A DNA stretch of 64,000 nt, taken from positions 1 to 64,000 of the forward strand of contig DASSPH010000057.1 of assembly GCA_035699745.1 (NCBI GenBank), written 5' to 3'. A model generated the notes under the pieces. That model made no database searches, was not told the DNA's origin, and worked only from the letters and a program-made list of their open reading frames with translations. A program made the translations under genes and the position numbers. This stretch comes from Vicinamibacterales bacterium. GTDB lineage: Bacteria > Acidobacteriota > Vicinamibacteria > Vicinamibacterales > 2-12-FULL-66-21. Below are positions 1 through 64,000 of this stretch, one piece after another (position 1 is the stretch's first letter; every line of letters begins with the position of its first letter).

Positions 1-3000
1 AGGGCTTTGCCGAGTCGTTGCGCATGATCCGCGAGCTTCTCGACCGGGGGCGGGGCATCGAAGCAGAGAACGTCTCGCGGGCGCTGCTGGCCCGCGTCGA
101 GGCGGCCACCGGTCCCGACGCGCTCGAAGTTGCCGAGGTTCTCGATCTCCTCGGCCGCGCGATCCGGCGATCGTCGAAGGTCGCGAACGAGGAGAAGAGC
201 GCGCTTGCGGAGCGGGCCGTCGCGATCAAAGAGCAGCGGCTTGGCTCCGCGCACCCCGCTCTGACCGTCAGCCTCGTCAACCTCGGCGTCCAGCGCGCGC
301 TCGCGGGAAGCCCCGCGTCAGCAACACCGCTGCTGGAGCGGGCCCTCGCGATTCAGGAGGCGGCAGCAGGAGCCGATCACCCTTCCGTTGCCGCAGTGCT
401 GCAGACGCTCGGCGGCCTGCTGATCGCGCTCCGCGACGATGCGGGAGCGAAAGCACGGCTCGAGCGCGCGCAGCGCATTCGCGAGGCGGCCTATGGGGCC
501 GGCGACCCGGCCACGCTTCGCACGCTGGTCAACCTGGCGATCCTGCATCAGGAGACAGGAGACTACGCCGGGGCGCGGGAGCGTTATCGGCGCGCGCGGA
601 TGCTCGCCGGAACGATGCGCCTCTCTGCTGACCTGCTCACGCTCCATGTTCTGTCCGGCACCGCGGTGGTACTCAGCGATCTCGCCGGCGATCCGGCCGG
701 CGCGGCGAGCCTGAACGAACGCCTGCTGGCCTTCACGGAGGACGCGTTCGGCGCCAGCGATCCGCGCGTGCGGACCGCGTTGGACAACCTGGCGACGGAT
801 CTGCGGGATCTTGGCGACTACGCTGGAGCGCGCGCGCTGGCGGAACGCTCGCTGGCGATTGGCGAGCGCGCGCTCGGTCCCGGCCACCTCGACGTCGCCC
901 GCAGCCTGCACGCCCTGGCCGCAATCCTCGCGGCATCCGGTGACTACGCCGAAGCCACGAGACTCTTCGAGCGGGCGACGCGCATCAACGAGGAGGTGCT
1001 GAGGCCATCCAATCTCCCGAGCGCGCGCGCGTCGTGGCTCATACCGGATCTGCTGCCGCTCTCCGGCTACGGACCAGACGACCTGGACCTCTTCGAGAGG
1101 GTGCTGGCAAATCGCGAGAAGCAGCGCGGTCCTGCCGATCCGCGCCTGGCGGAAGGCATGAGCAATCTTGCCGCGCTGCTGTCCGGAGCCGACGACTTTC
1201 GCCGGAGCCTCCCGATGTTCGAGCGTGCGCTCGAATCGCAGGAGCGATTCCTCGGCCCGGATCATCCGGAAGTCGCCGCGGCGGCAACGAATCTCGCGCG
1301 CGTGCGCGCCGGCATGGGCGACCTGCAAAAGGCGACGGCGCTGTACCAGCGCGCGCTGACGATCTGGGAAGGAGCGCTGGGCCCGCGCCACCCAAGGGTG
1401 GCGACCGCTCTGGTGAACCTGGCGCGCGTCCACGTGCGAGCCGGCGCCGCGCGGGACGCCGGACCGCTGCTCGATCGTGCGCTCGCCATTCAGATTGCGG
1501 CGTTGGGGCCTGATCACCCGGACACGGCAGTGACGCTGAGCAGTCTCGCCGAAGTCTCGGCGCGTACCGGCGCTGCGGTCGACGCGTTCGCACTCGCGGC
1601 GCAGGCGGACGCCGTCAATCGCGAGCATCTGCGGCTCACGCTCCGCGCGCTTCCCGAACGGCAGGCGCTGGCATATGCGGCGTCGCGCGGCGCGGACCTG
1701 CAGCTGATGCTCCGTGTGGCCTCGGCGCGCGCAGACGACTCCCCAATCGTGACCGCCGGGTGGGACGCCGTCATCCAGGCCCGCGGCATGGTGCTCGACG
1801 AGGTCGCGGCGCGCCACCGCGCTTCCGGCGCGCTGGAGGCGGAGGCGGTCACCGCGCTCGCGGCCGAATTGGCAGCCGCGCGTCAGCGCCTCGCCACTCT
1901 CGCCGTGCGCGGCGTGCGCAACGATGCGCCCGCGAGCTACCGGCGTCTCCTGGAGGACGCCCGTGGCGAGAAGGACCGTACCGAGCGGGCACTCGCGGAA
2001 ACCAGCGCGGCATTCAGGGACGGCGAAGTGAGCAGGCGTGTCGCGCTTCCCCAGGTGTCGGCAGCGCTGCCGTCGGGAAGCGCGCTGGTGGCCTTCGTGA
2101 AATACCAGGGCGATCCGGACCCGTCGTACCTCGCGTTCGTGCTGCGGGGCGCCGGCGCTCGACCGGTGCTCGTTCCGCTCGGAACAGAAGCAACGATCGA
2201 CCGCCTGATCCAGCAGGTGCGCCGGCAGATTAACGAGGAGGCGATCGCACCGCTCGCCGTCGCCGGCCGCAGCGAAGGGGCGTATCGGCGGATGGCGGGA
2301 GAACTGCGCGCGGCGATCTGGGATCCCCTGCGGAGGCATCTGGGCGGCGCGACACGGGTGTTCGTGGTGCCCGACGGCGCGCTTCACCTCGTGAGCTTCG
2401 CCGCGCTGCCGGAAGGGCTGTCCCAGTACATGGTCGAGACGGGACCTGTCATTCACTACCTCTCCGCGGAACGCGACCTCGTGCCCCTGCAGCGCGGACC
2501 GACCGGCGCCCGCGGCCTGCTCGCCCTCGGCGGCGCGGCGTTCGACGACATCGGGTCGGGACGCGCCGCTGCGCCTTCCTTCCGCGGCACGCGATCCACC
2601 TGCCTCGACTTCCAGTCACTGCGGTTCGATGCCCTGCCCGCCTCGATCAAGGAAGTCGACGATGTGGTGTCGGTGTGGGATCGAGCACATGGCGCGCGCG
2701 ATACGCTGCGGCTGACCGGTGCCGCCGCGACCGAAGCGGCGTTCAAGCAGACCGCCGGCGGACGCCGCATCCTGCATCTGGCGACTCACGGGTATTTTCT
2801 CGACCGCAACTGTGCGCCGGCGCCCGATCCGCGGGCCGCACCCGCACCGGCGGTTTCTCCGTCGAGGATCGCACGGGAGAATCCGTTGCTCCTGTCCGGG
2901 TTGATCCTCGCCGGCGCGAACCGCCGCGGGGCGGCCGCGCCGGACGACGAGGACGGCGTCCTCACCGCGGAGGAAGTCGCGGCCCTGAACCTCGACGGAG

Positions 3001-3314
3001 TCGAATGGGCCGTGCTGTCGGGCTGCGACACCGGCGTCGGCGAAATCAGGAGCGGCGAGGGGGTTTTCGGGCTGCGGCGAGCGTTCCAGATCGCCGGCGT
3101 CAGGGCCGTGATCATGACCCTGTGGCCGGTCGAAGACGAGACGACGCGCCGCTGGATGACGTCGCTGTACGAGGGCCGATGGTCCAGGCAGTTGAGCACG
3201 GCGGACGCCGTCCGCGCGGCGAGCCTGGCCGTATTGCGCCAGCGGCGGAGCAGCGGCCGCAGCGCGCATCCGTTCTACTGGGCGGCATTCGTGGCGGCGG
3301 GTGACTGGCGCTGA
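1..3314 (+). CDS. TPR-CHAT domain protein (caspase/separase-like peptidase), 5' partial
   Basis: The reading frame is open to the left edge; the first in-frame start inside the window is TTG at 18, so the true start may lie upstream. The first two thirds are about 42-residue kinesin-light-chain-like TPR units, each with an LERALAI-type helix and a GxxHP turn. The last third is a CHAT domain. The His of HLATHGYF (about residue 924 from the TTG) and the Cys of LSGCDTG (about 1003) match the His/Cys dyad of clan CD peptidases. Downstream GEGVFGLRRAF and LWPVEDETT are also typical. In this family the TPRs bind partners and the CHAT domain cleaves a substrate protein; neither partner nor substrate is visible here. 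No signal peptide can be judged because the N-terminus is missing. Domain call is firm, biological role unknown. Confidence 0.9.
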   Translation, partial: GFAESLRMIRELLDRGRGIEAENVSRALLARVEAATGPDALEVAEVLDLLGRAIRRSSKVANEEKSALAERAVAIKEQRLGSAHPALTVSLVNLGVQRALAGSPASATPLLERALAIQEAAAGADHPSVAAVLQTLGGLLIALRDDAGAKARLERAQRIREAAYGAGDPATLRTLVNLAILHQETGDYAGARERYRRARMLAGTMRLSADLLTLHVLSGTAVVLSDLAGDPAGAASLNERLLAFTEDAFGASDPRVRTALDNLATDLRDLGDYAGARALAERSLAIGERALGPGHLDVARSLHALAAILAASGDYAEATRLFERATRINEEVLRPSNLPSARASWLIPDLLPLSGYGPDDLDLFERVLANREKQRGPADPRLAEGMSNLAALLSGADDFRRSLPMFERALESQERFLGPDHPEVAAAATNLARVRAGMGDLQKATALYQRALTIWEGALGPRHPRVATALVNLARVHVRAGAARDAGPLLDRALAIQIAALGPDHPDTAVTLSSLAEVSARTGAAVDAFALAAQADAVNREHLRLTLRALPERQALAYAASRGADLQLMLRVASARADDSPIVTAGWDAVIQARGMVLDEVAARHRASGALEAEAVTALAAELAAARQRLATLAVRGVRNDAPASYRRLLEDARGEKDRTERALAETSAAFRDGEVSRRVALPQVSAALPSGSALVAFVKYQGDPDPSYLAFVLRGAGARPVLVPLGTEATIDRLIQQVRRQINEEAIAPLAVAGRSEGAYRRMAGELRAAIWDPLRRHLGGATRVFVVPDGALHLVSFAALPEGLSQYMVETGPVIHYLSAERDLVPLQRGPTGARGLLALGGAAFDDIGSGRAAAPSFRGTRSTCLDFQSLRFDALPASIKEVDDVVSVWDRAHGARDTLRLTGAAATEAAFKQTAGGRRILHLATHGYFLDRNCAPAPDPRAAPAPAVSPSRIARENPLLLSGLILAGANRRGAAAPDDEDGVLTAEEVAALNLDGVEWAVLSGCDTGVGEIRSGEGVFGLRRAFQIAGVRAVIMTLWPVEDETTRRWMTSLYEGRWSRQLSTADAVRAASLAVLRQRRSSGRSAHPFYWAAFVAAGDWR

Positions 3315-3339
3315 CCGCGGGGGGTGTTTTTGATACAAT
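3311..3339 (+). promoter_or_regulatory. Predicted sigma-70 promoter of tRNA-Gln
   Basis: A -10 box TACAAT (3334-3339) follows a -35-like CTGACC (3311-3316) with a 17-bp spacer. It ends 20 bp before the mature tRNA 5' end and overlaps the stop codon of the CHAT gene. Inferred from sequence match only. Confidence 0.5.
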
Positions 3340-3359
3340 CTGAAGTTCCACCGTCCTGC

Positions 3360-3433
3360 TGGGACGTCGTTCAACGGTAGGACACCGCGCTCTGGACGCG
3401 GTTATTGGGGTTCGAATCCCTACGTCCCAGCCA
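3360..3433 (+). tRNA. tRNA-Gln (anticodon CUG)
   Basis: The cloverleaf can be drawn by hand. The acceptor stem TGGGACG/CGTCCCA (3360-3366 with 3423-3429) is followed by discriminator G and an encoded CCA (3431-3433). The anticodon arm CCGCG-CTCTGGA-CGCGG carries CUG, and the T arm is TGGGG-TTCGAAT-CCCTA. The last 21 bases (3413-3433) are repeated exactly at 3527-3547, on the far side of a hairpin repeat, so the gene stays intact but looks like an integration target. Confidence 0.93.
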
Positions 3434-3547
3434 TCCGCCTCCGCTCGCGCACGATTCAGGCGAGCTACGGCGGGATGGCTCACCGACACGCTGAGATCCC
3501 GCCGCAGCGCGGAGCGCGAAGGCGGACGAATCCCTACGTCCCAGCCA
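3434..3547 (+). repeat. Palindromic repeat copy 1, at the tRNA-Gln 3' end
   Basis: A 93-bp imperfect palindrome (3434-3526) is followed by an exact 21-bp copy (3527-3547) of the tRNA 3' end. The outer arms are TCCGCCT (3434-3440) and AGGCGGA (3520-3526). The inner stem pairs GGCGGGAT (3469-3476) with ATCCCGCC (3496-3503), and CTCA (3479-3482) with TGAG (3492-3495), leaving a two-base GG bulge and a nine-base loop. The same element recurs near 9.5, 10.75, 12.4 and 15.2 kb. No transposase or integrase gene adjoins it. Confidence 0.85.
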
Positions 3548-3800
3548 ATTCTTGCTTGGCCTTGTACCCTACACATCATCCGCCGGATGTGCGCACTTCC
3601 GAACCGCCCACAATCGTGAGTCGGCTCGCCGCTCCCGTATGCGTCACTTTGATGCTTGCTGGCAGCGTAGAATCACGTCCATTAGCGCGCCGACCCGCCA
3701 CGGTCACGGCCACTCAGGCGCTCGCGTGCTGTGAAGGCGTTCGGACGTCAGCCATGCCCTTCATGCACCGCGAAGCAGGTGCGTTGCTCCGAGTTCTCGG

Positions 3801-5699
3801 CTACCGACAAGCAAATTCGTCCCCGGTTGTGGGTTGGCAGAAGTCTGACCAGCCAAAAGCGCGCCAATACTCGACGAGTCCCAATGTACGGGCGAGATCC
3901 CTGAATGCCGGAAGCCCTCGGACGTCCCGAAACAGCGGCTGCCACAAGAGCGCTGGATGGCGCACGTGTGGAGCTGCGTCCGTCAAGAGGCGCAGCGATA
4001 GCTCCGGCTCGCGGTAGAAGGCGGCCCACTCAGCGAGCAGCGCCTTCTCATCCGCGCTCGCCGAAGACGCCAGAAGGCGAATGTCGGCCGCGGCCCCCGC
4101 CGGGGCATCTATGAACCGCAGCAGCCTGCGGCTCACGCGCGCGGTCAAAGACTCGTCCGGAATCGCGGCGAGGCGCATGCGAATCAGCGCCTGGTCGTCC
4201 TGATTGAGCGCCGCCACGAACCCGCCATCGAGCAGCTGTGTTTCGAGGCCCTCGAGCCTGAGACCGCGATCGATCTCGGCGAGCGCACCGGTGATATTCC
4301 TGTCGGCCAAGTGCGCCGCGCTCAGGAAGCCGGCAATGGCCGGCGCGAAGGGGTCCTGCGCCCGCGCCCGCTCGAGTGCAGGTATGGCTTCGCGCGTGCG
4401 ACCCACCGCCAGCAGAAGAACGCCCCGGGGACCCGATGCCCGATCGGCGAGTCCGTAACGCGCGGAGGACATCTGCAGCTCCTCGAACGCGCGCGCCGCT
4501 GATGCCCAATTCCGGCGCCTCGCCTCCACAATCCCGATTTCCTCCAGCACGTCGGGTGCATCGGGCGTCAGCGCTCTCGCCTGCGCGAGCGCTTCGGCGG
4601 CGTTCTTCCGCCATTCCTCCGCCCGCTCCGGAACGAGGAACATGCCGTTCTGATAGACCGAGCTCAAACGCGCCCAGGCGATCGCGAACGAAGGATCGAG
4701 CGCGACCGCCCGCTGGAGGTGCGCGACGGCGAGTGGAAAAGATTGGGGCTGCCAGTCGAGATTGCGCGCGCGCGCACGCAGGTACTCCTCGTAGGCGGCA
4801 ACATTGCGGGTCATGCCTGGCACGCGGCCGACGGCGCCGATCCCGAGCTTGACTTGCAGAGCATCCGCGACCGACCTGGCAATGTCATCCTGAATCACAA
4901 AGATGTCGTCGACCCGGCGCTCGTAGGTTTCTGACCAGAGACGGTCGCCGGTCCCTGCGCGACTCAACTGGACCGTGATGCGCACCTGATCCCCTGCCGT
5001 GCGCACGCTGCCCTGCAGCACGTGCTCCACGCCGAGCGCCTCGCCGACGGCACGCAGGTCCCCGCCCCTGTCCTTGAACCGGAACGACGACGTTCGTGAG
5101 GTGACGCGCAACTCACGCACACGTGACAGCGCATTCAGCGTTTCGACGGTGATCCCGTCGGCGAAGAACTCCCGCTCGGGATCCGACGACAGGTTGTCGA
5201 ACGGCAGCACGGCCACCGACTGGGTCGCGGGAGGCCGCACACTGTTGCGGAAGGTGAGTATCGCAGCGGCGCCGGCCGCGGCGACGCCAACCAGTGCAGC
5301 CACGGCCATCAACCAAGCGGGCGACCCGTGGAGAACGGGCGCTGTCGGAGCCGTGGGCGCGGCGGGGGTATCGGCATCCACACGCTCCACGGACGCCGTC
5401 AGGCGATAGCCCCGTTTGGGGATCGTCTCGATGTATCGCGTGCGCTTGTCGCCATTCCCGAGGGCCTGCCGCAGCTGCCCGATGGCGAGATACACCGACC
5501 CGTCGCCCACCGTGACGTCTTCCCAGACCGTCGTCATCAACGACTCGATGGAGACGACGGCACCGCCGGCCCGGGCCAGGGCGACCAGGACGTCCATGGC
5601 ACGCGGCTCGAGCCTAATCGAGCGCGAGTCGCACTCGATCAGGTTCTGGCTCGGTATGGCGGTCCAGGGCCCGATCCGGAAGCTCGGCGCGTCGTTCAC
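3801..5699 (-). CDS. Winged-helix (OmpR/CadC-type) regulator with TolB-like and TPR domains
   Basis: I chose the GTG at 5699 (632 aa) because GAGGA lies 7 bp upstream and the protein then begins directly at the DNA-binding domain; the frame stays open further upstream but would run into the divergent gene. The N-terminal ~100 residues are a CadC-type winged helix (LEPRAMDVLVALARAGG, then YIETIPKRGYRL). A single membrane helix (AWLMAVAALVGVAAAG) follows near residue 135. Then comes a TolB-like/FlgO-like segment (SVAVLPFDNLSSDPEREFFA) and a C-terminal TPR array. The layout suggests a membrane-tethered one-component transcription regulator. Its signal and targets cannot be read from the sequence; the divergently transcribed NTF2-like gene is a possible target. 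Confidence 0.85.
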   Translation of the reverse strand: MNDAPSFRIGPWTAIPSQNLIECDSRSIRLEPRAMDVLVALARAGGAVVSIESLMTTVWEDVTVGDGSVYLAIGQLRQALGNGDKRTRYIETIPKRGYRLTASVERVDADTPAAPTAPTAPVLHGSPAWLMAVAALVGVAAAGAAAILTFRNSVRPPATQSVAVLPFDNLSSDPEREFFADGITVETLNALSRVRELRVTSRTSSFRFKDRGGDLRAVGEALGVEHVLQGSVRTAGDQVRITVQLSRAGTGDRLWSETYERRVDDIFVIQDDIARSVADALQVKLGIGAVGRVPGMTRNVAAYEEYLRARARNLDWQPQSFPLAVAHLQRAVALDPSFAIAWARLSSVYQNGMFLVPERAEEWRKNAAEALAQARALTPDAPDVLEEIGIVEARRRNWASAARAFEELQMSSARYGLADRASGPRGVLLLAVGRTREAIPALERARAQDPFAPAIAGFLSAAHLADRNITGALAEIDRGLRLEGLETQLLDGGFVAALNQDDQALIRMRLAAIPDESLTARVSRRLLRFIDAPAGAAADIRLLASSASADEKALLAEWAAFYREPELSLRLLTDAAPHVRHPALLWQPLFRDVRGLPAFRDLARTLGLVEYWRAFGWSDFCQPTTGDEFACR

Positions 5700-5886
5700 G
5701 TGATTCCTCAGGCGATCCTGCCACGAACCTAAGACGGTCCTAAGGACGGCGGACCGCTGCCGATTGTAACTTCGCGTGGCGCCGGAGCGGCATTGTGAGC
5801 CGCCGCGACTCATCGCGCTCGCTCGGCGCTCCCGACCAGCCGTCGGGACAATGTCACCGACTTGACAGATCCAAGGAGGGCTTCTG

Positions 5887-6339
5887 ATGCGACGCATTCT
5901 CTTCGTTGTGCTCTTGACCCTTGCAGCCTCCGCTCCAGCCGTTGGGCAGGCCAGCGCCGAACAGCAGATTCGGGATCTCGAGAAACAGTCTTTGGAGGCG
6001 GCCGAGCGCGGGACCGGACATGCGTTTGCCGAGCGCTACCTCGCCGACGATTTCCTCTTCACGGATCTGATGGGACGTGTCATGACCAAGGCGCAGATAC
6101 TGGCGAGGCCGAAATCCACCCCTGGCAAGGGGGCCGTGATGGAGGTTGACGATCAGCAGGTGCGGGTCTACGGCGATACGGCAGTAGTCACCGGACGCGT
6201 GACGTTTACGAGCGCAGACAATCCGAAGCCGGACAGCAGGCCCGCGGCCCGCTACACGCGGGTGTGGGTCCACCAGGGCGGCAGCTGGAAGCTGGTCGCC
6301 GAGCAGCTGACGCGGATCGCCGCGCCGGCGGTAGGCTGA
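5887..6339 (+). CDS. Secreted SnoaL/NTF2-like (DUF4440-type) protein
   Basis: This 150-residue protein starts at ATG 5887 behind a strong AAGGAGG site. It opens with a Sec signal peptide (MRRILFVVLLTLAASAPAVG, cleavage probably before QASAEQ). The mature part has the cone-fold pattern of DUF4440 proteins: an N-terminal helix LEKQSLEAAERG, FAERYLADDFLFTD, and a C-terminal strand YTRVWVHQGGSWKLV. Such domains act as small enzymes or ligand-binding proteins and no catalytic residue can be assigned. It is divergent from the winged-helix/TPR regulator across a 187-bp spacer that probably holds both promoters. A left-module repeat begins about 55 bp after its stop. Confidence 0.85.
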   Translation: MRRILFVVLLTLAASAPAVGQASAEQQIRDLEKQSLEAAERGTGHAFAERYLADDFLFTDLMGRVMTKAQILARPKSTPGKGAVMEVDDQQVRVYGDTAVVTGRVTFTSADNPKPDSRPAARYTRVWVHQGGSWKLVAEQLTRIAAPAVG

Positions 6340-6394
6340 CCTGGATGCGGCGGAGGCTTTCGGCTCTCGAGGCGATCATGCGGCGCGTACGAGC

Positions 6395-6426
6395 CGGGTC
6401 CGGAAATCGTCCCGAACACCCAGCCA
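6395..6426 (+). repeat. Left-module fragment of the dispersed repeat
   Basis: GGAAATCGTCCCGAACACCC and the following CAGCCA match the left arm found before the palindromic core at 9.5, 10.7 and 15.2 kb. Here the core is absent. The upstream ATGCGGCGCG also resembles the left flank of other copies. Confidence 0.7.
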
Positions 6427-6621
6427 ACTTCTATTTCACACAACAATGACTGCGCCGCGCGCATTTGCCGGTGTGTCGAACACCGTCATCGATGTCCCCT
6501 TGACGGCGGACACGCGCTCGGTCCTTCCAACCTAAACTCTGCGAAGAACCAGCCTGGCGATGGAATGGGAGCTGCGTTCCGTAAGTGGACGCTGCGCGGG
6601 CGATGCATTACCCTGCCCACC

Positions 6622-7734
6622 ATGCGCGAGACCACACGACGCGTCTTCCTCCACCGTAGCGGACGTGTCGCGCTCGGCAGCGCGCTGTTGTGGCAGTCCA
6701 AAAGCCTCTCGACGCAGCTGACCGGCGACTCGGCCTGGAACGCGCTGATCGCGGGCCTCGAAGCGCAGATTCCTTCGCTGATGACGGAACTCCTGGTGCC
6801 CGGCGTATCGGTGGTGCTGATTCGTGACGGCGCCATCGCGTGGCAACGCGCTTTTGGCGTGACCGACGCCTCGATGAAGCGGCCCGTCGATAGCGACACG
6901 ATCTTCGAAGCGGCGTCGATGAGCAAACCGGTCTTCGCTTATGCAGTGCTGAAGCTGTGCGAGAAGAAGGTGCTCGCTCTCGACACACCGCTGGTCGCCT
7001 ACGGGGGGCCGCCGTTTCTCGAAGGCGATCCGCGCATCAAGTCGATCACCGCTCGCCACGTCCTCTCACACTCGACCGGTTTCCAGAACTGGCGTTCGGA
7101 TTCGGAGCCGCTCCGCATCCATTTCACGCCGGGCACGCAGTATCGATATTCGGGCGAGGGCTTCGCGTGGCTGCAGTCGGTCGTCAGCCACGTCACCCAA
7201 CAGCCCATCGAGCCGTTCATGAAGGCAAACTTGCTCGAGCCGTTCGGTATGACAACGAGCGGCTATGTCTGGAACGAGACCTTCGCGGCGCGCGCCGCGC
7301 GCCCGCACGATGCCAAAGGACGGCCAGAGGACAATCGGAAGCGCACTGCCGCCGACGTGGCGCGCTACGCCGCGGCCGGCGATCTCGAGGCCACGCCCAC
7401 GGAATACGCGAAGTTCCTGCTCGAGGTAATCGCGCCGAAGCCGCCCGATGAGTATCGGCTCACCGCCGCGTCCCTGAAGGAGATGTGTCGACCGCATGTG
7501 AAGGAGCCGAACGCGTGGGGCGCCCGCGGCCTTGGATGGCAGCTCGTTCACGCCGACAAGGGGGACGTCATTCAACACGGCGGCGACAATCCCGGCTTCC
7601 ACGCGTTTGCCGTCGGCTCCGTCGAACGCCGGTGTGGCGCGGTGGTCATGACCAACGGCGAAAATGGCGCGACCCTGATCGGCCGATTCCTGAGCGACGT
7701 CGTAGACCGGCTGCACGTCGCTTCGAGACACTAG
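6622..7734 (+). CDS. Class C beta-lactamase-like serine hydrolase
   Basis: The start is placed at ATG 6622 (370 aa), where the protein opens with a Tat-like leader (TTRRVFLHRSGR). The fold is that of penicillin-binding protein/class C beta-lactamase enzymes. The SxxK nucleophile motif is SMSK (Ser about 99), a YSG at RYSGEGFAW stands where YxN is expected, and HGG in VIQHGGDNPG replaces KTG. Members of this group (EstB, D-aminopeptidase and Pab87-like enzymes) act on esters, peptides or peptidoglycan fragments in the periplasm; the substrate here is not predictable. It stands alone between two degraded stretches of repeat and insertion-sequence remnant. Confidence 0.88.
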   Translation: MRETTRRVFLHRSGRVALGSALLWQSKSLSTQLTGDSAWNALIAGLEAQIPSLMTELLVPGVSVVLIRDGAIAWQRAFGVTDASMKRPVDSDTIFEAASMSKPVFAYAVLKLCEKKVLALDTPLVAYGGPPFLEGDPRIKSITARHVLSHSTGFQNWRSDSEPLRIHFTPGTQYRYSGEGFAWLQSVVSHVTQQPIEPFMKANLLEPFGMTTSGYVWNETFAARAARPHDAKGRPEDNRKRTAADVARYAAAGDLEATPTEYAKFLLEVIAPKPPDEYRLTAASLKEMCRPHVKEPNAWGARGLGWQLVHADKGDVIQHGGDNPGFHAFAVGSVERRCGAVVMTNGENGATLIGRFLSDVVDRLHVASRH

Positions 7735-7768
7735 CCGCCGCTGCCCCGGATTGTGAGTGCTCCGACGG

Positions 7769-7894
7769 TCACGCGTGCGCTGCACCGATGAGCCAGGGTC
7801 GCTCGAACCGGTACTCTTCATCGAGCTCGACGTCGGCCACCACGACGGCCAACATCTTCTAGTGGACGTCAATTCCCGCGATCCTGTACCGCAT
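7769..7894 (-). pseudogene. IS110-family transposase N-terminal remnant
   Basis: On the minus strand ATG 7894 reads MRYRIAGIDVH, a TAG stop, then KMLAVVVADVELD and EYRFER, ending at TGA 7769. AGIDVHKKMLAVVV is the start of the DEDD domain of IS110/IS1111 transposases; the stop replaces the first Lys of HKK. Only about 40 codons remain and no C-terminal half or terminal ends are seen nearby. This dead fragment is the only insertion-sequence remnant I can recognise in the window. Confidence 0.75.
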
Positions 7895-7959
7895 CGGCCT
7901 GTTTTCAATGACTTGCAGCCCAGGGTGATTTCACTGTCGAACTTCGGAGCCAGAACGCC

Positions 7960-9417
7960 TCAAGGCTTCCACAGCGAATACATCAACTCGACATCGAGCT
8001 TGGCCGTGCGCAGGATCTGCCGAACAGTGTCCTGCCCTATGTGTGGTGCGAGTCGACTCGGCTGATTGGCGATCGTGTACGTTGTCATCGCGACGACTGC
8101 GCCGCCCGCCCGGAACGAGGTCGCGTCGACTTTGTCGAACGTGTCGCTTGCCTGATGGTGCACTTGTCGATACTGGGTGGTGTCCACCCACAGCTTCAAC
8201 GCCGGGATTCCTTCAAGCAGGAACGGACATTCATCCGACCCGCAGCTCGCGTCCATCGATAACCCGTCGGCACGCAGATCGCGTAAACGTGCCGAAATCG
8301 GGCGCATCGCCGCGCGCAGATCGTTTCGCCCGTTCACATACCAGCCGCGTGGCCGTCCGGCGCCGTTATCGGTGTTCAGCACGGCGATACAATTCTGCAA
8401 ATCGTTTGCATGCCGCTTGATGAACATCGCCGAACCGGGCGGGCCCGGCTCCTCAGCGGCCCAGAGCGCGAATCGAATCGAGCGCCGCGGCGGTTTGTCG
8501 AGTGACGCGATCGCACGCGCCGCCTCGAGGACCATTACCACGCCCGTGCCGTTGTCCTGCGCGCCGGTCCCGAGATCCCACGAATCGAGGTGGGCACCCA
8601 AAAGGACCCACTCGTGAGGCAGCTCGCGACCGGTGATCTCTGCGACGAGGTTGCTTACCTGGGTCGGCCCTGACACCTCGTTCCGCCATTCCGCTTCAAT
8701 GGTGACAGGCCCACGGGCGAGGTGACGACGAAGCAGCAGGTTGTCTTCGAGTCCGATGTCCCCGACTGGCAGCGGGAGGACTGTGCCTCGCGCATTGCCA
8801 GTGTCTACCCAACCAGCGACGTTGTTCGCCACTCTGTGGGGCAACAGAACCGCTTGCGCGCCAAGATCCTTGAGCAGCGCATACGCATTGCGAAGGCGTG
8901 CGAATGCGAGGGGCTGATCGGACGGCAGGGCCTTCTCGAGATCGACGAGAACGATTCGATGCTTCAGTTGCGCTGACTGCGATCGAATCGTCGCTGCCGA
9001 AAGATCGGAAACCAGAATCACGTCGCCGCGAATGCCGCCGGGTGGAGTCGATGGTCCCCAACCGACGGATCCGATTCTCAGCGCGCGTTCGACTGGCGCG
9101 ATGAGTCGAGCTCGCGCGGACCCACGTTGCCAGGTATCGGGCAAAGTGAATTCCTCGAAGCGAATGTTGGTAAGTCCGGCTTCGCGGAGCCTCGTCGCGG
9201 CCCATTGCGCGGCTCGGTCGTATGCCGGAGATCCGACTAGACGCGCGCCGATGTCGTCCGTCAACTCGCGAAGCAGTTCCATGGACTGGCCACGCAGAAC
9301 GGTCGACGAGATTCGATTCAGATCGTTCGGGGGATTGACGGTCTGCTGTCCGCGCACCAAAGCGGCCGCGACTGCCGCGAGGACCAGCGCGTGCGTGAGA
9401 CCAGATCTGCTCGACAT
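7960..9417 (-). CDS. Secreted M28-family metallopeptidase (aminopeptidase)
   Basis: The 485-residue protein starts at ATG 9417 with a signal peptide (LVLAAVAAALVRGQQ). Residues ~45-110 form the usual N-terminal part (GARLVGSPAYDRAAQW), then a PA-like insert, then the M28 catalytic domain. Zinc-site residues are visible: His and Asp in LGAHLDSWDLGTGAQDNGTG, the Glu pair in WAAEEPGPPGS, Asp in VLNTDNGAG, and His in VHHQASDTFDK. This full set suggests an active di-zinc exopeptidase that releases N-terminal amino acids outside the cytoplasm. It points toward the IS110 remnant, and a full copy of the palindromic repeat lies just upstream of its start. Confidence 0.9.
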   Translation of the reverse strand: MSSRSGLTHALVLAAVAAALVRGQQTVNPPNDLNRISSTVLRGQSMELLRELTDDIGARLVGSPAYDRAAQWAATRLREAGLTNIRFEEFTLPDTWQRGSARARLIAPVERALRIGSVGWGPSTPPGGIRGDVILVSDLSAATIRSQSAQLKHRIVLVDLEKALPSDQPLAFARLRNAYALLKDLGAQAVLLPHRVANNVAGWVDTGNARGTVLPLPVGDIGLEDNLLLRRHLARGPVTIEAEWRNEVSGPTQVSNLVAEITGRELPHEWVLLGAHLDSWDLGTGAQDNGTGVVMVLEAARAIASLDKPPRRSIRFALWAAEEPGPPGSAMFIKRHANDLQNCIAVLNTDNGAGRPRGWYVNGRNDLRAAMRPISARLRDLRADGLSMDASCGSDECPFLLEGIPALKLWVDTTQYRQVHHQASDTFDKVDATSFRAGGAVVAMTTYTIANQPSRLAPHIGQDTVRQILRTAKLDVELMYSLWKP

Positions 9418-9486
9418 TGCAGCGTTTCGACGCCAACAGGGTAGGCGGCCTTGAGAGAGAACTCAAACATCATGCGGCACGGATGA

Positions 9487-9624
9487 GCCAGTTGCGGAAA
9501 TCGTCCCGAACAGCCAGCCATCCGCCTCCGCTCGCGCACGATTCAGGCGAGCTACGGCGGGATGGCTCACCGACACGCTGAGATCCCGCCGCAGCGCGGA
9601 GCGCGAAGGCGGACGAATCCCTGC
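9487..9624 (+). repeat. Palindromic repeat copy 2 (left module plus core)
   Basis: The left module (from 9487, CCAGTTGCGGAAATCGTC) ends in CAGCCA at 9520. The 93-bp core (9521-9613) matches copy 1 base for base by eye. It is followed by CGAATCCCTGCG and then diverges, so the tRNA-like right end is cut short. It lies in the space between the M28 peptidase start and the next plus-strand gene. Confidence 0.85.
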
Positions 9625-9698
9625 GGGTTCGTCGAAGCGCTCGCGGCAATTCGTTTGGAGGGGTCGCTCTATCGGCCCAGACGTCGGGCCCGCCCGTC

Positions 9699-9770
9699 AT
9701 GAAAGTGACGATGCTCATCGTCACCGCTTTGATCGTCTGGTTCGTCGTTCAACTGACACGAGGTTTCTAG
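9699..9770 (+). CDS. Possible 23-residue membrane peptide
   Basis: An ATG at 9699 opens a 23-codon frame (MKVTMLIVTALIVWFVVQLT and three more residues) that is a single hydrophobic helix. Its TAG shares one base with the GTG at 9770 of the next frame, which would allow coupled translation. There is no clear Shine-Dalgarno site. It may simply be noncoding. Confidence 0.25.
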   Translation: MKVTMLIVTALIVWFVVQLTRGF

Positions 9771-10126
9771 TGTTGCTATGGGGATCGAGCGACGGGCTGA
9801 AGCATCCTGCTATGGCGGCTGTTGATTCGACGGACCTGTGTCCTGAACTGAAGCGACGTGCTTTCGGAGGCTCCGGCATAGCTAGAACTCCGCTTATCGC
9901 GGGACTGGCACTGTTTCTGGTCGCCTTTCACATCGCGACAACTGGCAACCTGTGGGCTCAAGTGCCCGGCACGCCTGGACACGATCACCTGACCGAGGTG
10001 GCCTGCCTGGACGTACCGCCAGACGCGAAGCGCCCGGAGTTCGGCTGCTTCAACGTCGGCATGGTCACCGGACTTCATTTCAGTCAGGCATCCGTTTACT
10101 GCGAGACACCGCCGCCCGCTCGGTGA
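9770..10126 (+). CDS. Truncated cupin-family-like secreted protein (N-terminal part)
   Basis: The frame gives up to 118 residues from GTG 9770; ATG 9812 is another possible start. A hydrophobic stretch (IAGLALFLVAFHIATTG) ends in WAQ and looks like an uncleaved or cleaved signal. The rest (LTEVACLDV, RPEFGCFNVG, TGLHFSQASVY) resembles the N-terminal quarter of a family of exported cupin proteins about 230-260 residues long. After ASVY the expected continuation is missing and the frame ends within 10 residues. It is therefore probably a broken or shortened gene. The next gene encodes a cupin resembling the C-terminal half of the same family. Confidence 0.5.
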   Translation: MLLWGSSDGLKHPAMAAVDSTDLCPELKRRAFGGSGIARTPLIAGLALFLVAFHIATTGNLWAQVPGTPGHDHLTEVACLDVPPDAKRPEFGCFNVGMVTGLHFSQASVYCETPPPAR

Positions 10127-10287
10127 CCTGGTAGCGAGGCCGACCAACAGCTCGGATGAAACGGCGAGCTGCCGACGGTCAAGGATGGTGATCGTGCGTA
10201 CGCAGCGGCACCTGTATCATCAGTCGCCGCCGCCAATGAGCGTGGCTCGTCCTGCATCAAAGCGCGGGGCGGCGTGGAGGTTGTGCA

Positions 10288-10671
10288 ATGACGCGATCCT
10301 GCGGGTGGTCGGTCGCAGTAGCGGCCGTACTGTCGGTTTTGGCGCCGAACATCGCGGCGGCACAGCTGATGTCAACGTGCGCCCCGGACTCACCCGAGAG
10401 GCGCGGTCAGATAGGCTCGCTTCCACATCATCATTCCGGTGTCGAAGCCGTCTACGTGCTCGAGGGCGAAGCGTGCTACGAGACACCGACTCGCGCCGCC
10501 AAGCTGCAGAAGGGGGAAACGCTCGCCCTGCCCGGCGGCACGCCCATGCGGGCCGTGGTCACCGGATCAGCGCGTCGCCATGTGTTGGCCGTCATCGTTC
10601 ATGACGCAGCCCAGCCTGCCACCATGAGGATGGAAGAGGGTACCGGTCCCAAGCTTGCCGCGTGCAAGTAG
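10288..10671 (+). CDS. Small secreted cupin-domain protein
   Basis: The 127-residue protein starts at ATG 10288, 8 bp after GGAGG, so this start is well supported. It has a signal peptide (SVAVAAVLSVLAPNIAAA). The single cupin barrel shows HHHSGVEAVYVLEGEACYET, then KGETLALPGGTP and RRHVLAVIVHDAAQP. The first motif carries the likely metal-binding His residues and Glu. Cupins of this type bind a metal or small ligand; no enzyme activity can be named. A short decayed copy of its 3' end lies at 32961-33043. A repeat copy begins about 50 bp after the stop. Confidence 0.8.
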   Translation: MTRSCGWSVAVAAVLSVLAPNIAAAQLMSTCAPDSPERRGQIGSLPHHHSGVEAVYVLEGEACYETPTRAAKLQKGETLALPGGTPMRAVVTGSARRHVLAVIVHDAAQPATMRMEEGTGPKLAACK

Positions 10672-10723
10672 CAGTGGGCGAGGCACACCAACACTCTGTC
10701 AAGCCTCACGCAGCCGTGACCAA

Positions 10724-10839
10724 CCAGTTGCGGAGATCGTCCCGCACACCCAGCCAATCCGCCTCCGCTCGCGCACGATTCAGGCGAGCTACGGCGGGAT
10801 GGCTCACCGACACGCTGAGATCCCGCCGCAGCGCGGAGC
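10724..10839 (+). repeat. Palindromic repeat copy 3 (left module plus partial core)
   Basis: The left module starts at 10724 (CCAGTTGCGGAGATCGTC) and ends CAGCCA. The core begins at 10758 and matches copy 1 up to GCGCGGAGC at 10839, then diverges, so the outer right arm is lost. About 35 bp further on, AGTTCGAATCCCA (10875-10887) is a tRNA T-arm-like sequence. The repeat fills most of the 350-bp gap before the MBL gene. Confidence 0.8.
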
Positions 10840-11022
10840 CTCCACCTCCTCGAGATCTTCGTCGGGATCGGCGAAGTTCGAATCCCAGGCAGCTCCTGCC
10901 TCGGGTACAGCTCTGCTCCCCGGCGAATCAGCCGTCTGATTTGCGTCATGGACTGCGGTAGCCTACGTGATGAACGGAGGACGCGCGACGCTCGCGTGCT
11001 GATAACCAAGGAGACAAGCTTC

Positions 11023-11952
11023 ATGACGAGCCCGCTCAGCCGAAGAGAGTTTTTCGCCGGCGTGGGCATGTTTGCCGCGGCCGCCCGCTCCGTCGTGGGA
11101 CAGAGCCGGCGCACCAGGCTCGTGCTGCTTGGGACAGGAGGCGGGCCGCGGCCCCGAACGGCGAATTCCGCTTCCGCGCAGGTGATCGTCAGCAACGGCG
11201 CGGCCTACGTGATTGATTGCGGCGATGGCGTGGCCCGGCAGATGGCCTTTGCGGGCGTGCCGCTGGCATCGCTGCGCCACGTGTTCATCACGCACCAACA
11301 TTCCGATCACACCGCCGACTACGGCAATCTGATCTGGCTCGCGTGGACGGCCGGACTGAGCTCGCGCGTCGATACGTGGGGACCGCCGCCGCTCGAGCGC
11401 ATGACCAGACTGTTCCTCGAGATGAACCAGTCCGACATCGAGATCCGGATCGCCAACGAGGGCCGTGTGCCGCTCGCGCCGCTCGTGCGCGTGCACGAAG
11501 TGCGTCAAGGCGGCCCAGTCATGGCGGACGACAATCTCAGGGTCACCGCAACGCTCGTGGATCATCCACCGGTCGTGCCGGCCTTCGCCTACCGCTTCGA
11601 CGCCGCCGATCGCTCGATCGTGATCTCGGGCGACACGGCACCGTCGCAGAGCCTGGTGAAGCTCGCCGCCGGCGCGGACGTCCTGGTCCACTCCGTCATG
11701 TATCCGCCGGCCATCGACCGGCTCGTCGCCCGCATACCAAATGCGGCGGCGCTGAAGGCGAGCATCCTCGCGCATCAGACATCGGCGGAAGACGCGGGCC
11801 GTATCGCACAGGACGCTGGCGTGAAGACACTGGTCCTCTCGCATTTCGTACCGCCCGACGATGCCGCCGTGACCGACGCGATGTGGCTCGAGGCCGCTCG
11901 GCGCCACTTCCGGGGTACCGTGATCGTCGGGCGAGACCTGCTGGAGCTCTGA
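11023..11952 (+). CDS. MBL-fold metallohydrolase with Tat leader
   Basis: I place the start at ATG 11023 (309 aa), which has AAGGAG upstream and gives a twin-arginine leader (LSRREFFAGVGMFAAAARS). The metallo-beta-lactamase fold shows the zinc-binding HxHxDH as THQHSDH, the strand VIDCGDG, a third His in TLVDHPPV, the Asp in VISGDTAPS and the last His in LVLSHFVPP. This layout is closest to the RNase Z/arylsulfatase-like branch of the superfamily. The Tat leader argues for export and against RNA processing. It stands alone, preceded by repeat copy 3. Confidence 0.88.
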   Translation: MTSPLSRREFFAGVGMFAAAARSVVGQSRRTRLVLLGTGGGPRPRTANSASAQVIVSNGAAYVIDCGDGVARQMAFAGVPLASLRHVFITHQHSDHTADYGNLIWLAWTAGLSSRVDTWGPPPLERMTRLFLEMNQSDIEIRIANEGRVPLAPLVRVHEVRQGGPVMADDNLRVTATLVDHPPVVPAFAYRFDAADRSIVISGDTAPSQSLVKLAAGADVLVHSVMYPPAIDRLVARIPNAAALKASILAHQTSAEDAGRIAQDAGVKTLVLSHFVPPDDAAVTDAMWLEAARRHFRGTVIVGRDLLEL

Positions 11953-12030
11953 TGTTGAAAATGCTGACGCTCGGCGGTCCGTCTGCGGTTGTGGACCTTT
12001 CGCCGCGTCGTGCAATCGACCAACGCCCGC

Positions 12031-12309
12031 CTAAGTGACGCGCGGAGGAAGGAAGTGGTGAACGGGAAGAATCTCCGGCGTTCCGACGTCGAAGCCCCGT
12101 TCCCTCATCGCCTGCGTGAAAACGGGGGCGAACGCATCATAGGCTGCTCGGGATTCCCAAACCGTGATCGTGAAGAACGCGATGTCCTCACCGACGCCGG
12201 CGTGAAAGATCAACCCGGCAGGCGGCGCGACTGGAGGACCGCCCGTCCAGGATTGCCGATACTGATCGGCCGACATCGCTGGCGCCTTGTACACAACGGC
12301 GATGGCCAC
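12031..12309 (-). CDS. Small dimeric alpha/beta-barrel (ABM-like) protein
   Basis: The 92-residue protein starts at GTG 12309, with AGGAGG 7 bp upstream. The pattern AIAVVYKAPAMSADQYRQSW, then GLIFHAGVG, then FFTITVWESRAAYDAFAPVF is that of a one-domain ferredoxin-like barrel related to antibiotic-biosynthesis monooxygenases. Such proteins pair into dimers and may oxidise small aromatics or just bind ligands. No cofactor residue can be assigned. It converges on the MBL gene across a 78-bp gap. Confidence 0.7.
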   Translation of the reverse strand: MAIAVVYKAPAMSADQYRQSWTGGPPVAPPAGLIFHAGVGEDIAFFTITVWESRAAYDAFAPVFTQAMRERGFDVGTPEILPVHHFLPPRVT

Positions 12310-12392
12310 TCGTCAACCTCCTGAACCAATTGACGCAGTCTACACAACAGCCCGGGCGACGAACTCAGCGGCGATCACGCAGCATGGTTGCG

Positions 12393-12500
12393 CCAGTTGC
12401 GGAAATCCTCCCGAACATCCAGCAGCTCATCAGATGACAATCTACGTTCCAGTACTTTGCTCGGGGCCGCAGCGCGGAGCGCGAAGGCGGACGAATCCCG
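12393..12500 (+). repeat. Palindromic repeat copy 4 (core largely replaced)
   Basis: The left module (12393-12424) is followed by about 40 bp of unrelated DNA and then by the right arm only (GCCGCAGCGCGGAGCGCG from 12466, AAGGCGGACGAATCCC to about 12499). The AGCTCATCAG after the left module also follows copy 5 at 15.29 kb. This looks like a rearranged or internally deleted copy. Confidence 0.7.
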
Positions 12501-12600
12501 ACGTCCTTGCGACAATTTCCCAACGCTTTGAATCGAAGCGACGACAAACGTTGCGTTCAATGGCGCCGCACGTTACGAGTCGAGTGCCGCCGCACCGGCC

Positions 12601-14136
12601 TCACTTCGCGGCATTGGCCGCAAGCCGCACGTCGTCGTGTGTGAAAACCGCAAAAACGAACGGCTGTGATTCGAGAACGCGCGCCAGATCGCGCAGCGTC
12701 AGATGAAGGGCCGACAGCCGGTTCTCATCGACGAACATCTGGCTGTTCTCCGGTTCGAAGGATGTAATCAGCTGCTTCGCCTCAGGATCAAACCTTTCGT
12801 GCAACAGATCTACGATCGACTGCGCAAAGTGTCGACGGTCCGGCGACGAGGGTTGCGACGGCATGCCATGGTCCGCGGTCACCGCGAGAAGATAGTCGTT
12901 GCCAACCTTCGCCTCCAGCGCCCGCAGCATTCGCGTTAAGTGGCGGTCCATCTCGCCGAGGGTGACGCGGAGCTCGCTCGAATCCGGACCGTACTTGTGG
13001 CCCACGAAATCGGCCCCCTTGTAGTTGAGCAGAATGAGATCCGCGACGTTGTCTGCGCCCACCGGCTCGCGCTCAATCATCGTCGTCATCGCATCGGCTT
13101 CGAATGCCGGAAACAGGGCCGAATAGCGCACAGCGGCGGCCGAGTCGATTCTGTGACTCATCCACTCCCCGTCGGCCCGCCACAGTGCGCTCGCATTTCG
13201 ATCCTTCAGGTACGCAGGCAGCCGGAAGCAATTGGGGTTCGTGGTCCAGTTGCCCGTCTGTTGATCGTAGCTTGCGAGCAGCACTGGCGTTCCATTCAAC
13301 TGACACGCTCCGTGACCCGCAAGCGGCGTCGCCGCTCGGTCGATGCTGCCCTGGGCCAGTACGATCGCGCGGCCAGCCGTCTCGAGCTGCCAGACGTCTG
13401 CCAGCGTCAGTGCCACCAGATCGTGCGGCACTCCTCCCGCGAACAGGTCGTGGCGCCGTCCGTGAGTGCGATCGTACACGCTTACGCCGGTGATTCCGTG
13501 CACGCGAGGATCGGCGCCCGTCGAGATCGTCGAGTGCCCCATTGCGGTGTTGGAGGGCAGAACGTTCAGCCGCGCCTGAGTGAACCAGGCACTCTGCTGA
13601 CGCAGAGCGGTCAGGGTTGGCATGGACGCGGCGTAGCGATCGAAGTAATCGCGCCGCATGCCATCCAGGACGAGCAGCATCACCACTCGCGGTCGAGCGC
13701 CCGCCCGCAGAACCGGCAATATGCGGCCCGTCGTTGACGGGGGCATCTGTACGCCAAGCGACGCCGCAAGCGTGGGCGCCACGTCCTGCTGCGCGGCTGG
13801 GACTGAGAACACGCCGGTTTTCACCGCAGGGCCCGCAAACATCAGCGGAATCGAGACGTCATAGGACCAGGGGGACCCGTGCATGTACTCGAAATTCGGG
13901 TCAGCCCGTGTGATGAAGTCCCCTTCACGCGGGACGATCAGGAGTTGGCCCGTTCGGCCTGGAAAATAGGCCCGTGCGAACATTGCCAGGAAGCGCTGTC
14001 GCGTTGCGGGATCGGGTGGCGACTGCTTGACCTGCTCGCCCGAAACCGTCCACGTGATCGCGACCAGACCCAGGGCGAGGATAATGGCACCGTAGCGGGG
14101 CAACTTTGAGAGGACTAAGGTCCGCCACCTCGTCAT
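12601..14136 (-). CDS. Alkaline-phosphatase-superfamily phosphodiesterase/phosphatase, apparently permuted
   Basis: The 511-residue protein starts at ATG 14136 behind GGAG. It has an N-terminal membrane anchor or signal (GAIILALGLVAITWTVSG). The metal-site motifs are present: Asp in LDGMRRDYF, the nucleophile region LPSNTAMGHSTISTGADPRV, KGADFVGHKYGPDS and TADHGMP. Residues ~55-140 (GRTGQLLIVPREGDF, YMHGSPWSYDVSIPLMFAGP, DVAPTLAASLGV, TGRILP) look like the segment that normally closes PafA-type enzymes at the C-terminus. Here it precedes the catalytic core, so the order seems circularly permuted. Substrate unknown; probably periplasmic hydrolysis of phosphate esters. Repeat sequence flanks both sides. 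Confidence 0.82.
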   Translation of the reverse strand: MTRWRTLVLSKLPRYGAIILALGLVAITWTVSGEQVKQSPPDPATRQRFLAMFARAYFPGRTGQLLIVPREGDFITRADPNFEYMHGSPWSYDVSIPLMFAGPAVKTGVFSVPAAQQDVAPTLAASLGVQMPPSTTGRILPVLRAGARPRVVMLLVLDGMRRDYFDRYAASMPTLTALRQQSAWFTQARLNVLPSNTAMGHSTISTGADPRVHGITGVSVYDRTHGRRHDLFAGGVPHDLVALTLADVWQLETAGRAIVLAQGSIDRAATPLAGHGACQLNGTPVLLASYDQQTGNWTTNPNCFRLPAYLKDRNASALWRADGEWMSHRIDSAAAVRYSALFPAFEADAMTTMIEREPVGADNVADLILLNYKGADFVGHKYGPDSSELRVTLGEMDRHLTRMLRALEAKVGNDYLLAVTADHGMPSQPSSPDRRHFAQSIVDLLHERFDPEAKQLITSFEPENSQMFVDENRLSALHLTLRDLARVLESQPFVFAVFTHDDVRLAANAAK

Positions 14137-14309
14137 GCTGGCTCCATCGCTTCACACCGGATGATCGTACTGGGCCCGCGAAGACACGAACTGCTCGTGC
14201 GATTATCGTCTGCGATTGGGCTGTTCGCTGCTCTAAAGTTGTTGATGCCAGTGGGCGCGAGCTGGTGAGCCTGATCCGAGACGAACCAGCTCACGCAGCG
14301 TTTTGGACG

Positions 14310-14415
14310 AACCAGGTTCGAAAATCGTCCCCGCCAGCACTTTTCAAGTCGATCGCGCCGCTTCAGCTTCAACGATATCAATCGGTTGGAGTAAATCGGC
14401 TCGGTTCGAATCCCA
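14310..14415 (+). repeat. Divergent repeat relic with tRNA T-arm-like ends
   Basis: ACCAGGTTCGAAAATCGTCC (14310-14329) resembles the left module of the dispersed repeat. CGGTTCGAATCCCA (14402-14415) resembles a tRNA T arm. The palindromic core is missing. It occupies most of the gap between the divergent phosphatase gene and the next pseudogene. Confidence 0.45.
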
Positions 14416-14447
14416 CACTCATTGCTCTCCGGGGATCTTGACGCACT

Positions 14448-15165
14448 TTGAACACGCGTGCGAGAACTTGCGGTGATGCCAGACATCGGTGGCACGCGCG
14501 AGGTTCTCACGAGCCGGCCAGCGGTTCGCGTCGTCGCCGCCGTGATCTGATCGTTCGGCTGATCCGCGATCCTCGATTTGCCGATGCGGCACCCACCACC
14601 GTCGTTGAATGGGCGAACGCGCTCCATCAGGACTCGATTGATCGGTACGTGGCTGGCGAGGACGAGTCGAAGGCACTTGTGAGCCGCGCGTGGCGCAACA
14701 CGGGGTTCTCCCCGCTCGCCCCATGGGACGCGCCGGTGTACGAACGGTTCTTCGATGTCGTCAGGGACGTCAAAGGCGCGGCCGACGGAGCGCCGGCTTC
14801 GGGTTGTCGCCGCGGATCTCCCGGTGGACTGGAGCGGCACGCGTCAGGAGATCGAGGCGACCAAACAGCGCTTTCCACGCGATGTACATTTCTTTGAGAT
14901 CATCGATCGCGAAGTGATCGCCAAGCGCCAGAAGGCGCTATTGATCTTCGGCGGAAACCACCTGTACCGGCATTGGTGGAATCCCTTCGCGAACGGGTCG
15001 ACGCCGCCAAACCTGATCGACCTTCTCGAACAGAAGGCTCGAGGAGCGGTGCTCGTCGTCATGGTGCATGCGTTCGTCGAGCGAGATGTTGACCTTGAAA
15101 GTCGGCTCAAGGCGTGGAAGGCACCGGCGATGGCGAAGCTGGAAGGGACCAGTTGCGGAAACCGT
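14448..15165 (+). pseudogene. Frameshifted hypothetical gene, C-terminus cut by a repeat
   Basis: The first frame carries LIVRLIRDPRFADAAPTTVV, EWANALHQDSIDRYVAGED and APVYERFFDVVRDVK. Near 14770 the coding pattern moves to the next frame, which continues ERRLRVVAADLPVDW, HFFEIIDREVIAKRQKALL and IFGGNHLYRHWWN. Together they resemble a ~300-residue secreted hypothetical family that I know from acidobacterial genomes but cannot name. The N-terminus has no signal peptide or good start. The last natural residues (AKLEGT) run straight into repeat copy 5. One frameshift, a degraded 5' end and a replaced 3' end mark it as dead. Confidence 0.65.
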
Positions 15166-15292
15166 CCCGAACACCCAGCCATCCGCCTCCGCTCGCGCAC
15201 GATTCAGGCGAGCTACGGCGGAATGGCTCACCGACACGATGAGATCCCGCCGAAGCGCGGTGCGAAGGCGGACGAATCCCTGCGTTCCAGCC
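15149..15292 (+). repeat. Palindromic repeat copy 5 (left module, core and right end)
   Basis: This is the most complete dispersed copy. The left module starts at 15149, a 91-bp core (15182-15272) matches copy 1 with a few changes and a 2-bp deletion, and the right end reads CGAATCCCTGCGTTCCAGCC up to 15292. The inner arm change (GGCGGAAT) weakens one base pair of the hairpin. The copy forms the 3' end of the frameshifted pseudogene. The remaining ~300 bp before the dioxygenase hold nothing I recognise. Confidence 0.85.
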
Positions 15293-15597
15293 AGCTCATC
15301 AGTAGTTCCCGCTCGTTGCCACACCTCTCAATCCGGCCCGAGGACCAGACCGTGGATGCTCATGGCTGTTCCCGCAGGACAGTTTCCGCCGAGACACGCG
15401 CTGATTCCGGGCGTCGCTCCAACTGCTGATCGCGTGAGCACCGCGCGAGGGGTTGACACATCCGGGAACGCGGAATGGCCCGTGTCCGCCGGCAAAATCG
15501 GGCCCGTCGGGCAGTGTCGAATTCGCTGTAGGATGTCGCCCGAATACGAGAGGAACCGCGCCTCGAAAACGAGCTTGAGAAAAGGCAAGGATGACGT

Positions 15598-16272
15598 ATG
15601 GGCTGTGGCGACTTCGGGTTGTCACGACGGCGGTTGATCCGACTCGGATCAATTGCGGCGAGCGGTCTCGCGTTTGCTGGTGTCCCCGTCCTGCTGGTCG
15701 CAGGGCAGGACGCCGTTCGACGGGAGACGGCGGACCTGATCACCGGTCCGTTCTACCCTCGCGTGAAGCCGACGGACCGCGATCCCGACTTGACGTTGGT
15801 GCGTGGACATCATCGGCGAGCTGCCGGGCAGGTAGTACAACTGACCGGCCGCGTCACAAACCTGAAAGGAGAGCCGCTGCGCCGTGTACAGATTGAAATC
15901 TGGCAGGCAAACACGAACGGGCGGTACGCTCACCCGTCTGATCCCAACACTCATCTACCACTCGACCCCGATTTTCAAGGATACGCCCTCCTGCGAACTG
16001 ACGAGGATGGTCGCTACGCGCTGACGACGATCAAACCGGGACCGTACCCGACTGCCCGCGGCGACATGCGAGCGCCCCATATCCATGTCGAAATTCAGGG
16101 ACATACTGATCGCAAAGTCACGCAACTCTTCTTTCCCAATGAGCCACTCAACGATCAGGATCGCCACCTCAATTCCGTCCGGCGGCCGGACACGTTGATC
16201 GCAAATGTCTCCGCGTCCTCTGCGAGTCCCGTCCTCCGGGCGCAGTGGGATATCGTCGTGACGACGGGGTAG
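15598..16272 (+). CDS. Intradiol ring-cleavage dioxygenase-like protein, exported
   Basis: The 224-residue protein starts at ATG 15598, after an AAGGATGA site. Its leader has a twin-arginine pattern (LSRRRLIRLGSIAASGLAF). The body matches the beta-sandwich of protocatechuate/catechol dioxygenases: ITGPFYP, LTGRVTNLKGEPLRRVQIEI, WQANTNGRYAHPSD, GPYP and APHIHVEI. The Tyr of GRYAHP, the Tyr of GPYP and the two His of HIHVEI are the expected Fe(III) ligands (2-Tyr, 2-His). Most characterised members act in the cytoplasm on catechols; exported forms of this kind are of unknown substrate. It is a lone gene. Confidence 0.87.
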   Translation: MGCGDFGLSRRRLIRLGSIAASGLAFAGVPVLLVAGQDAVRRETADLITGPFYPRVKPTDRDPDLTLVRGHHRRAAGQVVQLTGRVTNLKGEPLRRVQIEIWQANTNGRYAHPSDPNTHLPLDPDFQGYALLRTDEDGRYALTTIKPGPYPTARGDMRAPHIHVEIQGHTDRKVTQLFFPNEPLNDQDRHLNSVRRPDTLIANVSASSASPVLRAQWDIVVTTG

Positions 16273-16374
16273 AACCGAGCTGAACGAGAGTGGGTTTCGT
16301 GCGGGATATGGCTGGCTGCATCGGATCGTGCCGCGCAGACCCGATCAGAGCCGAATTGGCCCGCCGTCGAGACC

Positions 16375-16560
16375 GAGACGATGCGCTACTATCAGGCGCC
16401 GCTTCGTCTCGACACGAGCAATGCCCAGGGAACGAGCGGCTGGTCGTCGAGTATCTCGCGGGCGTGTTGAAAGCCGAGGGCATTCCATTCGAAATCCGCG
16501 CCCTCGATCCCCGATCGGCCCAACCTGGTGGCGCTGAAGGGGCAGCGGCCGAAAACGGCC
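16375..16560 (+). pseudogene. M20 peptidase N-terminal remnant with two frameshifts
   Basis: Three successive frames carry the start of an M20/ArgE-DapE peptidase. The first gives ETMRYYQAPLRLDTSNAQG, the second (from ~16426) gives GNERLVVEYLAGVLKAEGI and PFEIRALDP, the third (from ~16510) gives PDRPNLVALKGQRPK. In intact enzymes these join as LIRIDTTNPPGNE...DPxRPNLVARLKG. No metal-binding domain follows, so only the first ~60 codons survive. The remaining bases up to the APH gene show nothing recognisable. Confidence 0.7.
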
Positions 16561-16730
16561 ACTCCACCACGCTAGAAACTTCTGCAACGTCGGCTCGATC
16601 AGTCGTCATCCCCGACCATTGGCTGGCGAGGGTGCATGAGAACAGCACGCCTTCCATCACGAACGCGAGAGCGGCGCGAAACCTGTCATGCTGTCGCCGC
16701 TGAACCTTGCCGACGACGGAGCCATGTTGC

Positions 16731-17603
16731 ATGGATCTTGTGCTTCCCGCCCGACTCTCGGCGAGCTGCCGCAACTCGCCTGAGGCAACCGAATGGCTTT
16801 CCCGTCTTCCAGCCGTCATTCGCGAATTGCAGGCGCGTTGGTCACTAACCCTCGGCAGCCCGTACGACAACGACGAGCTGAGCTGCGCCTGGGTGGCACC
16901 CGTCACCTCTGCGGATGGATCGGCGGCTGTTCTTAAGGTCAGCATGCCTCACTTCGAGGCCATGCACGAGATTGACGGGTTGCGGTTCTGGAATGGTGAC
17001 CCGACGGTTCGCCTCATCGACGACGACGAGGGGTTCGGAGCCATGCTGCTCGAGCGCTGTACGCCCGGAAGACATCTTCGCGGATTGCGGCAGGAAGGCG
17101 AACAGGACGCAGTAATCGCAGGACTCCTCCGTCGACTCTGGCGATCGCCGAGCGCGCAACACCCCTTCCGCCCTCTCTCATCGCTGATCGCCCGTTGGAC
17201 TGTGGAAACCTTGACGTGCTCGGCGCAGTGGTCTGATGCCTGGTTGGTCCGCGAGGGCTTGTCCGTGTTCGATGAGTTGTCGCGAACGGCGAAGGACAGC
17301 GTCCTCTTGGCGACCGACCTTCACGCTGGGAACGTGCTGGAGGCGCAGCGAGAGCCTTGGCTTGTCATCGACCCGAAGCCCTTCTTCGGTGATCCTGCGT
17401 TCGACGCAACCCAGCACCTCTTGAACTGTGTCGGGAGGCTGCGCGCGGATCCTCTTGGCACGATTCAGCGTTTCGCGGAGTTGCTTGGCGTCGATCCGCG
17501 GCGTGTTCAGTCCTGGCTGTTCGCTCGCCTCGCTGCGGAACCCCGCAGTGATTGGGACCGAGATGAATCGCCGCGAATCGCGCGGGCACTTGCGCCCTCG
17601 TGA
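16731..17603 (+). CDS. Aminoglycoside/hydroxyurea phosphotransferase (APH(6), streptomycin 6-kinase-like)
   Basis: I place the start at ATG 16731 (290 aa), with GGAG about 10 bp upstream; a TTG at 16707 is less likely. The sequence fits the APH(6)/hydroxyurea kinase family. It has AAVLKVSMPHFEAMHEIDGL (ATP-binding Lys), LLERCTPGRHL, the catalytic loop ATDLHAGNVL and the metal Asp in LVIDPKPFFGDPAFD. Family members phosphorylate streptomycin at the 6-hydroxyl or hydroxyurea, but environmental relatives may have other substrates, so resistance is not proven. Its last 97 bp overlap the 3' end of the opposing kinase gene. Confidence 0.85.
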   Translation: MDLVLPARLSASCRNSPEATEWLSRLPAVIRELQARWSLTLGSPYDNDELSCAWVAPVTSADGSAAVLKVSMPHFEAMHEIDGLRFWNGDPTVRLIDDDEGFGAMLLERCTPGRHLRGLRQEGEQDAVIAGLLRRLWRSPSAQHPFRPLSSLIARWTVETLTCSAQWSDAWLVREGLSVFDELSRTAKDSVLLATDLHAGNVLEAQREPWLVIDPKPFFGDPAFDATQHLLNCVGRLRADPLGTIQRFAELLGVDPRRVQSWLFARLAAEPRSDWDRDESPRIARALAPS

Positions 17604-20600
17604 GGAGTCGCTCGTTCATTCGCGCGTTCGTTGGCTCTCCACGGACGAGCCGATTCGTGTGTTCCAACAGCTCGCGACCGCCGCGGCGATCGCGCCCGGC
17701 CGCATCGACGTCGTCGCCGGCCGCGGTTCCGCACGAGACGTTCCTCGAGCGCATCGAATTGCCCGGCAAGAAGGTGCTGCCGAAGGTGCGGCAGCAGATT
17801 GAAACTGCGGTCGCCGACTCTTCGAAGCAGGTGTCCGAGGTCACGCCACATGGAGGAGCCAGTGGACGGCTTCCAGTTCATCACCAGCGTGATCGGTCGC
17901 GGATTTGACTCAGGCTCCACGTTGATGAGAAAGCGGCCGTCCGGCGCGACGTCGTACTGATGTCCATATCCGATCACGTTCACGCCGCCGCCCACGCGTC
18001 GCGTCCTGAACAATGCGACCGGCGAGTCGGCCGAGAGCGTCGTCTGCGTGCGGCGAACCGGCACCGCCATCATGGTTGCGTCGGGTGCCACGTAATAGAG
18101 TTCGTTCCCATCACGAGACCAGCGGGCGTAGACGCCGCCGGCGGTAGAGATCGGAATCGCGACACCCCCGGCGGGAAAAGACCGAACATAGATCTCGAAC
18201 CTGCCGGTCTCGTTCGATTGATACGCGACCCAGCGTCCGTCGGGCGAGAACTGCCCCCACATTTCGTTCGCCGCGGTCGCGAGGAAGACCTTGGGCACGC
18301 GCGTGTCGCGGGGCAGCATCCACAGATCCGTGCCGGTTCTCGGATCCGGAGCGAAATACAGCAGAAACCGACCGTCCTGCGACCAGTCGGTGAGCAGCGC
18401 GTCCTGCGAGGACTCCAACAGCACCTCTTCGTCCCCGGTGCCCTCTGATGGCTTCGCGGACAACCTCACGGACGCGATCCGGACGGATGCGAACGCGATC
18501 CGGTTGCCGGTCGGCGACCAGACGGGATATCGCGCCATGCCCTCGTCGTCTGTCCGAGTGAACAGCATCTGACGGCCGCGATCCAGCAGCCACAGCGCCG
18601 TGTTGTTCTGAACGGTACGCTCGGCGACAACGCGGTGTCCGTCGGGCGACAACCTTGGATTCGACACCGCCGCTTCGTCGGGGGGGCGGATCGTTCCAAG
18701 CGGACGGCCCGATCGGTCGAACCACGCCAGCTGGCTCACTGGTCCACGACCGGAGCGATACGCGAACACCGCCGTGTCGGACGTGGAGATCGCGGCGTCG
18801 CCGGTCACCGGGTCGAAGGCGACCGAATCCGCCACCGTGATCGGCTCGCCGGTGACGATGCGGCGGCTGATGTCGAACCGCTGCGCCAGGAGCGCCCCCT
18901 CCCGGACGAACAGCAACCACCCCGGAGGCAGGTACGCCCCCCGTGAGTCGGATGCGACGACGCGAGTCGTGTCGGAGGAATCAAGAGAACCGACGTACAC
19001 CCCGCGCACATCAGCCGCGCCGCCGGCGAAGAACAGGAACTGTCGTCCGCCGGGCAGAAACTCCGGATACCGATGCCCGGTCGATTGCGGCACCGGCCAC
19101 GTCGCAATGTCCGACGCACCTCCGGCGACGTCGACGCGCACCAGCCCGCTCGGGGAGGGGGAGATCGTGCGCGACATCCTGCCCGACAAGAGGATGGTCC
19201 CTCCCGCGCCCCACGCTGCTGCGGTGCCGGCGATGATTGACGTGACCGTTTGCGGCGCGCCGCCATCTGCCTCGATCCGTTTGAGTTCGGTGAATGCGAA
19301 GAACCCGATCGAGCGGCTGTCGGGTGACCAGAAGGGCCGCCGCGCGCCTTGAGTTCCCGGCAGAGGGTGCGCCTCGGCCGCGTCAAGCGGACGCACCCAG
19401 AGCGCAGGCTGTCCCTGGTAATCGCCGACGAATGCGAGACGACGTCCATCGGGCGAGAGCGCGAACGACGCCGGATCGGAGGTCCACGGCGTCGTGATGT
19501 CGCCGATGCGCATCGCCGGTGCGTCGGGTGCCGACTGCACGAACAGGACGCCGACCACGATCGCCGCCGCGGCAGCCAATCCGACAGCAATGCGCCCGCG
19601 ATATCGAGATCGTCGTGGTTGGGCCGGTGAGCGATCCCCGCCGTCGAGAGCGGCGTCATCGATTTCGATTCGCGCGTCGGCCATGTGATGCAGCCGTCGC
19701 GTCGGATCGCGCTCGAGACAGCGGCGCAGCAGCCGGCGGATGCCATCCGGCACGGTCGGCGGCAGCGCCTGCCAGTCGGGCCCGCGGTCCGGAACGGCAC
19801 CGGACGTTTCGGACGTCGTGGTGCCGGCGAACGGCCGCCGCCCGGCGAGCATCTCGTAGAGCACGCATCCGAATGCCCAGACGTCGGCGCGTTGGTCGAC
19901 GCGCTCGCCCCGCGCCTGCTCGGGACTCATGTAAGCCGGGGTTCCGGCGATCAGATCGTCCCGGATGGGAACATCGCCGGCCTCACCAGCCGTACCGACG
20001 TCGCGATCGTCGGGCCCGACGGCCTGCGCGAGACCGAAGTCGAGAATCTTCACGGCGCCGCTGCCCGTGAGTTTGATGTTCGCCGGCTTCAGGTCGCGGT
20101 GAACGATCCCTCTCGCATGCGCCGCCGCCAGCGCGTCGGCGATCTGCCGCGCGATCTCGAGCGTGCGATTCATCGGCAGGGCTCTGCCGGCGAGGTGCTC
20201 GGCGAGCGTCGGCCCCTCGATGAGCTCCATCACGAGCGCGCAGACCCCGTTGGACACTTCGAGACTGTGAATCGTCGCGATGTGCGGGTGGTTCAAGGTC
20301 GCGAGCAGACGTGCCTCTCGCTCCAGTCGCGCAATCCGTTCAGCGTCGACGGAGAACGCGGCGGGCAGGACCTTGACCGCGACGTCGCGCGCCAGCCGGG
20401 TGTCGCGCGCGCGATAGACTTCACCCATCGCGCCCGAATCGAGCGGCCCCAGGATTGTGTAAGGCCCGAGCTCGGCGCCCGGAGCCAGTGCGGCAGCGAC
20501 AGGTGCGCCAGCATCTGCCGCTCGAGCGAGCGCGGCGACGGCAGGCGTCTCCGCGAACCCTTCAGCGTCGGCATGCGCGGCGAGGAGCGACTCCACGTCT

Positions 20601-20722
20601 TCTCTGAGCGCGGCGTCTTCCCGGCACTCCTCGCGTACGAACGCGCCGCGCTCGTGCGGCGCGCGCGCGAGCGCGGCGTGGAAGATGTCCTTGACTCGTG
20701 GCCAGCGGGCCGGGTCGTTCAT
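17507..20722 (-). CDS. Ser/Thr protein kinase with PD40/TolB-type beta-propeller
   Basis: The ATG at 20722 overlaps the stop of the sigma gene (ATGA), which decides this start and implies coupled translation. Residues ~85-350 form a Hanks-type kinase: glycine loop GPLDSGAMGEVYRARD, VAVKVL, IVHRDLKPANIKL, ILDFGLA and AGTPAYMSPEQARG. A membrane helix (IAVGLAAAAAIVVGVLFV) near 380 leads to an extracytoplasmic propeller with PD40 repeats such as SPDGRRLAFVGD and SPDSRSIGF. Family members normally end soon after an NWK-like motif, seen here as LVMNWK (~17870). The last ~120 residues are Arg-rich, without homology I can see, and overlap the APH gene antisense; they look like read-through after loss of the original stop. 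Confidence 0.88.
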   Translation of the reverse strand: MNDPARWPRVKDIFHAALARAPHERGAFVREECREDAALREDVESLLAAHADAEGFAETPAVAALARAADAGAPVAAALAPGAELGPYTILGPLDSGAMGEVYRARDTRLARDVAVKVLPAAFSVDAERIARLEREARLLATLNHPHIATIHSLEVSNGVCALVMELIEGPTLAEHLAGRALPMNRTLEIARQIADALAAAHARGIVHRDLKPANIKLTGSGAVKILDFGLAQAVGPDDRDVGTAGEAGDVPIRDDLIAGTPAYMSPEQARGERVDQRADVWAFGCVLYEMLAGRRPFAGTTTSETSGAVPDRGPDWQALPPTVPDGIRRLLRRCLERDPTRRLHHMADARIEIDDAALDGGDRSPAQPRRSRYRGRIAVGLAAAAAIVVGVLFVQSAPDAPAMRIGDITTPWTSDPASFALSPDGRRLAFVGDYQGQPALWVRPLDAAEAHPLPGTQGARRPFWSPDSRSIGFFAFTELKRIEADGGAPQTVTSIIAGTAAAWGAGGTILLSGRMSRTISPSPSGLVRVDVAGGASDIATWPVPQSTGHRYPEFLPGGRQFLFFAGGAADVRGVYVGSLDSSDTTRVVASDSRGAYLPPGWLLFVREGALLAQRFDISRRIVTGEPITVADSVAFDPVTGDAAISTSDTAVFAYRSGRGPVSQLAWFDRSGRPLGTIRPPDEAAVSNPRLSPDGHRVVAERTVQNNTALWLLDRGRQMLFTRTDDEGMARYPVWSPTGNRIAFASVRIASVRLSAKPSEGTGDEEVLLESSQDALLTDWSQDGRFLLYFAPDPRTGTDLWMLPRDTRVPKVFLATAANEMWGQFSPDGRWVAYQSNETGRFEIYVRSFPAGGVAIPISTAGGVYARWSRDGNELYYVAPDATMMAVPVRRTQTTLSADSPVALFRTRRVGGGVNVIGYGHQYDVAPDGRFLINVEPESNPRPITLVMNWKPSTGSSMWRDLGHLLRRVGDRSFNLLPHLRQHLLAGQFDALEERLVRNRGRRRRRCGRARSPRRSRAVGTHESARPWRANERANERATPHEGASARAIRGDSSRSQSLRGSAARRANSQD

Positions 20723-21300
20723 GGTCGCGCGGCCCGCCCCTTCGTGATCCGGCGATAGAGCCATGCTCGCGCGGACTGCCACTCCCGCGTGACCGTGGCG
20801 CGCGACAGCGACAGCACGCCCGCAATCTCGGTCTCGGAGAGGCCGGCGAAGTACTTCAGCTCGACGATTTCAGCCTGACGCGGATCGAGCCGCGCCAGGT
20901 CCTGCAGCGCATCGTCCAGCATGAGGAGCTCGCAGTCGGGTGGTGAAACCGCGCGTGCTCCTTCGTCGAGGCTCACGCGAATGCCGCGCGCGCGCTTGAC
21001 GGCCTGCCGCTCGCGCGCGTGGTCGACCAGGATGCGGCGCATGAGCTGCGCGGCAATCGCGAAGAACTGTGAACGATTCAACCAGCTCACACGTGTCTGT
21101 GCCGTGAGACGGATGTACGCCTCGTGCACGAGCGCGGTGGGTTGCAGCGTGTGATCCGGACGTTCGCGGCGAAGGTATGCCGACGCGCGCCGCCGAAGCT
21201 CCTGGTACACGAGCGGGAGGAGGTCTTCCCGCGCTTGCGTGTCCCCACGTCCCCATGCCCGGAGCAACTGACTGACGGTCCCGGTGGGCGCCGCATTCAT
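20719..21300 (-). CDS. ECF RNA polymerase sigma factor (TIGR02999-like)
   Basis: I prefer ATG 21300 (193 aa), which begins at region 2 (TVSQLLRAWGRGDTQAREDL). Region 2.2-2.4 shows YQELRRRASAYLRRE, LQPTALVHEAYIRL and FFAIAAQLMRRILVDHARER. Region 4 has LDPRQAEIVELKYFAGLSET and ATVTREWQSARAWL. This matches the acidobacterial TIGR02999 group, which also covers the sigma gene at 54043. It overlaps the kinase gene by 4 bp (ATGA), so the two are made together. No separate anti-sigma gene is present; the kinase could act on or signal through the sigma factor, which is inference. Confidence 0.9.
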   Translation of the reverse strand: MNAAPTGTVSQLLRAWGRGDTQAREDLLPLVYQELRRRASAYLRRERPDHTLQPTALVHEAYIRLTAQTRVSWLNRSQFFAIAAQLMRRILVDHARERQAVKRARGIRVSLDEGARAVSPPDCELLMLDDALQDLARLDPRQAEIVELKYFAGLSETEIAGVLSLSRATVTREWQSARAWLYRRITKGRAARP

Positions 21301-21519
21301 GTCCCGGGATCTTCCCATCGGTCGCTCATCATTCGGCCCCCGGCTGCGGGCAGCTGGCTCGGGCCGATTATAGAGCGCTTCAGCCAATCACCATCGGCCG
21401 TGCTGCATGTCATGGCTCTCATGAGTGACGCGATCCCGCTCCATGAGGCAGTCCGACCACCGTTTACGCGTTATGAGGCGGCACAGGCAAAGGCAGGTCG
21501 GTGTGCGCGGGAGGCAAGC

Positions 21520-22908
21520 ATGCGCGTGTTTGGTCGATGTCTGACGGGTGCACTCATCGCCGCCGCATTGCCGGTGGGAACATGGATCGTCGTCTCCGCT
21601 CAAGGACGCGGCGAGATCACACTGAATTGTCAGGATTCGCCCTGCGATGCAGTGGCGCGGGGACGTGTGTCGTTCAACGACCGCAACCTGCACGGTCTGG
21701 GCGGGAACGGCCGCGCCTGCGCCGACTGTCACGTGCCGTCCGAGAGTTTTCAGCTCTCGCCGGCGGTGGCCCGGGCCAGGTTCGAGGCGCTGATGGCCAG
21801 GCGCTCGGTCAACAAGAACGCTGACGATCCGCTGTTCCGGCCTGTCGATGCCGACGATTTCCGTGAGCACGGCGAGCTGGCGAACGACTATTCAAATCTG
21901 GTCGAGAACGGGCTCGTACGGGTGACGCTGGCGCTCCCGCCCAACGTCAGGCTCATCGACCCGGCGACCTGCCCGGCGCCGGACCCGGTCGCGTGCCAGC
22001 CGGGCGACGAGACATCGGTCGACGTGTGGCGAGCGGTGATGCCGGTGAACAACGTGGCAATTACCGGCCCCGACGACGTTCCGCCCGTCTGGCCCCCGGC
22101 GCCACGCGCGCCGATCATGGGCGTTGATCCGAACGGCGCCAACCGGCAGGGCGGCTACCAGCACGACGCGCGATTCGGCACGCTGCAGGAGCAGGCGCGC
22201 AGCGCCCTTCTGGCGCATGCGCAGGTGACCGTCGAACCTCCGGCCGGGATGCTCGACGATCTCGCGGCGTTCCAGCGCACATTGTTCTCGTCACCGGCAG
22301 TTGAAACGTTGGCCGACGCGATCGCATCTGGCGCCGCGCCGTTTCCCGATCCCGATCCAGAGCTCACCGAACTCGAACAACGCGGCAAAGCGGTGTTCAA
22401 ACGCTCGTGCGCGCAGTGCCACGGCGGCGTGCTCCATCCCAGCGGATCGACGCCCGATGCAGCGATTCCGCGGCCGATTCGGGCTCGATATCACAACATC
22501 CAGACGGCGTGTCCGCGTCCGAGCACTGATGGATTCGATCCCTGCCCACCGAGACTGGCGCGCAATGCGCGCATCTATCGCATTACGCGGGCTGACGGCT
22601 CCTATCAGTTCGTGACGACCTCAGATCCCGGCCGTCTGCTGCTCACGGGCCAGCCTGCAGACCTCAGCGCGATGGACACGACGCAGCTGCGTGGCATCAG
22701 CCGGACCGCGCCCTACTTCCACAACAACTCCGCCGCCACACTCGAACAGGTGCTCGATCATTACGACGCGTTCTTTCGTTTCGTCGTGCGGACCAATCCG
22801 CCACCGAATCTGCCGGCAATCGTGTCGTCGAACGGCACCGTGGTGGATCGCGGCTTCATCGCGCCGGAGGAGCGGCCGGCCCTGCTGGCGTATCTACGCA
22901 AACAGTAG
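21520..22908 (+). CDS. Periplasmic dihaem cytochrome c (peroxidase-like)
   Basis: The start is ATG 21520 (462 aa), with GGGAGG 5-8 bp upstream. A signal peptide (LTGALIAAALPVGTWIVVSA) is followed by two haem c sites: CADCH in the N-terminal part (about residue 67) and CAQCH near 305. Between them are loops rich in Pro, and later YFHNNSAATLEQVLDHYDAF is the conserved end seen in MauG/cytochrome c peroxidase relatives. The spacing suggests a two-domain dihaem electron carrier or peroxidase in the periplasm; a clear peroxidase-specific residue is not assigned. It is divergent from the sigma/kinase operon and has no redox partner nearby. Confidence 0.85.
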   Translation: MRVFGRCLTGALIAAALPVGTWIVVSAQGRGEITLNCQDSPCDAVARGRVSFNDRNLHGLGGNGRACADCHVPSESFQLSPAVARARFEALMARRSVNKNADDPLFRPVDADDFREHGELANDYSNLVENGLVRVTLALPPNVRLIDPATCPAPDPVACQPGDETSVDVWRAVMPVNNVAITGPDDVPPVWPPAPRAPIMGVDPNGANRQGGYQHDARFGTLQEQARSALLAHAQVTVEPPAGMLDDLAAFQRTLFSSPAVETLADAIASGAAPFPDPDPELTELEQRGKAVFKRSCAQCHGGVLHPSGSTPDAAIPRPIRARYHNIQTACPRPSTDGFDPCPPRLARNARIYRITRADGSYQFVTTSDPGRLLLTGQPADLSAMDTTQLRGISRTAPYFHNNSAATLEQVLDHYDAFFRFVVRTNPPPNLPAIVSSNGTVVDRGFIAPEERPALLAYLRKQ

Positions 22909-22968
22909 GCGCGAGGCCGCGGCAAGCAGCAGGCCGCGAGGCCACCGGCTGGAGGTGAGGGGCTTTCC

Positions 22969-23886
22969 ATGTGGCGGTCATCACATTTGTCGTTCGTTGC
23001 CGGAGGGATTCTGCTCCTGTCGCTGCCAAGAGGCGATCAGCCCACACTTGTGGTGGCATCGGCTGGCCAGACGGCGTCCGCAGCAAGTCGAAGTGAACTG
23101 ATCGCGGTGACATCGAAGGATGGGACGCGCATCGGAGTGGAATGTGCGGGAACCGGCCCGACGTTGCTCTTCGTCCACGGCGGCGTCGGCGATCGCACTC
23201 GCTGGACACCGATGTTTCCGCTCCTGGCGTCGAGGTTCACCGTCTGCGCGATGGATCGGCGCGGCCGCGGCGCCAGCGGCGACTCGGTCGAATACAGCTT
23301 GTCGAAGGAAGCGGAGGACGTCGCCGCGGTCGTGAATTCGCGCGCCGGACCGGTCTTCGTGTTCGGTCATTCGTTCGGCGGCGTCGCGGCGCTCGAAGCC
23401 ACGTTCCTGACCGACCGCATCGCCAGGCTGATGCTCTACGAACCGCCTCTGTACGACCCGGCCGACGACCTGCTCGCCGTCGCGGCCAGAGTCGAGGAGA
23501 TGGTCGCGCGTGGAGAGCTTGAACGGGCACTCGTGATCTTCCAGACGGAAATCGTCAAGCAGTCGTCTGAAGAGATCGCCAGGATGAAGACCCGTTCAAC
23601 GTGGCCCGGCCTCGTCGCATCCATGGCCGTGCATGCCCGCACCATGCGCGCCCTGGCGGCGTACCGATTCGACGCCAGCCGTATGAAGTCCGTGACGATG
23701 CCGACACTGCTGCTGATCGGTGAAGACACGGCGTCGCCGTACGCCAGACAGTCGATCGGCGCATTGCGGGAGTCGCTGCCGACTTCGACGCTCGTGGTGC
23801 TCGAGCGCCAGGAACACAACGCGATGGACGGCGGGCGCGACCTGCTCGCCAACGTCATCGTCAAGTTCGCGTCAGCCAGGGAATGA
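22969..23886 (+). CDS. Secreted alpha/beta hydrolase
   Basis: The 305-residue protein starts at ATG 22969 after GGAGGTGAGG. An N-terminal hydrophobic stretch (FVAGGILLLSLP) suggests a signal peptide. The alpha/beta fold shows LLFVHGGVGDRTRW (oxyanion loop), MDRRGRGASGD, nucleophile elbow FGHSFGGV, the Asp in LLIGEDTASPY and the His in RQEHNAMDGG. The triad is complete, so an ester- or amide-cleaving enzyme is likely; substrate unknown. It follows the dihaem cytochrome by 60 bp and may be co-transcribed with it. Confidence 0.85.
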   Translation: MWRSSHLSFVAGGILLLSLPRGDQPTLVVASAGQTASAASRSELIAVTSKDGTRIGVECAGTGPTLLFVHGGVGDRTRWTPMFPLLASRFTVCAMDRRGRGASGDSVEYSLSKEAEDVAAVVNSRAGPVFVFGHSFGGVAALEATFLTDRIARLMLYEPPLYDPADDLLAVAARVEEMVARGELERALVIFQTEIVKQSSEEIARMKTRSTWPGLVASMAVHARTMRALAAYRFDASRMKSVTMPTLLLIGEDTASPYARQSIGALRESLPTSTLVVLERQEHNAMDGGRDLLANVIVKFASARE

Positions 23887-23940
23887 GAGGGCGGCTCCGC
23901 ACGGCAAATCGCCTGATCCCGGAACCCGCCTTCTTCTCCG

Positions 23941-24249
23941 TCAGCTCGATCTCGGGAGCGGCGGCGGTCCAAGTCCCCACAATGCGGCCCCGCCGCCAAG
24001 CGCGAGGAGCGCCACGACACCTGGCGACATTGGCAGAGGGAAAGTGCCCGGCGCAAAGATGATCAAACAGAGCGTGACGGCGACAGCCAGTCCCGAAGCG
24101 AACGTCAGCACCGCCGTGAATCGACGCCGCTTCTGCGTCTCCCGTGCGTATTCCGCTCGCGCGACGATGGCCGGCATGGGCGGTACGCGCACGCGGTCCG
24201 CCGCCCTCGCTCGTTGAAAGGCCTCCGCCAGCATCCGATCGTCAATCAC
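23941..24249 (-). CDS. Small membrane protein downstream of an ECF sigma factor
   Basis: The 102-residue protein starts at GTG 24249, which overlaps the stop of the sigma gene (GTGA). A charged N-terminal helix (DRMLAEAFQRARAADRVRVP) is followed by two membrane helices (FTAVLTFASGLAVAVTLCLI and SPGVVALLALGGGAALWGL). Position and layout would fit a small membrane-bound regulator or anti-sigma factor, but no anti-sigma zinc motif (HxxxCxxC) is present. Function unknown. Confidence 0.65.
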   Translation of the reverse strand: MIDDRMLAEAFQRARAADRVRVPPMPAIVARAEYARETQKRRRFTAVLTFASGLAVAVTLCLIIFAPGTFPLPMSPGVVALLALGGGAALWGLGPPPLPRSS

Positions 24250-24731
24250 GACGTGCCTCCAAGGAGCCGAACGAGATTCCGGCGCGCGCGAAACAGGAGC
24301 ACCCTGACGCTCTTCTCTCCAACGCCCACGATCCGGCCGATGGTCCGATGATCCCAGCCCTCGGCGTACGCGAGCCAGGCGATCGAGCGCTGCTGCGGGG
24401 TCAGAGCTTCCAGGGCGCGTTCGAGATCGATGGACACCGCAACGTCGCGGGTGCCGGACGCCACAAGGCTGCGCACGTCTTCGTCACGCCACGATTCCTC
24501 GCCGCGCGCGCCCCCCTTCCAGTGATCGCGCATCAGATTCCGGGCGATCGTGAAGACGTACGGCGCGCGCTCAGCCTCGGGCAGCGAGTCGCGCCCCGAC
24601 TGGAGCAGGCGGACGAACGCTTCCTGCGCAATGTCACTGGCCACGCTCGGATCGCCAACGACGCGCCGCACCCAGCTCCACAGCCGGGGATACGTTGCCT
24701 CGTACCACGCCCCAAAGTCCGCTTCCGGCAT
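24246..24731 (-). CDS. ECF-type RNA polymerase sigma factor
   Basis: The start is ATG 24731 (161 aa), six bases after the stop of the upstream gene. Region 2 reads WYEATYPRLWSWVRRVVG, DIAQEAFVRLLQSG and APYVFTIARNLMRDHWKG. Region 4 reads LEALTPQQRSIAWLAYAEGW, DHRTIGRIVGVGEKSVRVLL and RARRNLVRLL. It differs from the two TIGR02999-type factors in this window. It is the middle gene of a three-gene minus-strand operon between two membrane proteins, which suggests control by a membrane signal. Confidence 0.88.
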   Translation of the reverse strand: MPEADFGAWYEATYPRLWSWVRRVVGDPSVASDIAQEAFVRLLQSGRDSLPEAERAPYVFTIARNLMRDHWKGGARGEESWRDEDVRSLVASGTRDVAVSIDLERALEALTPQQRSIAWLAYAEGWDHRTIGRIVGVGEKSVRVLLFRARRNLVRLLGGTS

Positions 24732-24736
24732 GACCG

Positions 24737-25207
24737 CTACGGCCGCGTCTCTCGTCCATCGAGCAGCCCCCAGCGGCGGGCCATGAGATGAGACACCGCC
24801 GCGACCACGAGCAGTCCCGCGCCGACCGAGACGCCGGCCGTTCCCCAGTAGCGAAGATCTTCCACTTTGCGAATGAAGTTGATGTCCGTCTCGCCGGCGA
24901 GCCGTATGGCGTTCGCGAGAAACGCGACGCCCAGGCTGAAGACGACGATGCCGACCTGGACGAAGCGAATCACGGATCGCCGGGGATTGGCGGTGCCGGC
25001 GCGGCCGTAGAGCAGCTGTTTCCCTTCGTCGCTCCGCACGAACGCCAGCAGTTCGTCGGCTGAGGCGAACCGATCGAGGATGCGCTCGACGACCGCGTGG
25101 TTCCTGGCGCGTTCTTCCACGCCGCGCACCGACCGTCGATACACCAGCCACGCCACCCACGCCGACAGGGCGGCCCATACGACAACTTCAACGAATCTGT
25201 CTTCCAT
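24737..25207 (-). CDS. Membrane protein of unknown function, first gene of sigma operon
   Basis: The 156-residue protein starts at ATG 25207. It has an N-terminal membrane helix (VEVVVWAALSAWVAWLVY), a soluble segment with ERILDRFASADELLAFVRSD, and two more helices (FVQVGIVVFSLGVAFLANAI and GTAGVSVGAGLLVVAAVSHL). The stop lies 5 bp before the sigma factor start, so the two are co-transcribed. The soluble middle part could sense or bind the sigma factor, but I recognise no known domain. Confidence 0.7.
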   Translation of the reverse strand: MEDRFVEVVVWAALSAWVAWLVYRRSVRGVEERARNHAVVERILDRFASADELLAFVRSDEGKQLLYGRAGTANPRRSVIRFVQVGIVVFSLGVAFLANAIRLAGETDINFIRKVEDLRYWGTAGVSVGAGLLVVAAVSHLMARRWGLLDGRETRP

Positions 25208-25322
25208 GACTGGAACAACTGCAGCACAGACGGCTGGTTAACACCATGGGGTCGGTTAACCGCGCCCCCGCTGGCGGCTTGTAGCAGGCAGCACGACTCA
25301 ACCCATGAGAGAGGACCGACCC

Positions 25323-26465
25323 ATGCACCGCATCTCAGCCGTCGTTTTCACCGCGTTCATCACAGTCCTGGTTCCCGTTGCAGCGGCCCAGGCGCCCGCG
25401 ACCCCGAGCGGGCGCGACGAGGTCATCCGGGCAATCGCCTCCCGGTTCGAGACGACCTACGTCTTTCCGGACGTTGGTGCGCGCGTGCGCCCCGAACTCG
25501 AGAAGCGAATTCAGGCGGGCGCGTACCGGGACATTCCGGACGGCCAGGCCTTCGCCGATGCCCTGACCCACGACCTTCGAACGATCACCGGCGACCAGCA
25601 CGTACGCGTGGGTTACAGCAAAGAACCATTTCCACCCATGAACGAAGCACCCCAACCGCCGTCGCCGCGATCGCCAGACGATACGCGCCGCCAGATGGCA
25701 GCGCTCAACTTCGGCTTCGTGAAAGTGGAGCGGCTGCCGGGGAACGTTGGATTCGTCGATCTCGACTTCTTCGCCGATCCGGAGCTGGGCGGCGCCACGG
25801 CCGCGGCGGCCATGTCCTTTGTCGCCGAGACCGACGCGTTGATCGTCGACCTGCGCTTCAATGGAGGCGGGAACTCGCGAATGGTCGCGCTCCTCGCGAG
25901 CTATCTCTTCGACAGCGAGCCGCAGCACCTGAACGACATCGTGGTTCCGAGAGAGAACCTGCTGAAGCAGTCGTGGACGCTGCCCCATGTCGCGGGCAGG
26001 AAATTCGGGCGCACGAAACCCGTCTACATTCTTACGAGTGCGAGGACGTTTTCCGCTGCCGAGGAATTCGCGTACGACCTCCAGGCGCTCGGTCGCGCCA
26101 CAATCGTCGGCGAGAAGACCCGCGGCGGCGCGAACCCGTCCGGTCGCTTTCGAATCAGCGACCACTACGCCGCGATCGTGCCCACGGCGCAGGCGGTCAA
26201 TCCGCACACGAAGTCGAACTGGGAAGGCACCGGCGTCGCGCCAGAGCTCGCCGTCCCGTCCGGCGACGCCCTTCGCACCGCGCAGATCCGAATCCTCGAA
26301 CGGCTGATTCAGCATGGCGACGCGGATCTGAGGGAAGATCGGGTGCGGCGCAAGGAGGTGCTGGAAAAGGAGACGCCAATGCCGCGTCCCGAACTGCAGG
26401 AACAGAAACGCGGCGGCGATGCTCAGGATGCTCAGCACAACGGACACCACGCATCCCGTGTATAG
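25323..26465 (+). CDS. S41-family (IRBP/tail-specific-like) peptidase, secreted
   Basis: I choose ATG 25323 (380 aa), which gives a clean signal peptide (ISAVVFTAFITVLVPVAAAQ) and has GAGAGGA upstream. The N-terminal part carries RFETTYVFPDVGARV and FADALTHDLRTITGDQHVRV, as in interphotoreceptor retinoid-binding-protein-like S41 enzymes. The catalytic region shows ALIVDLRFNGGGNSRMV, YILTSARTFSAAEEFAYDL (Ser nucleophile in TSARTFSA) and GEKTRGGANPSGRF (general-base Lys). No PDZ domain is seen. It is likely a periplasmic peptidase. The next gene begins 23 bp later. Confidence 0.88.
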   Translation: MHRISAVVFTAFITVLVPVAAAQAPATPSGRDEVIRAIASRFETTYVFPDVGARVRPELEKRIQAGAYRDIPDGQAFADALTHDLRTITGDQHVRVGYSKEPFPPMNEAPQPPSPRSPDDTRRQMAALNFGFVKVERLPGNVGFVDLDFFADPELGGATAAAAMSFVAETDALIVDLRFNGGGNSRMVALLASYLFDSEPQHLNDIVVPRENLLKQSWTLPHVAGRKFGRTKPVYILTSARTFSAAEEFAYDLQALGRATIVGEKTRGGANPSGRFRISDHYAAIVPTAQAVNPHTKSNWEGTGVAPELAVPSGDALRTAQIRILERLIQHGDADLREDRVRRKEVLEKETPMPRPELQEQKRGGDAQDAQHNGHHASRV

Positions 26466-26488
26466 TGCTCGCGTCTCGGCCTGCCACC

Positions 26489-27352
26489 ATGCGCAAGCGG
26501 CTCATAGTCCCGATCGCATTGACCGTCGTTGCGTCGGTACCTTGGCGAGGCTCCGCCCAGATATCGCCCGGCATCACGAAAACTCCGCCGCCGCTCGTCA
26601 CCCCGGTCGACGCACCAGCGGGCACCGAGAAGCTGGCCGTGCAGTGGGTGAGGATCGCAGACGCGGATCTCGGGGTGATGTTAGCCGCCGTCGCACGACC
26701 CTCGGGCCCCGGTCCTCATCCGGTCGTCGTCGTCCTTCACGGCACCCATGGATTCGCGCGCGAGTACGTTCAATGGGCGCAGGACCTCGCGCGCGGTGGA
26801 TTCCTCGCCGTTGCCGCGTGCTGGTTTTCCGGGGGAAGCGGCGGCGGCTCCGGTATCGTGACACCGCCGATCCCCTGTCCAGAGATACCGCCGCTGAAGC
26901 GTGACGCATACCCGGAAGCGGTGCGGTACATCCACGCGGTGGTGAAGGCGGCTCGCCTGCTGCCGGGCGTTCGTCCGGATCGGATCGGGCTCGTTGGACA
27001 TTCCCGCGGCGGCGGCGAAACACTGCAGTACCTGCTCGCGTTCGGCGACGTCCAGGCGGCGGTTCTGCATGCGGCGGGGCACGGGTATCGGCCGGTGGCG
27101 CGCGCCGCCGAGTTCAAGGTGCCGATGCTTCTCCTGCATGGCACAGCCGACGGGCCTGCTGATGGTGGAGGCGCCAACACGCAGGTCGCGCTGGCGCGCG
27201 AGTTCGAGGCGGCGCTGCGGCGGAACGGGAAACCTGTCGAAGCGCACTACTACGAAGGAGGCGGCCACAACACCTTTTTCACGAACGCGACTCAGCACGA
27301 CGACGAGTTGAAGAGGATGATCGCGTTCCTGCGGCGCCACCTCGGCGCCTAG
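26489..27352 (+). CDS. Secreted dienelactone-hydrolase-like alpha/beta hydrolase
   Basis: The frame stays open far upstream, but the coding pattern begins at ATG 26489 (287 aa) with a signal peptide (IVPIALTVVASVPWRGSAQ). The fold shows VVVVLHGTHGFAREYVQWA, ARGGFLAVAACWFSGGSGGG, nucleophile elbow LVGHSRGGG, LLHGTADGPADGGG with the Asp, and the His in EGGGHNTFF. The elbow carries Ser, while classical dienelactone hydrolases use Cys. It is probably co-transcribed with the S41 peptidase and may hydrolyse an ester or peptide outside the cytoplasm. Confidence 0.85.
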   Translation: MRKRLIVPIALTVVASVPWRGSAQISPGITKTPPPLVTPVDAPAGTEKLAVQWVRIADADLGVMLAAVARPSGPGPHPVVVVLHGTHGFAREYVQWAQDLARGGFLAVAACWFSGGSGGGSGIVTPPIPCPEIPPLKRDAYPEAVRYIHAVVKAARLLPGVRPDRIGLVGHSRGGGETLQYLLAFGDVQAAVLHAAGHGYRPVARAAEFKVPMLLLHGTADGPADGGGANTQVALAREFEAALRRNGKPVEAHYYEGGGHNTFFTNATQHDDELKRMIAFLRRHLGA

Positions 27353-27388
27353 TCAAAGCGCCATGAAACGCTGCTCCGCAGCTCGCAT

Positions 27389-29269
27389 TCACCTCGCCTC
27401 CGGCGAGCCAAAGGCCTGCTCGTGCCGAGCCGGTGTCGCGTGCGGCTCCTGCTGCCTCGCCTGCAGCATGTAGAGCTCGTAGTACACGCCTCCAGCGGCG
27501 ATCAGGTCGAGATGCGTGCCGCGCTCGACGATCTCGGCGTCCTTCACGACGAGGATCAGGTCTGACGACCGGATGGTGTCCAGATGATGAGCGATCACGA
27601 GGCACGTCCGGCCCTCCATCAGCCGCTCGAGCGCCTCGACGACCGCGCGCTCGGCCCCCGCGTCGAGGCCGGTGGTGGGCTCGTCCAGGATCAGGATGGG
27701 TGAGTTGCGCACCATGGCGCGGGCGATCGCAATCCGCCGGCGCTGGCCACCCGACAGCGTCGCGCCGCGCTCACCCACCGGCGTCCCGTAGCCCTGCCGA
27801 AGGCCGACGATGAAATCGTGCGCGTTGGCGAGCTGCGCCGCACGGATGGTGTCTTCCGGATCCGCATCGGGCCGCCCATAACTGATGTTGTCCCAGATGG
27901 TCCCGCTGAAGAGCAGCGAATCCTGCAGCACGAAGCCAAGCTGATCGCGCAGCGACGTGAGCGTGTACTCGCGGACGTCCACGCCGTCGATGCGGACGAC
28001 GCCACTCAGCGGATCGAAGAAGCGCGGGACGAGACTGGCGATCGTGCTCTTGCCCATTCCGGACGGCCCGACGATGGCGACTTTCTGACCCGGCTCGATC
28101 CGGAAGCTCACGTCCTTGAGGACGATCGTGTCGCGATCGTAGCCGAACGTCACCCGATCGAACTCGATGAGCCCGCGGAACGGCGGCGCCACGCGGGCAT
28201 CCGGCCGATCGCGGATCGCGCTCTCGAGCTCGATCACCTCCTGGATCCGTTCGTAACTGACCGCCGCCTTGGACAGCGTGTTGACCATCTTGGACAGGTC
28301 TTTGATCGGCTTGTAGGTCTTCTTCAAGTACATGAGGAAGAGGATCAGCACACCGGTCGAGAGCTGTCCGAGCGAGATCAGCCGGACGCCGTACAGCAGG
28401 ACGATGCAGGTGCCCGCCGCGACGATGAGATCGACCATCGGCGAGAGCTTGGCTTTGATGCTGCGCGCCTGCAGGCCGGCGCGGACGCTGTCGCGGCTGT
28501 CGAAGCTGAAATGGCGATCTTCGTACTCCTCGCGGGCGAACGCCTGGATGACCTGGATGGAGGTCAGCTTCTCGGCGACGTTCGAGAGCAGCTCGCTCTC
28601 CTTCTTCTTGACCACACGGGATGCGGCCTTCACACGCCGTGAATAGAAGTAGACGAACACGGACAACACCGGCGCCACCGACAGGCCGACCAGCGTGAAA
28701 CGCCAGTTGTACAGGAGCATCACCGTCACCATGCCGGCGAGGGTGAGCGCGTTGACGACCAGGCCGAGCAGGGCCGTGTCGATGAAGTCCTGCACCGCGT
28801 CGACGTCCTTCGTGACCCGCATCACCAGATCGCCGACGCGCGAACGGCCGTGCTCCGCAAGCGACAGCCGCTGGATCCGGTTGTAGAGCGTCAGCCGCAG
28901 GTCGTGTGCCACCCACTGGCTGACGGTGGTTGTCAGGTACTTCTGGACGTACGACGCGATGCCGCCGACGATCGCGATCACGATGATGGCGGCCAGCGCA
29001 AACTCGAGGAGCGCCGCCGGATCGGTGCCGAACCACGTGTCGACGACGGGTCGCACCTGACGCGGAAGCGGCTTGCCGCCGAGCACGTGGTCGACGACGA
29101 TGGCGACCGGCCATGGCTCGAGAACATCGGCGAGCGTCTCGAACACGACGGCGACGAGCGCGGCGGCCATCCTGAGCCAATGCGGCCGCAGCACGCCGGC
29201 CATTCGCCACCGTGTGGATCGGCCGAGCAGCCGCGGTCGAAAACTCGTCGGGCGATCAATCCGCGGCAC
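27389..29269 (-). CDS. ABC exporter half-transporter (MsbA/multidrug type)
   Basis: The 626-residue protein starts at GTG 29269 with GAGG 7 bp upstream. Residues ~25-320 are the six-helix exporter domain (LADVLEPWPVAIVVDHVLGG, AIIVIAIVGGIASYVQKYL). The ATPase follows: Walker A GPSGMGKST, Q-loop LGFVLQDSLLFSGT, signature LSGGQ, Walker B ILILDEPTTGLD and H-loop AHHLD. It works as a homodimer that exports a lipid, glycan or drug. A link to the cyclic glucan synthase 7 kb away would be tempting, since that polymer needs an NdvA-type exporter, but nothing in the sequence shows it. Adjacent genes are unrelated. Confidence 0.9.
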   Translation of the reverse strand: MPRIDRPTSFRPRLLGRSTRWRMAGVLRPHWLRMAAALVAVVFETLADVLEPWPVAIVVDHVLGGKPLPRQVRPVVDTWFGTDPAALLEFALAAIIVIAIVGGIASYVQKYLTTTVSQWVAHDLRLTLYNRIQRLSLAEHGRSRVGDLVMRVTKDVDAVQDFIDTALLGLVVNALTLAGMVTVMLLYNWRFTLVGLSVAPVLSVFVYFYSRRVKAASRVVKKKESELLSNVAEKLTSIQVIQAFAREEYEDRHFSFDSRDSVRAGLQARSIKAKLSPMVDLIVAAGTCIVLLYGVRLISLGQLSTGVLILFLMYLKKTYKPIKDLSKMVNTLSKAAVSYERIQEVIELESAIRDRPDARVAPPFRGLIEFDRVTFGYDRDTIVLKDVSFRIEPGQKVAIVGPSGMGKSTIASLVPRFFDPLSGVVRIDGVDVREYTLTSLRDQLGFVLQDSLLFSGTIWDNISYGRPDADPEDTIRAAQLANAHDFIVGLRQGYGTPVGERGATLSGGQRRRIAIARAMVRNSPILILDEPTTGLDAGAERAVVEALERLMEGRTCLVIAHHLDTIRSSDLILVVKDAEIVERGTHLDLIAAGGVYYELYMLQARQQEPHATPARHEQAFGSPEAR

Positions 29270-29329
29270 GTGTCCTCGCGATCACGAGAATTCCCGCCGG
29301 TACCTGCGGCAGGCTGCTGGTCCAGACTC

Positions 29330-29477
29330 TTACATGGCTCCAAGCACCAGCGCCAGTCGCTTCAGGTTGCCCGTCGCCGAAATATGGTGATCTCGTCGAA
29401 GCGCTGTGTCGCCGGCGATCAGTAGAACCGGCCGAGGCGAAGATCTCGTTGACGTAGGTGAACACCGGAAAGTTCAT
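29330..29477 (-). pseudogene. Possible alpha/beta hydrolase C-terminal remnant
   Basis: Within the 363-bp gap upstream of the ABC gene, the minus strand reads MNFPVFTYVNEIFASAG in one frame and, one frame over, RPVLLIAGDTALRRDH and SATGNLKRLALVLGAM before TAA at 29330. The second string is the kind of sequence found near the acid residue of alpha/beta hydrolases (RPVLLIxGxxA). One frameshift and no catalytic His. The call rests on short motifs only. The rest of the gap holds nothing else I can name. Confidence 0.35.
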
Positions 29478-29632
29478 GAATGATTGCGTGACGCTACGCT
29501 TTTCCCCTGAATGCTGCGCCTCGGCGTGCTCGCGTCACACGAAGGAACCACGCTTCAGGCGAGCTCCGATCGGGATTCCGCATATGATAGGCGGCCGTAT
29601 CGGCCAATCGCGACACGAGCGGGAGGTTCTCC

Positions 29633-30622
29633 ATGAGTCGGCCCCTGGCGGCGTGGACCCCACGCAGGACGTTGTTTGTCGGTCCGGCGGCGCTGCTGAT
29701 CGCGACCCTCCACGCGGTCGATCCCGGCAAGCCATCGGTGTCGGCGCTCGAAGTGACGGCATATCGTGCGATCGGCGCCAAGCACCCCGACCCGGCGATC
29801 CGCAACGGCGACACGCTCGCGGAACGCTTTCTCGGTGCTGAAGAGCGGGACATCCTCCGCAAGGCCAAATCGGACCTCGTGCTGAACGCGCTGGCGTTGG
29901 ACACCGAGCGCGCATGGGCGAGCCTGGGCATCCGGCGGGGCTTCGCGCAGGCGGTGCACGTGCGCACCCGCCACATCGACGCAATGTTCGAGGAAAGCCT
30001 CGCGCTGGGTGCGACGCAGGTGGTCATCCTGGGCGCCGGGCTGGACAGCCGGCCGTACAGGTACGGGACGCGCCTCGCGGCGGCGCGCGTCTTCGAGGTC
30101 GATTTTCCCCCCACGCAGGAGTACAAGAAGAAGCGCGTCAGGGAAGTCGTCGGCTCCCTGCCGTCCCACGTTCGATACGTGCCCATCGACTTCACCAAGG
30201 ACGATCTCAGGACGGTACTCGAGGCCGCCGGATACGACCGTGGCAGGAAGACAATCTTCATCTGGGAAGGTGTGACGTTCTACATCCCCGAGGCAGCCGT
30301 GGATGCGACGCTCAGATTCGTGGCGCAACATTCGGCTCCGGGCAGCAGAATCGTCTTCGACTATTTTCTCGCGAGCACGCTGACGTCGCCGCACGCAACC
30401 TTGAAAGACGTCATGAGCCGCCTCGAGGCTGTGAAGGAGCCCATCATCTTCGGGCTGCCGGACGAAGACCGGCAGGGCTTCGTCACGAAGCGCGGGCTCG
30501 CGATTGTGTCGGACGTTCACATGAGCGAGTTGCGCGCTCGATACCTGCCACCGGCCGAAGCGGGAGCCTTGCCGGAGCTCGCGAAGGCGGGCAGCTATAT
30601 CTGCACTGCTGCCGTTCGATAG
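29633..30622 (+). CDS. SAM-dependent methyltransferase, TIGR00027/LCM type
   Basis: The 329-residue protein starts at ATG 29633 behind GGGAGG. It has the leucine-carboxyl-methyltransferase/PPM fold: residues RTRHIDAMFEESLALGATQV, then VILGAGLDSRPYR (SAM-binding motif I), VFEVDFPPTQEYKKKRV (acidic motif), and IFIWEGVTFYIPEAAVDATL. An N-terminal hydrophobic stretch (LFVGPAALLIATLHAVD) may be a membrane anchor. Relatives methylate carboxylates or hydroxyls of small molecules and polyketides in actinobacteria; the substrate here is not shown. It is a single gene. Confidence 0.85.
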   Translation: MSRPLAAWTPRRTLFVGPAALLIATLHAVDPGKPSVSALEVTAYRAIGAKHPDPAIRNGDTLAERFLGAEERDILRKAKSDLVLNALALDTERAWASLGIRRGFAQAVHVRTRHIDAMFEESLALGATQVVILGAGLDSRPYRYGTRLAAARVFEVDFPPTQEYKKKRVREVVGSLPSHVRYVPIDFTKDDLRTVLEAAGYDRGRKTIFIWEGVTFYIPEAAVDATLRFVAQHSAPGSRIVFDYFLASTLTSPHATLKDVMSRLEAVKEPIIFGLPDEDRQGFVTKRGLAIVSDVHMSELRARYLPPAEAGALPELAKAGSYICTAAVR

Positions 30623-30754
30623 TCCGTAGAAGCGTGATGCGGCACGCGCCCGGGTATCGCCGCCAGGCGTGTTCGGCCCCTCATCGCGTCGAAGCGCATC
30701 GCCCGCGTCGGCCGAATCGGCGGCACTGTAGATTGAACGAGCTCGATGAGCGTC

Positions 30755-32869
30755 TCACACGCGCTCAGGCTGTCCGGAGGCGGGCGGAATTTCTCCTGGC
30801 CTGCCATGACGAAGAATTGCCAGCTCGGTTGACGCCTGCCGCAGAGCCTCCTCGAGCCGTCTGCGTTCAGTAATGTCTTCGAACGACGCCACGACGCCGC
30901 TGAGGGTCGTCCCGTCGGCCTCGAAGGCGGGCTCGGAGTTGATGGAAATCCACGTCAGCGTGTCATCCGGTTTGTACACTCCCATGACGACGTTCGAGCA
31001 CGGCTGGCCCGTGCGCAAGGTTTCCGCAACTGGAAACGCGTCGCTCGGAAACGGCGAGCCGTCGTCATGAATGGCTCGCCAGCGCGGATCGACGGCCGTG
31101 CGACCGATAATCTGCTCAGCGGTGAGTCCAAGAATGCGCTCCGCACTGGGATTACACGTTCGAATACTGCCGTCGGCGTCAAGAACGAGAATGCCATCCT
31201 GCATGGCCGTGATGACCGATCGGTAGCGTTCCGCGCCCTTGCGCAATGCCTCCTCCGCCAGCTTTCGGTCCGTAATGTCCTTCGCCGCTGAGTAGATCAA
31301 CTGGCGGGTTGGATACGGTGTCGCAGTCCACAGGAACCATCGGTACGATCCATCTTTGCAGCGATACCGGTTTTCGAACGTAACCGTACCGGTGCCGCTG
31401 GCGATCTTCTGAGCCTCAGCGATCGTCCGCTCGACATCGTCAGGGTGGATGAAACTCAGGTACGGTGCTGCAAGCACCTCCTCGACGGTGTACCCAAGGG
31501 TCCGTTCGAACGCCGGGTTCACCCGCTTGAAATACCCATCGAAGCCGGCGATATTCAGCATGTCGAGGGAGAGAGTGAAGAAGCGATCGCGCTCTTCCTG
31601 GGCTTCGCGACGCTCAACTTCCTGCCAACTCTGAACGGCCGTGGCCAGCTCACTGGCGGACGCGAAGCGGTCCTTCGGCTGTTTCGCGAGCGCACGCATA
31701 CAGATGCTTTCGAGCGCCGGGGGCACGTCGGGCCATCGCTCGCGGGGCGGCCGGGGTGGTTCCTCACGGACTTTCCGCAGCACCTCTTCGGTGTCTTGAC
31801 CGGAGAACGGCGGGTCACCCGTCAGCACTTCGTAAAGAATCGCTCCCAGCCCGTAGATATCGGTACAGCGGTCGATGATATCGACCCGTCCGGACGCCTG
31901 CTCCGGTGCCATGTAGGCGGGCGTCCCCATCGCCTGCCCCTGCATCGTGAGACCGATATCGATCGGACCGGCATTATCGGCGTCGAGCGAGGCAGCGTCC
32001 GCCTCGGGCTTCTGATCGACCAGCTTCGCCAAACCCCAATCGAGCACGACGACTTCGCCGAAGTCACCCATCACGACGTTCTCACCCTTGAGGTCGCGGT
32101 GGATCACTCGTCGGGAATGAGCGTACGCGATTGTGTTGCAGACCGTGATGAAGGCATTGAGTAACGGGAGAAGATCGAGCATTTCTCCCTGCGCCTGTCG
32201 GCGGGTCTGGTGCCATGCCCGAGCCGCCTCGCTCAGGGTCCGGCCCTTGACGAACCGCATGGTGTAGAACGGCTCCTGATCGGCGGCCCGCACAGCCAGC
32301 TCATAGACAGGTACGATGCCTGGATGCTCCAGCTGCCCGGTGATCCGGGCTTCCTGAAGGAAGCGGGCGCGGTGGGCGGGCAAGGAAGCACGCTCGGGTC
32401 GCAGCTCCTTCAGAGCGACGTTACGGCCGAAAGTCAGATCGCGCGCTACCCAGATCCGTCCAATGCCGCCGCTCGCGTGCAAACGGCTCACTGAATAGCG
32501 GTCCCGGGGATTCGAGATGTGTTCGTGGATGGTCGCCAGGGTCGTCGGCGCATCAGGATCCGGGAGATCGCACAGCGTCCGTTGAATATCGTCGTCGTCC
32601 AGGGCGGCCAATGAGCGCTTCACGTCATCGGCGATCACCGCAAGGCCCGCCCTGGCTTCGCCGCCGTACTTCCTCAACGTGCGCTCGAGCAGCCGCTCGA
32701 CATCCGACCGTTCCGTCGCGTTCATCCAGCCCAACTCGATCAAGAGCTGCGGAAGGGCCACGTGCTTGCGCGTCGTCCACAACGTACACGCCTTGATGAA
32801 CTGGTCCGGATCGAGAAAGTCCGCTTGCAGCGCCAGCACGGCAAACAGCAGGTTGCGATCTGTATTCAT
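30755..32869 (-). CDS. Ser/Thr protein kinase with two PAS domains
   Basis: I choose ATG 32869 (704 aa). A novel N-terminal ~120 residues (FAVLALQADFLDPDQFIKAC) is found on some bacterial kinases. The kinase domain (~130-420) shows LHASGGIGRIWVARD, NVALKEL, VIHRDLKGENVVM, VLDWGLAKL and GTPAYMAPEQASG. It ends in PPALESICMRALAKQPKDRF. Two PAS/PAC units follow: FKRVNPAFERTLGYTVEEVL with YSAAKDITDRKLAEEALRKG, and TCNPSAERILGLTAEQIIG with VASFEDITERRRLEEALRQA. The protein stops ~30 residues after the second PAC, before any histidine kinase or other output domain, so the PAS pair probably tunes the kinase. No membrane segment. Confidence 0.88.
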   Translation of the reverse strand: MNTDRNLLFAVLALQADFLDPDQFIKACTLWTTRKHVALPQLLIELGWMNATERSDVERLLERTLRKYGGEARAGLAVIADDVKRSLAALDDDDIQRTLCDLPDPDAPTTLATIHEHISNPRDRYSVSRLHASGGIGRIWVARDLTFGRNVALKELRPERASLPAHRARFLQEARITGQLEHPGIVPVYELAVRAADQEPFYTMRFVKGRTLSEAARAWHQTRRQAQGEMLDLLPLLNAFITVCNTIAYAHSRRVIHRDLKGENVVMGDFGEVVVLDWGLAKLVDQKPEADAASLDADNAGPIDIGLTMQGQAMGTPAYMAPEQASGRVDIIDRCTDIYGLGAILYEVLTGDPPFSGQDTEEVLRKVREEPPRPPRERWPDVPPALESICMRALAKQPKDRFASASELATAVQSWQEVERREAQEERDRFFTLSLDMLNIAGFDGYFKRVNPAFERTLGYTVEEVLAAPYLSFIHPDDVERTIAEAQKIASGTGTVTFENRYRCKDGSYRWFLWTATPYPTRQLIYSAAKDITDRKLAEEALRKGAERYRSVITAMQDGILVLDADGSIRTCNPSAERILGLTAEQIIGRTAVDPRWRAIHDDGSPFPSDAFPVAETLRTGQPCSNVVMGVYKPDDTLTWISINSEPAFEADGTTLSGVVASFEDITERRRLEEALRQASTELAILRHGRPGEIPPASGQPERV

Positions 32870-32960
32870 GGGGCTACCCCCTTCACCCACCGGAGGATGG
32901 GATGGTAACCACAACAGGGCGCGATTCAGCAGGGAAAGTCGTCATCACATCACGCTCTGC

Positions 32961-33043
32961 CTGGCCGTCATCGTCCATGACGCCGCCCAACCTGCCAGCA
33001 TGCGGATGGAAGCTGGTACCGGCCCCGGGCCCCGTGCAAGTAG
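32961..33043 (+). pseudogene. Decayed copy of the cupin gene 3' end
   Basis: LAVIVHDAAQPASMRMEAGT is nearly identical to the C-terminus of the small cupin encoded at 10288-10671 (LAVIVHDAAQPATMRMEEGT). The DNA match continues through GTACCGG and CGTGCAAGTAG, the end of that gene including its stop codon, but a one-base loss puts the stop out of frame. Nothing of the N-terminal two thirds remains. It shows that the cupin unit once moved or was duplicated. Confidence 0.75.
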
Positions 33044-33085
33044 CCGCACCGGTGTGATCGGCGAGGCGGTGCGCTCGTGTCCGAT

Positions 33086-34009
33086 CTACGGGCTCAGCCT
33101 CTGCTTCCCGAGCCACGCCAGGGTGATGCGCAAGACCTCGTCTTCCCGCCCCTGGAACTGATGTGCGGCGCCGTCCATCTTTCCATTCCTGATGTCGGGC
33201 AGGAGTACGTACTCGAGATTCTTGTTGGCTTCCAGCAACTGCTGCTGGGCGGGCGGAACGGTCGCGCGGTATGGATCCGCGGGGTCGCGAATCGCCAGGA
33301 TAGGCCGGCCCTGGACCTTCCGGATGATCTCGATCGGGACCGCGCTGGTATCAGGGCCTCCCCGATTGAGAAACGTCTCGTAGGAACTCGGCCGGGGCGG
33401 CCCGCCGGGGAGTATGGGCGGCAGCAGAAATGTCTCCCGGCCTCGCCCCGCTGCGACCATGTCCCTGGCCCTGGCGACGGTCTGCTCGTACTCGGCCTGG
33501 GAGCCGAAGGACCGTGTCAGCCCGTCGCGCTTGTAACCATGCGGTCCGTAGAGGACGAGCGCCTTGACGCGGGGATCGTCGGAGGCCATGGCGTAGTACG
33601 GCGCCGTCACGGTGCCATAACTGTGGCCGGCGAGAACGACCGCCTGAACGCCGCGCGCGGCGAGGAGGTCGACCATGTACTTGTGATCCATCGCCGATGG
33701 CTCAAACTGGTGGAACCACTGCTGCGGCCCGTGGTCACGGCGGTTCATCGACAGCGCGATGTAGCCTGACCGCGCGAAGTGCTCACCCAGCCAAACGAGC
33801 CAGTCACTGTAGAACTCGGAGTCTGCGCCGGCGGCGATGACGATCCCGACGCGCGACTTTCCCCGCGCAGGCGTCCACAGCGCACCGTGCAGGGTCACGC
33901 CGTCACCGGTTTTCAGTGTGACGAACTCGCTCTTGATGCCCGTCTGCGCGGCCAGACTCGCCATCAACGAGATGAGCAGGACCCCGGCGAGTGTCAGGAC
34001 GCGTTTCAT
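33086..34009 (-). CDS. Secreted alpha/beta hydrolase
   Basis: The 307-residue protein starts at ATG 34009 with a signal peptide (VLTLAGVLLISLMASLAAQ). The fold shows GIVIAAGADSEFYSDWLVWL, SMNRRDHGPQQW, nucleophile elbow LAGHSYGTV, ALVLYGPHGY, and a late acid/His region (AIRDPADPYR, GAAHQF). It resembles secreted X-Pro peptidase or esterase-like hydrolases. It lies 47 bp behind the multicopper oxidase gene on the same strand and is likely co-transcribed. Confidence 0.82.
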   Translation of the reverse strand: MKRVLTLAGVLLISLMASLAAQTGIKSEFVTLKTGDGVTLHGALWTPARGKSRVGIVIAAGADSEFYSDWLVWLGEHFARSGYIALSMNRRDHGPQQWFHQFEPSAMDHKYMVDLLAARGVQAVVLAGHSYGTVTAPYYAMASDDPRVKALVLYGPHGYKRDGLTRSFGSQAEYEQTVARARDMVAAGRGRETFLLPPILPGGPPRPSSYETFLNRGGPDTSAVPIEIIRKVQGRPILAIRDPADPYRATVPPAQQQLLEANKNLEYVLLPDIRNGKMDGAAHQFQGREDEVLRITLAWLGKQRLSP

Positions 34010-34056
34010 GAGACAGCTCTATTCGGACCCGGGACAGGGCTGGCGGTGACGAGGCG

Positions 34057-35928
34057 TCAGTGATCCCGTCGAGGGGAACCGGGCACGATCCGCAGGTTCT
34101 GCATCATGCCTTGATCCCCGTGCTGGACGATATGGCAATGCAGCACGAAATCCCCGATGAACCGCTCGTAGCGCGTGCGCAGCACGGCCTGATAGCCGCT
34201 CTTCAGCGTCATGCTGTCGCGCCATTGACCGCTGAGGCCCGCGTAGTCCGGATCGTGTCCCGGGCTCCCGGTGTCGATGACGTCCAGGCCATCGGCGTTC
34301 CGGATCGAGACGATCTGGAACGGGTTGACATGGATGTGGAACTGATGGTCGACGAGCGTGCCGGCCTCCGTGCTGACGCGCCATTCTTCGACGCCGCCAA
34401 GCGGCAGCACGCGGTCAATCCGCTCGTGATCGTATTCTCGATCGTCGATGGCGAACGTGGGCTCCTGACCTGCGGGCGCGATGTTGTGGAACAGCGCGAC
34501 CTGCCTGCCGGTGAGTTCGGCGTCCGCGATCGTCCTGTGCGGAACGAAGGCGTTCAGGCGCAAGCCTTGTTTCAGATCGGCAATGACTCGCCGCCGCGTC
34601 GCCGCGTGCGCAGGACCCGCAAGCGCGCGCTCCGCGGCGCTGATCAGACTGGAGCGCAACACCGATTCGGGGTCGGCGGTACTCCCTGTGCCTTCGGCGC
34701 GGACAATGGCTAACATCCTCCTGGGAGCGACGGCGCGTCCGTTCCCCACGGTGCCGACTGGCTCGAACGGCGCGTGAATGGCGCAATAGCGCCCAGGGGC
34801 CGGCAAGTACGCCAGAACATCCAGACGCTCGCCCGGCGACACGACGGCGACCGACGTCTGGCGAACGTCGGACCGAGTAAGGCCGTCGAGCGCGATCTCC
34901 CACAATCGCAGCGGCTGGCCCGTACAGAACCGATCCATCCACGCTTCCTGGTCGGCGGCAGGGACGGTCCGCAGCATCGGGGCGCCGTCGGCCACGCGGC
35001 GCAGCTCGAGACGGACACGTTCACGGATGCCGGCGTGGATCAGCCGCCACCGTTCGAATCGTCCGACTGACGCGACGACCTCCGGCTGCACCTCACCGTT
35101 GATCGACGTATAACGCCCGGTCTGCCGCCAGAAGCTGCGGTTGCCGAAGGGCGTGCCCGCCTGGATTCGTCCGGTGTCGCCCGGTGGACAGCGCCAGGGC
35201 CGTGTGTCGTCTCCGTCGGCGCGCGTTCGCCGCACCGCACCCCGGTCGTCAAAGCAGGCGTAGTTGATCTGCTGGAGCAGCAGCTCACGATCCGGAAACG
35301 CGCGCCCGCGCTCATCCCTGAGCAGCACGTCGATATCCCCCGGCCGATCGTCCGCCGGCAGCCGATCGCCTTCGATGATGAGCGCGCCGGCCATGCCGCT
35401 CCCGATCTGGTAGAGCGAGCTGCCGTGCCGGTGCGGATGGTACCAGAACGTGCCCGCGGGATGATCGGCGGGGATCAGGTACTCGTAATCGAACCGTCCG
35501 CCCGGGGGCACCGCGATCAACACGTTATCGCTGTTGCCGGCGGGCGAGACCCATAGCCCGTGAGTGTGAATGTTGGTGTCATTGATGCAGCCGTGCGCGG
35601 CCATGTCCGCGCACGCCGGCAGCCGGTTTTCGACGCGAAGTCGCAGGATGTCCCCAGGCCGCAGGCGGATCGTGGGTCCCACGAAGCGTCCGCGTGCAAC
35701 GTCGCTGCTTGCGAAGCTGCGCAGCTCGACGGCGTCGACGCTCAGCGTCCAGGGGTTCCACAGAGTTCCTCGCGTCATCTCGACCGAGAGCTTCCGCTCG
35801 ATCGTCGCGGCCGTTGCCGGTGGCGAAGGAGGCGGCTGTCCTGCGCTGTCCGACGCCGCGAAGATGCCAAGAGCGACGATCGGTGTGACCAGCCTCTGTC
35901 GAAGCACGAACATCTCCCGTCGCGCCAT
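34057..35928 (-). CDS. Multicopper oxidase
   Basis: The 623-residue protein may start at ATG 35928 or at ATG 35913, which gives a shorter signal peptide (LVTPIVALGIFAASDSAGQ). Three cupredoxin domains are implied by the four copper motifs: NIHTHGLWV, FWYHPHRHGSS, HQFHIHVNPF and the type 1/trinuclear motif HCHIVQHGDQGMM, with the Met axial ligand. The full set predicts an active periplasmic oxidase that transfers electrons from copper ions, metals or phenolics to oxygen. The HCH...M spacing is normal. The hydrolase gene downstream is probably in the same transcript. Confidence 0.92.
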   Translation of the reverse strand: MARREMFVLRQRLVTPIVALGIFAASDSAGQPPPSPPATAATIERKLSVEMTRGTLWNPWTLSVDAVELRSFASSDVARGRFVGPTIRLRPGDILRLRVENRLPACADMAAHGCINDTNIHTHGLWVSPAGNSDNVLIAVPPGGRFDYEYLIPADHPAGTFWYHPHRHGSSLYQIGSGMAGALIIEGDRLPADDRPGDIDVLLRDERGRAFPDRELLLQQINYACFDDRGAVRRTRADGDDTRPWRCPPGDTGRIQAGTPFGNRSFWRQTGRYTSINGEVQPEVVASVGRFERWRLIHAGIRERVRLELRRVADGAPMLRTVPAADQEAWMDRFCTGQPLRLWEIALDGLTRSDVRQTSVAVVSPGERLDVLAYLPAPGRYCAIHAPFEPVGTVGNGRAVAPRRMLAIVRAEGTGSTADPESVLRSSLISAAERALAGPAHAATRRRVIADLKQGLRLNAFVPHRTIADAELTGRQVALFHNIAPAGQEPTFAIDDREYDHERIDRVLPLGGVEEWRVSTEAGTLVDHQFHIHVNPFQIVSIRNADGLDVIDTGSPGHDPDYAGLSGQWRDSMTLKSGYQAVLRTRYERFIGDFVLHCHIVQHGDQGMMQNLRIVPGSPRRDH

Positions 35929-36021
35929 TCACTGACGCTGACTGCGCCACTCGGTCTTCTGCGGAGTCTAACATCCGGGGTTCCGATTGACAGAATGCGG
36001 CACTGATCGGGACGGACGTGA

Positions 36022-39000
36022 CTAGCCGCCCAGGATCACGCGCACGTCGTGAGACGCCCCATCCCGCAGGATCGGAATGTCACCCGTCACCGGGGTGCCG
36101 TCGACCTCCAGCCGGACGACACCGCGGCAGACGCCCTCGGGGTTGTCCACCTGAATGCGGTAGTGTGCGCCGGGCGGTGCGAACACGACTTCGAACTCGC
36201 GCCACGTTCCGGGGATGCAGGGATCGATGTGCAGCGCACCGTTGCGGATGTTGATCCCGAGTATCGCCTCGACCGCCACGCGATGCATCCAGCCGGCTGA
36301 ACCGGTGTACCAGGTCCAGCCGCCGCGGCCGGTGTGCGGCGGCGCCGAATAGACGTCCGCCGCCACGACGTACGGTTCGGCGCGGTAGCGCATCACTTCC
36401 TCGGGCGTGCGTCCGTGGTTGACCGGGTTCAGCAGGGAGAACATCTCGAACGCGCGGTCGCCGTCGCCAAGCGTCGCGAAGGCGAGGACGTTCCACAGCG
36501 CCGCGTGGGTGTACTGGCCGCCGTTCTCCCGCACGCCGGGCAGGTAGCCGCGAATGTAGCCGGGGCTCGGTTCCATTCTGTCGAATGGCGGCGTCAGCAG
36601 GAGCACCAGGCCATCCTCTTCGCGCACCAGCCGGTCGTCGACCGACGCCATCGCCTGCCGCGCCCGCGCCGGATCGCCGGCGCCGCAGATCACCGCCCAT
36701 GACTGCGCGATCGCGTCGATCTGGCACTCCGCGTTCTCCTTCGACCCGAGCGGCGTGCCATCGTCGAAATAGGCGCGGCGGTACCAATCGCCGTCCCATG
36801 CCGCCTCGACGGCACCGGCGAGGGTTGCGGCGAACTCGCGATAGCGCGCGGCGCGGGCCGCATCGCCGCGCGACGCGCTCAGATCCGCGAACGGGCGCAG
36901 GATCGACACGAGGAACCATCCGAGCCAGACGCTCTCTCCCTTGCCCCCGGCGCCGACCAGGCTCATTCCGTCGTTCCAATCGCCGGTTCCCATCAGCGGC
37001 AGACCGTGCGAACCGGTCGCGAGGCTGATGTCGATGGCGCGGAGGCAGTGCTCGTAGAGCGATGCGGTCTCGGCGGCGACGGTCGGGCGCTCGTATGCTT
37101 CGTGTTCGTCCGGGTCGAGGATGCGGCCGGCGAGAAACGGCACCTGCTCCTCGAGCACCGCGGCGTCGCCCGTCGCGGCCAGGTAGTGCAGCGTCGCGTA
37201 CGGCAGCCAGAGCCGGTCGTCCGAGAATCGGGTGCGCACGCCCTGACCGCCGGGCTCGTGCCACCAGTGCTGGACGTCTCCTTCGACGAACTGGCGTCCG
37301 GCGGCGCGGAGCAGATGGTCGCGGACGATGGAGGGGGAGGCGGCGAGGGCGGCGAGCGTGTCCTGGAGCTGGTCGCGGAAGCCGAAGGCGCCGCTCGACT
37401 GGTAGAACGCGGACCGCCCCCAGATGCGGCAGGCGACCGTCTGGTACAGCAACCAGCGGTTCACGATCAGATCCATCGCGCGGTCCGGCGTCCGGACGGT
37501 CACCGTGCCGAGCAGCCCGTCCCAGAACGCGCGGACAGCGGCAAGCGCCGCGTCGACGGCCGTGCGATCCCTGAATCGCTCGACCAGCCCTCGAGCGTTC
37601 GCCGCATCGTCGACGTCGCCGATCAACCCGAGCACCACGCGTTCTTCCAAGGGATCGAGATCGAGCTGCACCCGGATCGCGCCGCACGGATCGTGACCGG
37701 CGCCGACGCGGTTCGAGAGCTGGTCGCGCCCGAGCGCGGCCGGCCGGGCGAGCGAGCCGTTCCGGCCGATGAACTCGGTTCGATCGCCGGTGAATGTTCG
37801 CGCCCCGGCTGTTTCGCACCAGAGGTCGAGAACGCCGACGTGGCTGGCGAACTCGGGACGGAAGCGATTGGTGGCAAGCACCGCGCCGGTATCGGGATCG
37901 GCGGCGGTCACGACGTGCGTCGCCGTGCGCGAGCGGTTCTCGCCCAGGACCCACTCGACGTAGAGGGTGACGGAGAGCCGCAGCGGAGCCGTTCCCGTGT
38001 TCCTGAGGGCGAGGCGGAAGATCTTCGCGGGATCGGCGCGCGGCACGAACAGCGTCAGCTCCGAGGCGATCCCATTCCGGGTGTGCTCGTAGACGCTGTA
38101 CCCCTGACCGTGCCGCGTCTGGTAGGGCTGGCCGGCCCCGGCCGGCAGCGGCGTCGCCGACCAGAACGCGCCGGTCTCCTCGTTACGAATGAACACCGCC
38201 TCGCCGGCGGCGTCCGCAACCGGGTCGTTGTTCCATGGCGTCAGGCGGTTGTCGTGGCTGCTGCCCGACCACGTGTAGCCGGCACTGGACTCGGTGCACG
38301 CGAAGCCGAACGTCTCGTGCGCGATCACATTCGTCCACGGCACGGGCGGCAGCGCCGTCCCGGTGCGCACGACGTACTCGCGCCCGTCGGAGGCGAATCC
38401 TCCGGATCCATTGAAGAACTCGAGATCGCCGGCCGCTGCGGGCGCCGCGGCCCCCGCCGCGGCAGCGACTGCGCGCTGCCGATCGGATACGTCGGTGCGC
38501 GTGGGTTCCGGCACGAACGGCACGTGGGGACGGGCAAGCTGGTTGCGCAAGCGGCCCTCGGCGGCGTCCATGGCGACCCGCGCGGCCGCGCGCAGGAGCA
38601 GCTGGTCGTCCTTCGACATGAGATCGGCCCGGCGCAGGAACACTCCGCCGGGCGTGTCCTTCAATCCGTGTTCGGGGCTGCTCTCGATCGTCCGCTCGAG
38701 CGTCTCGTGAAGGCTCTGAAGATACGTGACCGCATGCTCGTTGAGGACGACGAGATCGAAGACCAGGCCCTTGCGGCGCAGGTATTCGTGCGCTTTCAAC
38801 AGATCGGCCACGAGCGGCAGGCCGGTGTCGTCGGTGACGCGCACCAGCGCAATCGGCAGGTCGCCGGAGATCCCGAACTTCCACAGGTCGCGCTGGCCGC
38901 AGCGATTCCGCTCGACCGCCTCCAGGTCGCGCAGCCGCGGATCGCCGATCAGGAGCCGCCCACCCAGACGCTGGAAGGCGAACGTGTCCTCCATGGTCAG

Positions 39001-42000
39001 GCCGAGATGCCGCAGCTCGATGGGCACGTAGGCGGCGGCGAGCGCGATGGCGCGCGCGATGGCCCGCCGGTCGGCATACTTGTCGATGAGGCCGAGCGCG
39101 GCCGCCTCGGTCTCCGCATACCCGGTCGTGAAGGTGAGCCGCGCGGTCGCGCCCGGGGCAAGCCGGACCCCGCGGCGCAGGCTGACAATCGGGTCGAGCA
39201 CCGCTCCGGTGGTATTCGACAGCGTTCGTGCCGTCATCGCCAGCGGCCGCTCGAGACTTCCGCCGCGGCCGATGAACTTCGCGCGATCGGTTTCGAACTG
39301 CGCGTCCGGCGCTCCCGGTCCTCGTCCGCTGAGCAGGTGGACGAGGTACCGCCGGTCCGTGCCGGAGCGCGGCCGGCGTGTCGCGATCAACGCGTCGCGT
39401 CCCGGGACGCTGCGCGTCTCCACGAACAGGTTGCTGAAGGCCGGATGGGCGAGATCCGCGTCGCCCGGCGCGAGCACGACCTCGGCGTAACTGGTCAGGT
39501 CCAGCCGCCGTGGAGACGTGCCGAGATTGGTCACCGACACACGCCGCAGCTCGACGTCGTCCTCGGGAGAGACGACGATCTCGGTGCGGGTTTCGATGTC
39601 GCCGTCGACGCGGCGGAACACCGCGCGATCGGGCGCGAAGGTGCACTCGTACTCATCCGGCTCGCGGGCGACCGGCAGATAGGTGGTTGACCAGACCAGC
39701 CTCGAGTCGAGGTCACGGATGTAGCAGAAGCTGCCCCAGGCGTCCCTGGTGATGTCTTCGCGCCAGCGCGTCAGCGCCGTCTGTTGCCGCTGGCTGTACC
39801 CGCCTCCCGCATTGGTCACCATGACCACGTACGATCCGTTCGAGATCGTGTGGCATCGCGGGCTCAAGGTGTGCGGTGTCAGGTAGACGCGTGCCGAGGC
39901 GCTGACGGCGTCGCGAGCGGACGGGATGCGATCGACCAGCTCGATCGGCGCGTTCTTCAGGGGAACCTGGTGCGGAATTCGCTCCTGGAGCAGCAGATCC
40001 GCCGACTGAACCCGCGGGTCGTCGTGAAAGCGGCGCTGCATCGGATAGTCGTGGAGGGCGTTGTCGAGCGCCGCCAGCGTCATGCCCTGGTGATGCGCCA
40101 TGTAGGTCCGCAGGACGATGCCGCGGTCGCTCTTCTCAGGCACGCGGGCCGGCGTGAAATCGATCGCCTCGTAGAAGCCGTACCGGCCCGACATGCCGAG
40201 GTCGCGCAACCGCTCCAGATTCTTCAGGACATCGCCGGCGACGAGCGGCGCGGCCAGGGCGCTGGCGTAGGGGGCAATCACCAGATCGTCGGCCAGCCCT
40301 CGCTTGAGGCCCAGACCGGGCACGCCGAACGCGCGGTACTGGTAGTTCTTGTCGAGATCGTGCGCGTAGTAGGCCGACTCGGAGATCCCCCAGGGAACGT
40401 TGCGAGTCGAAGCGTAGTGCACCTGCCGGGCGATCACGGCGCGGTAGGTCTCGTCGAGCAGCGTCCCCGGGTAGGCGCGCATCACGAGCAGGGGCATGAA
40501 GTACTCGAACATCGACCCGCTCCACGAGAGCAGCGCGCGTTCGGTGCCGGTCGGTGTCAGCGATCGTCCGAGCCTGAACCAGTGTTCCGGCGCGATCTGT
40601 CCGGTGGTGATCGCGACGAAGCTGGTGAGACGCGCTTCCGAGGCGAGCGCATCGTAGAACGATCGGTCGAGGCGGCCGTCGACGACGTTGTAGCCGATCG
40701 AGAACAGCCCGCGCTCTCGATCGTAGAGGAACTCGAAATCCATCTCTTCGACGAGATCGTCGGCCAGCCCGGCGAGGCGCTCGGCGCGTTCGGCGAGCTC
40801 CTGCACGTCCGCCGCTTCCATCTGCAGAGACGCGCGATGGTCGGCGAGCGCGGCGGCCGCCTTCTCCAGCCAGACAGCGGCGCTCGCCACCGCGCTCTCA
40901 TCGGCGGGCGTCATCGCCGAGTCCTCGACCTCGCGAAACGCGATCCCGAGGCTCGAGAGGTGATCGTCGACGCCCGTCAGCAGCGTCCGCCAGTCAGTCT
41001 CGGTCTCCGGCCGCTGCAACAGCACTTTGTTCAGTGCCTTCAGCTCGTCGGCGAGCGCCCGCGCGGCCGGCGAGGCAGTCGTCCCGGCCGCGTCCGCGAG
41101 GCACTCGGCGCACAGGTTGAGCGCGTCGCGTATGCCGTCGAGGGCGCGCACGTGGATGCGGGGCTCGGCGCTCAGTTGCAGCAGCCCCATGCGGGTCGCG
41201 AGCAGATAGCCGGCGAAATTTCCGCTGTCCACGCTCGAGACGTACTCCGGCACCAGCGGCATCAAGGTGCGCGTGTCGTACCAGTTGTAGAAGTGACCCC
41301 GGTAGCGCTGCAGCTTGAGCAGCGTTCCGAAGGCGGGCTCCAGGCGTGCGATGACGCCGGCAGCGCTCAGGTAGCCGAAGTCGTAGGCGGCGAACGTGGA
41401 GATCAGCTGCAGGCCGATGTTGGTGGGCGAGGTCCGGTGCGCGATCAGCTCGGCGCGGTTCTCCTGATAGTTGTCCGGAATCAACCAGTGATCGCCCGGC
41501 CCGAACAACTCTTCGAAGAACAGCCACGTACGACGGGCGATCATCCGCAGGGCCGCCCGCTGACTGTCGTCGATGCGCTGGCGCGGGTCCGGAGTCGGCT
41601 GGCCGGACGCGAGCACGAGCGCAGGAGAGCAGAACCACAGCAGGATGAATGGAACGGCGGCCGGCAGGCGGTCCGGAGCGGCGGCGGTGACGACGGCCAT
41701 CATCGCCAGCGCAAGCACCGGGCTGTGCCACATCGATCGCAGGACCTTCGCCGGCGTGAGGCTCATGCCGGCGAAGCGGTCTGCGGCGACCCATTCGAGC
41801 AGCCGTCGCCGGGTGACCAGCAGCCGCCAGAGGGTCCGGATGATCGCGTCGAGCATCAGGACCGCCTGGTGGAGTTGAAGCGCGATCCACAGGATGGTCT
41901 GTTGCGCGCTCAGGGCGAGGGCGGGCAGTTCGCCGGCGACGTGCCTGACGAGCGGCACGCCGCGGACACGGCTGGTCAGCGAGCGCGCGAGCTGCGCCAG

Positions 42001-44526
42001 GACCGGGAACGCGAAAACCAACAGCGCGACCGAAGTCCACGCCAGCGGGCCGCGGGGCAGCACGGTCCATCCCGCCGCGAGCAGGACGATCAGCGAGGGC
42101 GCCAGCAGGCTGCGCCGGAGGTTGTCGAAGATCTTCCACCGCGGGGTGACCGGCAGGACGTTGCGGACCGTGCGCCCGCCCGCATCCGGCACCGTTCGCC
42201 ACACCCAGCGCATGATCTGCCAGTCGCCGCGCACCCACCGGTGCTGGCGGGACGCGAACGCCAGGTACTGCGCCGGGTAGTCGTCGACGAGCAGGATGTC
42301 GGTGCAGAGCGCGGTCCGCGCGTACGAGCCCTCGAACAGGTCGTGGCTCAGGAGCCGATTCTCCGGAACGCGCCCCGCCAGCGCGGCCTCGAACGCCTCG
42401 ACGTCGTAGATGCCCTTGCCGACGTAGCTCCCCTCGTGAAACAGGTCCTGATACACGTCGGAGAACGCGGTCGTGTACGGATCGATGCCGACGTGTCCGG
42501 AAAACACCTGCGCGAACCGGGTCCGATTGGCGCTGACGAGATCGACGGCGATAGCGGGCTGCAGCACGCCGTAGCCCTCCGTCACCCGTCCGACGGAGGG
42601 ATCGAAGCGCGGCTTGTTCAGCGGGTGCGCCAGCGTGCCGATCAGCCGCGACGCGGCGTTCATCGGCAGCTGCGTATCGGAGTCGAGCGTGATGACGTAG
42701 CGCACCGTCGGCAGAACGCTGAGGTCGCCGTCGCTGACGATGAAGCTGGTGCCGGTGCCGCCGCGCAGGAGCCGGTTGAACTCCACGAGCTTGCCGCGCT
42801 TGCGCTCCCATCCCATCCACCGGCCTTCGGCAGGGTTCCATCGCCGCTCGCGGTGGAAGAGATAGAAGCGCCCGCTGCCGTACCGCGCGTTCAACTGCGC
42901 GATGCACTCGCGCGCCTGCGAGAGCAGCGCCTCGTCCCACGGCAGCGCCCGGGCGTCGGCGTCGGCGAAGTCGGTGAGCAGCGCGAAGTGCAGATTGTCG
43001 TGGCGATTCCCGAGAAAGCGGACCTCGAGGTCGGCGACCAGCTCGTCGACGCGCCGCGCCGACGTGATCATGGCCGGCACGACGACCATGGTGCGCAGCT
43101 CCGGCGGGATCTCGTCCAGCCGCAGCTTGGGGAGCGGGCGCGGCGGGATCTGGTTCGTGAGCACCAGGTGCAGGATGCTGATCGCCAGTTCGCTCATCGG
43201 AATCAGCAGCACCAATCCGATCCAGAAGAGCGCGCCGGCCCCGGCCCCATGGCGTTCGGCATAGAGCAGCAGGCTGGCGATGCCCACCGCGGTCATCACC
43301 GCGATGGTCGCCAGATAGCCCAGCGCCGGGTGCGCGAAGAAGAATCGGGCGAAACGCTCCGTCCCGGTCGGGCGGTAGTGGATCGCCTTCTCCAGCTCGA
43401 AGCGGCCGCGGGAGATCAGGTAGTAACCGACGTGGTGACGACGGTCGTGCGCGGGGTCGTGCTGCCTCGCCTCCGCCGCGCAATCCAGGACGGTTTGCGC
43501 CACCGCGTTTTCGGAGACCCCGGCGCGCTTGGCGAGGCCTTCGACCGCATGCCGGTAGCGGTCGCGGGTCGGGAAGTCCATCAGCGGGTACGCGCCCGCC
43601 GGGTCTTCTCTCAGGATCCGCTCGACCAGGCTGGTCCGCTCGAAGAAGACGGTCCAGTCGATCGAGGAGAGCAGCCGCATGCTCGTGATCGCGTTGCCGA
43701 TCGCCAGCTGGTCGGCGGCCTCGCGCTGATGCTCGAGCCGCAGCATCTCCTCGGCCGAATCGTCCTGCGCCTCGAGCGCCCGATGCAGCGCGTGCGAGAA
43801 CGCGGCGGCCGTGGCGGGCTGGTCGCGCAGCCACTGCAGCAGCTCGACGACGAACGCCGGCGCCAGGCGGCCGTCTTCGTCGCGGCCGCTGTCCAGGACC
43901 GGAGCGATGCTGCGTTCGTCCCATTGATCGGTCGACGACAGCCGGCCGTGCCACTCCTTCGCCACCGCACGCCGTCGACGCGCGTCGACGACGCCCCCGG
44001 CCAGACGGTCAAGCTCCTCGACCAGGGCCAGCCGGAGCATGATCGGCACGGCCCAGATCTCTCCGATGGTGAGCGGCGCGATCCGCTGATACGCGGAGGT
44101 GAAGTCGGTGATGGTCTCGAGATCGATCCGCCCGGCCGTGTGCGCAATCAGCTCGCGCGCGAGCAGGTAGACGCGCGGGTACCCCTCGAAGCCTCCCGCG
44201 GCCAGCTTTGGCAGTTCGAGGTAGTACTTCCGCGGCAGGTGCTGACGGACATCCCGGACCTGGTCCTGGACGATGTGATGGTTGTCACGGAGCCACTCCT
44301 CCGCGCCGACCGGCTGTTCGTCCGGACGAGCGGCGGCCGACAGGAAGAGATAGGCCTCATCGAGTCGTGCCCCGCTCTTTTCCAGCTTCGGGAGCAGCGG
44401 ACGCGCGCGTCTCGGATCATCCGAGACGGCGTGGGTGGCGGCGATCCGGGCCGCGTGCGACTCGAGCTGGCTCGTGGTGAGGGGGATCGGCGGCGTTAGC
44501 TCAACCGGCGGGTCGGCGATCGTCAC
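36022..44526 (-). CDS. ndvB: Cyclic beta-1,2-glucan synthase (GT84 + glycoamylase-like + GH94)
   Basis: One 2834-residue protein starts at GTG 44526. A cytoplasmic N-terminal region (~1-380) leads to membrane helices at ~395-455. The GT84 transferase core has VITLDSDTQLPMNAASRLIG (DxD near residue 613) and QHRWVRGDWQIMRW. More helices span ~805-960. The glycoamylase-like domain (~995-1450) begins TWLFFEELFGPGDHWLIPDN. Two GH94-type glucan-binding and phosphorylase-like regions follow; the last contains TGDWNDGMSLVGAGGKGESV (near 2514) with the catalytic Asp. Length and order equal the Brucella/Rhizobium Cgs/NdvB enzyme that primes, extends, sizes and cyclises beta-1,2-glucan in the inner membrane. 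The product is a periplasmic osmoregulated glucan. No exporter gene adjoins it. Confidence 0.93.
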   Translation of the reverse strand: MTIADPPVELTPPIPLTTSQLESHAARIAATHAVSDDPRRARPLLPKLEKSGARLDEAYLFLSAAARPDEQPVGAEEWLRDNHHIVQDQVRDVRQHLPRKYYLELPKLAAGGFEGYPRVYLLARELIAHTAGRIDLETITDFTSAYQRIAPLTIGEIWAVPIMLRLALVEELDRLAGGVVDARRRRAVAKEWHGRLSSTDQWDERSIAPVLDSGRDEDGRLAPAFVVELLQWLRDQPATAAAFSHALHRALEAQDDSAEEMLRLEHQREAADQLAIGNAITSMRLLSSIDWTVFFERTSLVERILREDPAGAYPLMDFPTRDRYRHAVEGLAKRAGVSENAVAQTVLDCAAEARQHDPAHDRRHHVGYYLISRGRFELEKAIHYRPTGTERFARFFFAHPALGYLATIAVMTAVGIASLLLYAERHGAGAGALFWIGLVLLIPMSELAISILHLVLTNQIPPRPLPKLRLDEIPPELRTMVVVPAMITSARRVDELVADLEVRFLGNRHDNLHFALLTDFADADARALPWDEALLSQARECIAQLNARYGSGRFYLFHRERRWNPAEGRWMGWERKRGKLVEFNRLLRGGTGTSFIVSDGDLSVLPTVRYVITLDSDTQLPMNAASRLIGTLAHPLNKPRFDPSVGRVTEGYGVLQPAIAVDLVSANRTRFAQVFSGHVGIDPYTTAFSDVYQDLFHEGSYVGKGIYDVEAFEAALAGRVPENRLLSHDLFEGSYARTALCTDILLVDDYPAQYLAFASRQHRWVRGDWQIMRWVWRTVPDAGGRTVRNVLPVTPRWKIFDNLRRSLLAPSLIVLLAAGWTVLPRGPLAWTSVALLVFAFPVLAQLARSLTSRVRGVPLVRHVAGELPALALSAQQTILWIALQLHQAVLMLDAIIRTLWRLLVTRRRLLEWVAADRFAGMSLTPAKVLRSMWHSPVLALAMMAVVTAAAPDRLPAAVPFILLWFCSPALVLASGQPTPDPRQRIDDSQRAALRMIARRTWLFFEELFGPGDHWLIPDNYQENRAELIAHRTSPTNIGLQLISTFAAYDFGYLSAAGVIARLEPAFGTLLKLQRYRGHFYNWYDTRTLMPLVPEYVSSVDSGNFAGYLLATRMGLLQLSAEPRIHVRALDGIRDALNLCAECLADAAGTTASPAARALADELKALNKVLLQRPETETDWRTLLTGVDDHLSSLGIAFREVEDSAMTPADESAVASAAVWLEKAAAALADHRASLQMEAADVQELAERAERLAGLADDLVEEMDFEFLYDRERGLFSIGYNVVDGRLDRSFYDALASEARLTSFVAITTGQIAPEHWFRLGRSLTPTGTERALLSWSGSMFEYFMPLLVMRAYPGTLLDETYRAVIARQVHYASTRNVPWGISESAYYAHDLDKNYQYRAFGVPGLGLKRGLADDLVIAPYASALAAPLVAGDVLKNLERLRDLGMSGRYGFYEAIDFTPARVPEKSDRGIVLRTYMAHHQGMTLAALDNALHDYPMQRRFHDDPRVQSADLLLQERIPHQVPLKNAPIELVDRIPSARDAVSASARVYLTPHTLSPRCHTISNGSYVVMVTNAGGGYSQRQQTALTRWREDITRDAWGSFCYIRDLDSRLVWSTTYLPVAREPDEYECTFAPDRAVFRRVDGDIETRTEIVVSPEDDVELRRVSVTNLGTSPRRLDLTSYAEVVLAPGDADLAHPAFSNLFVETRSVPGRDALIATRRPRSGTDRRYLVHLLSGRGPGAPDAQFETDRAKFIGRGGSLERPLAMTARTLSNTTGAVLDPIVSLRRGVRLAPGATARLTFTTGYAETEAAALGLIDKYADRRAIARAIALAAAYVPIELRHLGLTMEDTFAFQRLGGRLLIGDPRLRDLEAVERNRCGQRDLWKFGISGDLPIALVRVTDDTGLPLVADLLKAHEYLRRKGLVFDLVVLNEHAVTYLQSLHETLERTIESSPEHGLKDTPGGVFLRRADLMSKDDQLLLRAAARVAMDAAEGRLRNQLARPHVPFVPEPTRTDVSDRQRAVAAAAGAAAPAAAGDLEFFNGSGGFASDGREYVVRTGTALPPVPWTNVIAHETFGFACTESSAGYTWSGSSHDNRLTPWNNDPVADAAGEAVFIRNEETGAFWSATPLPAGAGQPYQTRHGQGYSVYEHTRNGIASELTLFVPRADPAKIFRLALRNTGTAPLRLSVTLYVEWVLGENRSRTATHVVTAADPDTGAVLATNRFRPEFASHVGVLDLWCETAGARTFTGDRTEFIGRNGSLARPAALGRDQLSNRVGAGHDPCGAIRVQLDLDPLEERVVLGLIGDVDDAANARGLVERFRDRTAVDAALAAVRAFWDGLLGTVTVRTPDRAMDLIVNRWLLYQTVACRIWGRSAFYQSSGAFGFRDQLQDTLAALAASPSIVRDHLLRAAGRQFVEGDVQHWWHEPGGQGVRTRFSDDRLWLPYATLHYLAATGDAAVLEEQVPFLAGRILDPDEHEAYERPTVAAETASLYEHCLRAIDISLATGSHGLPLMGTGDWNDGMSLVGAGGKGESVWLGWFLVSILRPFADLSASRGDAARAARYREFAATLAGAVEAAWDGDWYRRAYFDDGTPLGSKENAECQIDAIAQSWAVICGAGDPARARQAMASVDDRLVREEDGLVLLLTPPFDRMEPSPGYIRGYLPGVRENGGQYTHAALWNVLAFATLGDGDRAFEMFSLLNPVNHGRTPEEVMRYRAEPYVVAADVYSAPPHTGRGGWTWYTGSAGWMHRVAVEAILGINIRNGALHIDPCIPGTWREFEVVFAPPGAHYRIQVDNPEGVCRGVVRLEVDGTPVTGDIPILRDGASHDVRVILGG

Positions 44527-44744
44527 GTGCCGCCATTATGACAGCGGCTTGCAGGTGTGTTCAGGCCCGGATGCCGCCGCCACGGGATCCTCGCCGTACC
44601 ACGTGCCGGCACTGCTGAGGACGCGAAATCGAGTGAACGACGTCGGACGCACGCAGCCGGTCGAACCGCGCGAGTCGCATCGACGCGATTGCAGCTTTCG
44701 CCATGGCTGCGGGACGATACCATGCGGCAGAGCTTCGCTGGCCG

Positions 44745-45302
44745 CTATTTCCGCCTTCGCTTCGCCGCAGGCGCCCCGCCGGATCGTCGCGGCTCGTCGC
44801 CTGCGCCGCGACTCAGTTCCGCAGCCACCCTCCTCCCGACATTGCCTGCCTGCTCCGTCTCGAATCCATCCCCATGTTTCCAGCCGCGCGCCGCGAATGA
44901 TTTCTGAAATGACGCCACGCCCGTGATCTCGGGCGCGGCGGCCACCTCGTGAGCGTGCTGAAGCTCGTGCGCCAGGAGCGCGATCAACTCGTCGGGCGAG
45001 CGGCCGAACCTGTCGATCTTGATCAACAGCCGTCGCGTGTCCGTGCCAGCCGACGCCCAGACCAGACACGCCGGCACGCCGTTGTGACAGCGGGAGAACC
45101 TGACGTAAACGATGACGTCTGCCGTGTCGAGCCCGGTATAGAGATCGCGAAACGTCGCCGCCCGCTCCATGCCCCGGTCGATCAGCGTGCGGATCGCGGC
45201 GTCTTCCGGCCGAACCCTGGGTACTCCGGTTTGCGCGTTCCCGATCCGCGTCCCCGTCGTCAGAACTGCCACCAGCATGACGCCGGCCACCTTTCTTCGC
45301 AT
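44745..45302 (-). CDS. Secreted HELQH-motif protein, possible zinc protease
   Basis: The 185-residue protein is best started at ATG 45302, giving a signal peptide (VAGVMLVAVLTTGTRIGNAQ). The middle part has AAIRTLIDRGMERAATFRDL, VIVYVRFSRCHNGVPACLVW and then ELIALLAHELQHAHEVA, which fits HExxH zinc-binding and a downstream Glu. A Cys pair may form a disulfide. The C-terminus is basic and disordered. It resembles small exported metallopeptidase-like proteins, but the third zinc ligand is not certain. It is divergent from the winged-helix/WD40 gene. Confidence 0.65.
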   Translation of the reverse strand: MRRKVAGVMLVAVLTTGTRIGNAQTGVPRVRPEDAAIRTLIDRGMERAATFRDLYTGLDTADVIVYVRFSRCHNGVPACLVWASAGTDTRRLLIKIDRFGRSPDELIALLAHELQHAHEVAAAPEITGVASFQKSFAARGWKHGDGFETEQAGNVGRRVAAELSRGAGDEPRRSGGAPAAKRRRK

Positions 45303-45452
45303 CGCCGCCTCCGCGGGGACGGACAGGCGTCCTCGCGAGGCCACGGTGGGCCGGCAGGTCTCACGAAATCCTCAGGCGCACCTCACAAATGCGCTCAATT
45401 CCGTCCGCGGTGGCCGGGGACGTGCCGGGAGGCGCTAAGATGCGTCCCGGTC

Positions 45453-47606
45453 ATGCCCGACGCCTCTCCTGGCCCGAACTGGGAGTTCGATGGATTCGCG
45501 GTGCTGCGGGACATGCGTCTCCTCCTCAGCGACGGCGTTGCCGTGCCGCTGACGGGGAAAGCCTTCGACACCCTCGCAATCCTGGTCGCGAACCGCGAGC
45601 GCGTGGTCACCAAGGACGAACTGCTCCGGGCGGTCTGGCCCGATGTGGTGGTGGAAGAAGGGAACCTGACGCAGCAGATCTTCCTGCTCCGCCGGGCGCT
45701 GGGCGAGAGCGCACAGCAGCCGCGTTACATCGTGACCGTCCCGGGTCATGGGTATCGATTCACCGCGGCCGTCAGGACGATCTCGACCGAGTCCGCCTCT
45801 GCGTCCCGTGACACTGCGATACCCAGAATCGCGACTTACCTCTCGGTCGGCGTCGTCGCAGTTCTCGCGATCGTGTTGGCGCTGGCGTGGCGGACGAGCA
45901 CCAGCGTGACACCCGCAACGGACTTCGACCGGTGGCGCATCGGCAAGGTCACGGAAAGCGGCAAAGCCACCGACAGCGCCATGTCCCGCGACGGCCGCCA
46001 GGTCGCCTACGTCGAGACCGACGGGGACGAATACAGCGTGTGGGTGAAACAGATTGCCGGTGGTGGGACAACGCAGATCGTCTCCCCCGAACCGGCGGTG
46101 CTGACGCACTTGACGTTCAGCCCCGACGGGGAATCGGTCTACTTCGCGCGCGGTCTGCGGACCTCCGGAAGATTCGTGCTCTCCCGCATTCCCGCTGCCG
46201 GCGGCGTCGAAACGCCGATCCTCGACGATGTCGATACGCCGGTCAGCTTTTCCCCGGATGGACGCGAATTCGCTTTTACGCGGGGCACGGAGGATGGGGC
46301 CCACATCGTCGTCGCGGCTGCGGGGGGCGGCTCGCAACGAATTCTGGCAGCACGGCAGAAGCCCTTATCGTTCGAGCTGGTCGCACCGAGCTGGTCGCCC
46401 GACGGGCAGACGGTGGCGGTGAGCGCCGTCGATTACCGGAGCAGTCGTCCGCGCTGGTCCATCCTGCTGCTGCCGGTGTCCGGCGGTGCCGGCCGCGACC
46501 TCTACTCCACGGACGACCGCATTGGACGGATCCGCTGGCGCCCTGACGGGTCGGGCTTGCTGACGGTCGTATCGCAAGCGCTGACCCGGCAGTTCCCTCC
46601 GTGGCATTCGAATCAATTCGTCCGCTTCTCGGGAGGGCCGATCTGGCGCGTCGGATACCCGGACGGCCGGGCGGAACGTCTTACGTCCGACCTGACGGAC
46701 CACGATCTCTGTTGTCTCGATGTCAGCGCCACCGGCACCAAGGTCGCGGCTGTGATGAATTCGCTGGTGTCGGATTTGTGGATCGCGCCGGCGGCGAGCC
46801 CTTCTTCGCAAACGCAAATAACGTGGTCGAACCCGATCGTCGCGCGCCACAGCTGGCTGCCCGACAACGACACGGTCGTGTACCGCGACTTGAGCGGAAA
46901 CCTGAATGCCGTTCACAAGGACGGGCGGACGTTCAGCCTGTCCTTGCCGACCGGTCAGAGAGTCTCGGGAGGCGTGTCGACGTGCGGCGATGGCCGATAC
47001 GTCGTCTACCAGGCCGCCGGCGGCGGCGGGATCTGGCGAACCCCTGCGAATGCGGGCGGTGCAGTGCGACTGACCGGCGGCTCTTCTGATTCCAATCCCG
47101 CGTGCTCGCCTGACGGAAAGTGGGTGATGTTCTCGTCTGTAAGAGAGCGCGTTGCGTCCCTCTGGCGTGTTTCCATCGACGGCGGTCAGCCAACCCCGTT
47201 GATCGAGGGAGAGAGTTACGACGCGCTGCCCTCTCCGAGAGGACGGCTGATCTACTACTCGACGTCCCATTGGAGCGAGCGACCGGTTCCCATCAGATCC
47301 ACCCGCTGGATCGTCGCGTCACTCGGCGATTTGAAGCAGGTGCTCAGCATGGCCGCGCCGGAGGACGCGAGCTTCGGAGTTCCGCCGGTCTGGGCGCCGG
47401 ACGACAGCGGCCTCGATTACGTCGTGACTCGGAACGGGGTGTCGAACATCTGGCGGCAGCCGCTGACCGGCGGACGCCCTGTGCAGATCACGAGGTTCAG
47501 TGTGGGAAGAGTCTTCAGCTTCGCCTGGTCCCCGAATGGCCGTTGGCTGTCGCTCGGCAGCGGCGTCAACCGAAGCGACGTTGTCCTGATGTCGAGCGAG
47601 CGGTAG
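45453..47606 (+). CDS. Winged-helix regulator with membrane helix and PD40 propeller
   Basis: I place the start at ATG 45453 (717 aa), just before the DNA-binding domain; the frame is open further upstream without coding signs. The N-terminal CadC-type winged helix reads PLTGKAFDTLAILVANRERV, VTKDELLRAVWPD and RYIVTVPGHGYRF. One membrane helix follows at ~130-150 (YLSVGVVAVLAIVLALAW). The rest is a TolB-like propeller with PD40 motifs (FSPDGESVYFARGL, WSPDGQTVAVSA, CSPDGKWVMFSS). It is a membrane-spanning one-component regulator in which the periplasmic propeller may sense a ligand. Its target is unknown. Confidence 0.87.
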   Translation: MPDASPGPNWEFDGFAVLRDMRLLLSDGVAVPLTGKAFDTLAILVANRERVVTKDELLRAVWPDVVVEEGNLTQQIFLLRRALGESAQQPRYIVTVPGHGYRFTAAVRTISTESASASRDTAIPRIATYLSVGVVAVLAIVLALAWRTSTSVTPATDFDRWRIGKVTESGKATDSAMSRDGRQVAYVETDGDEYSVWVKQIAGGGTTQIVSPEPAVLTHLTFSPDGESVYFARGLRTSGRFVLSRIPAAGGVETPILDDVDTPVSFSPDGREFAFTRGTEDGAHIVVAAAGGGSQRILAARQKPLSFELVAPSWSPDGQTVAVSAVDYRSSRPRWSILLLPVSGGAGRDLYSTDDRIGRIRWRPDGSGLLTVVSQALTRQFPPWHSNQFVRFSGGPIWRVGYPDGRAERLTSDLTDHDLCCLDVSATGTKVAAVMNSLVSDLWIAPAASPSSQTQITWSNPIVARHSWLPDNDTVVYRDLSGNLNAVHKDGRTFSLSLPTGQRVSGGVSTCGDGRYVVYQAAGGGGIWRTPANAGGAVRLTGGSSDSNPACSPDGKWVMFSSVRERVASLWRVSIDGGQPTPLIEGESYDALPSPRGRLIYYSTSHWSERPVPIRSTRWIVASLGDLKQVLSMAAPEDASFGVPPVWAPDDSGLDYVVTRNGVSNIWRQPLTGGRPVQITRFSVGRVFSFAWSPNGRWLSLGSGVNRSDVVLMSSER

Positions 47607-47623
47607 CGCAACGAACCCGAATA

Positions 47624-48871
47624 TCACAGCTCCTTTTCCGCCAGGCGCCGGAACTCGTCGGGGACCGAACGGCCACCCCGCGATGCCGACGCGTAATCCA
47701 CGGCGTTTCCTCCGAAGCGCTTGCGGATCGCGTCGACGGCCCGGTCCGCGCAGGATCGCGCCAGGCCCTTCCTGGTGCCGGGGCGGCGTCCGTCGCCGCC
47801 CAGCCCAAGCGGCAGCTCCAGCTGCACGACCGCAGGCGCGTCGAGCTGCGAGACGGAGATCGCCAGCAGCGAGATCATCCGTTCACCGGGGTGATCGGCA
47901 AGGACGCCGCGCACCAGGTCCTCGGCGACCTCGGCGAGAGCCCTCGTTGCGGAGATCGGCGCCGACAGCGTGAGCGAGCGCGTCACCGAGCGCAGGTCGG
48001 CGAAGCGCACGCGGACGGTGATCGTCCGGCCCGCCAGCGACCTGGCGCGCAGCCTGCCGCCGATGCGGTCGGCGAGGTGATGGAGCACCGGTTTGAACAC
48101 GCGTTCGATCGCGGGCCGTCGTCCGAGCGCCGATTGTGCGCCCGCGGAGCGCGCGCGCCGGCGCGTCTGGATCTGACGCGGATCGCGGTTCCACGCGAGC
48201 GCCGTCAGTTTCTTCCCCACCGCGTGTCCCAGCAATCGCTCGACCGATTGAGGCGCGATCGCCGCCAGTTGACCGATCGTGGCCACGCCGATCCTGGCGA
48301 GCCGCGCCTCGGTGGCGGGGCCCACGCCCCACATCAGCGCGACCGGCAGCCCGTGAAGGAACTCGAGTTCGGTGTCCGGATCGACCACGACCAGTCCGTC
48401 CGGCTTGGCGACCTGCGATGCGACCTTGGCCAGGTGCTTGGTACGCGCGACGCCGATCGACATCGGCAGGCCCAGTTCGGCGCGCACGCGAGCCCGAACC
48501 GTCGTGGCGATCTGCTCCGGCGAGCCAAAGAGATGCGTGCATCCTGCGACGTCGGCGAAGGCTTCGTCGATCGAGATGCGCTCGATGGATGGCGTGAAAT
48601 CGCTCAGGACCGCGATCGCGGCGTCACCGAGGCGCTGGTACTCGTGGAAATGTCCGGCGACGAAGAGCAGATCGGGACAGAGTTGCCGCGCGCGGCGTCC
48701 GGGCATGCCGCTCCGTACCCCGAAGGCGCGCGCTTCGTAGGAGGCCGCGAGCACGACGCCGCCGCCGACGGCAATCGGCCTGCCGCGCAGGCGAGGGTCG
48801 AGCAGCTGTTCGACCGACGCATAAAAAGCGTCGAGGTCGGCGTGGAGAATGGTGGCGGCGGGACCGGGCAT
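47624..48871 (-). CDS. dinB: Y-family DNA polymerase IV (DinB)
   Basis: The start at ATG 48871 (415 aa) shares one base with the stop of the upstream nuclease gene (TGATG), so translation is coupled. The palm has LHADLDAFYASVEQ (Asp 12) and RISIDEAFADVAG (Asp 102, Glu 103), the three metal ligands. YEARAFGVRSGMP and SIGVARTKHLAKVASQVAKP are typical. The little-finger domain follows, with VVQLELPLGL near 360, which resembles a beta-clamp binding motif, and then a ~50-residue basic tail. It is a translesion polymerase. Pairing with an exonuclease-GIY-YIG protein suggests a joint repair task. Confidence 0.9.
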   Translation of the reverse strand: MPGPAATILHADLDAFYASVEQLLDPRLRGRPIAVGGGVVLAASYEARAFGVRSGMPGRRARQLCPDLLFVAGHFHEYQRLGDAAIAVLSDFTPSIERISIDEAFADVAGCTHLFGSPEQIATTVRARVRAELGLPMSIGVARTKHLAKVASQVAKPDGLVVVDPDTELEFLHGLPVALMWGVGPATEARLARIGVATIGQLAAIAPQSVERLLGHAVGKKLTALAWNRDPRQIQTRRRARSAGAQSALGRRPAIERVFKPVLHHLADRIGGRLRARSLAGRTITVRVRFADLRSVTRSLTLSAPISATRALAEVAEDLVRGVLADHPGERMISLLAISVSQLDAPAVVQLELPLGLGGDGRRPGTRKGLARSCADRAVDAIRKRFGGNAVDYASASRGGRSVPDEFRRLAEKEL

Positions 48872-50526
48872 CAGACCCACCACAGCGCTGAGGCGAGTCG
48901 CGACTCGTCGAGCGCCGGTCCGGCTCCCAAACGCAGCGCCACCGGAGCACCGGCTGAAACGACGCGCTTCAGCTCCGTAGTCAGCACCCGCAGGCGATCG
49001 AAGGAGGCGAGGGTGAAGGCTTCACGACGCGCGGCCACCGGCCGGCGGCAGCCCGGCGGAATCGGCGGCGCCGTGTGTGGGTCCACTGTCTCACGCGACA
49101 CGACCTCGCCGTTCTCGATCACGAGGAGCCGAGCCCGAGCGTGACCGGGCTCGCGCCACACCACGCTCGAGTCGAACAACCGCGTCAACCAGATCGCGCG
49201 GCGCCGGGCGAGCGCCGCGCGCAAGGCGAGCCACTCGAGCGACAGCTGCACGAACTCCGGCGTCCAGACCGGCAATCCGCGAGCTGTTTCGTCCGCCTCG
49301 ACTTCATCGCCGTCGTGGTCTCGCCGGCCCTCTCGCCAGAGGCGTGTCCCAAGGCGCAGCAGCCTCGCGGGCTGTGAGAGGCCGATCCGCGACAGTTCAG
49401 GATGCGCGGCGCACAGGCGGTGGTACCCCGCCGTGAACGCGGCGTCATCCGGACCCCGCGAGCCGGACGTCAGAGCGGCGCGCTGCGCGCGCGCGAATGC
49501 CGCAAATCGATCGATCGTCTCGGCCGATGCCAGAGGTCCGAGCGGGCACTGCGGCGATGGCTGTGCGCTGCGCACGCCGAGATCCCGCGAGGCGAACCAC
49601 ACCCCGCGGTCCTGGATCGTGAGCGCCACGTTGTAGGGCGGCCGGTGCCGCTTGATTTCGTCCGGCTCGAGAAGCGCCGCCTCGAGCGGGCTCGGTGAGA
49701 CGTCGAACGAGATGGCGCGCGCCTGCGACAGCATCTCGAGCATCCGCTCGGGCACGCCCTTCTGCTTACGGAAGTAGCTGTTGACGCGGTGATGGAGCGA
49801 CGCGGCCTTGCCGACGTACAACACGCCCCCGCCCGTCCGGAGCATGCGATAGACGCCGGGAGCGTCGGGCAGCGAGAGGCGCACCTCGCGCGGCATCGGC
49901 CAGACGCGGCGTCGATCCCTCGTCGGCTCGCGAGGCCCTGCGAGCCACTCGTGAAGCGCGCCCCAGGTCGACACGCCACGCATCTGGAGCAGGCAGACCA
50001 GCTCGCGCCAGACGAACGCCGTCGCCTCGACGTGATCGCCGGTGCGGCGCAGCGGGCCGACGGCGCGGCCGAAATATCCGGAAAGCGCGCGCAGGCTGCA
50101 GCGCGGAAGATCCGGGAACAGGCGCCTGGCGATGTCGTGCGTGCAGACCACGTCGAGCGGAAACACGCCGTTCGCCAGCGCGCGGAGGAACGGCTGCTCG
50201 AACCGGGCGAAGTGGATGACCGCGGGTGCGGGCTGCTGCGCAAGACTCGCGGCCTGGTCGGACAGCTCCTGCCACGCGAAGTGCCGGTCGACAGCGGCCG
50301 TCCTCATCATGCGGTCGGAGATCCCCGTGATCCGGGCAACCGCTGGAGGAATCCGTTCGCCGTCGGGGAGCGCGATCAGAGACGACCGCGCGTCCGTGAT
50401 GGCTTCGCGCAGGCGGGCCCAGCCGATCTCGAGCAGATGTCCTCGGGGAGCCGCAGCCGTGGCCTGGCAGTCGATCACCAGCACCTCGAGTTGCGACAGC
50501 GGCTCGGAACGACCGTGCGTCACCAT
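48871..50526 (-). CDS. DEDDh exonuclease fused to GIY-YIG nuclease domain
   Basis: The 551-residue protein starts at ATG 50526. Residues ~12-185 form a DnaQ-like exonuclease: VLVIDCQATAAAPRGHLLEI (exo I; Gln where Glu is usual), AVIHFARFEQPFL (exo II) and GDHVEATAFVWREL (exo III with His). Residues ~215-300 form a UvrC/Cho-like GIY-YIG domain (DAPGVYRMLRTGGGVLYVGK, then RVNSYFRKQKG and LEAALLEPDEIKRHRPPYN). The C-terminal ~240 residues match no domain I know. PRK07883-type actinobacterial proteins have the same order. Its stop overlaps the dinB start. It probably trims and nicks damaged DNA for the polymerase, which is inference. Confidence 0.85.
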   Translation of the reverse strand: MVTHGRSEPLSQLEVLVIDCQATAAAPRGHLLEIGWARLREAITDARSSLIALPDGERIPPAVARITGISDRMMRTAAVDRHFAWQELSDQAASLAQQPAPAVIHFARFEQPFLRALANGVFPLDVVCTHDIARRLFPDLPRCSLRALSGYFGRAVGPLRRTGDHVEATAFVWRELVCLLQMRGVSTWGALHEWLAGPREPTRDRRRVWPMPREVRLSLPDAPGVYRMLRTGGGVLYVGKAASLHHRVNSYFRKQKGVPERMLEMLSQARAISFDVSPSPLEAALLEPDEIKRHRPPYNVALTIQDRGVWFASRDLGVRSAQPSPQCPLGPLASAETIDRFAAFARAQRAALTSGSRGPDDAAFTAGYHRLCAAHPELSRIGLSQPARLLRLGTRLWREGRRDHDGDEVEADETARGLPVWTPEFVQLSLEWLALRAALARRRAIWLTRLFDSSVVWREPGHARARLLVIENGEVVSRETVDPHTAPPIPPGCRRPVAARREAFTLASFDRLRVLTTELKRVVSAGAPVALRLGAGPALDESRLASALWWV

Positions 50527-50983
50527 GTGCCACGACTGGAATCAGGCGCACCCGCAGGCCATCACGGTATCATATTCGCCTTTTGTTCGCCCACGATCCG
50601 CAGCGCGCGGCCGGTTTGGACCAGGCCCAGTCACCTCCACGGTACTGATCGGTGGCACGACCCCTGTGTCCCCTGACACAACCGAACTCGATACGGGATG
50701 AGACGCTCGTTTGCGCTCGCTTGACGAACTCCCTGATCCACGTCGGTGGGCGTGGATACCGTTCACGGGGCGGATCGGCGGCCAGCCGAAAGCATTGCAG
50801 GCATCCGTGGACGCACTGGCCTGCCCAGACGAAGCTCGCGACAACTGAGTGAAGTCTGGCATCACCGATCGGAGCAGCGCTGCCTGGACTGACGGTCAGC
50901 CCCCGAAGATCCGCTACATGCAGCTATACGGCGCATAATCTTCTTCGACGGCCACAGGGAAATTCACACGCATACGCGGAGGC
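50527..50983. other. 457-bp gap, no recognisable gene
   Basis: Neither strand shows a coding sequence I can support. A 107-codon minus-strand frame (50542-50865) has no recognisable motif. A CATAAT at 50934-50939 could be part of a promoter for the amidohydrolase gene, but no matching -35 box is seen. Confidence 0.5.
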
Positions 50984-52882
50984 ATGATGAGCCGAAAAGT
51001 ATGGATGTGCGTGCTGCTGGGCGCAGTCGGGGCGGCACAGCCGGATGCCGGACAAGCGCATCGGTTTGACGTCGTCTTGAAGAACGGCACCATTCTGGAT
51101 GGTTCAGGATTGCCGCCGTATCGCGCGGACGTTGCGATCGCGGGCGGTCGCATCGCGAGGATCGGAAATCTCCCGCGCGACTCGGCGGAGCACGATATCG
51201 ACGTCACCGGACTCTACGTCGCTCCTGGATTCATCAACATTCACAGCCATCTTCAGCCGGCGGCGCTCCCGCGTGCGGAGAACATGCTGACGCAGGGCGT
51301 GACCACCGAGATCACGAATGCGGACGGAGCCGGGCCGACCGATCTACGCACCGTGACGGCACGCGTCGCCAGAGCCGGCCTCTCGGTCAATCTGGGTGCT
51401 TACATCGGTTTCAACAGCGTGTGGTCCGCCGTGGTCGGACTCTCCGATCGCCGGCCAACGGCCGAGGAGATCGATCGGATGCGTGCCCTCATCGTCGCCG
51501 CGATGAAGGCGGGCGCGTGGGGTGTCTCCGCCGGACTCGAGTACAGGCCCGGGTATTTCGCGCGAACGGAGGAAGTCACTCAGGTGGTCTCCGCTGCCGC
51601 ACCATGGCGAACGAACTTCCCGAACCACGTCCGGAAGACGCCCGAGTCGGGCTTCAGCTGGCGCGTCGGCCTCGAAGAGACGCTGCGCATTGCGAAGGCG
51701 GCGGGATTGATTGGGGTCATCACGCACATGAAGGCAGAAGGGAAGGAGCAGGGAACGGCGACCCGGCTGCTTGCCACCGTCGCCGCGTCGACCCGGGAGG
51801 GCGACTACGCGGCGGCGGACGTGTACCCATATCTGTCCGGGCAGACCCGCCTGAGCAATCTCATCATTCCGGCCTGGGTGCAGGATGGCGGACGACAGGC
51901 GATGCTCGAGCGATTTGCCGACCCCGACCAGCGTCCGCGGATCGCCCGCGAAATCGAGCAGACGATCGCCGGTCGATTGGGCGACGTCGCGGGCATCTAT
52001 CTTCCGGAGACGCGACGGCATTTGACCGATGTGATGCGCCAGATGGAGGTGTCTGCGGGCGAGGCGGTGGTGCGGCTGGTCGAGAAGGACGACCCGCAGA
52101 TGATCGCGCCATTCGGCCGCGAATCAGACCTGCAGAAGATCCTCGAGTACCCCGACACGTCGATCGCGTGCGATTGCGGTGCCACGAACGCGAGCGACAT
52201 CCATCCGCGGTTCTACGGCTCGTTTCCTCGAGTCCTCGGAAAGTACGTGCGTGAAGAGAAGATTCTCACCTGGCAGGATGCGGTGCGGAAGATGACGGCG
52301 CTTCCGGCAGCGACGATCGGCATGATCGATCGCGGCTACCTCGCGCCCGGTATGGCAGCCGATGTGACGGTGTTCGATCCTCGTACCGTCGTCGATCGCG
52401 CAACCTACGAGAAGCCGGCCGTTCTTTCCGAGGGCATTCGGCATGTCTTCGTCAACGGCGTGCATGCGGTGCGTGACGGCGTGGTCACCGGCGAGCAAGG
52501 CGGACGCGTACTCTGGAGAACCGATGCGATGCCGAGCCGTCCGATGACAGCAAACGGAAGGCGCCGCGTCACCCTGCGCACGCAGACTGAGACTGGTGAG
52601 ATCTCGATCGATATCCGGCAGGAGCGGGGCGCGCGTTACGCGCAGGGAACCGTCGTAATGCGAGCCGGCGACGCGCCAGTCGTGGCGGGCGAACTCGGCG
52701 TGCTACAGGTGGCGCCCGGTTGGGCGAGCTTTACCGCCGAGAACATGCATGCCGTGATTGACGCTGCGAATCCGTTGACTCCTGGATCGGCACGGCTGAA
52801 CGTTTGGCTGCGCAACGCCGAGGCTCCGCACGTGTCGGCGGTCGATCCTGCGAAGGTCCGCGTGACGCTTCCGCAGCGCTGA
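50984..52882 (+). CDS. Secreted D-aminoacylase/amidohydrolase-family protein
   Basis: The 632-residue protein starts at ATG 50984 (or the adjacent ATG 50987) behind GGAGG. A signal peptide (VWMCVLLGAVGAAQPDAG) precedes the amidohydrolase frame: VLKNGTILDGSGLPPYRADV, VAPGFINIHSHLQP (metal-binding HxH), TQGVTTEITNADGAGP, GLEYRPGYFA, GVITHMKAEG and LAPGMAADVTVFDP. This matches the N-acyl-D-amino-acid deacylase group, which hydrolyses N-acyl-D-amino acids with one or two zinc ions. The usual Cys ligand position is not evident, so the exact substrate is open. The C-terminal ~110 residues form an extra beta-rich domain. Confidence 0.85.
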   Translation: MMSRKVWMCVLLGAVGAAQPDAGQAHRFDVVLKNGTILDGSGLPPYRADVAIAGGRIARIGNLPRDSAEHDIDVTGLYVAPGFINIHSHLQPAALPRAENMLTQGVTTEITNADGAGPTDLRTVTARVARAGLSVNLGAYIGFNSVWSAVVGLSDRRPTAEEIDRMRALIVAAMKAGAWGVSAGLEYRPGYFARTEEVTQVVSAAAPWRTNFPNHVRKTPESGFSWRVGLEETLRIAKAAGLIGVITHMKAEGKEQGTATRLLATVAASTREGDYAAADVYPYLSGQTRLSNLIIPAWVQDGGRQAMLERFADPDQRPRIAREIEQTIAGRLGDVAGIYLPETRRHLTDVMRQMEVSAGEAVVRLVEKDDPQMIAPFGRESDLQKILEYPDTSIACDCGATNASDIHPRFYGSFPRVLGKYVREEKILTWQDAVRKMTALPAATIGMIDRGYLAPGMAADVTVFDPRTVVDRATYEKPAVLSEGIRHVFVNGVHAVRDGVVTGEQGGRVLWRTDAMPSRPMTANGRRRVTLRTQTETGEISIDIRQERGARYAQGTVVMRAGDAPVVAGELGVLQVAPGWASFTAENMHAVIDAANPLTPGSARLNVWLRNAEAPHVSAVDPAKVRVTLPQR

Positions 52883-53280
52883 CTCTCGAACGTCAGCAGG
52901 AGCGTTCGGCGGCAATCCGATCCGCAGCGCCGTCGATGAAGGGCGCTTCCACGGCGATGAAGCTTCGACTGGCGAGCGGAGGCTCGTTCTGAACGGCCTT
53001 TCGAACCCCACCCATCGCGGTCGAACGGCTCAGGTCCATGACGGCTGTTGTGGATGATCGAGCGACAACAATCGACGGCACAAACCCGGGTGGGGCATGA
53101 ATGCTCTGACTTTCCCGTCGACAAGGGTGCGACGATGATCCGAACACTGTCCACCGCCATCGTCCTGATCTCAAACCGGCGAACGTGAAACTGACGCCCG
53201 ACAGCACCGTGAACGAAGCAATCGGGAGCGAGTCGGGGTCTGCGACCTGACTCGCTCCAGATTGTCGCCACCAGCGCCGG
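52883..53280. other. 398-bp gap, no recognisable gene
   Basis: The space between the convergent amidohydrolase and lipoprotein genes carries no frame with coding features on either strand. No repeat copy or insertion-sequence end is seen. Confidence 0.5.
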
Positions 53281-53925
53281 CTAGCTGCAGCTGAGCGCCG
53301 GATTCCAGGGCTCGAACACGCCGTTCGGATTGTTCGCCCAGATCCACACGTGCATGTCCCAATGCCACGGCATCCCCGGGAAGTGTCCCGGCATCGGCCC
53401 GTCGAAAGTCCGGCCGAAGAGTTGGGGGGTCGGCGTCACCACCTGGTAGTTCGAGGGCCACGGACTCGGAGAGGTCCAGGGGGCGACCTGGTTGGTGGCG
53501 GGATCGCGCAGCAGCACGAACTGGATGTACTCGACTGCGACGAGCCGGAATCCGCCGTCTGGCTTGGGCAGGTACAGCAGCACTTCCGGGCGAAGCGGAT
53601 CGATCTGCTGAGTGGCCAGCAGCGCGGAGTTCGGCGTATGGATGCCCATCGTTCCAATCGGGATCTGGTCGCACACGCGGCCTGCCGGGTTCAGATACCC
53701 GGCCGCGACCGCCGCAGACACCTCGTGGAACTGAGCGGTCGCCTCGCGAACGGCCGCCAGCTGCGGGCCCAGGGACGGATCCCCCTGGAGCGGCGACTGG
53801 ACGTCCGCGGCGGCGGGTGCCGGCGCAACCGGGGTCCTGCCGTCGGAACAGCCTGTGATGAGGAGCGCGAGTCCGCAGGCGGCGATTCCGGGCGTTGAGC
53901 GTCGAACGAGGGTTCCCATGTGCAT
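53281..53925 (-). CDS. Lipoprotein of unknown function
   Basis: The start is ATG 53925 (214 aa), with GGAG 6 bp upstream; the frame is open further but not coding. A lipoprotein signal ends in the lipobox LLITGC (lipidated Cys about residue 26). The mature part has a conserved helix (LAAVREATAQFHEVSAAVAA), then MGIHTPNSALLATQQIDPLR, PEVLLYLPKPDGGFRLVAVE and a C-terminal MPWHWDMHVWIWANNPNGVF. I recall similar exported acidobacterial proteins with a HxDxHVW ending but no assigned role. It is divergent from the sigma factor gene across 117 bp. Confidence 0.72.
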   Translation of the reverse strand: MHMGTLVRRSTPGIAACGLALLITGCSDGRTPVAPAPAAADVQSPLQGDPSLGPQLAAVREATAQFHEVSAAVAAGYLNPAGRVCDQIPIGTMGIHTPNSALLATQQIDPLRPEVLLYLPKPDGGFRLVAVEYIQFVLLRDPATNQVAPWTSPSPWPSNYQVVTPTPQLFGRTFDGPMPGHFPGMPWHWDMHVWIWANNPNGVFEPWNPALSCS

Positions 53926-53991
53926 AGAGCTCCATTTCTGAACGATGACGGTTCCGTTCCCGCGGCGGCCAGACGCCGCCTGCATATCCGT

Positions 53992-54008
53992 CAGGCGGAA
54001 TCCGCCTG
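53992..54008. promoter_or_regulatory. 17-bp perfect palindrome upstream of sigma gene
   Basis: CAGGCGGAATCCGCCTG is a perfect dyad centred on 54000, in the 117-bp divergent spacer and 34 bp before the sigma start. It could be an operator or a small transcription hairpin. A second, weaker GCGGCG/CGCCGC dyad lies about 20 bp to its left. Confidence 0.4.
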
Positions 54009-54042
54009 TGGAAAGTGCACCCCGGGGTAGACTCGGTCGCGG

Positions 54043-54621
54043 ATGGCGAACCCCGGAGACGTGACGGAGCTCCTCATGGCGTGGAGTGCCGGCGGGGGGA
54101 ACGCGCTGGGCGAGCTCGAGGTGCTCGTGCACCGGGAGCTGCGGCAGATGGCCAGACGTCTGCTCGACGGCGAACGATCGGGGCACGGCTGGCAAGCGAC
54201 CGATCTGATCAACGAATCGTATCTGCGCTTGATCGGCTGGCGCGGCGTGGAGTGGCAGAACCGCGCCCACTTCTACGCGACCGCCGCGCAGATGATGCGG
54301 CGGGTGCTCGTCGACGCGGCGCGCGCCCGCCAGTCGGCCAAACGCGGCGCGGGCGCGGAGACGGTCCCGATCGACAGCGTGCAGCTTCCCGCGCCGGACC
54401 CCGACGTCCAGGTCATCGCGCTGGAACACGCGCTCGACGAGCTCGCGGCCATCGCTCCGCGGGCGAGTCAGGTGGTGGAGCTGCGGTTTTTCGGAGGCTT
54501 CAGCGTCGCCGAAACGGCGGACGCCCTCAACGTGTCGGTCCGGACGGCGATGAGCGACTGGAATACCGCGCGTGCGTGGCTCCGCCGACGCCTGACGGTA
54601 CAAGGCTCCCATGAAGAATGA
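54043..54621 (+). CDS. ECF RNA polymerase sigma factor (TIGR02999-like)
   Basis: The 192-residue protein starts at ATG 54043. Region 2 shows VTELLMAWSAGGGNALGELE, VHRELRQMARRLLDGE, WQATDLINESYLRLIGW and FYATAAQMMRRVLVDAARAR. Region 4 shows LAAIAPRASQVVELRFFGGF and SVAETADALNVSVRTAMSDW. It is the same type as the sigma factor at 20719-21300. Its 3' end overlaps the following kinase gene by 11 bp, again implying coupled expression. No anti-sigma gene is present. Confidence 0.9.
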   Translation: MANPGDVTELLMAWSAGGGNALGELEVLVHRELRQMARRLLDGERSGHGWQATDLINESYLRLIGWRGVEWQNRAHFYATAAQMMRRVLVDAARARQSAKRGAGAETVPIDSVQLPAPDPDVQVIALEHALDELAAIAPRASQVVELRFFGGFSVAETADALNVSVRTAMSDWNTARAWLRRRLTVQGSHEE

Positions 54622-57478
54622 TCAGTGGAACCGCCTGTCCGACTGGCACAACGCCTGGCTCGACGCCGATGCGAACGGACGGGCCCGGCTGCGCCGGCAA
54701 CTGACCGAGACGCAGCCGGACCTCGTGACGTATGCCGAGGATCTGATTGCCTCCGGCGCGCCGCCGGACGACTTCCTGGACACGCCGGCCTTCGTCCTCG
54801 CGGCGCGCCAGCTGGCGCGCGAGACCGCGCTGCTGACGGGCGCAGACGTCGGCCCGTATCGCGTGGTCAGCCTGATCGCCCACGGCGGAATGGGCGTGGT
54901 CTACCGCGCGACGGACGTCCGGCTTCAGCGCGACGTCGCGTTGAAGATGCTGTCGCCGATCGGGATTCCCGACGAGCGGCGGATCGATCGCTTTCTGCGT
55001 GAAGCGCGCATCACCGCGTCGATCGATCATGCGAACGTCGTGAAGGTGTACGACGTCGGCCTCTTCAACGGCCGCCCGTACATCGTCGTCGAGCTGCTCG
55101 AAGGCGAGACGCTGCGGGCGAGGATCACGCGGGAGGCCCTCACACCGTCTGAGGCGCGCCGGATTACCGCCGACGTTGCCAGGGGGCTGGTCGCCGCGCA
55201 CTCGGCCGGCCTGGTGCACTGCGACCTCAAGCCGGAGAACATCTTTCTCACCCGCGCGGGCGTGACCAAGATTCTGGACTTCGGCATCGCCAGGCTCGGC
55301 CCCGACGCCGCGCACCCGCGCCATGGCGCGCCGACGGTCACCGGGATCCTCCTCGGCACCGCCGGCTATCTGGCTCCCGAACAGATTCGCGGCGAACGAG
55401 TGGACGCGCGTGCCGATCTCTTTGCGCTGGGATCGATCCTCTACGAGCTCGTCACCGGCGAACGGGCCTTCGCCGGCGAGAATACGGTCGACACGCTTCA
55501 TGCCATCCTCCACTCGCAGCCCCCTGACCTCCTTCGGCAGACCGATGGCGTTCGCGCCGGTCTCGCCAGGATCGCCGCGCGCCTGCTCGAGAAGGCGCCG
55601 GACGATCGCTTTCAGTCGGCGGCGGATCTCGCATGGGCGCTGGAACAATCGGGTCCCTCTGACGTCACGCCACCTCCCGCCGTGCCGATCCGCAGCGCGC
55701 AACGGCCCCTGCGGGCGTACTGGATGTGGATCGCCGCGCCGCTGGCGTTGCTGGCAGCGGTGGTCGGGACCTGGTGGACCGTGCGCCCGGCGCCGCTCGA
55801 CCGGCAGCCTGCCGCGCCGGCACGGTTTACGTGGACGCTCCCGGCCGGCACGAGCCTGCTGTCCGCGCCCTCCGTGTCGCCCGACGGGCGGCGCATCTGC
55901 TGGGTCGGAGGCAGCGACGCCGGCGTGCGCCGGATATTCGTGCGCGATCTGTCATCGCTCGACGCCGCGACCGTCCCCGGGACGGAAGGCGCGCGTCATC
56001 CATTCTGGTCCCCCGACAGCCAGACGATCGGTTTCTTCGCGGAAGGCAAGCTGAAACGGGTCGGCCTCGGCGGCGGCTCCCCGATCGCGCTCGCGGACGC
56101 ACCGGACGCGCGCGGCGGTACGTGGAGCCGGTCGGGCGTCATTGTTTTCCAGCCTCAGTATCGGGATACGTCGCTGATGCGCGTGTCCGACCAGGGTGGC
56201 GGCCTCAAGCCGGTCACGATCGTCGATCGCGCGCAGGAAGAAACCGCCCACCGCTGGCCGGCGTTTCTGCCCGACGGCGTCCACTTCGTCTACTCCATCG
56301 TGTCGCTGCGCGATGCCCGCCGCGGCGTCTACCTGGGCAGCCTGGACGATCCTCCTGCGCGATCGGTCCAGTTGTTCGCCTCGGAATCGGCTGCCGTGTA
56401 TGCGCCACTCGGCGACGGGCGCCGCGGTGCGCTCCTGTCGGTCGCTGACGGCCGCGTTGAAGTGCGGCCGTTCGATCCCGTGCGGCGTACCCTCGACGGG
56501 CCCGTGCAGATGATTGGCGTGAACGCCATCGCCACGTCGCCGCGCGACGCGGCGCTGATCACCGCGACGACGAACGTGCTGGCGTACAGCGCTGTCATGC
56601 TGCCGTGGGGCGGGCGGCTGGCGAGCGTCGGGCGCGACGGAGCGAACCTCCAGCTGCTGACGGAGCCCGAACTCGGCGGGTTTCCGCGAATCTCACCCGA
56701 CGGCGCGCGCCTCGCGCGCTCCGTGGTCGATCCGCTCCGAGGCAATCCCGACATCTGGCTCGACGACCTGCGCCGCGGCACGCGGCTGCGGCTGACGACA
56801 TCAGCCGATCTCGACGTGATGCCGGTCTGGTCCCCGGATGGACGAGAGATCGCCTACCGCTCAGGCACGGTTCACGAGACGACGATCGGCTTTGCGGCAT
56901 CGGACGGCACCGGCGTGACCCGAACGCTCGCCTGTCCGCAGCAGCCCTGCGAGCCCAGTGACTGGTCACCAGACGGCAAGTACCTGGTCGTCACCGTCGA
57001 CGGCAGGGATATCTGGACGATCCCGCTCGAACCCGGCGCGGCGCCGCAGAAACTGCTCGCGGATGCGTTCATCGAACGCGACGCACGCATCTCGCCCGAC
57101 GGCCGATGGCTCGCCTACGTCTCGGATGAATCCGGCCGGCCGGAGGTTTCGGTTCGCAGCATCACCGGGCCTCCGCACCGGTTCGTCGTGTCGAGCGGGG
57201 GAGGCGATCAGCCGGTCTGGCGGCGCGACGGCGGCGAGCTGTTCTTTGCCGGTCCGCAGGGAGCGCTGAACGGCGTTCCCGTTCGACGGGACGCGGCGGA
57301 CGGACTGTCGTTCGGCGCTGCAGCGCGGCTGAAGGTCCCTCCGCTCGGCGATCGTCACTGGGGCACGATCTACGATGTGTCCTCGGACGGCAGCCGGCTC
57401 TATTTGCCGCATCCCGGCGGCGAACGCGCGCCGCGCGAATTCGGCGTATTCCTGAACTGGAGCGCGCTCCTCAAGTAA
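54611..57478 (+). CDS. Ser/Thr protein kinase with PD40/TolB-type propeller (non-RD)
   Basis: The 955-residue protein starts at ATG 54611, inside the 3' end of the sigma gene. The kinase domain (~78-345) has LIAHGGMGVVYRATD, DVALKML, LVHCDLKPENIFL, ILDFGIARL and GTAGYLAPEQIRG. The catalytic loop has Cys where the common HRD Arg stands, so it is a non-RD kinase and may not need activation-loop phosphorylation. A membrane helix (MWIAAPLALLAAVVGTWW, ~370) leads to an extracytoplasmic propeller with PD40 repeats (VSPDGRRICWVGG, WSPDSQTIGFFAE, WSPDGREIAYRSG). It ends normally at FLNWSALLK. It probably senses an external signal and works with the sigma factor. Confidence 0.9.
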   Translation: MKNDQWNRLSDWHNAWLDADANGRARLRRQLTETQPDLVTYAEDLIASGAPPDDFLDTPAFVLAARQLARETALLTGADVGPYRVVSLIAHGGMGVVYRATDVRLQRDVALKMLSPIGIPDERRIDRFLREARITASIDHANVVKVYDVGLFNGRPYIVVELLEGETLRARITREALTPSEARRITADVARGLVAAHSAGLVHCDLKPENIFLTRAGVTKILDFGIARLGPDAAHPRHGAPTVTGILLGTAGYLAPEQIRGERVDARADLFALGSILYELVTGERAFAGENTVDTLHAILHSQPPDLLRQTDGVRAGLARIAARLLEKAPDDRFQSAADLAWALEQSGPSDVTPPPAVPIRSAQRPLRAYWMWIAAPLALLAAVVGTWWTVRPAPLDRQPAAPARFTWTLPAGTSLLSAPSVSPDGRRICWVGGSDAGVRRIFVRDLSSLDAATVPGTEGARHPFWSPDSQTIGFFAEGKLKRVGLGGGSPIALADAPDARGGTWSRSGVIVFQPQYRDTSLMRVSDQGGGLKPVTIVDRAQEETAHRWPAFLPDGVHFVYSIVSLRDARRGVYLGSLDDPPARSVQLFASESAAVYAPLGDGRRGALLSVADGRVEVRPFDPVRRTLDGPVQMIGVNAIATSPRDAALITATTNVLAYSAVMLPWGGRLASVGRDGANLQLLTEPELGGFPRISPDGARLARSVVDPLRGNPDIWLDDLRRGTRLRLTTSADLDVMPVWSPDGREIAYRSGTVHETTIGFAASDGTGVTRTLACPQQPCEPSDWSPDGKYLVVTVDGRDIWTIPLEPGAAPQKLLADAFIERDARISPDGRWLAYVSDESGRPEVSVRSITGPPHRFVVSSGGGDQPVWRRDGGELFFAGPQGALNGVPVRRDAADGLSFGAAARLKVPPLGDRHWGTIYDVSSDGSRLYLPHPGGERAPREFGVFLNWSALLK

Positions 57479-57482
57479 ATAC

Positions 57483-57508
57483 CCGGCGCGGCTCGTCGGC
57501 CGCGCCGG
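57483..57508. terminator. Bidirectional hairpin between convergent genes
   Basis: A perfect 10-bp stem (CCGGCGCGGC at 57483-57492, GCCGCGCCGG at 57499-57508) with a TCGTCG loop fills the 35-bp space between the kinase stop and the convergent PhnB-like gene. It has no T tract, so intrinsic termination is plausible but unproven. Confidence 0.6.
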
Positions 57509-57513
57509 CGAGT

Positions 57514-58005
57514 TCACCTCGTCGCCGCGTAGCCGCGACGCGCGGCCTCGATCGTCGCCACGTCGATCTTCCGCATCTTCATCATGGCGTCGAACGCGCG
57601 CTTCGCCTCGGCACCGCCGGCCGCAAGCGCGTCCGTGAGCACCCGCGGCGTAATCTGCCAGGAGAGGCCCCACCGGTCCTTGCACCAGCCGCAGTCGCTT
57701 TCCTGGCCGCCGTTGGCGACGATGGCGTTCCAGTAGCGGTCGGTTTCTTCCTGAGAGTCCGTCGCGATCTGGAAGGAGAACGCTTCACTGTGCTTGAACG
57801 CCGGCCCGCCGTTCAGCCCCAGGCAGGGAATGCCACACACCGTGAACTCGACCGTGAGCACCTCCCCCTCTTTGCCGCTCGGGTAGTCTCCAGGCGCTTT
57901 CTGCACAGCGGTCACCTTGCTGTCTGGAAAGGTGGCCGCGTAAAACCGCGCTGCCTCCTCGGCATCCTTGTCGAACCACAGACAGATAGTGTTCTTTGGC
58001 TTCAT
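57514..58005 (-). CDS. PhnB-like/VOC-fold protein (3-dmu-9_3-mt domain)
   Basis: The start is ATG 58005 (163 aa), with AAGGAG 8 bp upstream. The sequence NTICLWFDKDAEEAARFYAA, TVCGIPCLGLNGGPAFKHSE, AFSFQIATDSQEETDRYWNA, GWCKDRWGLSWQITPRVL and MMKMRKIDVATIEAA is that of PhnB-type glyoxalase-fold proteins. Despite the domain's name, methyltransferase activity is not established for them; metal or small-molecule binding is likelier. It is a single gene converging on the kinase. Confidence 0.88.
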   Translation of the reverse strand: MKPKNTICLWFDKDAEEAARFYAATFPDSKVTAVQKAPGDYPSGKEGEVLTVEFTVCGIPCLGLNGGPAFKHSEAFSFQIATDSQEETDRYWNAIVANGGQESDCGWCKDRWGLSWQITPRVLTDALAAGGAEAKRAFDAMMKMRKIDVATIEAARRGYAATR

Positions 58006-58106
58006 GTCGTGTGCTCCTTTGTTCGTTCCGGTGCGAGTGATCTCTCCGGATGTCTGCACAGTTGACGCCAAATTCCGCCCGGCCGCGCGCGAGCGTCGAG
58101 CACAGG

Positions 58107-59777
58107 TCAGCTTGACAGCACGTGCGCGAGCTTCCGCATGAAGGTGCGGACGTCGGCGATCTGGGCGGCGGTGGAAATGAAGTCAAACGCGGTCGCGCTG
58201 ACCGCCGTGGTGCGCCCCTCGAGAATCGCCGTGAGCGCAGCGGGCAGAACGGGACATTCGTCGAGCAGGCCGGCCACGCCGATCCACGCGGTCATGTCGA
58301 TCATGCCGAGCACCTCGGCAGCGCCGCGCGCGAGCCACGGCGTGCCGGCGTCGCGTCGCGCCGCCAGCGTCCGCCGCAGCGCGGCGAATTCCTGCTGCAA
58401 GTCAGCATCGACGCACTGAAGATCGTCGAGCACCGAGATGAGTTGCTGCGCCACGAACATGCTGACCTCCTGATGCAGCACCGACCAGCCCACTTCGAAC
58501 ACGGTGACGAGGTCGCGATCGACCAGCAACGCGTCGCTCGACTGTGCCGGCCAGTGCTCCAGCCCCAGGTTGCAGACGCTCGCCGCAGCATCCGACGCCT
58601 CCTGGGGCGTGAACGCCCGTGACTGCACCGAGCATCCCGCGAGCAGTGTGTTGGCGAGAAAGGCCAGCTCACGAGTGCGCGCAAAGTATGCCGCTTCATC
58701 GGCGTCGCGGACGCAGGCCATCAGGCGGCGCAGCAGGGTGAGGCGGGCGGCCTGCGGGTCGGTGTCCGCCAGTGCGAGCAGCGCGCGCGGACGCGCCGGC
58801 ATCACGCCGGCCTCGAGAAGCGCCATTACTACTTCGATCGAGTCGGCAGCGCCGCTCGCGTCTTCGTGCCGGTCGGCCCCGGCAACCTTGGAGGACGCCG
58901 GCCGCGGCGAGGATTCCCTGGCCGCGTCCGCGGCTCGAAAGTACGCCGCGACGATCGGATTCCGATCGAACCCTCCTGTCGCCGGCGCGCCGGACCCCGT
59001 CTGCCGCGGCTGTCGCGCCATCTGGAGAAAGGCGCGCGCGTCGGCCGGAGTGGCGTAGCCCTGCAGCGATCGCCGCTCCTCCCGTTCGATCGCGACGTCG
59101 TGGAGCTGCTGCGCCGGGGCCGGCAGCAGATCGTCCAGGCCGTCGATCTCCGGACGGGAGTTGGACAGATCGCGGCAGCCCTGCATCACCGCGTGGAAGT
59201 ACGCGGCGTGCTCGGTATCGAGCGCCGCCAGCAGCGTGACGATTGCGTCCCACGCATCGGCTCGTCGCGCGCGGACCACATATCCGCCGATCTCGCACTC
59301 GAGTCCGGTTCCACTCGATTCGTGCGCCGATGCGTCGTCAGCCGCGATCGCATCTCCTTCACGCATCGCCTCGCCACGATCGCCCGGCTCGTCATCGCTC
59401 TGCGCGGCTGGTTCGAAGATCCCCGGATCGAACACGCGAACGAACCGCGACAGTCCGGCGACGACGAGATCCTCGTCGAGCGCGGCGACCGTTCGCGCGG
59501 CGATCGACCCTCCAGTGTCTGCCAGGACCTCGAGCCATTCGCCGAAGCGAGTGACGTCGAACTGCTGGTCGCATCCCGGCCGCGCTTCGCGCCACAGATC
59601 GAGATCGAGCAGGGAGGCGAGCTGCGCGGGTGTCGCCGACGTCACGAGCTCGCCGCACGCATCGAGTCCGCGATGGCGAATGAGCTGGTGCAGCGTCTCC
59701 GGCGGCAGGTGCGGGACGACGCGCGCGAGGGATGACGCGTCCAGTAATCGGGCGAGCCGATGTTCGACATTGGACAT
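58107..59777 (-). CDS. DUF6178-like protein
   Basis: The 556-residue protein starts at ATG 59777. The N-terminal part (RLARLLDASSLARVVPHLPP, TLHQLIRHRGLDACGELVTS, ATPAQLASLLDLDLWRE) and the C-terminal part (FTPQEASDAAASVCNLGLEH, VTVFEVGWSVLHQEVSMFVA) resemble DUF6178 proteins found in Acidobacteriota and Deltaproteobacteria. No signal peptide, membrane helix or catalytic motif is seen. The protein is largely helical with a poorly conserved acidic middle (DDEPGDRGEAMREGDAIAAD). Function unknown; family name given from memory. Confidence 0.7.
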   Translation of the reverse strand: MSNVEHRLARLLDASSLARVVPHLPPETLHQLIRHRGLDACGELVTSATPAQLASLLDLDLWREARPGCDQQFDVTRFGEWLEVLADTGGSIAARTVAALDEDLVVAGLSRFVRVFDPGIFEPAAQSDDEPGDRGEAMREGDAIAADDASAHESSGTGLECEIGGYVVRARRADAWDAIVTLLAALDTEHAAYFHAVMQGCRDLSNSRPEIDGLDDLLPAPAQQLHDVAIEREERRSLQGYATPADARAFLQMARQPRQTGSGAPATGGFDRNPIVAAYFRAADAARESSPRPASSKVAGADRHEDASGAADSIEVVMALLEAGVMPARPRALLALADTDPQAARLTLLRRLMACVRDADEAAYFARTRELAFLANTLLAGCSVQSRAFTPQEASDAAASVCNLGLEHWPAQSSDALLVDRDLVTVFEVGWSVLHQEVSMFVAQQLISVLDDLQCVDADLQQEFAALRRTLAARRDAGTPWLARGAAEVLGMIDMTAWIGVAGLLDECPVLPAALTAILEGRTTAVSATAFDFISTAAQIADVRTFMRKLAHVLSS

Positions 59778-60086
59778 GGGCCGGCGATGATACCGATCCT
59801 GCCGTCCAACAAACAGTCTTGAAGGTCAGGGCGATGTGAGCGATCCTATTAGTGGCGATTCCAGCGCATTCCCCCCGCGGCCGACGAGCCTCGCCGGCCG
59901 CCGCGACCGTCACCTGCCGCCGAAAATTCCGCGCGCCTGAGGACTCTTTCAACTCCCGCAGCTGACGCCATTCCGATCTCCGTCGCGCGCGGGCGATTCT
60001 GCACGTGTTTCCGCGTGCTCGGGCCGTCCAGCGGACGGCACGCCATCTGCTCTCCACTTCCCCGCGCGGCCTTCAGGAGCTGTCTC
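59778..60086. other. 309-bp divergent spacer, no recognisable gene
   Basis: The space between the DUF6178-like gene and the haem-binding gene must hold both promoters, but no consensus boxes stand out. The only clear element is CAGGAG before ATG 60087. Confidence 0.45.
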
Positions 60087-60557
60087 ATGAAACTCGCAAG
60101 CCGTCGATTCCTGGTCACGGCCGGCCTGACATCCGTCGCGGCGCTGGCGGCGATTCAGGCCGTGCCCTACGGACGCAATCACCTCAACCCGCCCGTCGCC
60201 GCAGAGCCGGTGTGGGATTCACCGGAGACGCGGACGCTGGCGAAGCAGGCGTGCTTCGACTGCCACAGCAATGAAACGGCATGGCCGGCCTACTCGAAGG
60301 TCGCCCCGGTGTCGTGGCTCGTTCACCACGACGTTTCCGAGGGACGCGCGGCGCTGAATTTCTCCGAATGGCACCGGCCGCAGAAAGAGGCGAAAGAGGC
60401 CGCCGAGGAAGTTCTCGAGGGCGCGATGCCGCTCCGGATCTACCAGCTCATGCACGCGCACGCCCGACTGAGCCCCGCCGATCGTGAACGCCTGGCGCGG
60501 GGTCTCGAGAGGACGGTCGGCGGGGCGAAGTCGGATGCGGCGCGCGCGGAACGCTAG
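60087..60557 (+). CDS. Haem-binding domain protein, membrane-anchored or exported
   Basis: The 156-residue protein starts at ATG 60087 behind CAGGAG. A leader (SRRFLVTAGLTSVAALAAIQ) precedes a small domain with one haem c site, CFDCHS in LAKQACFDCHSNETAWPAYS, then KVAPVSWLVHHDVSEGRAAL and NFSEWHRPQKEAKEAAEEVL. This is the layout of the haem_bd (DUF1924-like) domain: one CxxCH plus conserved Trp and His that may give the second axial ligand. It likely carries electrons in the periplasm. The DUF6448 gene follows 43 bp later. Confidence 0.85.
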   Translation: MKLASRRFLVTAGLTSVAALAAIQAVPYGRNHLNPPVAAEPVWDSPETRTLAKQACFDCHSNETAWPAYSKVAPVSWLVHHDVSEGRAALNFSEWHRPQKEAKEAAEEVLEGAMPLRIYQLMHAHARLSPADRERLARGLERTVGGAKSDAARAER

Positions 60558-60600
60558 ACCCCCGCGCTCGCTTCAATGTCCCGCATCGGGGAGGTGTGTC

Positions 60601-61206
60601 GTGGCCACAAGCAGGTTCGTCCGCGCGCTGTCCGTGGTGATCGTGCTGGGATTGGCGGCCGTCACGCCGTCACGCGCGCTGGCGCATTGTGACGGCCTGG
60701 ACGGCCCGGTGGTGAAGGCGGCTCAACGAGCGCTCGAGTCGCGCAACCCGGCGTTCGCATTGATCTGGGTCCAGCAGAAGGACGAGCGCGAGGTTCGCGC
60801 CGCCTTCGAGCAAACGATGGCGGTTCGTCAGCTGAGCCCGCAGGCCAGAGAGCTCGCGGACCGGTTCTTCTTCGAGACGTTGGTCCGCCTGCACCGGGCC
60901 GGAGAGGGCGCCCCATTCACGGGCCTCCAACCCGCCGGGCGGGATATCGGGCCGGCCATTCCCGCCGCGGACGAAGCCATTCGCGCCGGGTCGGTGGAAC
61001 CGGTAAAGCGGCTGCTCACGGGGATCCTCGACGAACGTCTTCGCGAGCAGTTCGGCGAGGCGATGGCGGCGAGGACATTCAAGCCGGACGACCTGCCCGC
61101 CGGCCGGGCGTACGTCAAGGCGTACGTCGAATTCATTCACTTCGTCGAACGTCTGTACGAGAGCACGAAGAAAGCGCCGCACGGGCATTTCGATGAGCAT
61201 CGGTAG
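60601..61206 (+). CDS. Secreted DUF6448-like protein
   Basis: The start is GTG 60601 (201 aa), with GGGGAGG 6 bp upstream, giving a signal peptide (ALSVVIVLGLAAVTPSRALA). The mature protein begins HCDGLDGPVVKAAQRALES and continues FALIWVQQKDEREVRAAFEQ, ADRFFFETLVRLHRAGEGAP, FTGLQPAGRDIGPAIPAADE and AYVEFIHFVERLYESTKKAP, closely matching the DUF6448 pattern. The N-terminal HCD may bind metal. Function unknown. It is probably co-transcribed with the haem-binding gene, which hints at a redox or haem-related role. Confidence 0.82.
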   Translation: MATSRFVRALSVVIVLGLAAVTPSRALAHCDGLDGPVVKAAQRALESRNPAFALIWVQQKDEREVRAAFEQTMAVRQLSPQARELADRFFFETLVRLHRAGEGAPFTGLQPAGRDIGPAIPAADEAIRAGSVEPVKRLLTGILDERLREQFGEAMAARTFKPDDLPAGRAYVKAYVEFIHFVERLYESTKKAPHGHFDEHR

Positions 61207-61249
61207 AGCCGCCGCACAGCCCGGCACGGGTTGAATGGCGCGCCGGTCG

Positions 61250-61993
61250 TCAGTAGTTCACGACCAGCAGCCGGTAGCCGACGTCGAGCGTCTCGCGTCC
61301 GAGCAGGGCGCGGTTGCGCTCGGCCCAGCGGCCGCTCGCCAGATCATCGGCGAGGCGGGCCAGTCCGGCGCCGACTTCCGGCGTCCGCTCCGCGAGCGCC
61401 GAGATCGCAGCCGTCCGGCGGCGATCGAGATACGCTTCGGGCCGCCGCCAGTACGCGCCAAGGAACCCGTCGGTGCAATCCCACGGGATCGGTACGGCGC
61501 GGATCTCGGCGGCACCACCGGCGACGCGCGCGAACTCCTCCGGCGACGGAAACGCCGCGCGATCGCGATCGTACACGGACGGAAGATAGTCCCGCACGAA
61601 CCAGAACGGCCCGGCCAGCGGCGTCCATGTGAACACGACGATCCGGCGGCGCGAGACGCGGCGCAGTTCATGAACACCGCCGCGCCAATCCGGCCAGTGG
61701 TGCATCGTCAGCACCGCCAGCGCGGCGTCGAACACGCCGTCGGGAAAGGGCAGCGCGCCAGCCGTCGCGCGGACGCACGGCGCGGCGCCAGGCGCGCGCC
61801 GGGCTGCCATCATCGCCGACGGCTCGACGGCGACGACGAACCGGTCGTCCGGCTCGTACGAGCCCGTGCCGGCGCCGACGTTCACGATCGACTCGCTGTC
61901 GCTCAGCGCCTCGAGAATCGCCGCATGGACGCGCGGATCCGGCGCGCGGACGCTGGCATAGTCGGCGGCGACGCGATCGTAGTCGTGCGTCAT
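61250..61993 (-). CDS. Class I SAM-dependent methyltransferase
   Basis: I choose ATG 61993 (247 aa), which has GGAG 5 bp upstream; ATG 62011 is an alternative. The methyltransferase core shows IVNVGAGTGSYEPDDRFVVA (motif I), AVEPSAMMAARR, ALPFPDGVFDAALAVLTMHH (motifs II-III) and ELRRVSRRRIVVFTW. It belongs to the Methyltransf_11 group, whose members act on small molecules, quinones or lipids; substrate unknown. It converges on the DUF6448 gene and is divergent from the recQ fragment. Confidence 0.85.
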   Translation of the reverse strand: MTHDYDRVAADYASVRAPDPRVHAAILEALSDSESIVNVGAGTGSYEPDDRFVVAVEPSAMMAARRAPGAAPCVRATAGALPFPDGVFDAALAVLTMHHWPDWRGGVHELRRVSRRRIVVFTWTPLAGPFWFVRDYLPSVYDRDRAAFPSPEEFARVAGGAAEIRAVPIPWDCTDGFLGAYWRRPEAYLDRRRTAAISALAERTPEVGAGLARLADDLASGRWAERNRALLGRETLDVGYRLLVVNY

Positions 61994-62121
61994 GTCTCCG
62001 ATCTCGATCATGCGCCAGCCGCGGCAGAACCGGTACAGCGTTTCCGCAAACAACGACGCTCGACGCCGCTGCAGATTCTGCTCTCTTGCGCGCTCCATCG
62101 TGACGATGCCATCGTCGTCCC

Positions 62122-62253
62122 ATGGATCTCGTCTCGCGGCTGCGGACTCATTTCGCGCATCAGCAATTCAGGCCGGGGCAGGAGCGGATCGTGAGCGCCG
62201 TGCTCGGCGGAGACGACGTGCTCGCCGTGATGCCGACGGGATCGGGGAAGCAC
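62122..62253 (+). pseudogene. recQ: 5' fragment of recQ helicase gene
   Basis: ATG 62122 opens [40 protein letters not shown] and K, the start of RecQ up to the Walker A GSGK. Intact RecQ continues SLCFQLPAL; here the sequence after GK (HRLTRRTLY) is unrelated and leads into the cis-prenyltransferase gene in the same frame. The break is exactly at motif I. The fragment may still be translated as an N-terminal extension of the next gene but cannot be a helicase. Confidence 0.8.
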
Positions 62254-62256
62254 CGG

Positions 62257-62285
62257 TTGACGCGCCGCACTTTGTATCGTAAAGT
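62257..62285 (+). promoter_or_regulatory. Predicted sigma-70 promoter giving a leaderless mRNA
   Basis: TTGACG (62257-62262), a 17-bp spacer and TAAAGT (62280-62285) lie directly after the recQ break. The expected transcription start falls at about 62292-62293, on the GTG that starts the cis-prenyltransferase frame, so the message would have no leader. Confidence 0.55.
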
Positions 62286-62292
62286 ATGGCGC

Positions 62293-63072
62293 GTGAGATC
62301 GACGGATCACGATTCGCGCTGGCGCGACCCGGAGCCGCCGCGGCGCCGGGGCCGGGACCGGTTCCACGTGGCGATCAACATGGATGGGAACGGCCGGTGG
62401 GCGCTCGTGCGCGGCCGCCGTCGCGAAGAGGGGCACGTGGCCGGCGCGTCGGCGGTGCGCCGTACGGTCGAGGCGGCGCCGCCGCTGGGGATCAGCACCC
62501 TGACGCTCTACGCATTCTCGTCGGACAACTGGCGGCGGCCGCGCGGCGAGGTGGACAACCTCATGTTCCTGCTCCAGAAGTACCTGGACTCCGAGTGCGC
62601 CCATCTCGCCGGGCGCGACGTCCGCTTCAACGTCATCGGGCGCCGCGACAGGATTCCGGACTCGCTCAGAAACAGCATCGCGCGAGTCGAGGATCGCACC
62701 CGTGCGGGCACCGCGCTGCATCTGCGCGTCGCCATCGACTATTCGGCGCGCGGGGCGCTGCTCGCGGCGGCAGGCCGTCTTGCGGCCGGCGTCCCGCCCA
62801 CGCGCGAGGCATTCGAGCGTTCGCTCTTCGAGGCAATGCACGCGCCGGACGGGACCCGCGATGTCGATCTGCTGATCCGCACCGGCGGTGAACAGCGGCT
62901 CAGCGACTTCCTGTTGTGGGAATCCGCCTACGCGGAGCTGTACTTCACGGACGTTCTCTGGCCGGATTTCACCGAACAGGATCTCGCCGCCGCCGTTCGC
63001 GCCTTCGCCGCCCGCGACCGGCGCTACGGCGGAGTGCTGAGCGGCGCCGTCGGCGATTCGAGCGCTCCCTAG
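62293..63072 (+). CDS. uppS: cis-prenyltransferase (undecaprenyl diphosphate synthase family)
   Basis: The frame is open back to 62122 through a recQ fragment, but the promoter position favours GTG 62293 (259 aa). The enzyme shows [20 protein letters not shown] (catalytic Asp and diphosphate loop), [43 protein letters not shown] and [20 protein letters not shown] followed by [12 protein letters not shown]. All family hallmarks are present. It condenses isopentenyl diphosphate onto an allylic primer to make a Z-polyprenyl diphosphate, normally the undecaprenyl carrier for cell-wall polymers. Its place ahead of a deacetylase and a methyltransferase suggests a dedicated lipid pathway; whether it is the only uppS is unknown. 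Confidence 0.87.
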
Positions 63073-63078
63073 ATCGGC

Positions 63079-63786
63079 ATGCCGCCCTTCCTCGTGTGCA
63101 TCCACGATGCGACGCCCGCGTTCGCGGACGAGACCCGCGTCATGATTCGCGACCTCGCTCCTCTCGTCGGCCGGCGTCTCTCGTTTGGCGTCGTGCCCGA
63201 CTGGCACGGTGCGTGGCCGCTCGGAGCGCACCCCGACTACTGCCGCCTGCTGCAGGACAGCTCCGACGACCTTCTGCTTCACGGCTGCTTTCACCGCCGG
63301 CAGCGAGGCTGCGGACCGGTCACGCTGCTGACCGATCGTTCCGACGAGATGAACGGGCTCGACGCGAACGGGACACGACGCAGAATCGAGGACGGGCAGC
63401 GTATCTTCCGGGATGTCTTCGGCAGGCCGGCGCGCGGGTTCGTCGCGCCGGCATGGCAGTCCGGCCACGCGCGCGCCGCGAACGCCGCCGCCCTCGGCCT
63501 CGACTACGTCGTCGGGTTCTTCTCGGTGCGATCGTCCGGCGGGAGACGCGTGCCGGTCGCGACGTGGACGTGGGACTGCGGCCGATGGCGCTGGCTCGGA
63601 CACGCCGGCCACGCCGCCGGCTCGCTGGCGCACCAGTTCGACCGCGGCGTGCCGGCGCTCGCGATCCATCCGCGGGACGTGCAGCGCGGCTTCTGGCCGC
63701 TGATTCTGCGGCTGACGCGCCGGCTGCTCGACACCGGCCACGCCCCGACGACGGCCGCCGGGCTGCTCGAGGCGGACGGATGCTGA
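63079..63786 (+). CDS. DUF2334-type polysaccharide deacetylase-like protein
   Basis: The 235-residue protein starts at ATG 63079, 6 bp after the uppS stop. It has the NodB-like barrel of DUF2334 proteins: FLVCIHDATPAFADETRVMI (HD metal site), SFGVVPDWHGAWPLG, DLLLHGCFHRRQRG (second His pair), RGFVAPAWQSGHA and ALAIHPRDVQ. Family members remove acetyl groups from glycans or glycolipids; no signal peptide is seen, so a cytoplasmic or membrane-facing lipid-linked sugar is likely. It overlaps the next gene by 7 bp. Confidence 0.82.
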   Translation: MPPFLVCIHDATPAFADETRVMIRDLAPLVGRRLSFGVVPDWHGAWPLGAHPDYCRLLQDSSDDLLLHGCFHRRQRGCGPVTLLTDRSDEMNGLDANGTRRRIEDGQRIFRDVFGRPARGFVAPAWQSGHARAANAAALGLDYVVGFFSVRSSGGRRVPVATWTWDCGRWRWLGHAGHAAGSLAHQFDRGVPALAIHPRDVQRGFWPLILRLTRRLLDTGHAPTTAAGLLEADGC

Positions 63787-64000
63787 GGTCGATCTTCGAC
63801 GCCGTCATGGAGCGGCGCGCCGGCGAGCTGATGGCGCACGTGGCGGGCTGGCTGCCCGCCGGCGGCCCGGTGCTGGATCTCGGCTCGGGGACGGGGCACG
63901 TCTCGGCGCGGGTGGAACGCGAGCTCGGTCTTGCCGTGGTGTCCGCAGACGTCAGCGACCTGCACGTCGTCGGACGCCCGCCCGTCCTGATCGCGGACGG
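63780..64000 (+). CDS. SAM-dependent methyltransferase, cut by window edge
   Basis: ATG 63780 lies within the 3' end of the deacetylase gene (7-bp overlap). The visible 73 codons read LRSIFDAVMERRAGELMAHV, GGPVLDLGSGTGHVSARVER (SAM motif I) and VVSADVSDLHVVGRPPVLIA (motif II). The rest is outside the window. It is the third gene of the operon that starts with the cis-prenyltransferase and probably acts on the same product. Confidence 0.78.
   Translation, partial: MLRSIFDAVMERRAGELMAHVAGWLPAGGPVLDLGSGTGHVSARVERELGLAVVSADVSDLHVVGRPPVLIAD

Follow-up and report, generated by a model that had tools for sequence, protein, structure and literature searches.

In the window, by which we mean the whole stretch of 64,000 nucleotides analysed here from a Vicinamibacterales bacterium (the source genome), the tRNA-Gln gene with the anticodon CTG was found to be followed by a gene-less block of 93 bp and by an exact second copy of the last 21 nucleotides of the tRNA. 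The block is read here as a non-autonomous mobile DNA which duplicates the 21-nt tRNA end, and serine-recombinase elements as integrating at such tails; this joint reading is given a probability of about 0.55. In bacteria, mobile DNA lands at tRNA genes more often than at any other kind of site. If the reading is true, a gene-less block which copies the landing site, found at 7 of the 41 tRNA genes of one related genome (G046), would be a new way in which such hot spots arise and are perhaps protected, and cassette-like arrays would be explained without an integron.

The tRNA-Gln locus and its 93-bp block

The tail of tRNA-Gln and its copy (Table 1) were found to be identical at 21 of 21 nucleotides. 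The duplication is far beyond chance, a 20-mer of the tail with up to three mismatches matching the window three times and 100 shuffles not once. The block between the two tails contained the termini TCCGCC at the start and GGCGGA at the end (type A) and forms an imperfect palindrome, whose folding as ssDNA beats all 200 dinucleotide shuffles on both strands (z of -3.33 on the plus strand and -5.01 on the minus strand). No gene and no Rfam family was found within the 93 bp, the Rfam match at the locus being that of the tRNA alone. The preliminary description, made from the letters of this DNA, had named the exact repeat of the tRNA end, the imperfect palindrome and the gene-less spacer of about 93 bp, and all of them were recovered; a core belonging to a conserved RNA gene, which it had named as an outcome that would refute its reading, found no match among the known RNA families (Rfam). 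The locus itself therefore stood, but it opens a series of seven related junctions between 3.4 and 15.3 kb, and the hairpin is also present at tRNA-Ser(GGA), both of which had been missed.

The flanks of tRNA-Gln(CTG) in this and the related genomes were found to contain a near tail copy in 2 of 24 distinct cases (the source genome and G046), and the remaining 22 contained no copy at 15 or more of the 21 positions; the flanks of G027 and G037 look like decayed cases. The tRNA-Gln of G011 was identical over 74/74 bases and was not followed by the block, so that the other refuting outcome named in the preliminary description, core and duplicated end at every tRNA-Gln orthologue, did not occur. 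The G011 locus counts as an empty tRNA and not as a proven syntenic empty site: a search for synteny on the far side of the array found no flanking genes in common with the relatives, so that the empty site rests on the tRNA and the array end at 15293 is unproven. The tRNA-Gln loci of several relatives (L041, L042, L043, L044 and L045) contained 44-nt copies from the anticodon loop, some of them only 2-5 kb apart; these represent a second kind of integration at that tRNA, an anticodon-loop type.

Table 1. Features of the tRNA-Gln locus and of the array that follows it in the window (recombinase gene ends are predicted)
Feature	Position	Strand	Basis
tRNA-Gln (anticodon CTG), CCA encoded	3360..3433	+	ARAGORN; Rfam RF00005 58.1 bits
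Tail 1, tRNA nt 56-76 (T-loop C56 to CCA), duplicated target	3413..3433	+	
Hairpin block, 93 bp, type A (TCCGCC...GGCGGA)	3434..3526	+	
Tail 2, exact copy of tail 1	3527..3547	+	
Cargo 1: winged-helix (Trans_reg_C) + TPR protein	3801..5897	-	Pfam
Cargo 1: DUF4440/SnoaL-like protein	5887..6339	+	Pfam
Junction 2: predicted serine-recombinase gene 3′ end (WLGVRDDFRTRLVRAA-stop), attR-like	6369..6426	-	
Cargo 2: beta-lactamase-family serine hydrolase	6565..7734	+	Pfam
Cargo 2: M28 peptidase	7960..9417	-	Pfam
Junction 3: predicted recombinase gene 3′ end (WLAVRDDFRNWLIRAA-stop)	9463..9520	-	
Junction 3: hairpin block	9521..9613	+	
Junction 3: decayed tail copy (CGAATCCCTGCG)	9614..9625	+	
Cargo 3: cupin protein	10288..10671	+	Pfam
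Junction 4: predicted recombinase gene 3′ end (WLGVRDDLRNWLVTAA-stop)	10699..10756	-	
Junction 4: hairpin block, right end truncated	10757..10839	+	
Cargo 4: metallo-beta-lactamase-fold hydrolase	10948..11952	+	Pfam
Junction 5: predicted, decayed recombinase gene 3′ end (..REDFRNWRNHAA-stop)	12368..12425	-	
Junction 5: hairpin block right half + decayed tail copy	12466..12512	+	
Cargo 5: phosphodiesterase/nucleotide pyrophosphatase-family protein	12601..14136	-	Pfam
Junction 6: predicted, decayed recombinase gene 3′ end (..DDFRTWFVQNAA-stop)	14305..14338	-	
Junction 7: predicted recombinase gene 3′ end (WLGVRDGFRNW.., stop lost)	15124..15181	-	
Junction 7: hairpin block	15182..15272	+	
Junction 7: tail copy, 19/21	15273..15293	+	

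Tail copies and related blocks at other tRNA genes

The survey of tRNA 3′ flanks covered 43 tRNA matches of the source genome and those of the relatives G008 (45), G046 (41) and G047 (34). The flanks were taken as far as the contigs of these fragmented genomes allowed; the 155 that reached 130 nt or more were tested, seven shorter ones (one of the source genome and six of G047) were left out, and the tail copy was searched between +60 and +100 after the CCA. An exact copy of tRNA nt 56-76 was found in 9 of the 155 flanks with a spacer of 76-93 bp, the tail-swapped control giving an expectation of 0.01. The tRNAs concerned were of the types Gln, Ser, Lys, Arg, Ala, Leu and Glu, with the copies located at Gln (+93) and Ser-GGA (+91) in the source genome and at Lys-CTT (+76), Arg-ACG (+79), Ala-GGC (+79), Leu-GAG (+80), Ser-CGA (+76), Gln (+84) and Glu (+81) in G046. 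As the three relatives were picked for a case already known in each, the survey is unbiased over tRNAs and biased over genomes, and the counts of 2/42 (source genome), 7/41 (G046), 0/45 (G008) and 0/27 (G047) are unrepresentative as per-genome frequencies. Partial copies (15-18/21) were found at four more flanks, namely G046 Arg-TCG (17), G046 Ser-TGA (15), G008 Ser-TGA (18) and G047 Ser-TGA (15), of which the two at 15/21 are not significant alone because the swapped-tail control expects 2.6 at 15 or more. The spacer was found to be 67-94 bp in all 13 tRNA cases, with the boundaries fixed at tRNA position 55/56 and at the CCA. The tRNA-Ala(CGC) of G047 (contig C33, L316) contained a plain tandem duplication of its own 37-nt 3′ part, unlike the block insertions.

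The block behind tRNA-Ser(GGA) of the source genome was found to be 81% identical to the tRNA-Gln block, and the tail duplicated there was that of tRNA-Ser (21/21). A type A block was also found behind tRNA-Ser(TGA) of G008, followed by the 18/21 copy, and all five long type A copies of the source genome stand behind a tRNA or a tRNA-like GCCA end. The local alignment of block pairs gave z values against dinucleotide shuffles of 20.7 for Gln/Ser of the source genome and, in G046, of 10.8 for Ala/Gln, 6.3 for Arg/Leu, 6.2 for Gln/Arg-TCG and 5.5 for Ser/Glu; z was at least 4 in 13 of the 105 pairs among 15 blocks (the 13 survey cases and the two decayed tRNA-Gln cases of G027 and G037). A central TTCAGGC, a motif picked after the data had been seen, was present in 5 of 13 blocks vs 2 of 143 other flanks. 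The word hairpin is apt for type A alone, because the G046 blocks contained no clear terminal inverted repeats and those of Ala, Gln, Arg-TCG and Glu fold no better than shuffles. In a GTDB-based genome collection, the exact pattern of tail, type A block and tail was found on one contig, MELC01000042.1 (Acidobacteria bacterium RIFCSPLOWO2_12_FULL_66_21).

The local origin of the tails was visible on contig C59 of G008 (L038), where a displaced and mutated tRNA fragment (TTCGAATCCCTGCCTCACCGCCA), in which ARAGORN found no tRNA gene, was followed by a type A block and by an exact 21-nt copy of the mutated version; the copy was therefore made from local DNA. Blocks which spread among tRNAs while the tails stay local look like the agents of a target duplication, and the combination is hard to obtain from collapsed islands or from purely local duplication. 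The evidence lies closest to one of the two guesses of the preliminary description, a mobile hairpin using the tRNA end as its target, which is supported in that several tRNAs of one genome are followed by related spacers, with the local tail duplicated in each case. The other guess, the relic of a larger island that collapsed, fits less well and is weakened by a spacer of 67-94 bp with the same boundary in every tRNA case.

Ordinary site-specific integration, in which tail, block and tail would form a mini-element or collapsed island of a T-loop-type tyrosine integrase and the copy would come from the attachment site of the element, is the likeliest of the alternatives and is itself considered unlikely. 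Identity from the T-loop to the CCA is the classical trace of integrases, as established knowledge and the Islander work have it, tyrosine recombinase genes were found in 60/60 genomes, and several copied tails adjoin integrated elements. An integrase footprint is not expected to have so constant a length (13/13 cases), to show one block at different tRNAs with the tails switched each time, or to duplicate a mutated local tail unchanged as on contig C59 of G008, and the block holds neither an integrase nor any other gene; PF00589 gave seven matches in the source genome, none of them on contig C57.

Replication template switching, by which a folded-back tRNA end would be copied first inverted and then direct so that the spacer and tail 2 arise locally, is decidedly improbable as a general account. 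Across the CCA, 6 of 13 duplicated loci vs 6 of 131 other flanks contained the tRNA end in inverted copy, with a stem of at least 7 nt (13 nt at G046 Glu and 12 nt at G046 Ser), so that some blocks may still have arisen by template switching. Local events would not be expected to give related blocks at different tRNAs, however, and the type A blocks at Gln and Ser are alike though their tails differ; 5 of the 13 loci contained no such stem.

Hairpin-like arms of the CCTTCGCTC type were found within 20 nt of the CCA in 14 of 42 source flanks and 20 of 113 related flanks, and in none of two control placements, an indication that such sequences favour tRNA ends more generally, whether a duplication is present or not. 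Most of the 14 arm-bearing tRNAs of the source genome contained no copied tail, and the arms therefore do not account for the tail duplication. A third alternative, in which the block would be a repeat of the REP/REPIN type or would form a trailer structure in the tRNA transcript and tail 2 would be a chance by-product, is very improbable: the arms and the CTAC of the plus strand (GTAG on the other strand), which we take to resemble REPs, speak for it, but the Y1 transposases have no hairpin copies around them, arm-bearing flanks mostly lack the tail copy, and 5/5 long type A copies of the source genome stand behind a tRNA or tRNA-like GCCA and are not dispersed like REPs. A REPIN/RAYT origin was rejected, none of the three Y1_Tnp loci of the source genome being flanked by the block, as was a phage or viral source of the block, with 0 matches in viral contigs.

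The array and the end of a predicted large serine recombinase gene

The seven related junctions consisted of the tRNA-Gln locus followed by six others, 0.8-3.1 kb apart. The block or the tail was found again at 9.5, 10.7, 12.4 and 15.2 kb, and a second repeat of about 58 bp, which ends at the same ...GCCA positions, was found there and also at 6.4 kb and, decayed, at 14.3 kb. The repeating order was tail, cargo, predicted recombinase-gene end, block and tail. The cargo between the junctions was found to consist of unrelated ordinary genes in both orientations, one of them encoding an unknown protein; no recombinase was found among them and no remnant of a large serine recombinase (LSR) beyond the tail motif, and contig C57 gave no match to PF00589 (tyrosine recombinase) or PF07508. 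A lone hairpin of similar sequence (GCCGAAGC...GCGAAGGCGGGC) was located at 30545-30600 of the window, away from any tRNA.

The 20-nt core of the 58-bp repeat with up to two mismatches was found in 23 of 60 genomes, the backwards-read pattern giving two matches in all. The opposite strand of the copies spells W-L-x-x-x-D-D-F-R-N-W-L-I/V-x-A-A-stop. A stop at codon 17 or 18 was found in 21 of 29 distinct copies, those not starting with TGG (Trp) being excluded from the count and codons 6-11 belonging to the search pattern and so forming no evidence, and the conservation ends at the stop. The variation at the two Ala codons was 0.78 and 0.68 at position 3 vs 0.31-0.51 at positions 1 and 2. The motif is coding, because the third positions of the Ala codons vary most and 21 of 29 copies stop at codon 17 or 18; the ending ..AA-stop was kept in five of the six window copies.

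In G038, the scar tail was preceded by KPFDLLVCGNEAED and the reading ended in ..KPFDLLVCGNEAEDWLGVSDAFRNWVMANVA-stop, which was aligned to ..KPFDLLVDGNETGNWLGGRDSNP.. of a G008 recombinase (PF00239, PF07508, PF13408); the latter contained KPFDLLVDGNETGN, after which its residues come from the antisense strand of tRNA-Gln. The gene behind the 58-bp repeat is, by these predicted products, a large serine recombinase, and the window repeats are the scars of integrated elements: the 3′ end of an LSR gene is found at the scar, and an LSR gene was not found in the array units. Recombinase genes that run into an antisense tRNA were found repeatedly in these genomes, at Met, Glu, Lys, Ala and Gln, and the only PF07508 gene of the source genome (contig C74, L166 5592-5667) runs into antisense tRNA-Ala(GGC) and ends 35 nt inside it. 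The origin of the scar tail AGTGCGGCGAGCCA as a tRNA end was rejected, the pattern TCCAGTGCGGCGAGCC being found in 9 of 60 genomes at ten places, of which seven are scar loci, one is a further scar and the other two are L212 and L215; AGTGCGGCGAGCCA is probably a native variant of the recombinase gene end. The scar peptide gave weak, probably unrelated matches alone by tblastn in phages and plasmids.

In its predicted free form, the serine recombinase carries a C-terminal -AA (RAA, SAA, HAA or EAA), like a degradation tag, and integration would swap in codons of the antisense tRNA; the endings were read at window positions 6369-6426, 9463-9520, 10699-10756, 12368-12425 and 14305-14338 and at the motif loci of other genomes. 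The swap is possibly an integration-dependent stability switch. A serine-recombinase gene that exchanges its last codons on integration would be a second, separate candidate switch.

Blocks and recombinase elements were found combined in G046, where tRNA-Gln was followed by the block, tail 2, a recombinase gene, about 17 kb, a recombinase-gene end, a block and a tail. A serine recombinase gene also starts behind tail 2 at Glu and Ala of G046 (at Ala the zinc-ribbon domain alone is visible before the contig ends), so that a copied tail is abutted by a recombinase gene in three cases. At tRNA-Ala of the source genome the recombinase gene lies directly at the tRNA, without a block, and the block is therefore separate from the recombinase element. 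Recombinase elements appear to use the copied tail instead of the tRNA, and larger mobile elements seem to land on copied tails. At G008 Ser-TGA the copied tail adjoins an ordinary VWA-domain gene, and an inserted element is therefore not required. The cargo of the G046 tRNA-Gln recombinase element was found to contain a SMODS-type nucleotidyltransferase, of a defence-related family (L088:6616-7503, minus strand).

Proposed mechanism and comparison with known systems

In the proposed mechanism, the block would insert with the end of a tRNA gene (T-loop to CCA) as its target and with duplication of 21 nt of it, and would yield tRNA, block and a copy of nt 56-76; the transposing enzyme would presumably act in trans on the block. 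Independently, elements with a large serine recombinase gene would integrate at the tails. The 3′ end of this gene would span the attachment site of the element, so that integration would swap its last codons, while the original gene end would stay behind as a scar at the far end of the element. The tandem units 'tail - cargo - recombinase-gene end - hairpin - tail' of the window would have arisen as elements integrated time and again at tRNA-Gln and at copied tails, and all of these units would later have lost their recombinase genes. What the sequences show are duplications whose boundaries are fixed, related blocks at different tRNAs, coding scars and three recombinase genes at copied tails; that the block inserts in this way, and that recombinase elements land on copied tails, we infer. 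Against a mobile block stand the unusually long target duplication of 21 nt and the failure to find a transposase (Y1 transposases of the source genome; Cas1 in the source genome, G046 and G047). That gene-less mobile DNAs of 67-112 bp in the order hit tRNA ends of many specificities, duplicate the 21 nt C56-CCA every time and so create spare landing sites, where serine-recombinase elements integrate next to the tRNA instead of in it and build cassette-like arrays, is put forward tentatively, the odds being somewhat against so wide a statement. No descriptions of such blocks were found in the open-licence literature.

Non-autonomous MITE-like elements are short and gene-less, with inverted ends, several related copies and a direct target duplication. 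The block was found to resemble them in being short and gene-less, in the terminal inverted repeats of type A, and in several related copies, each with a target duplication. It differs in its restriction to tRNA ends, in the 21-nt length of the duplication, in the lack of clear inverted ends in the G046 blocks, and in that no partner transposase with the same ends was found around the Y1 transposases. Casposons insert at tRNA 3′ ends and make duplications of about 14-27 bp; the block differs from them in being gene-less, and a casposon origin was rejected, Cas1 giving 0 matches in the source genome, G046 and G047.

The tRNA-targeted genomic islands of Islander likewise have at their far side a displaced copy of the tRNA end, which was found here at 21/21; those islands encode an integrase, whereas the block is a gene-less 93 bp, no integrase gene was found inside the element, and the same block stands at several tRNAs. 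The REP/REPIN sequences with their RAYT transposase (PMC3733652) are alike in being palindromic, of similar length and with a GTAG-like tetranucleotide, whereas the block lies away from the Y1 transposases of the genome, carries a target duplication and is tied to tRNA ends. In mycobacteriophage BPs (PMC4557955), the attachment site lies in the 3′ part of a gene, and integration alters the C-terminus of the protein, a repressor whose free form has a short C-terminal tag, proven to be a degradation tag. By analogy with that system, the place of the repressor would be taken here by a serine recombinase, with -AA as its putative tag.
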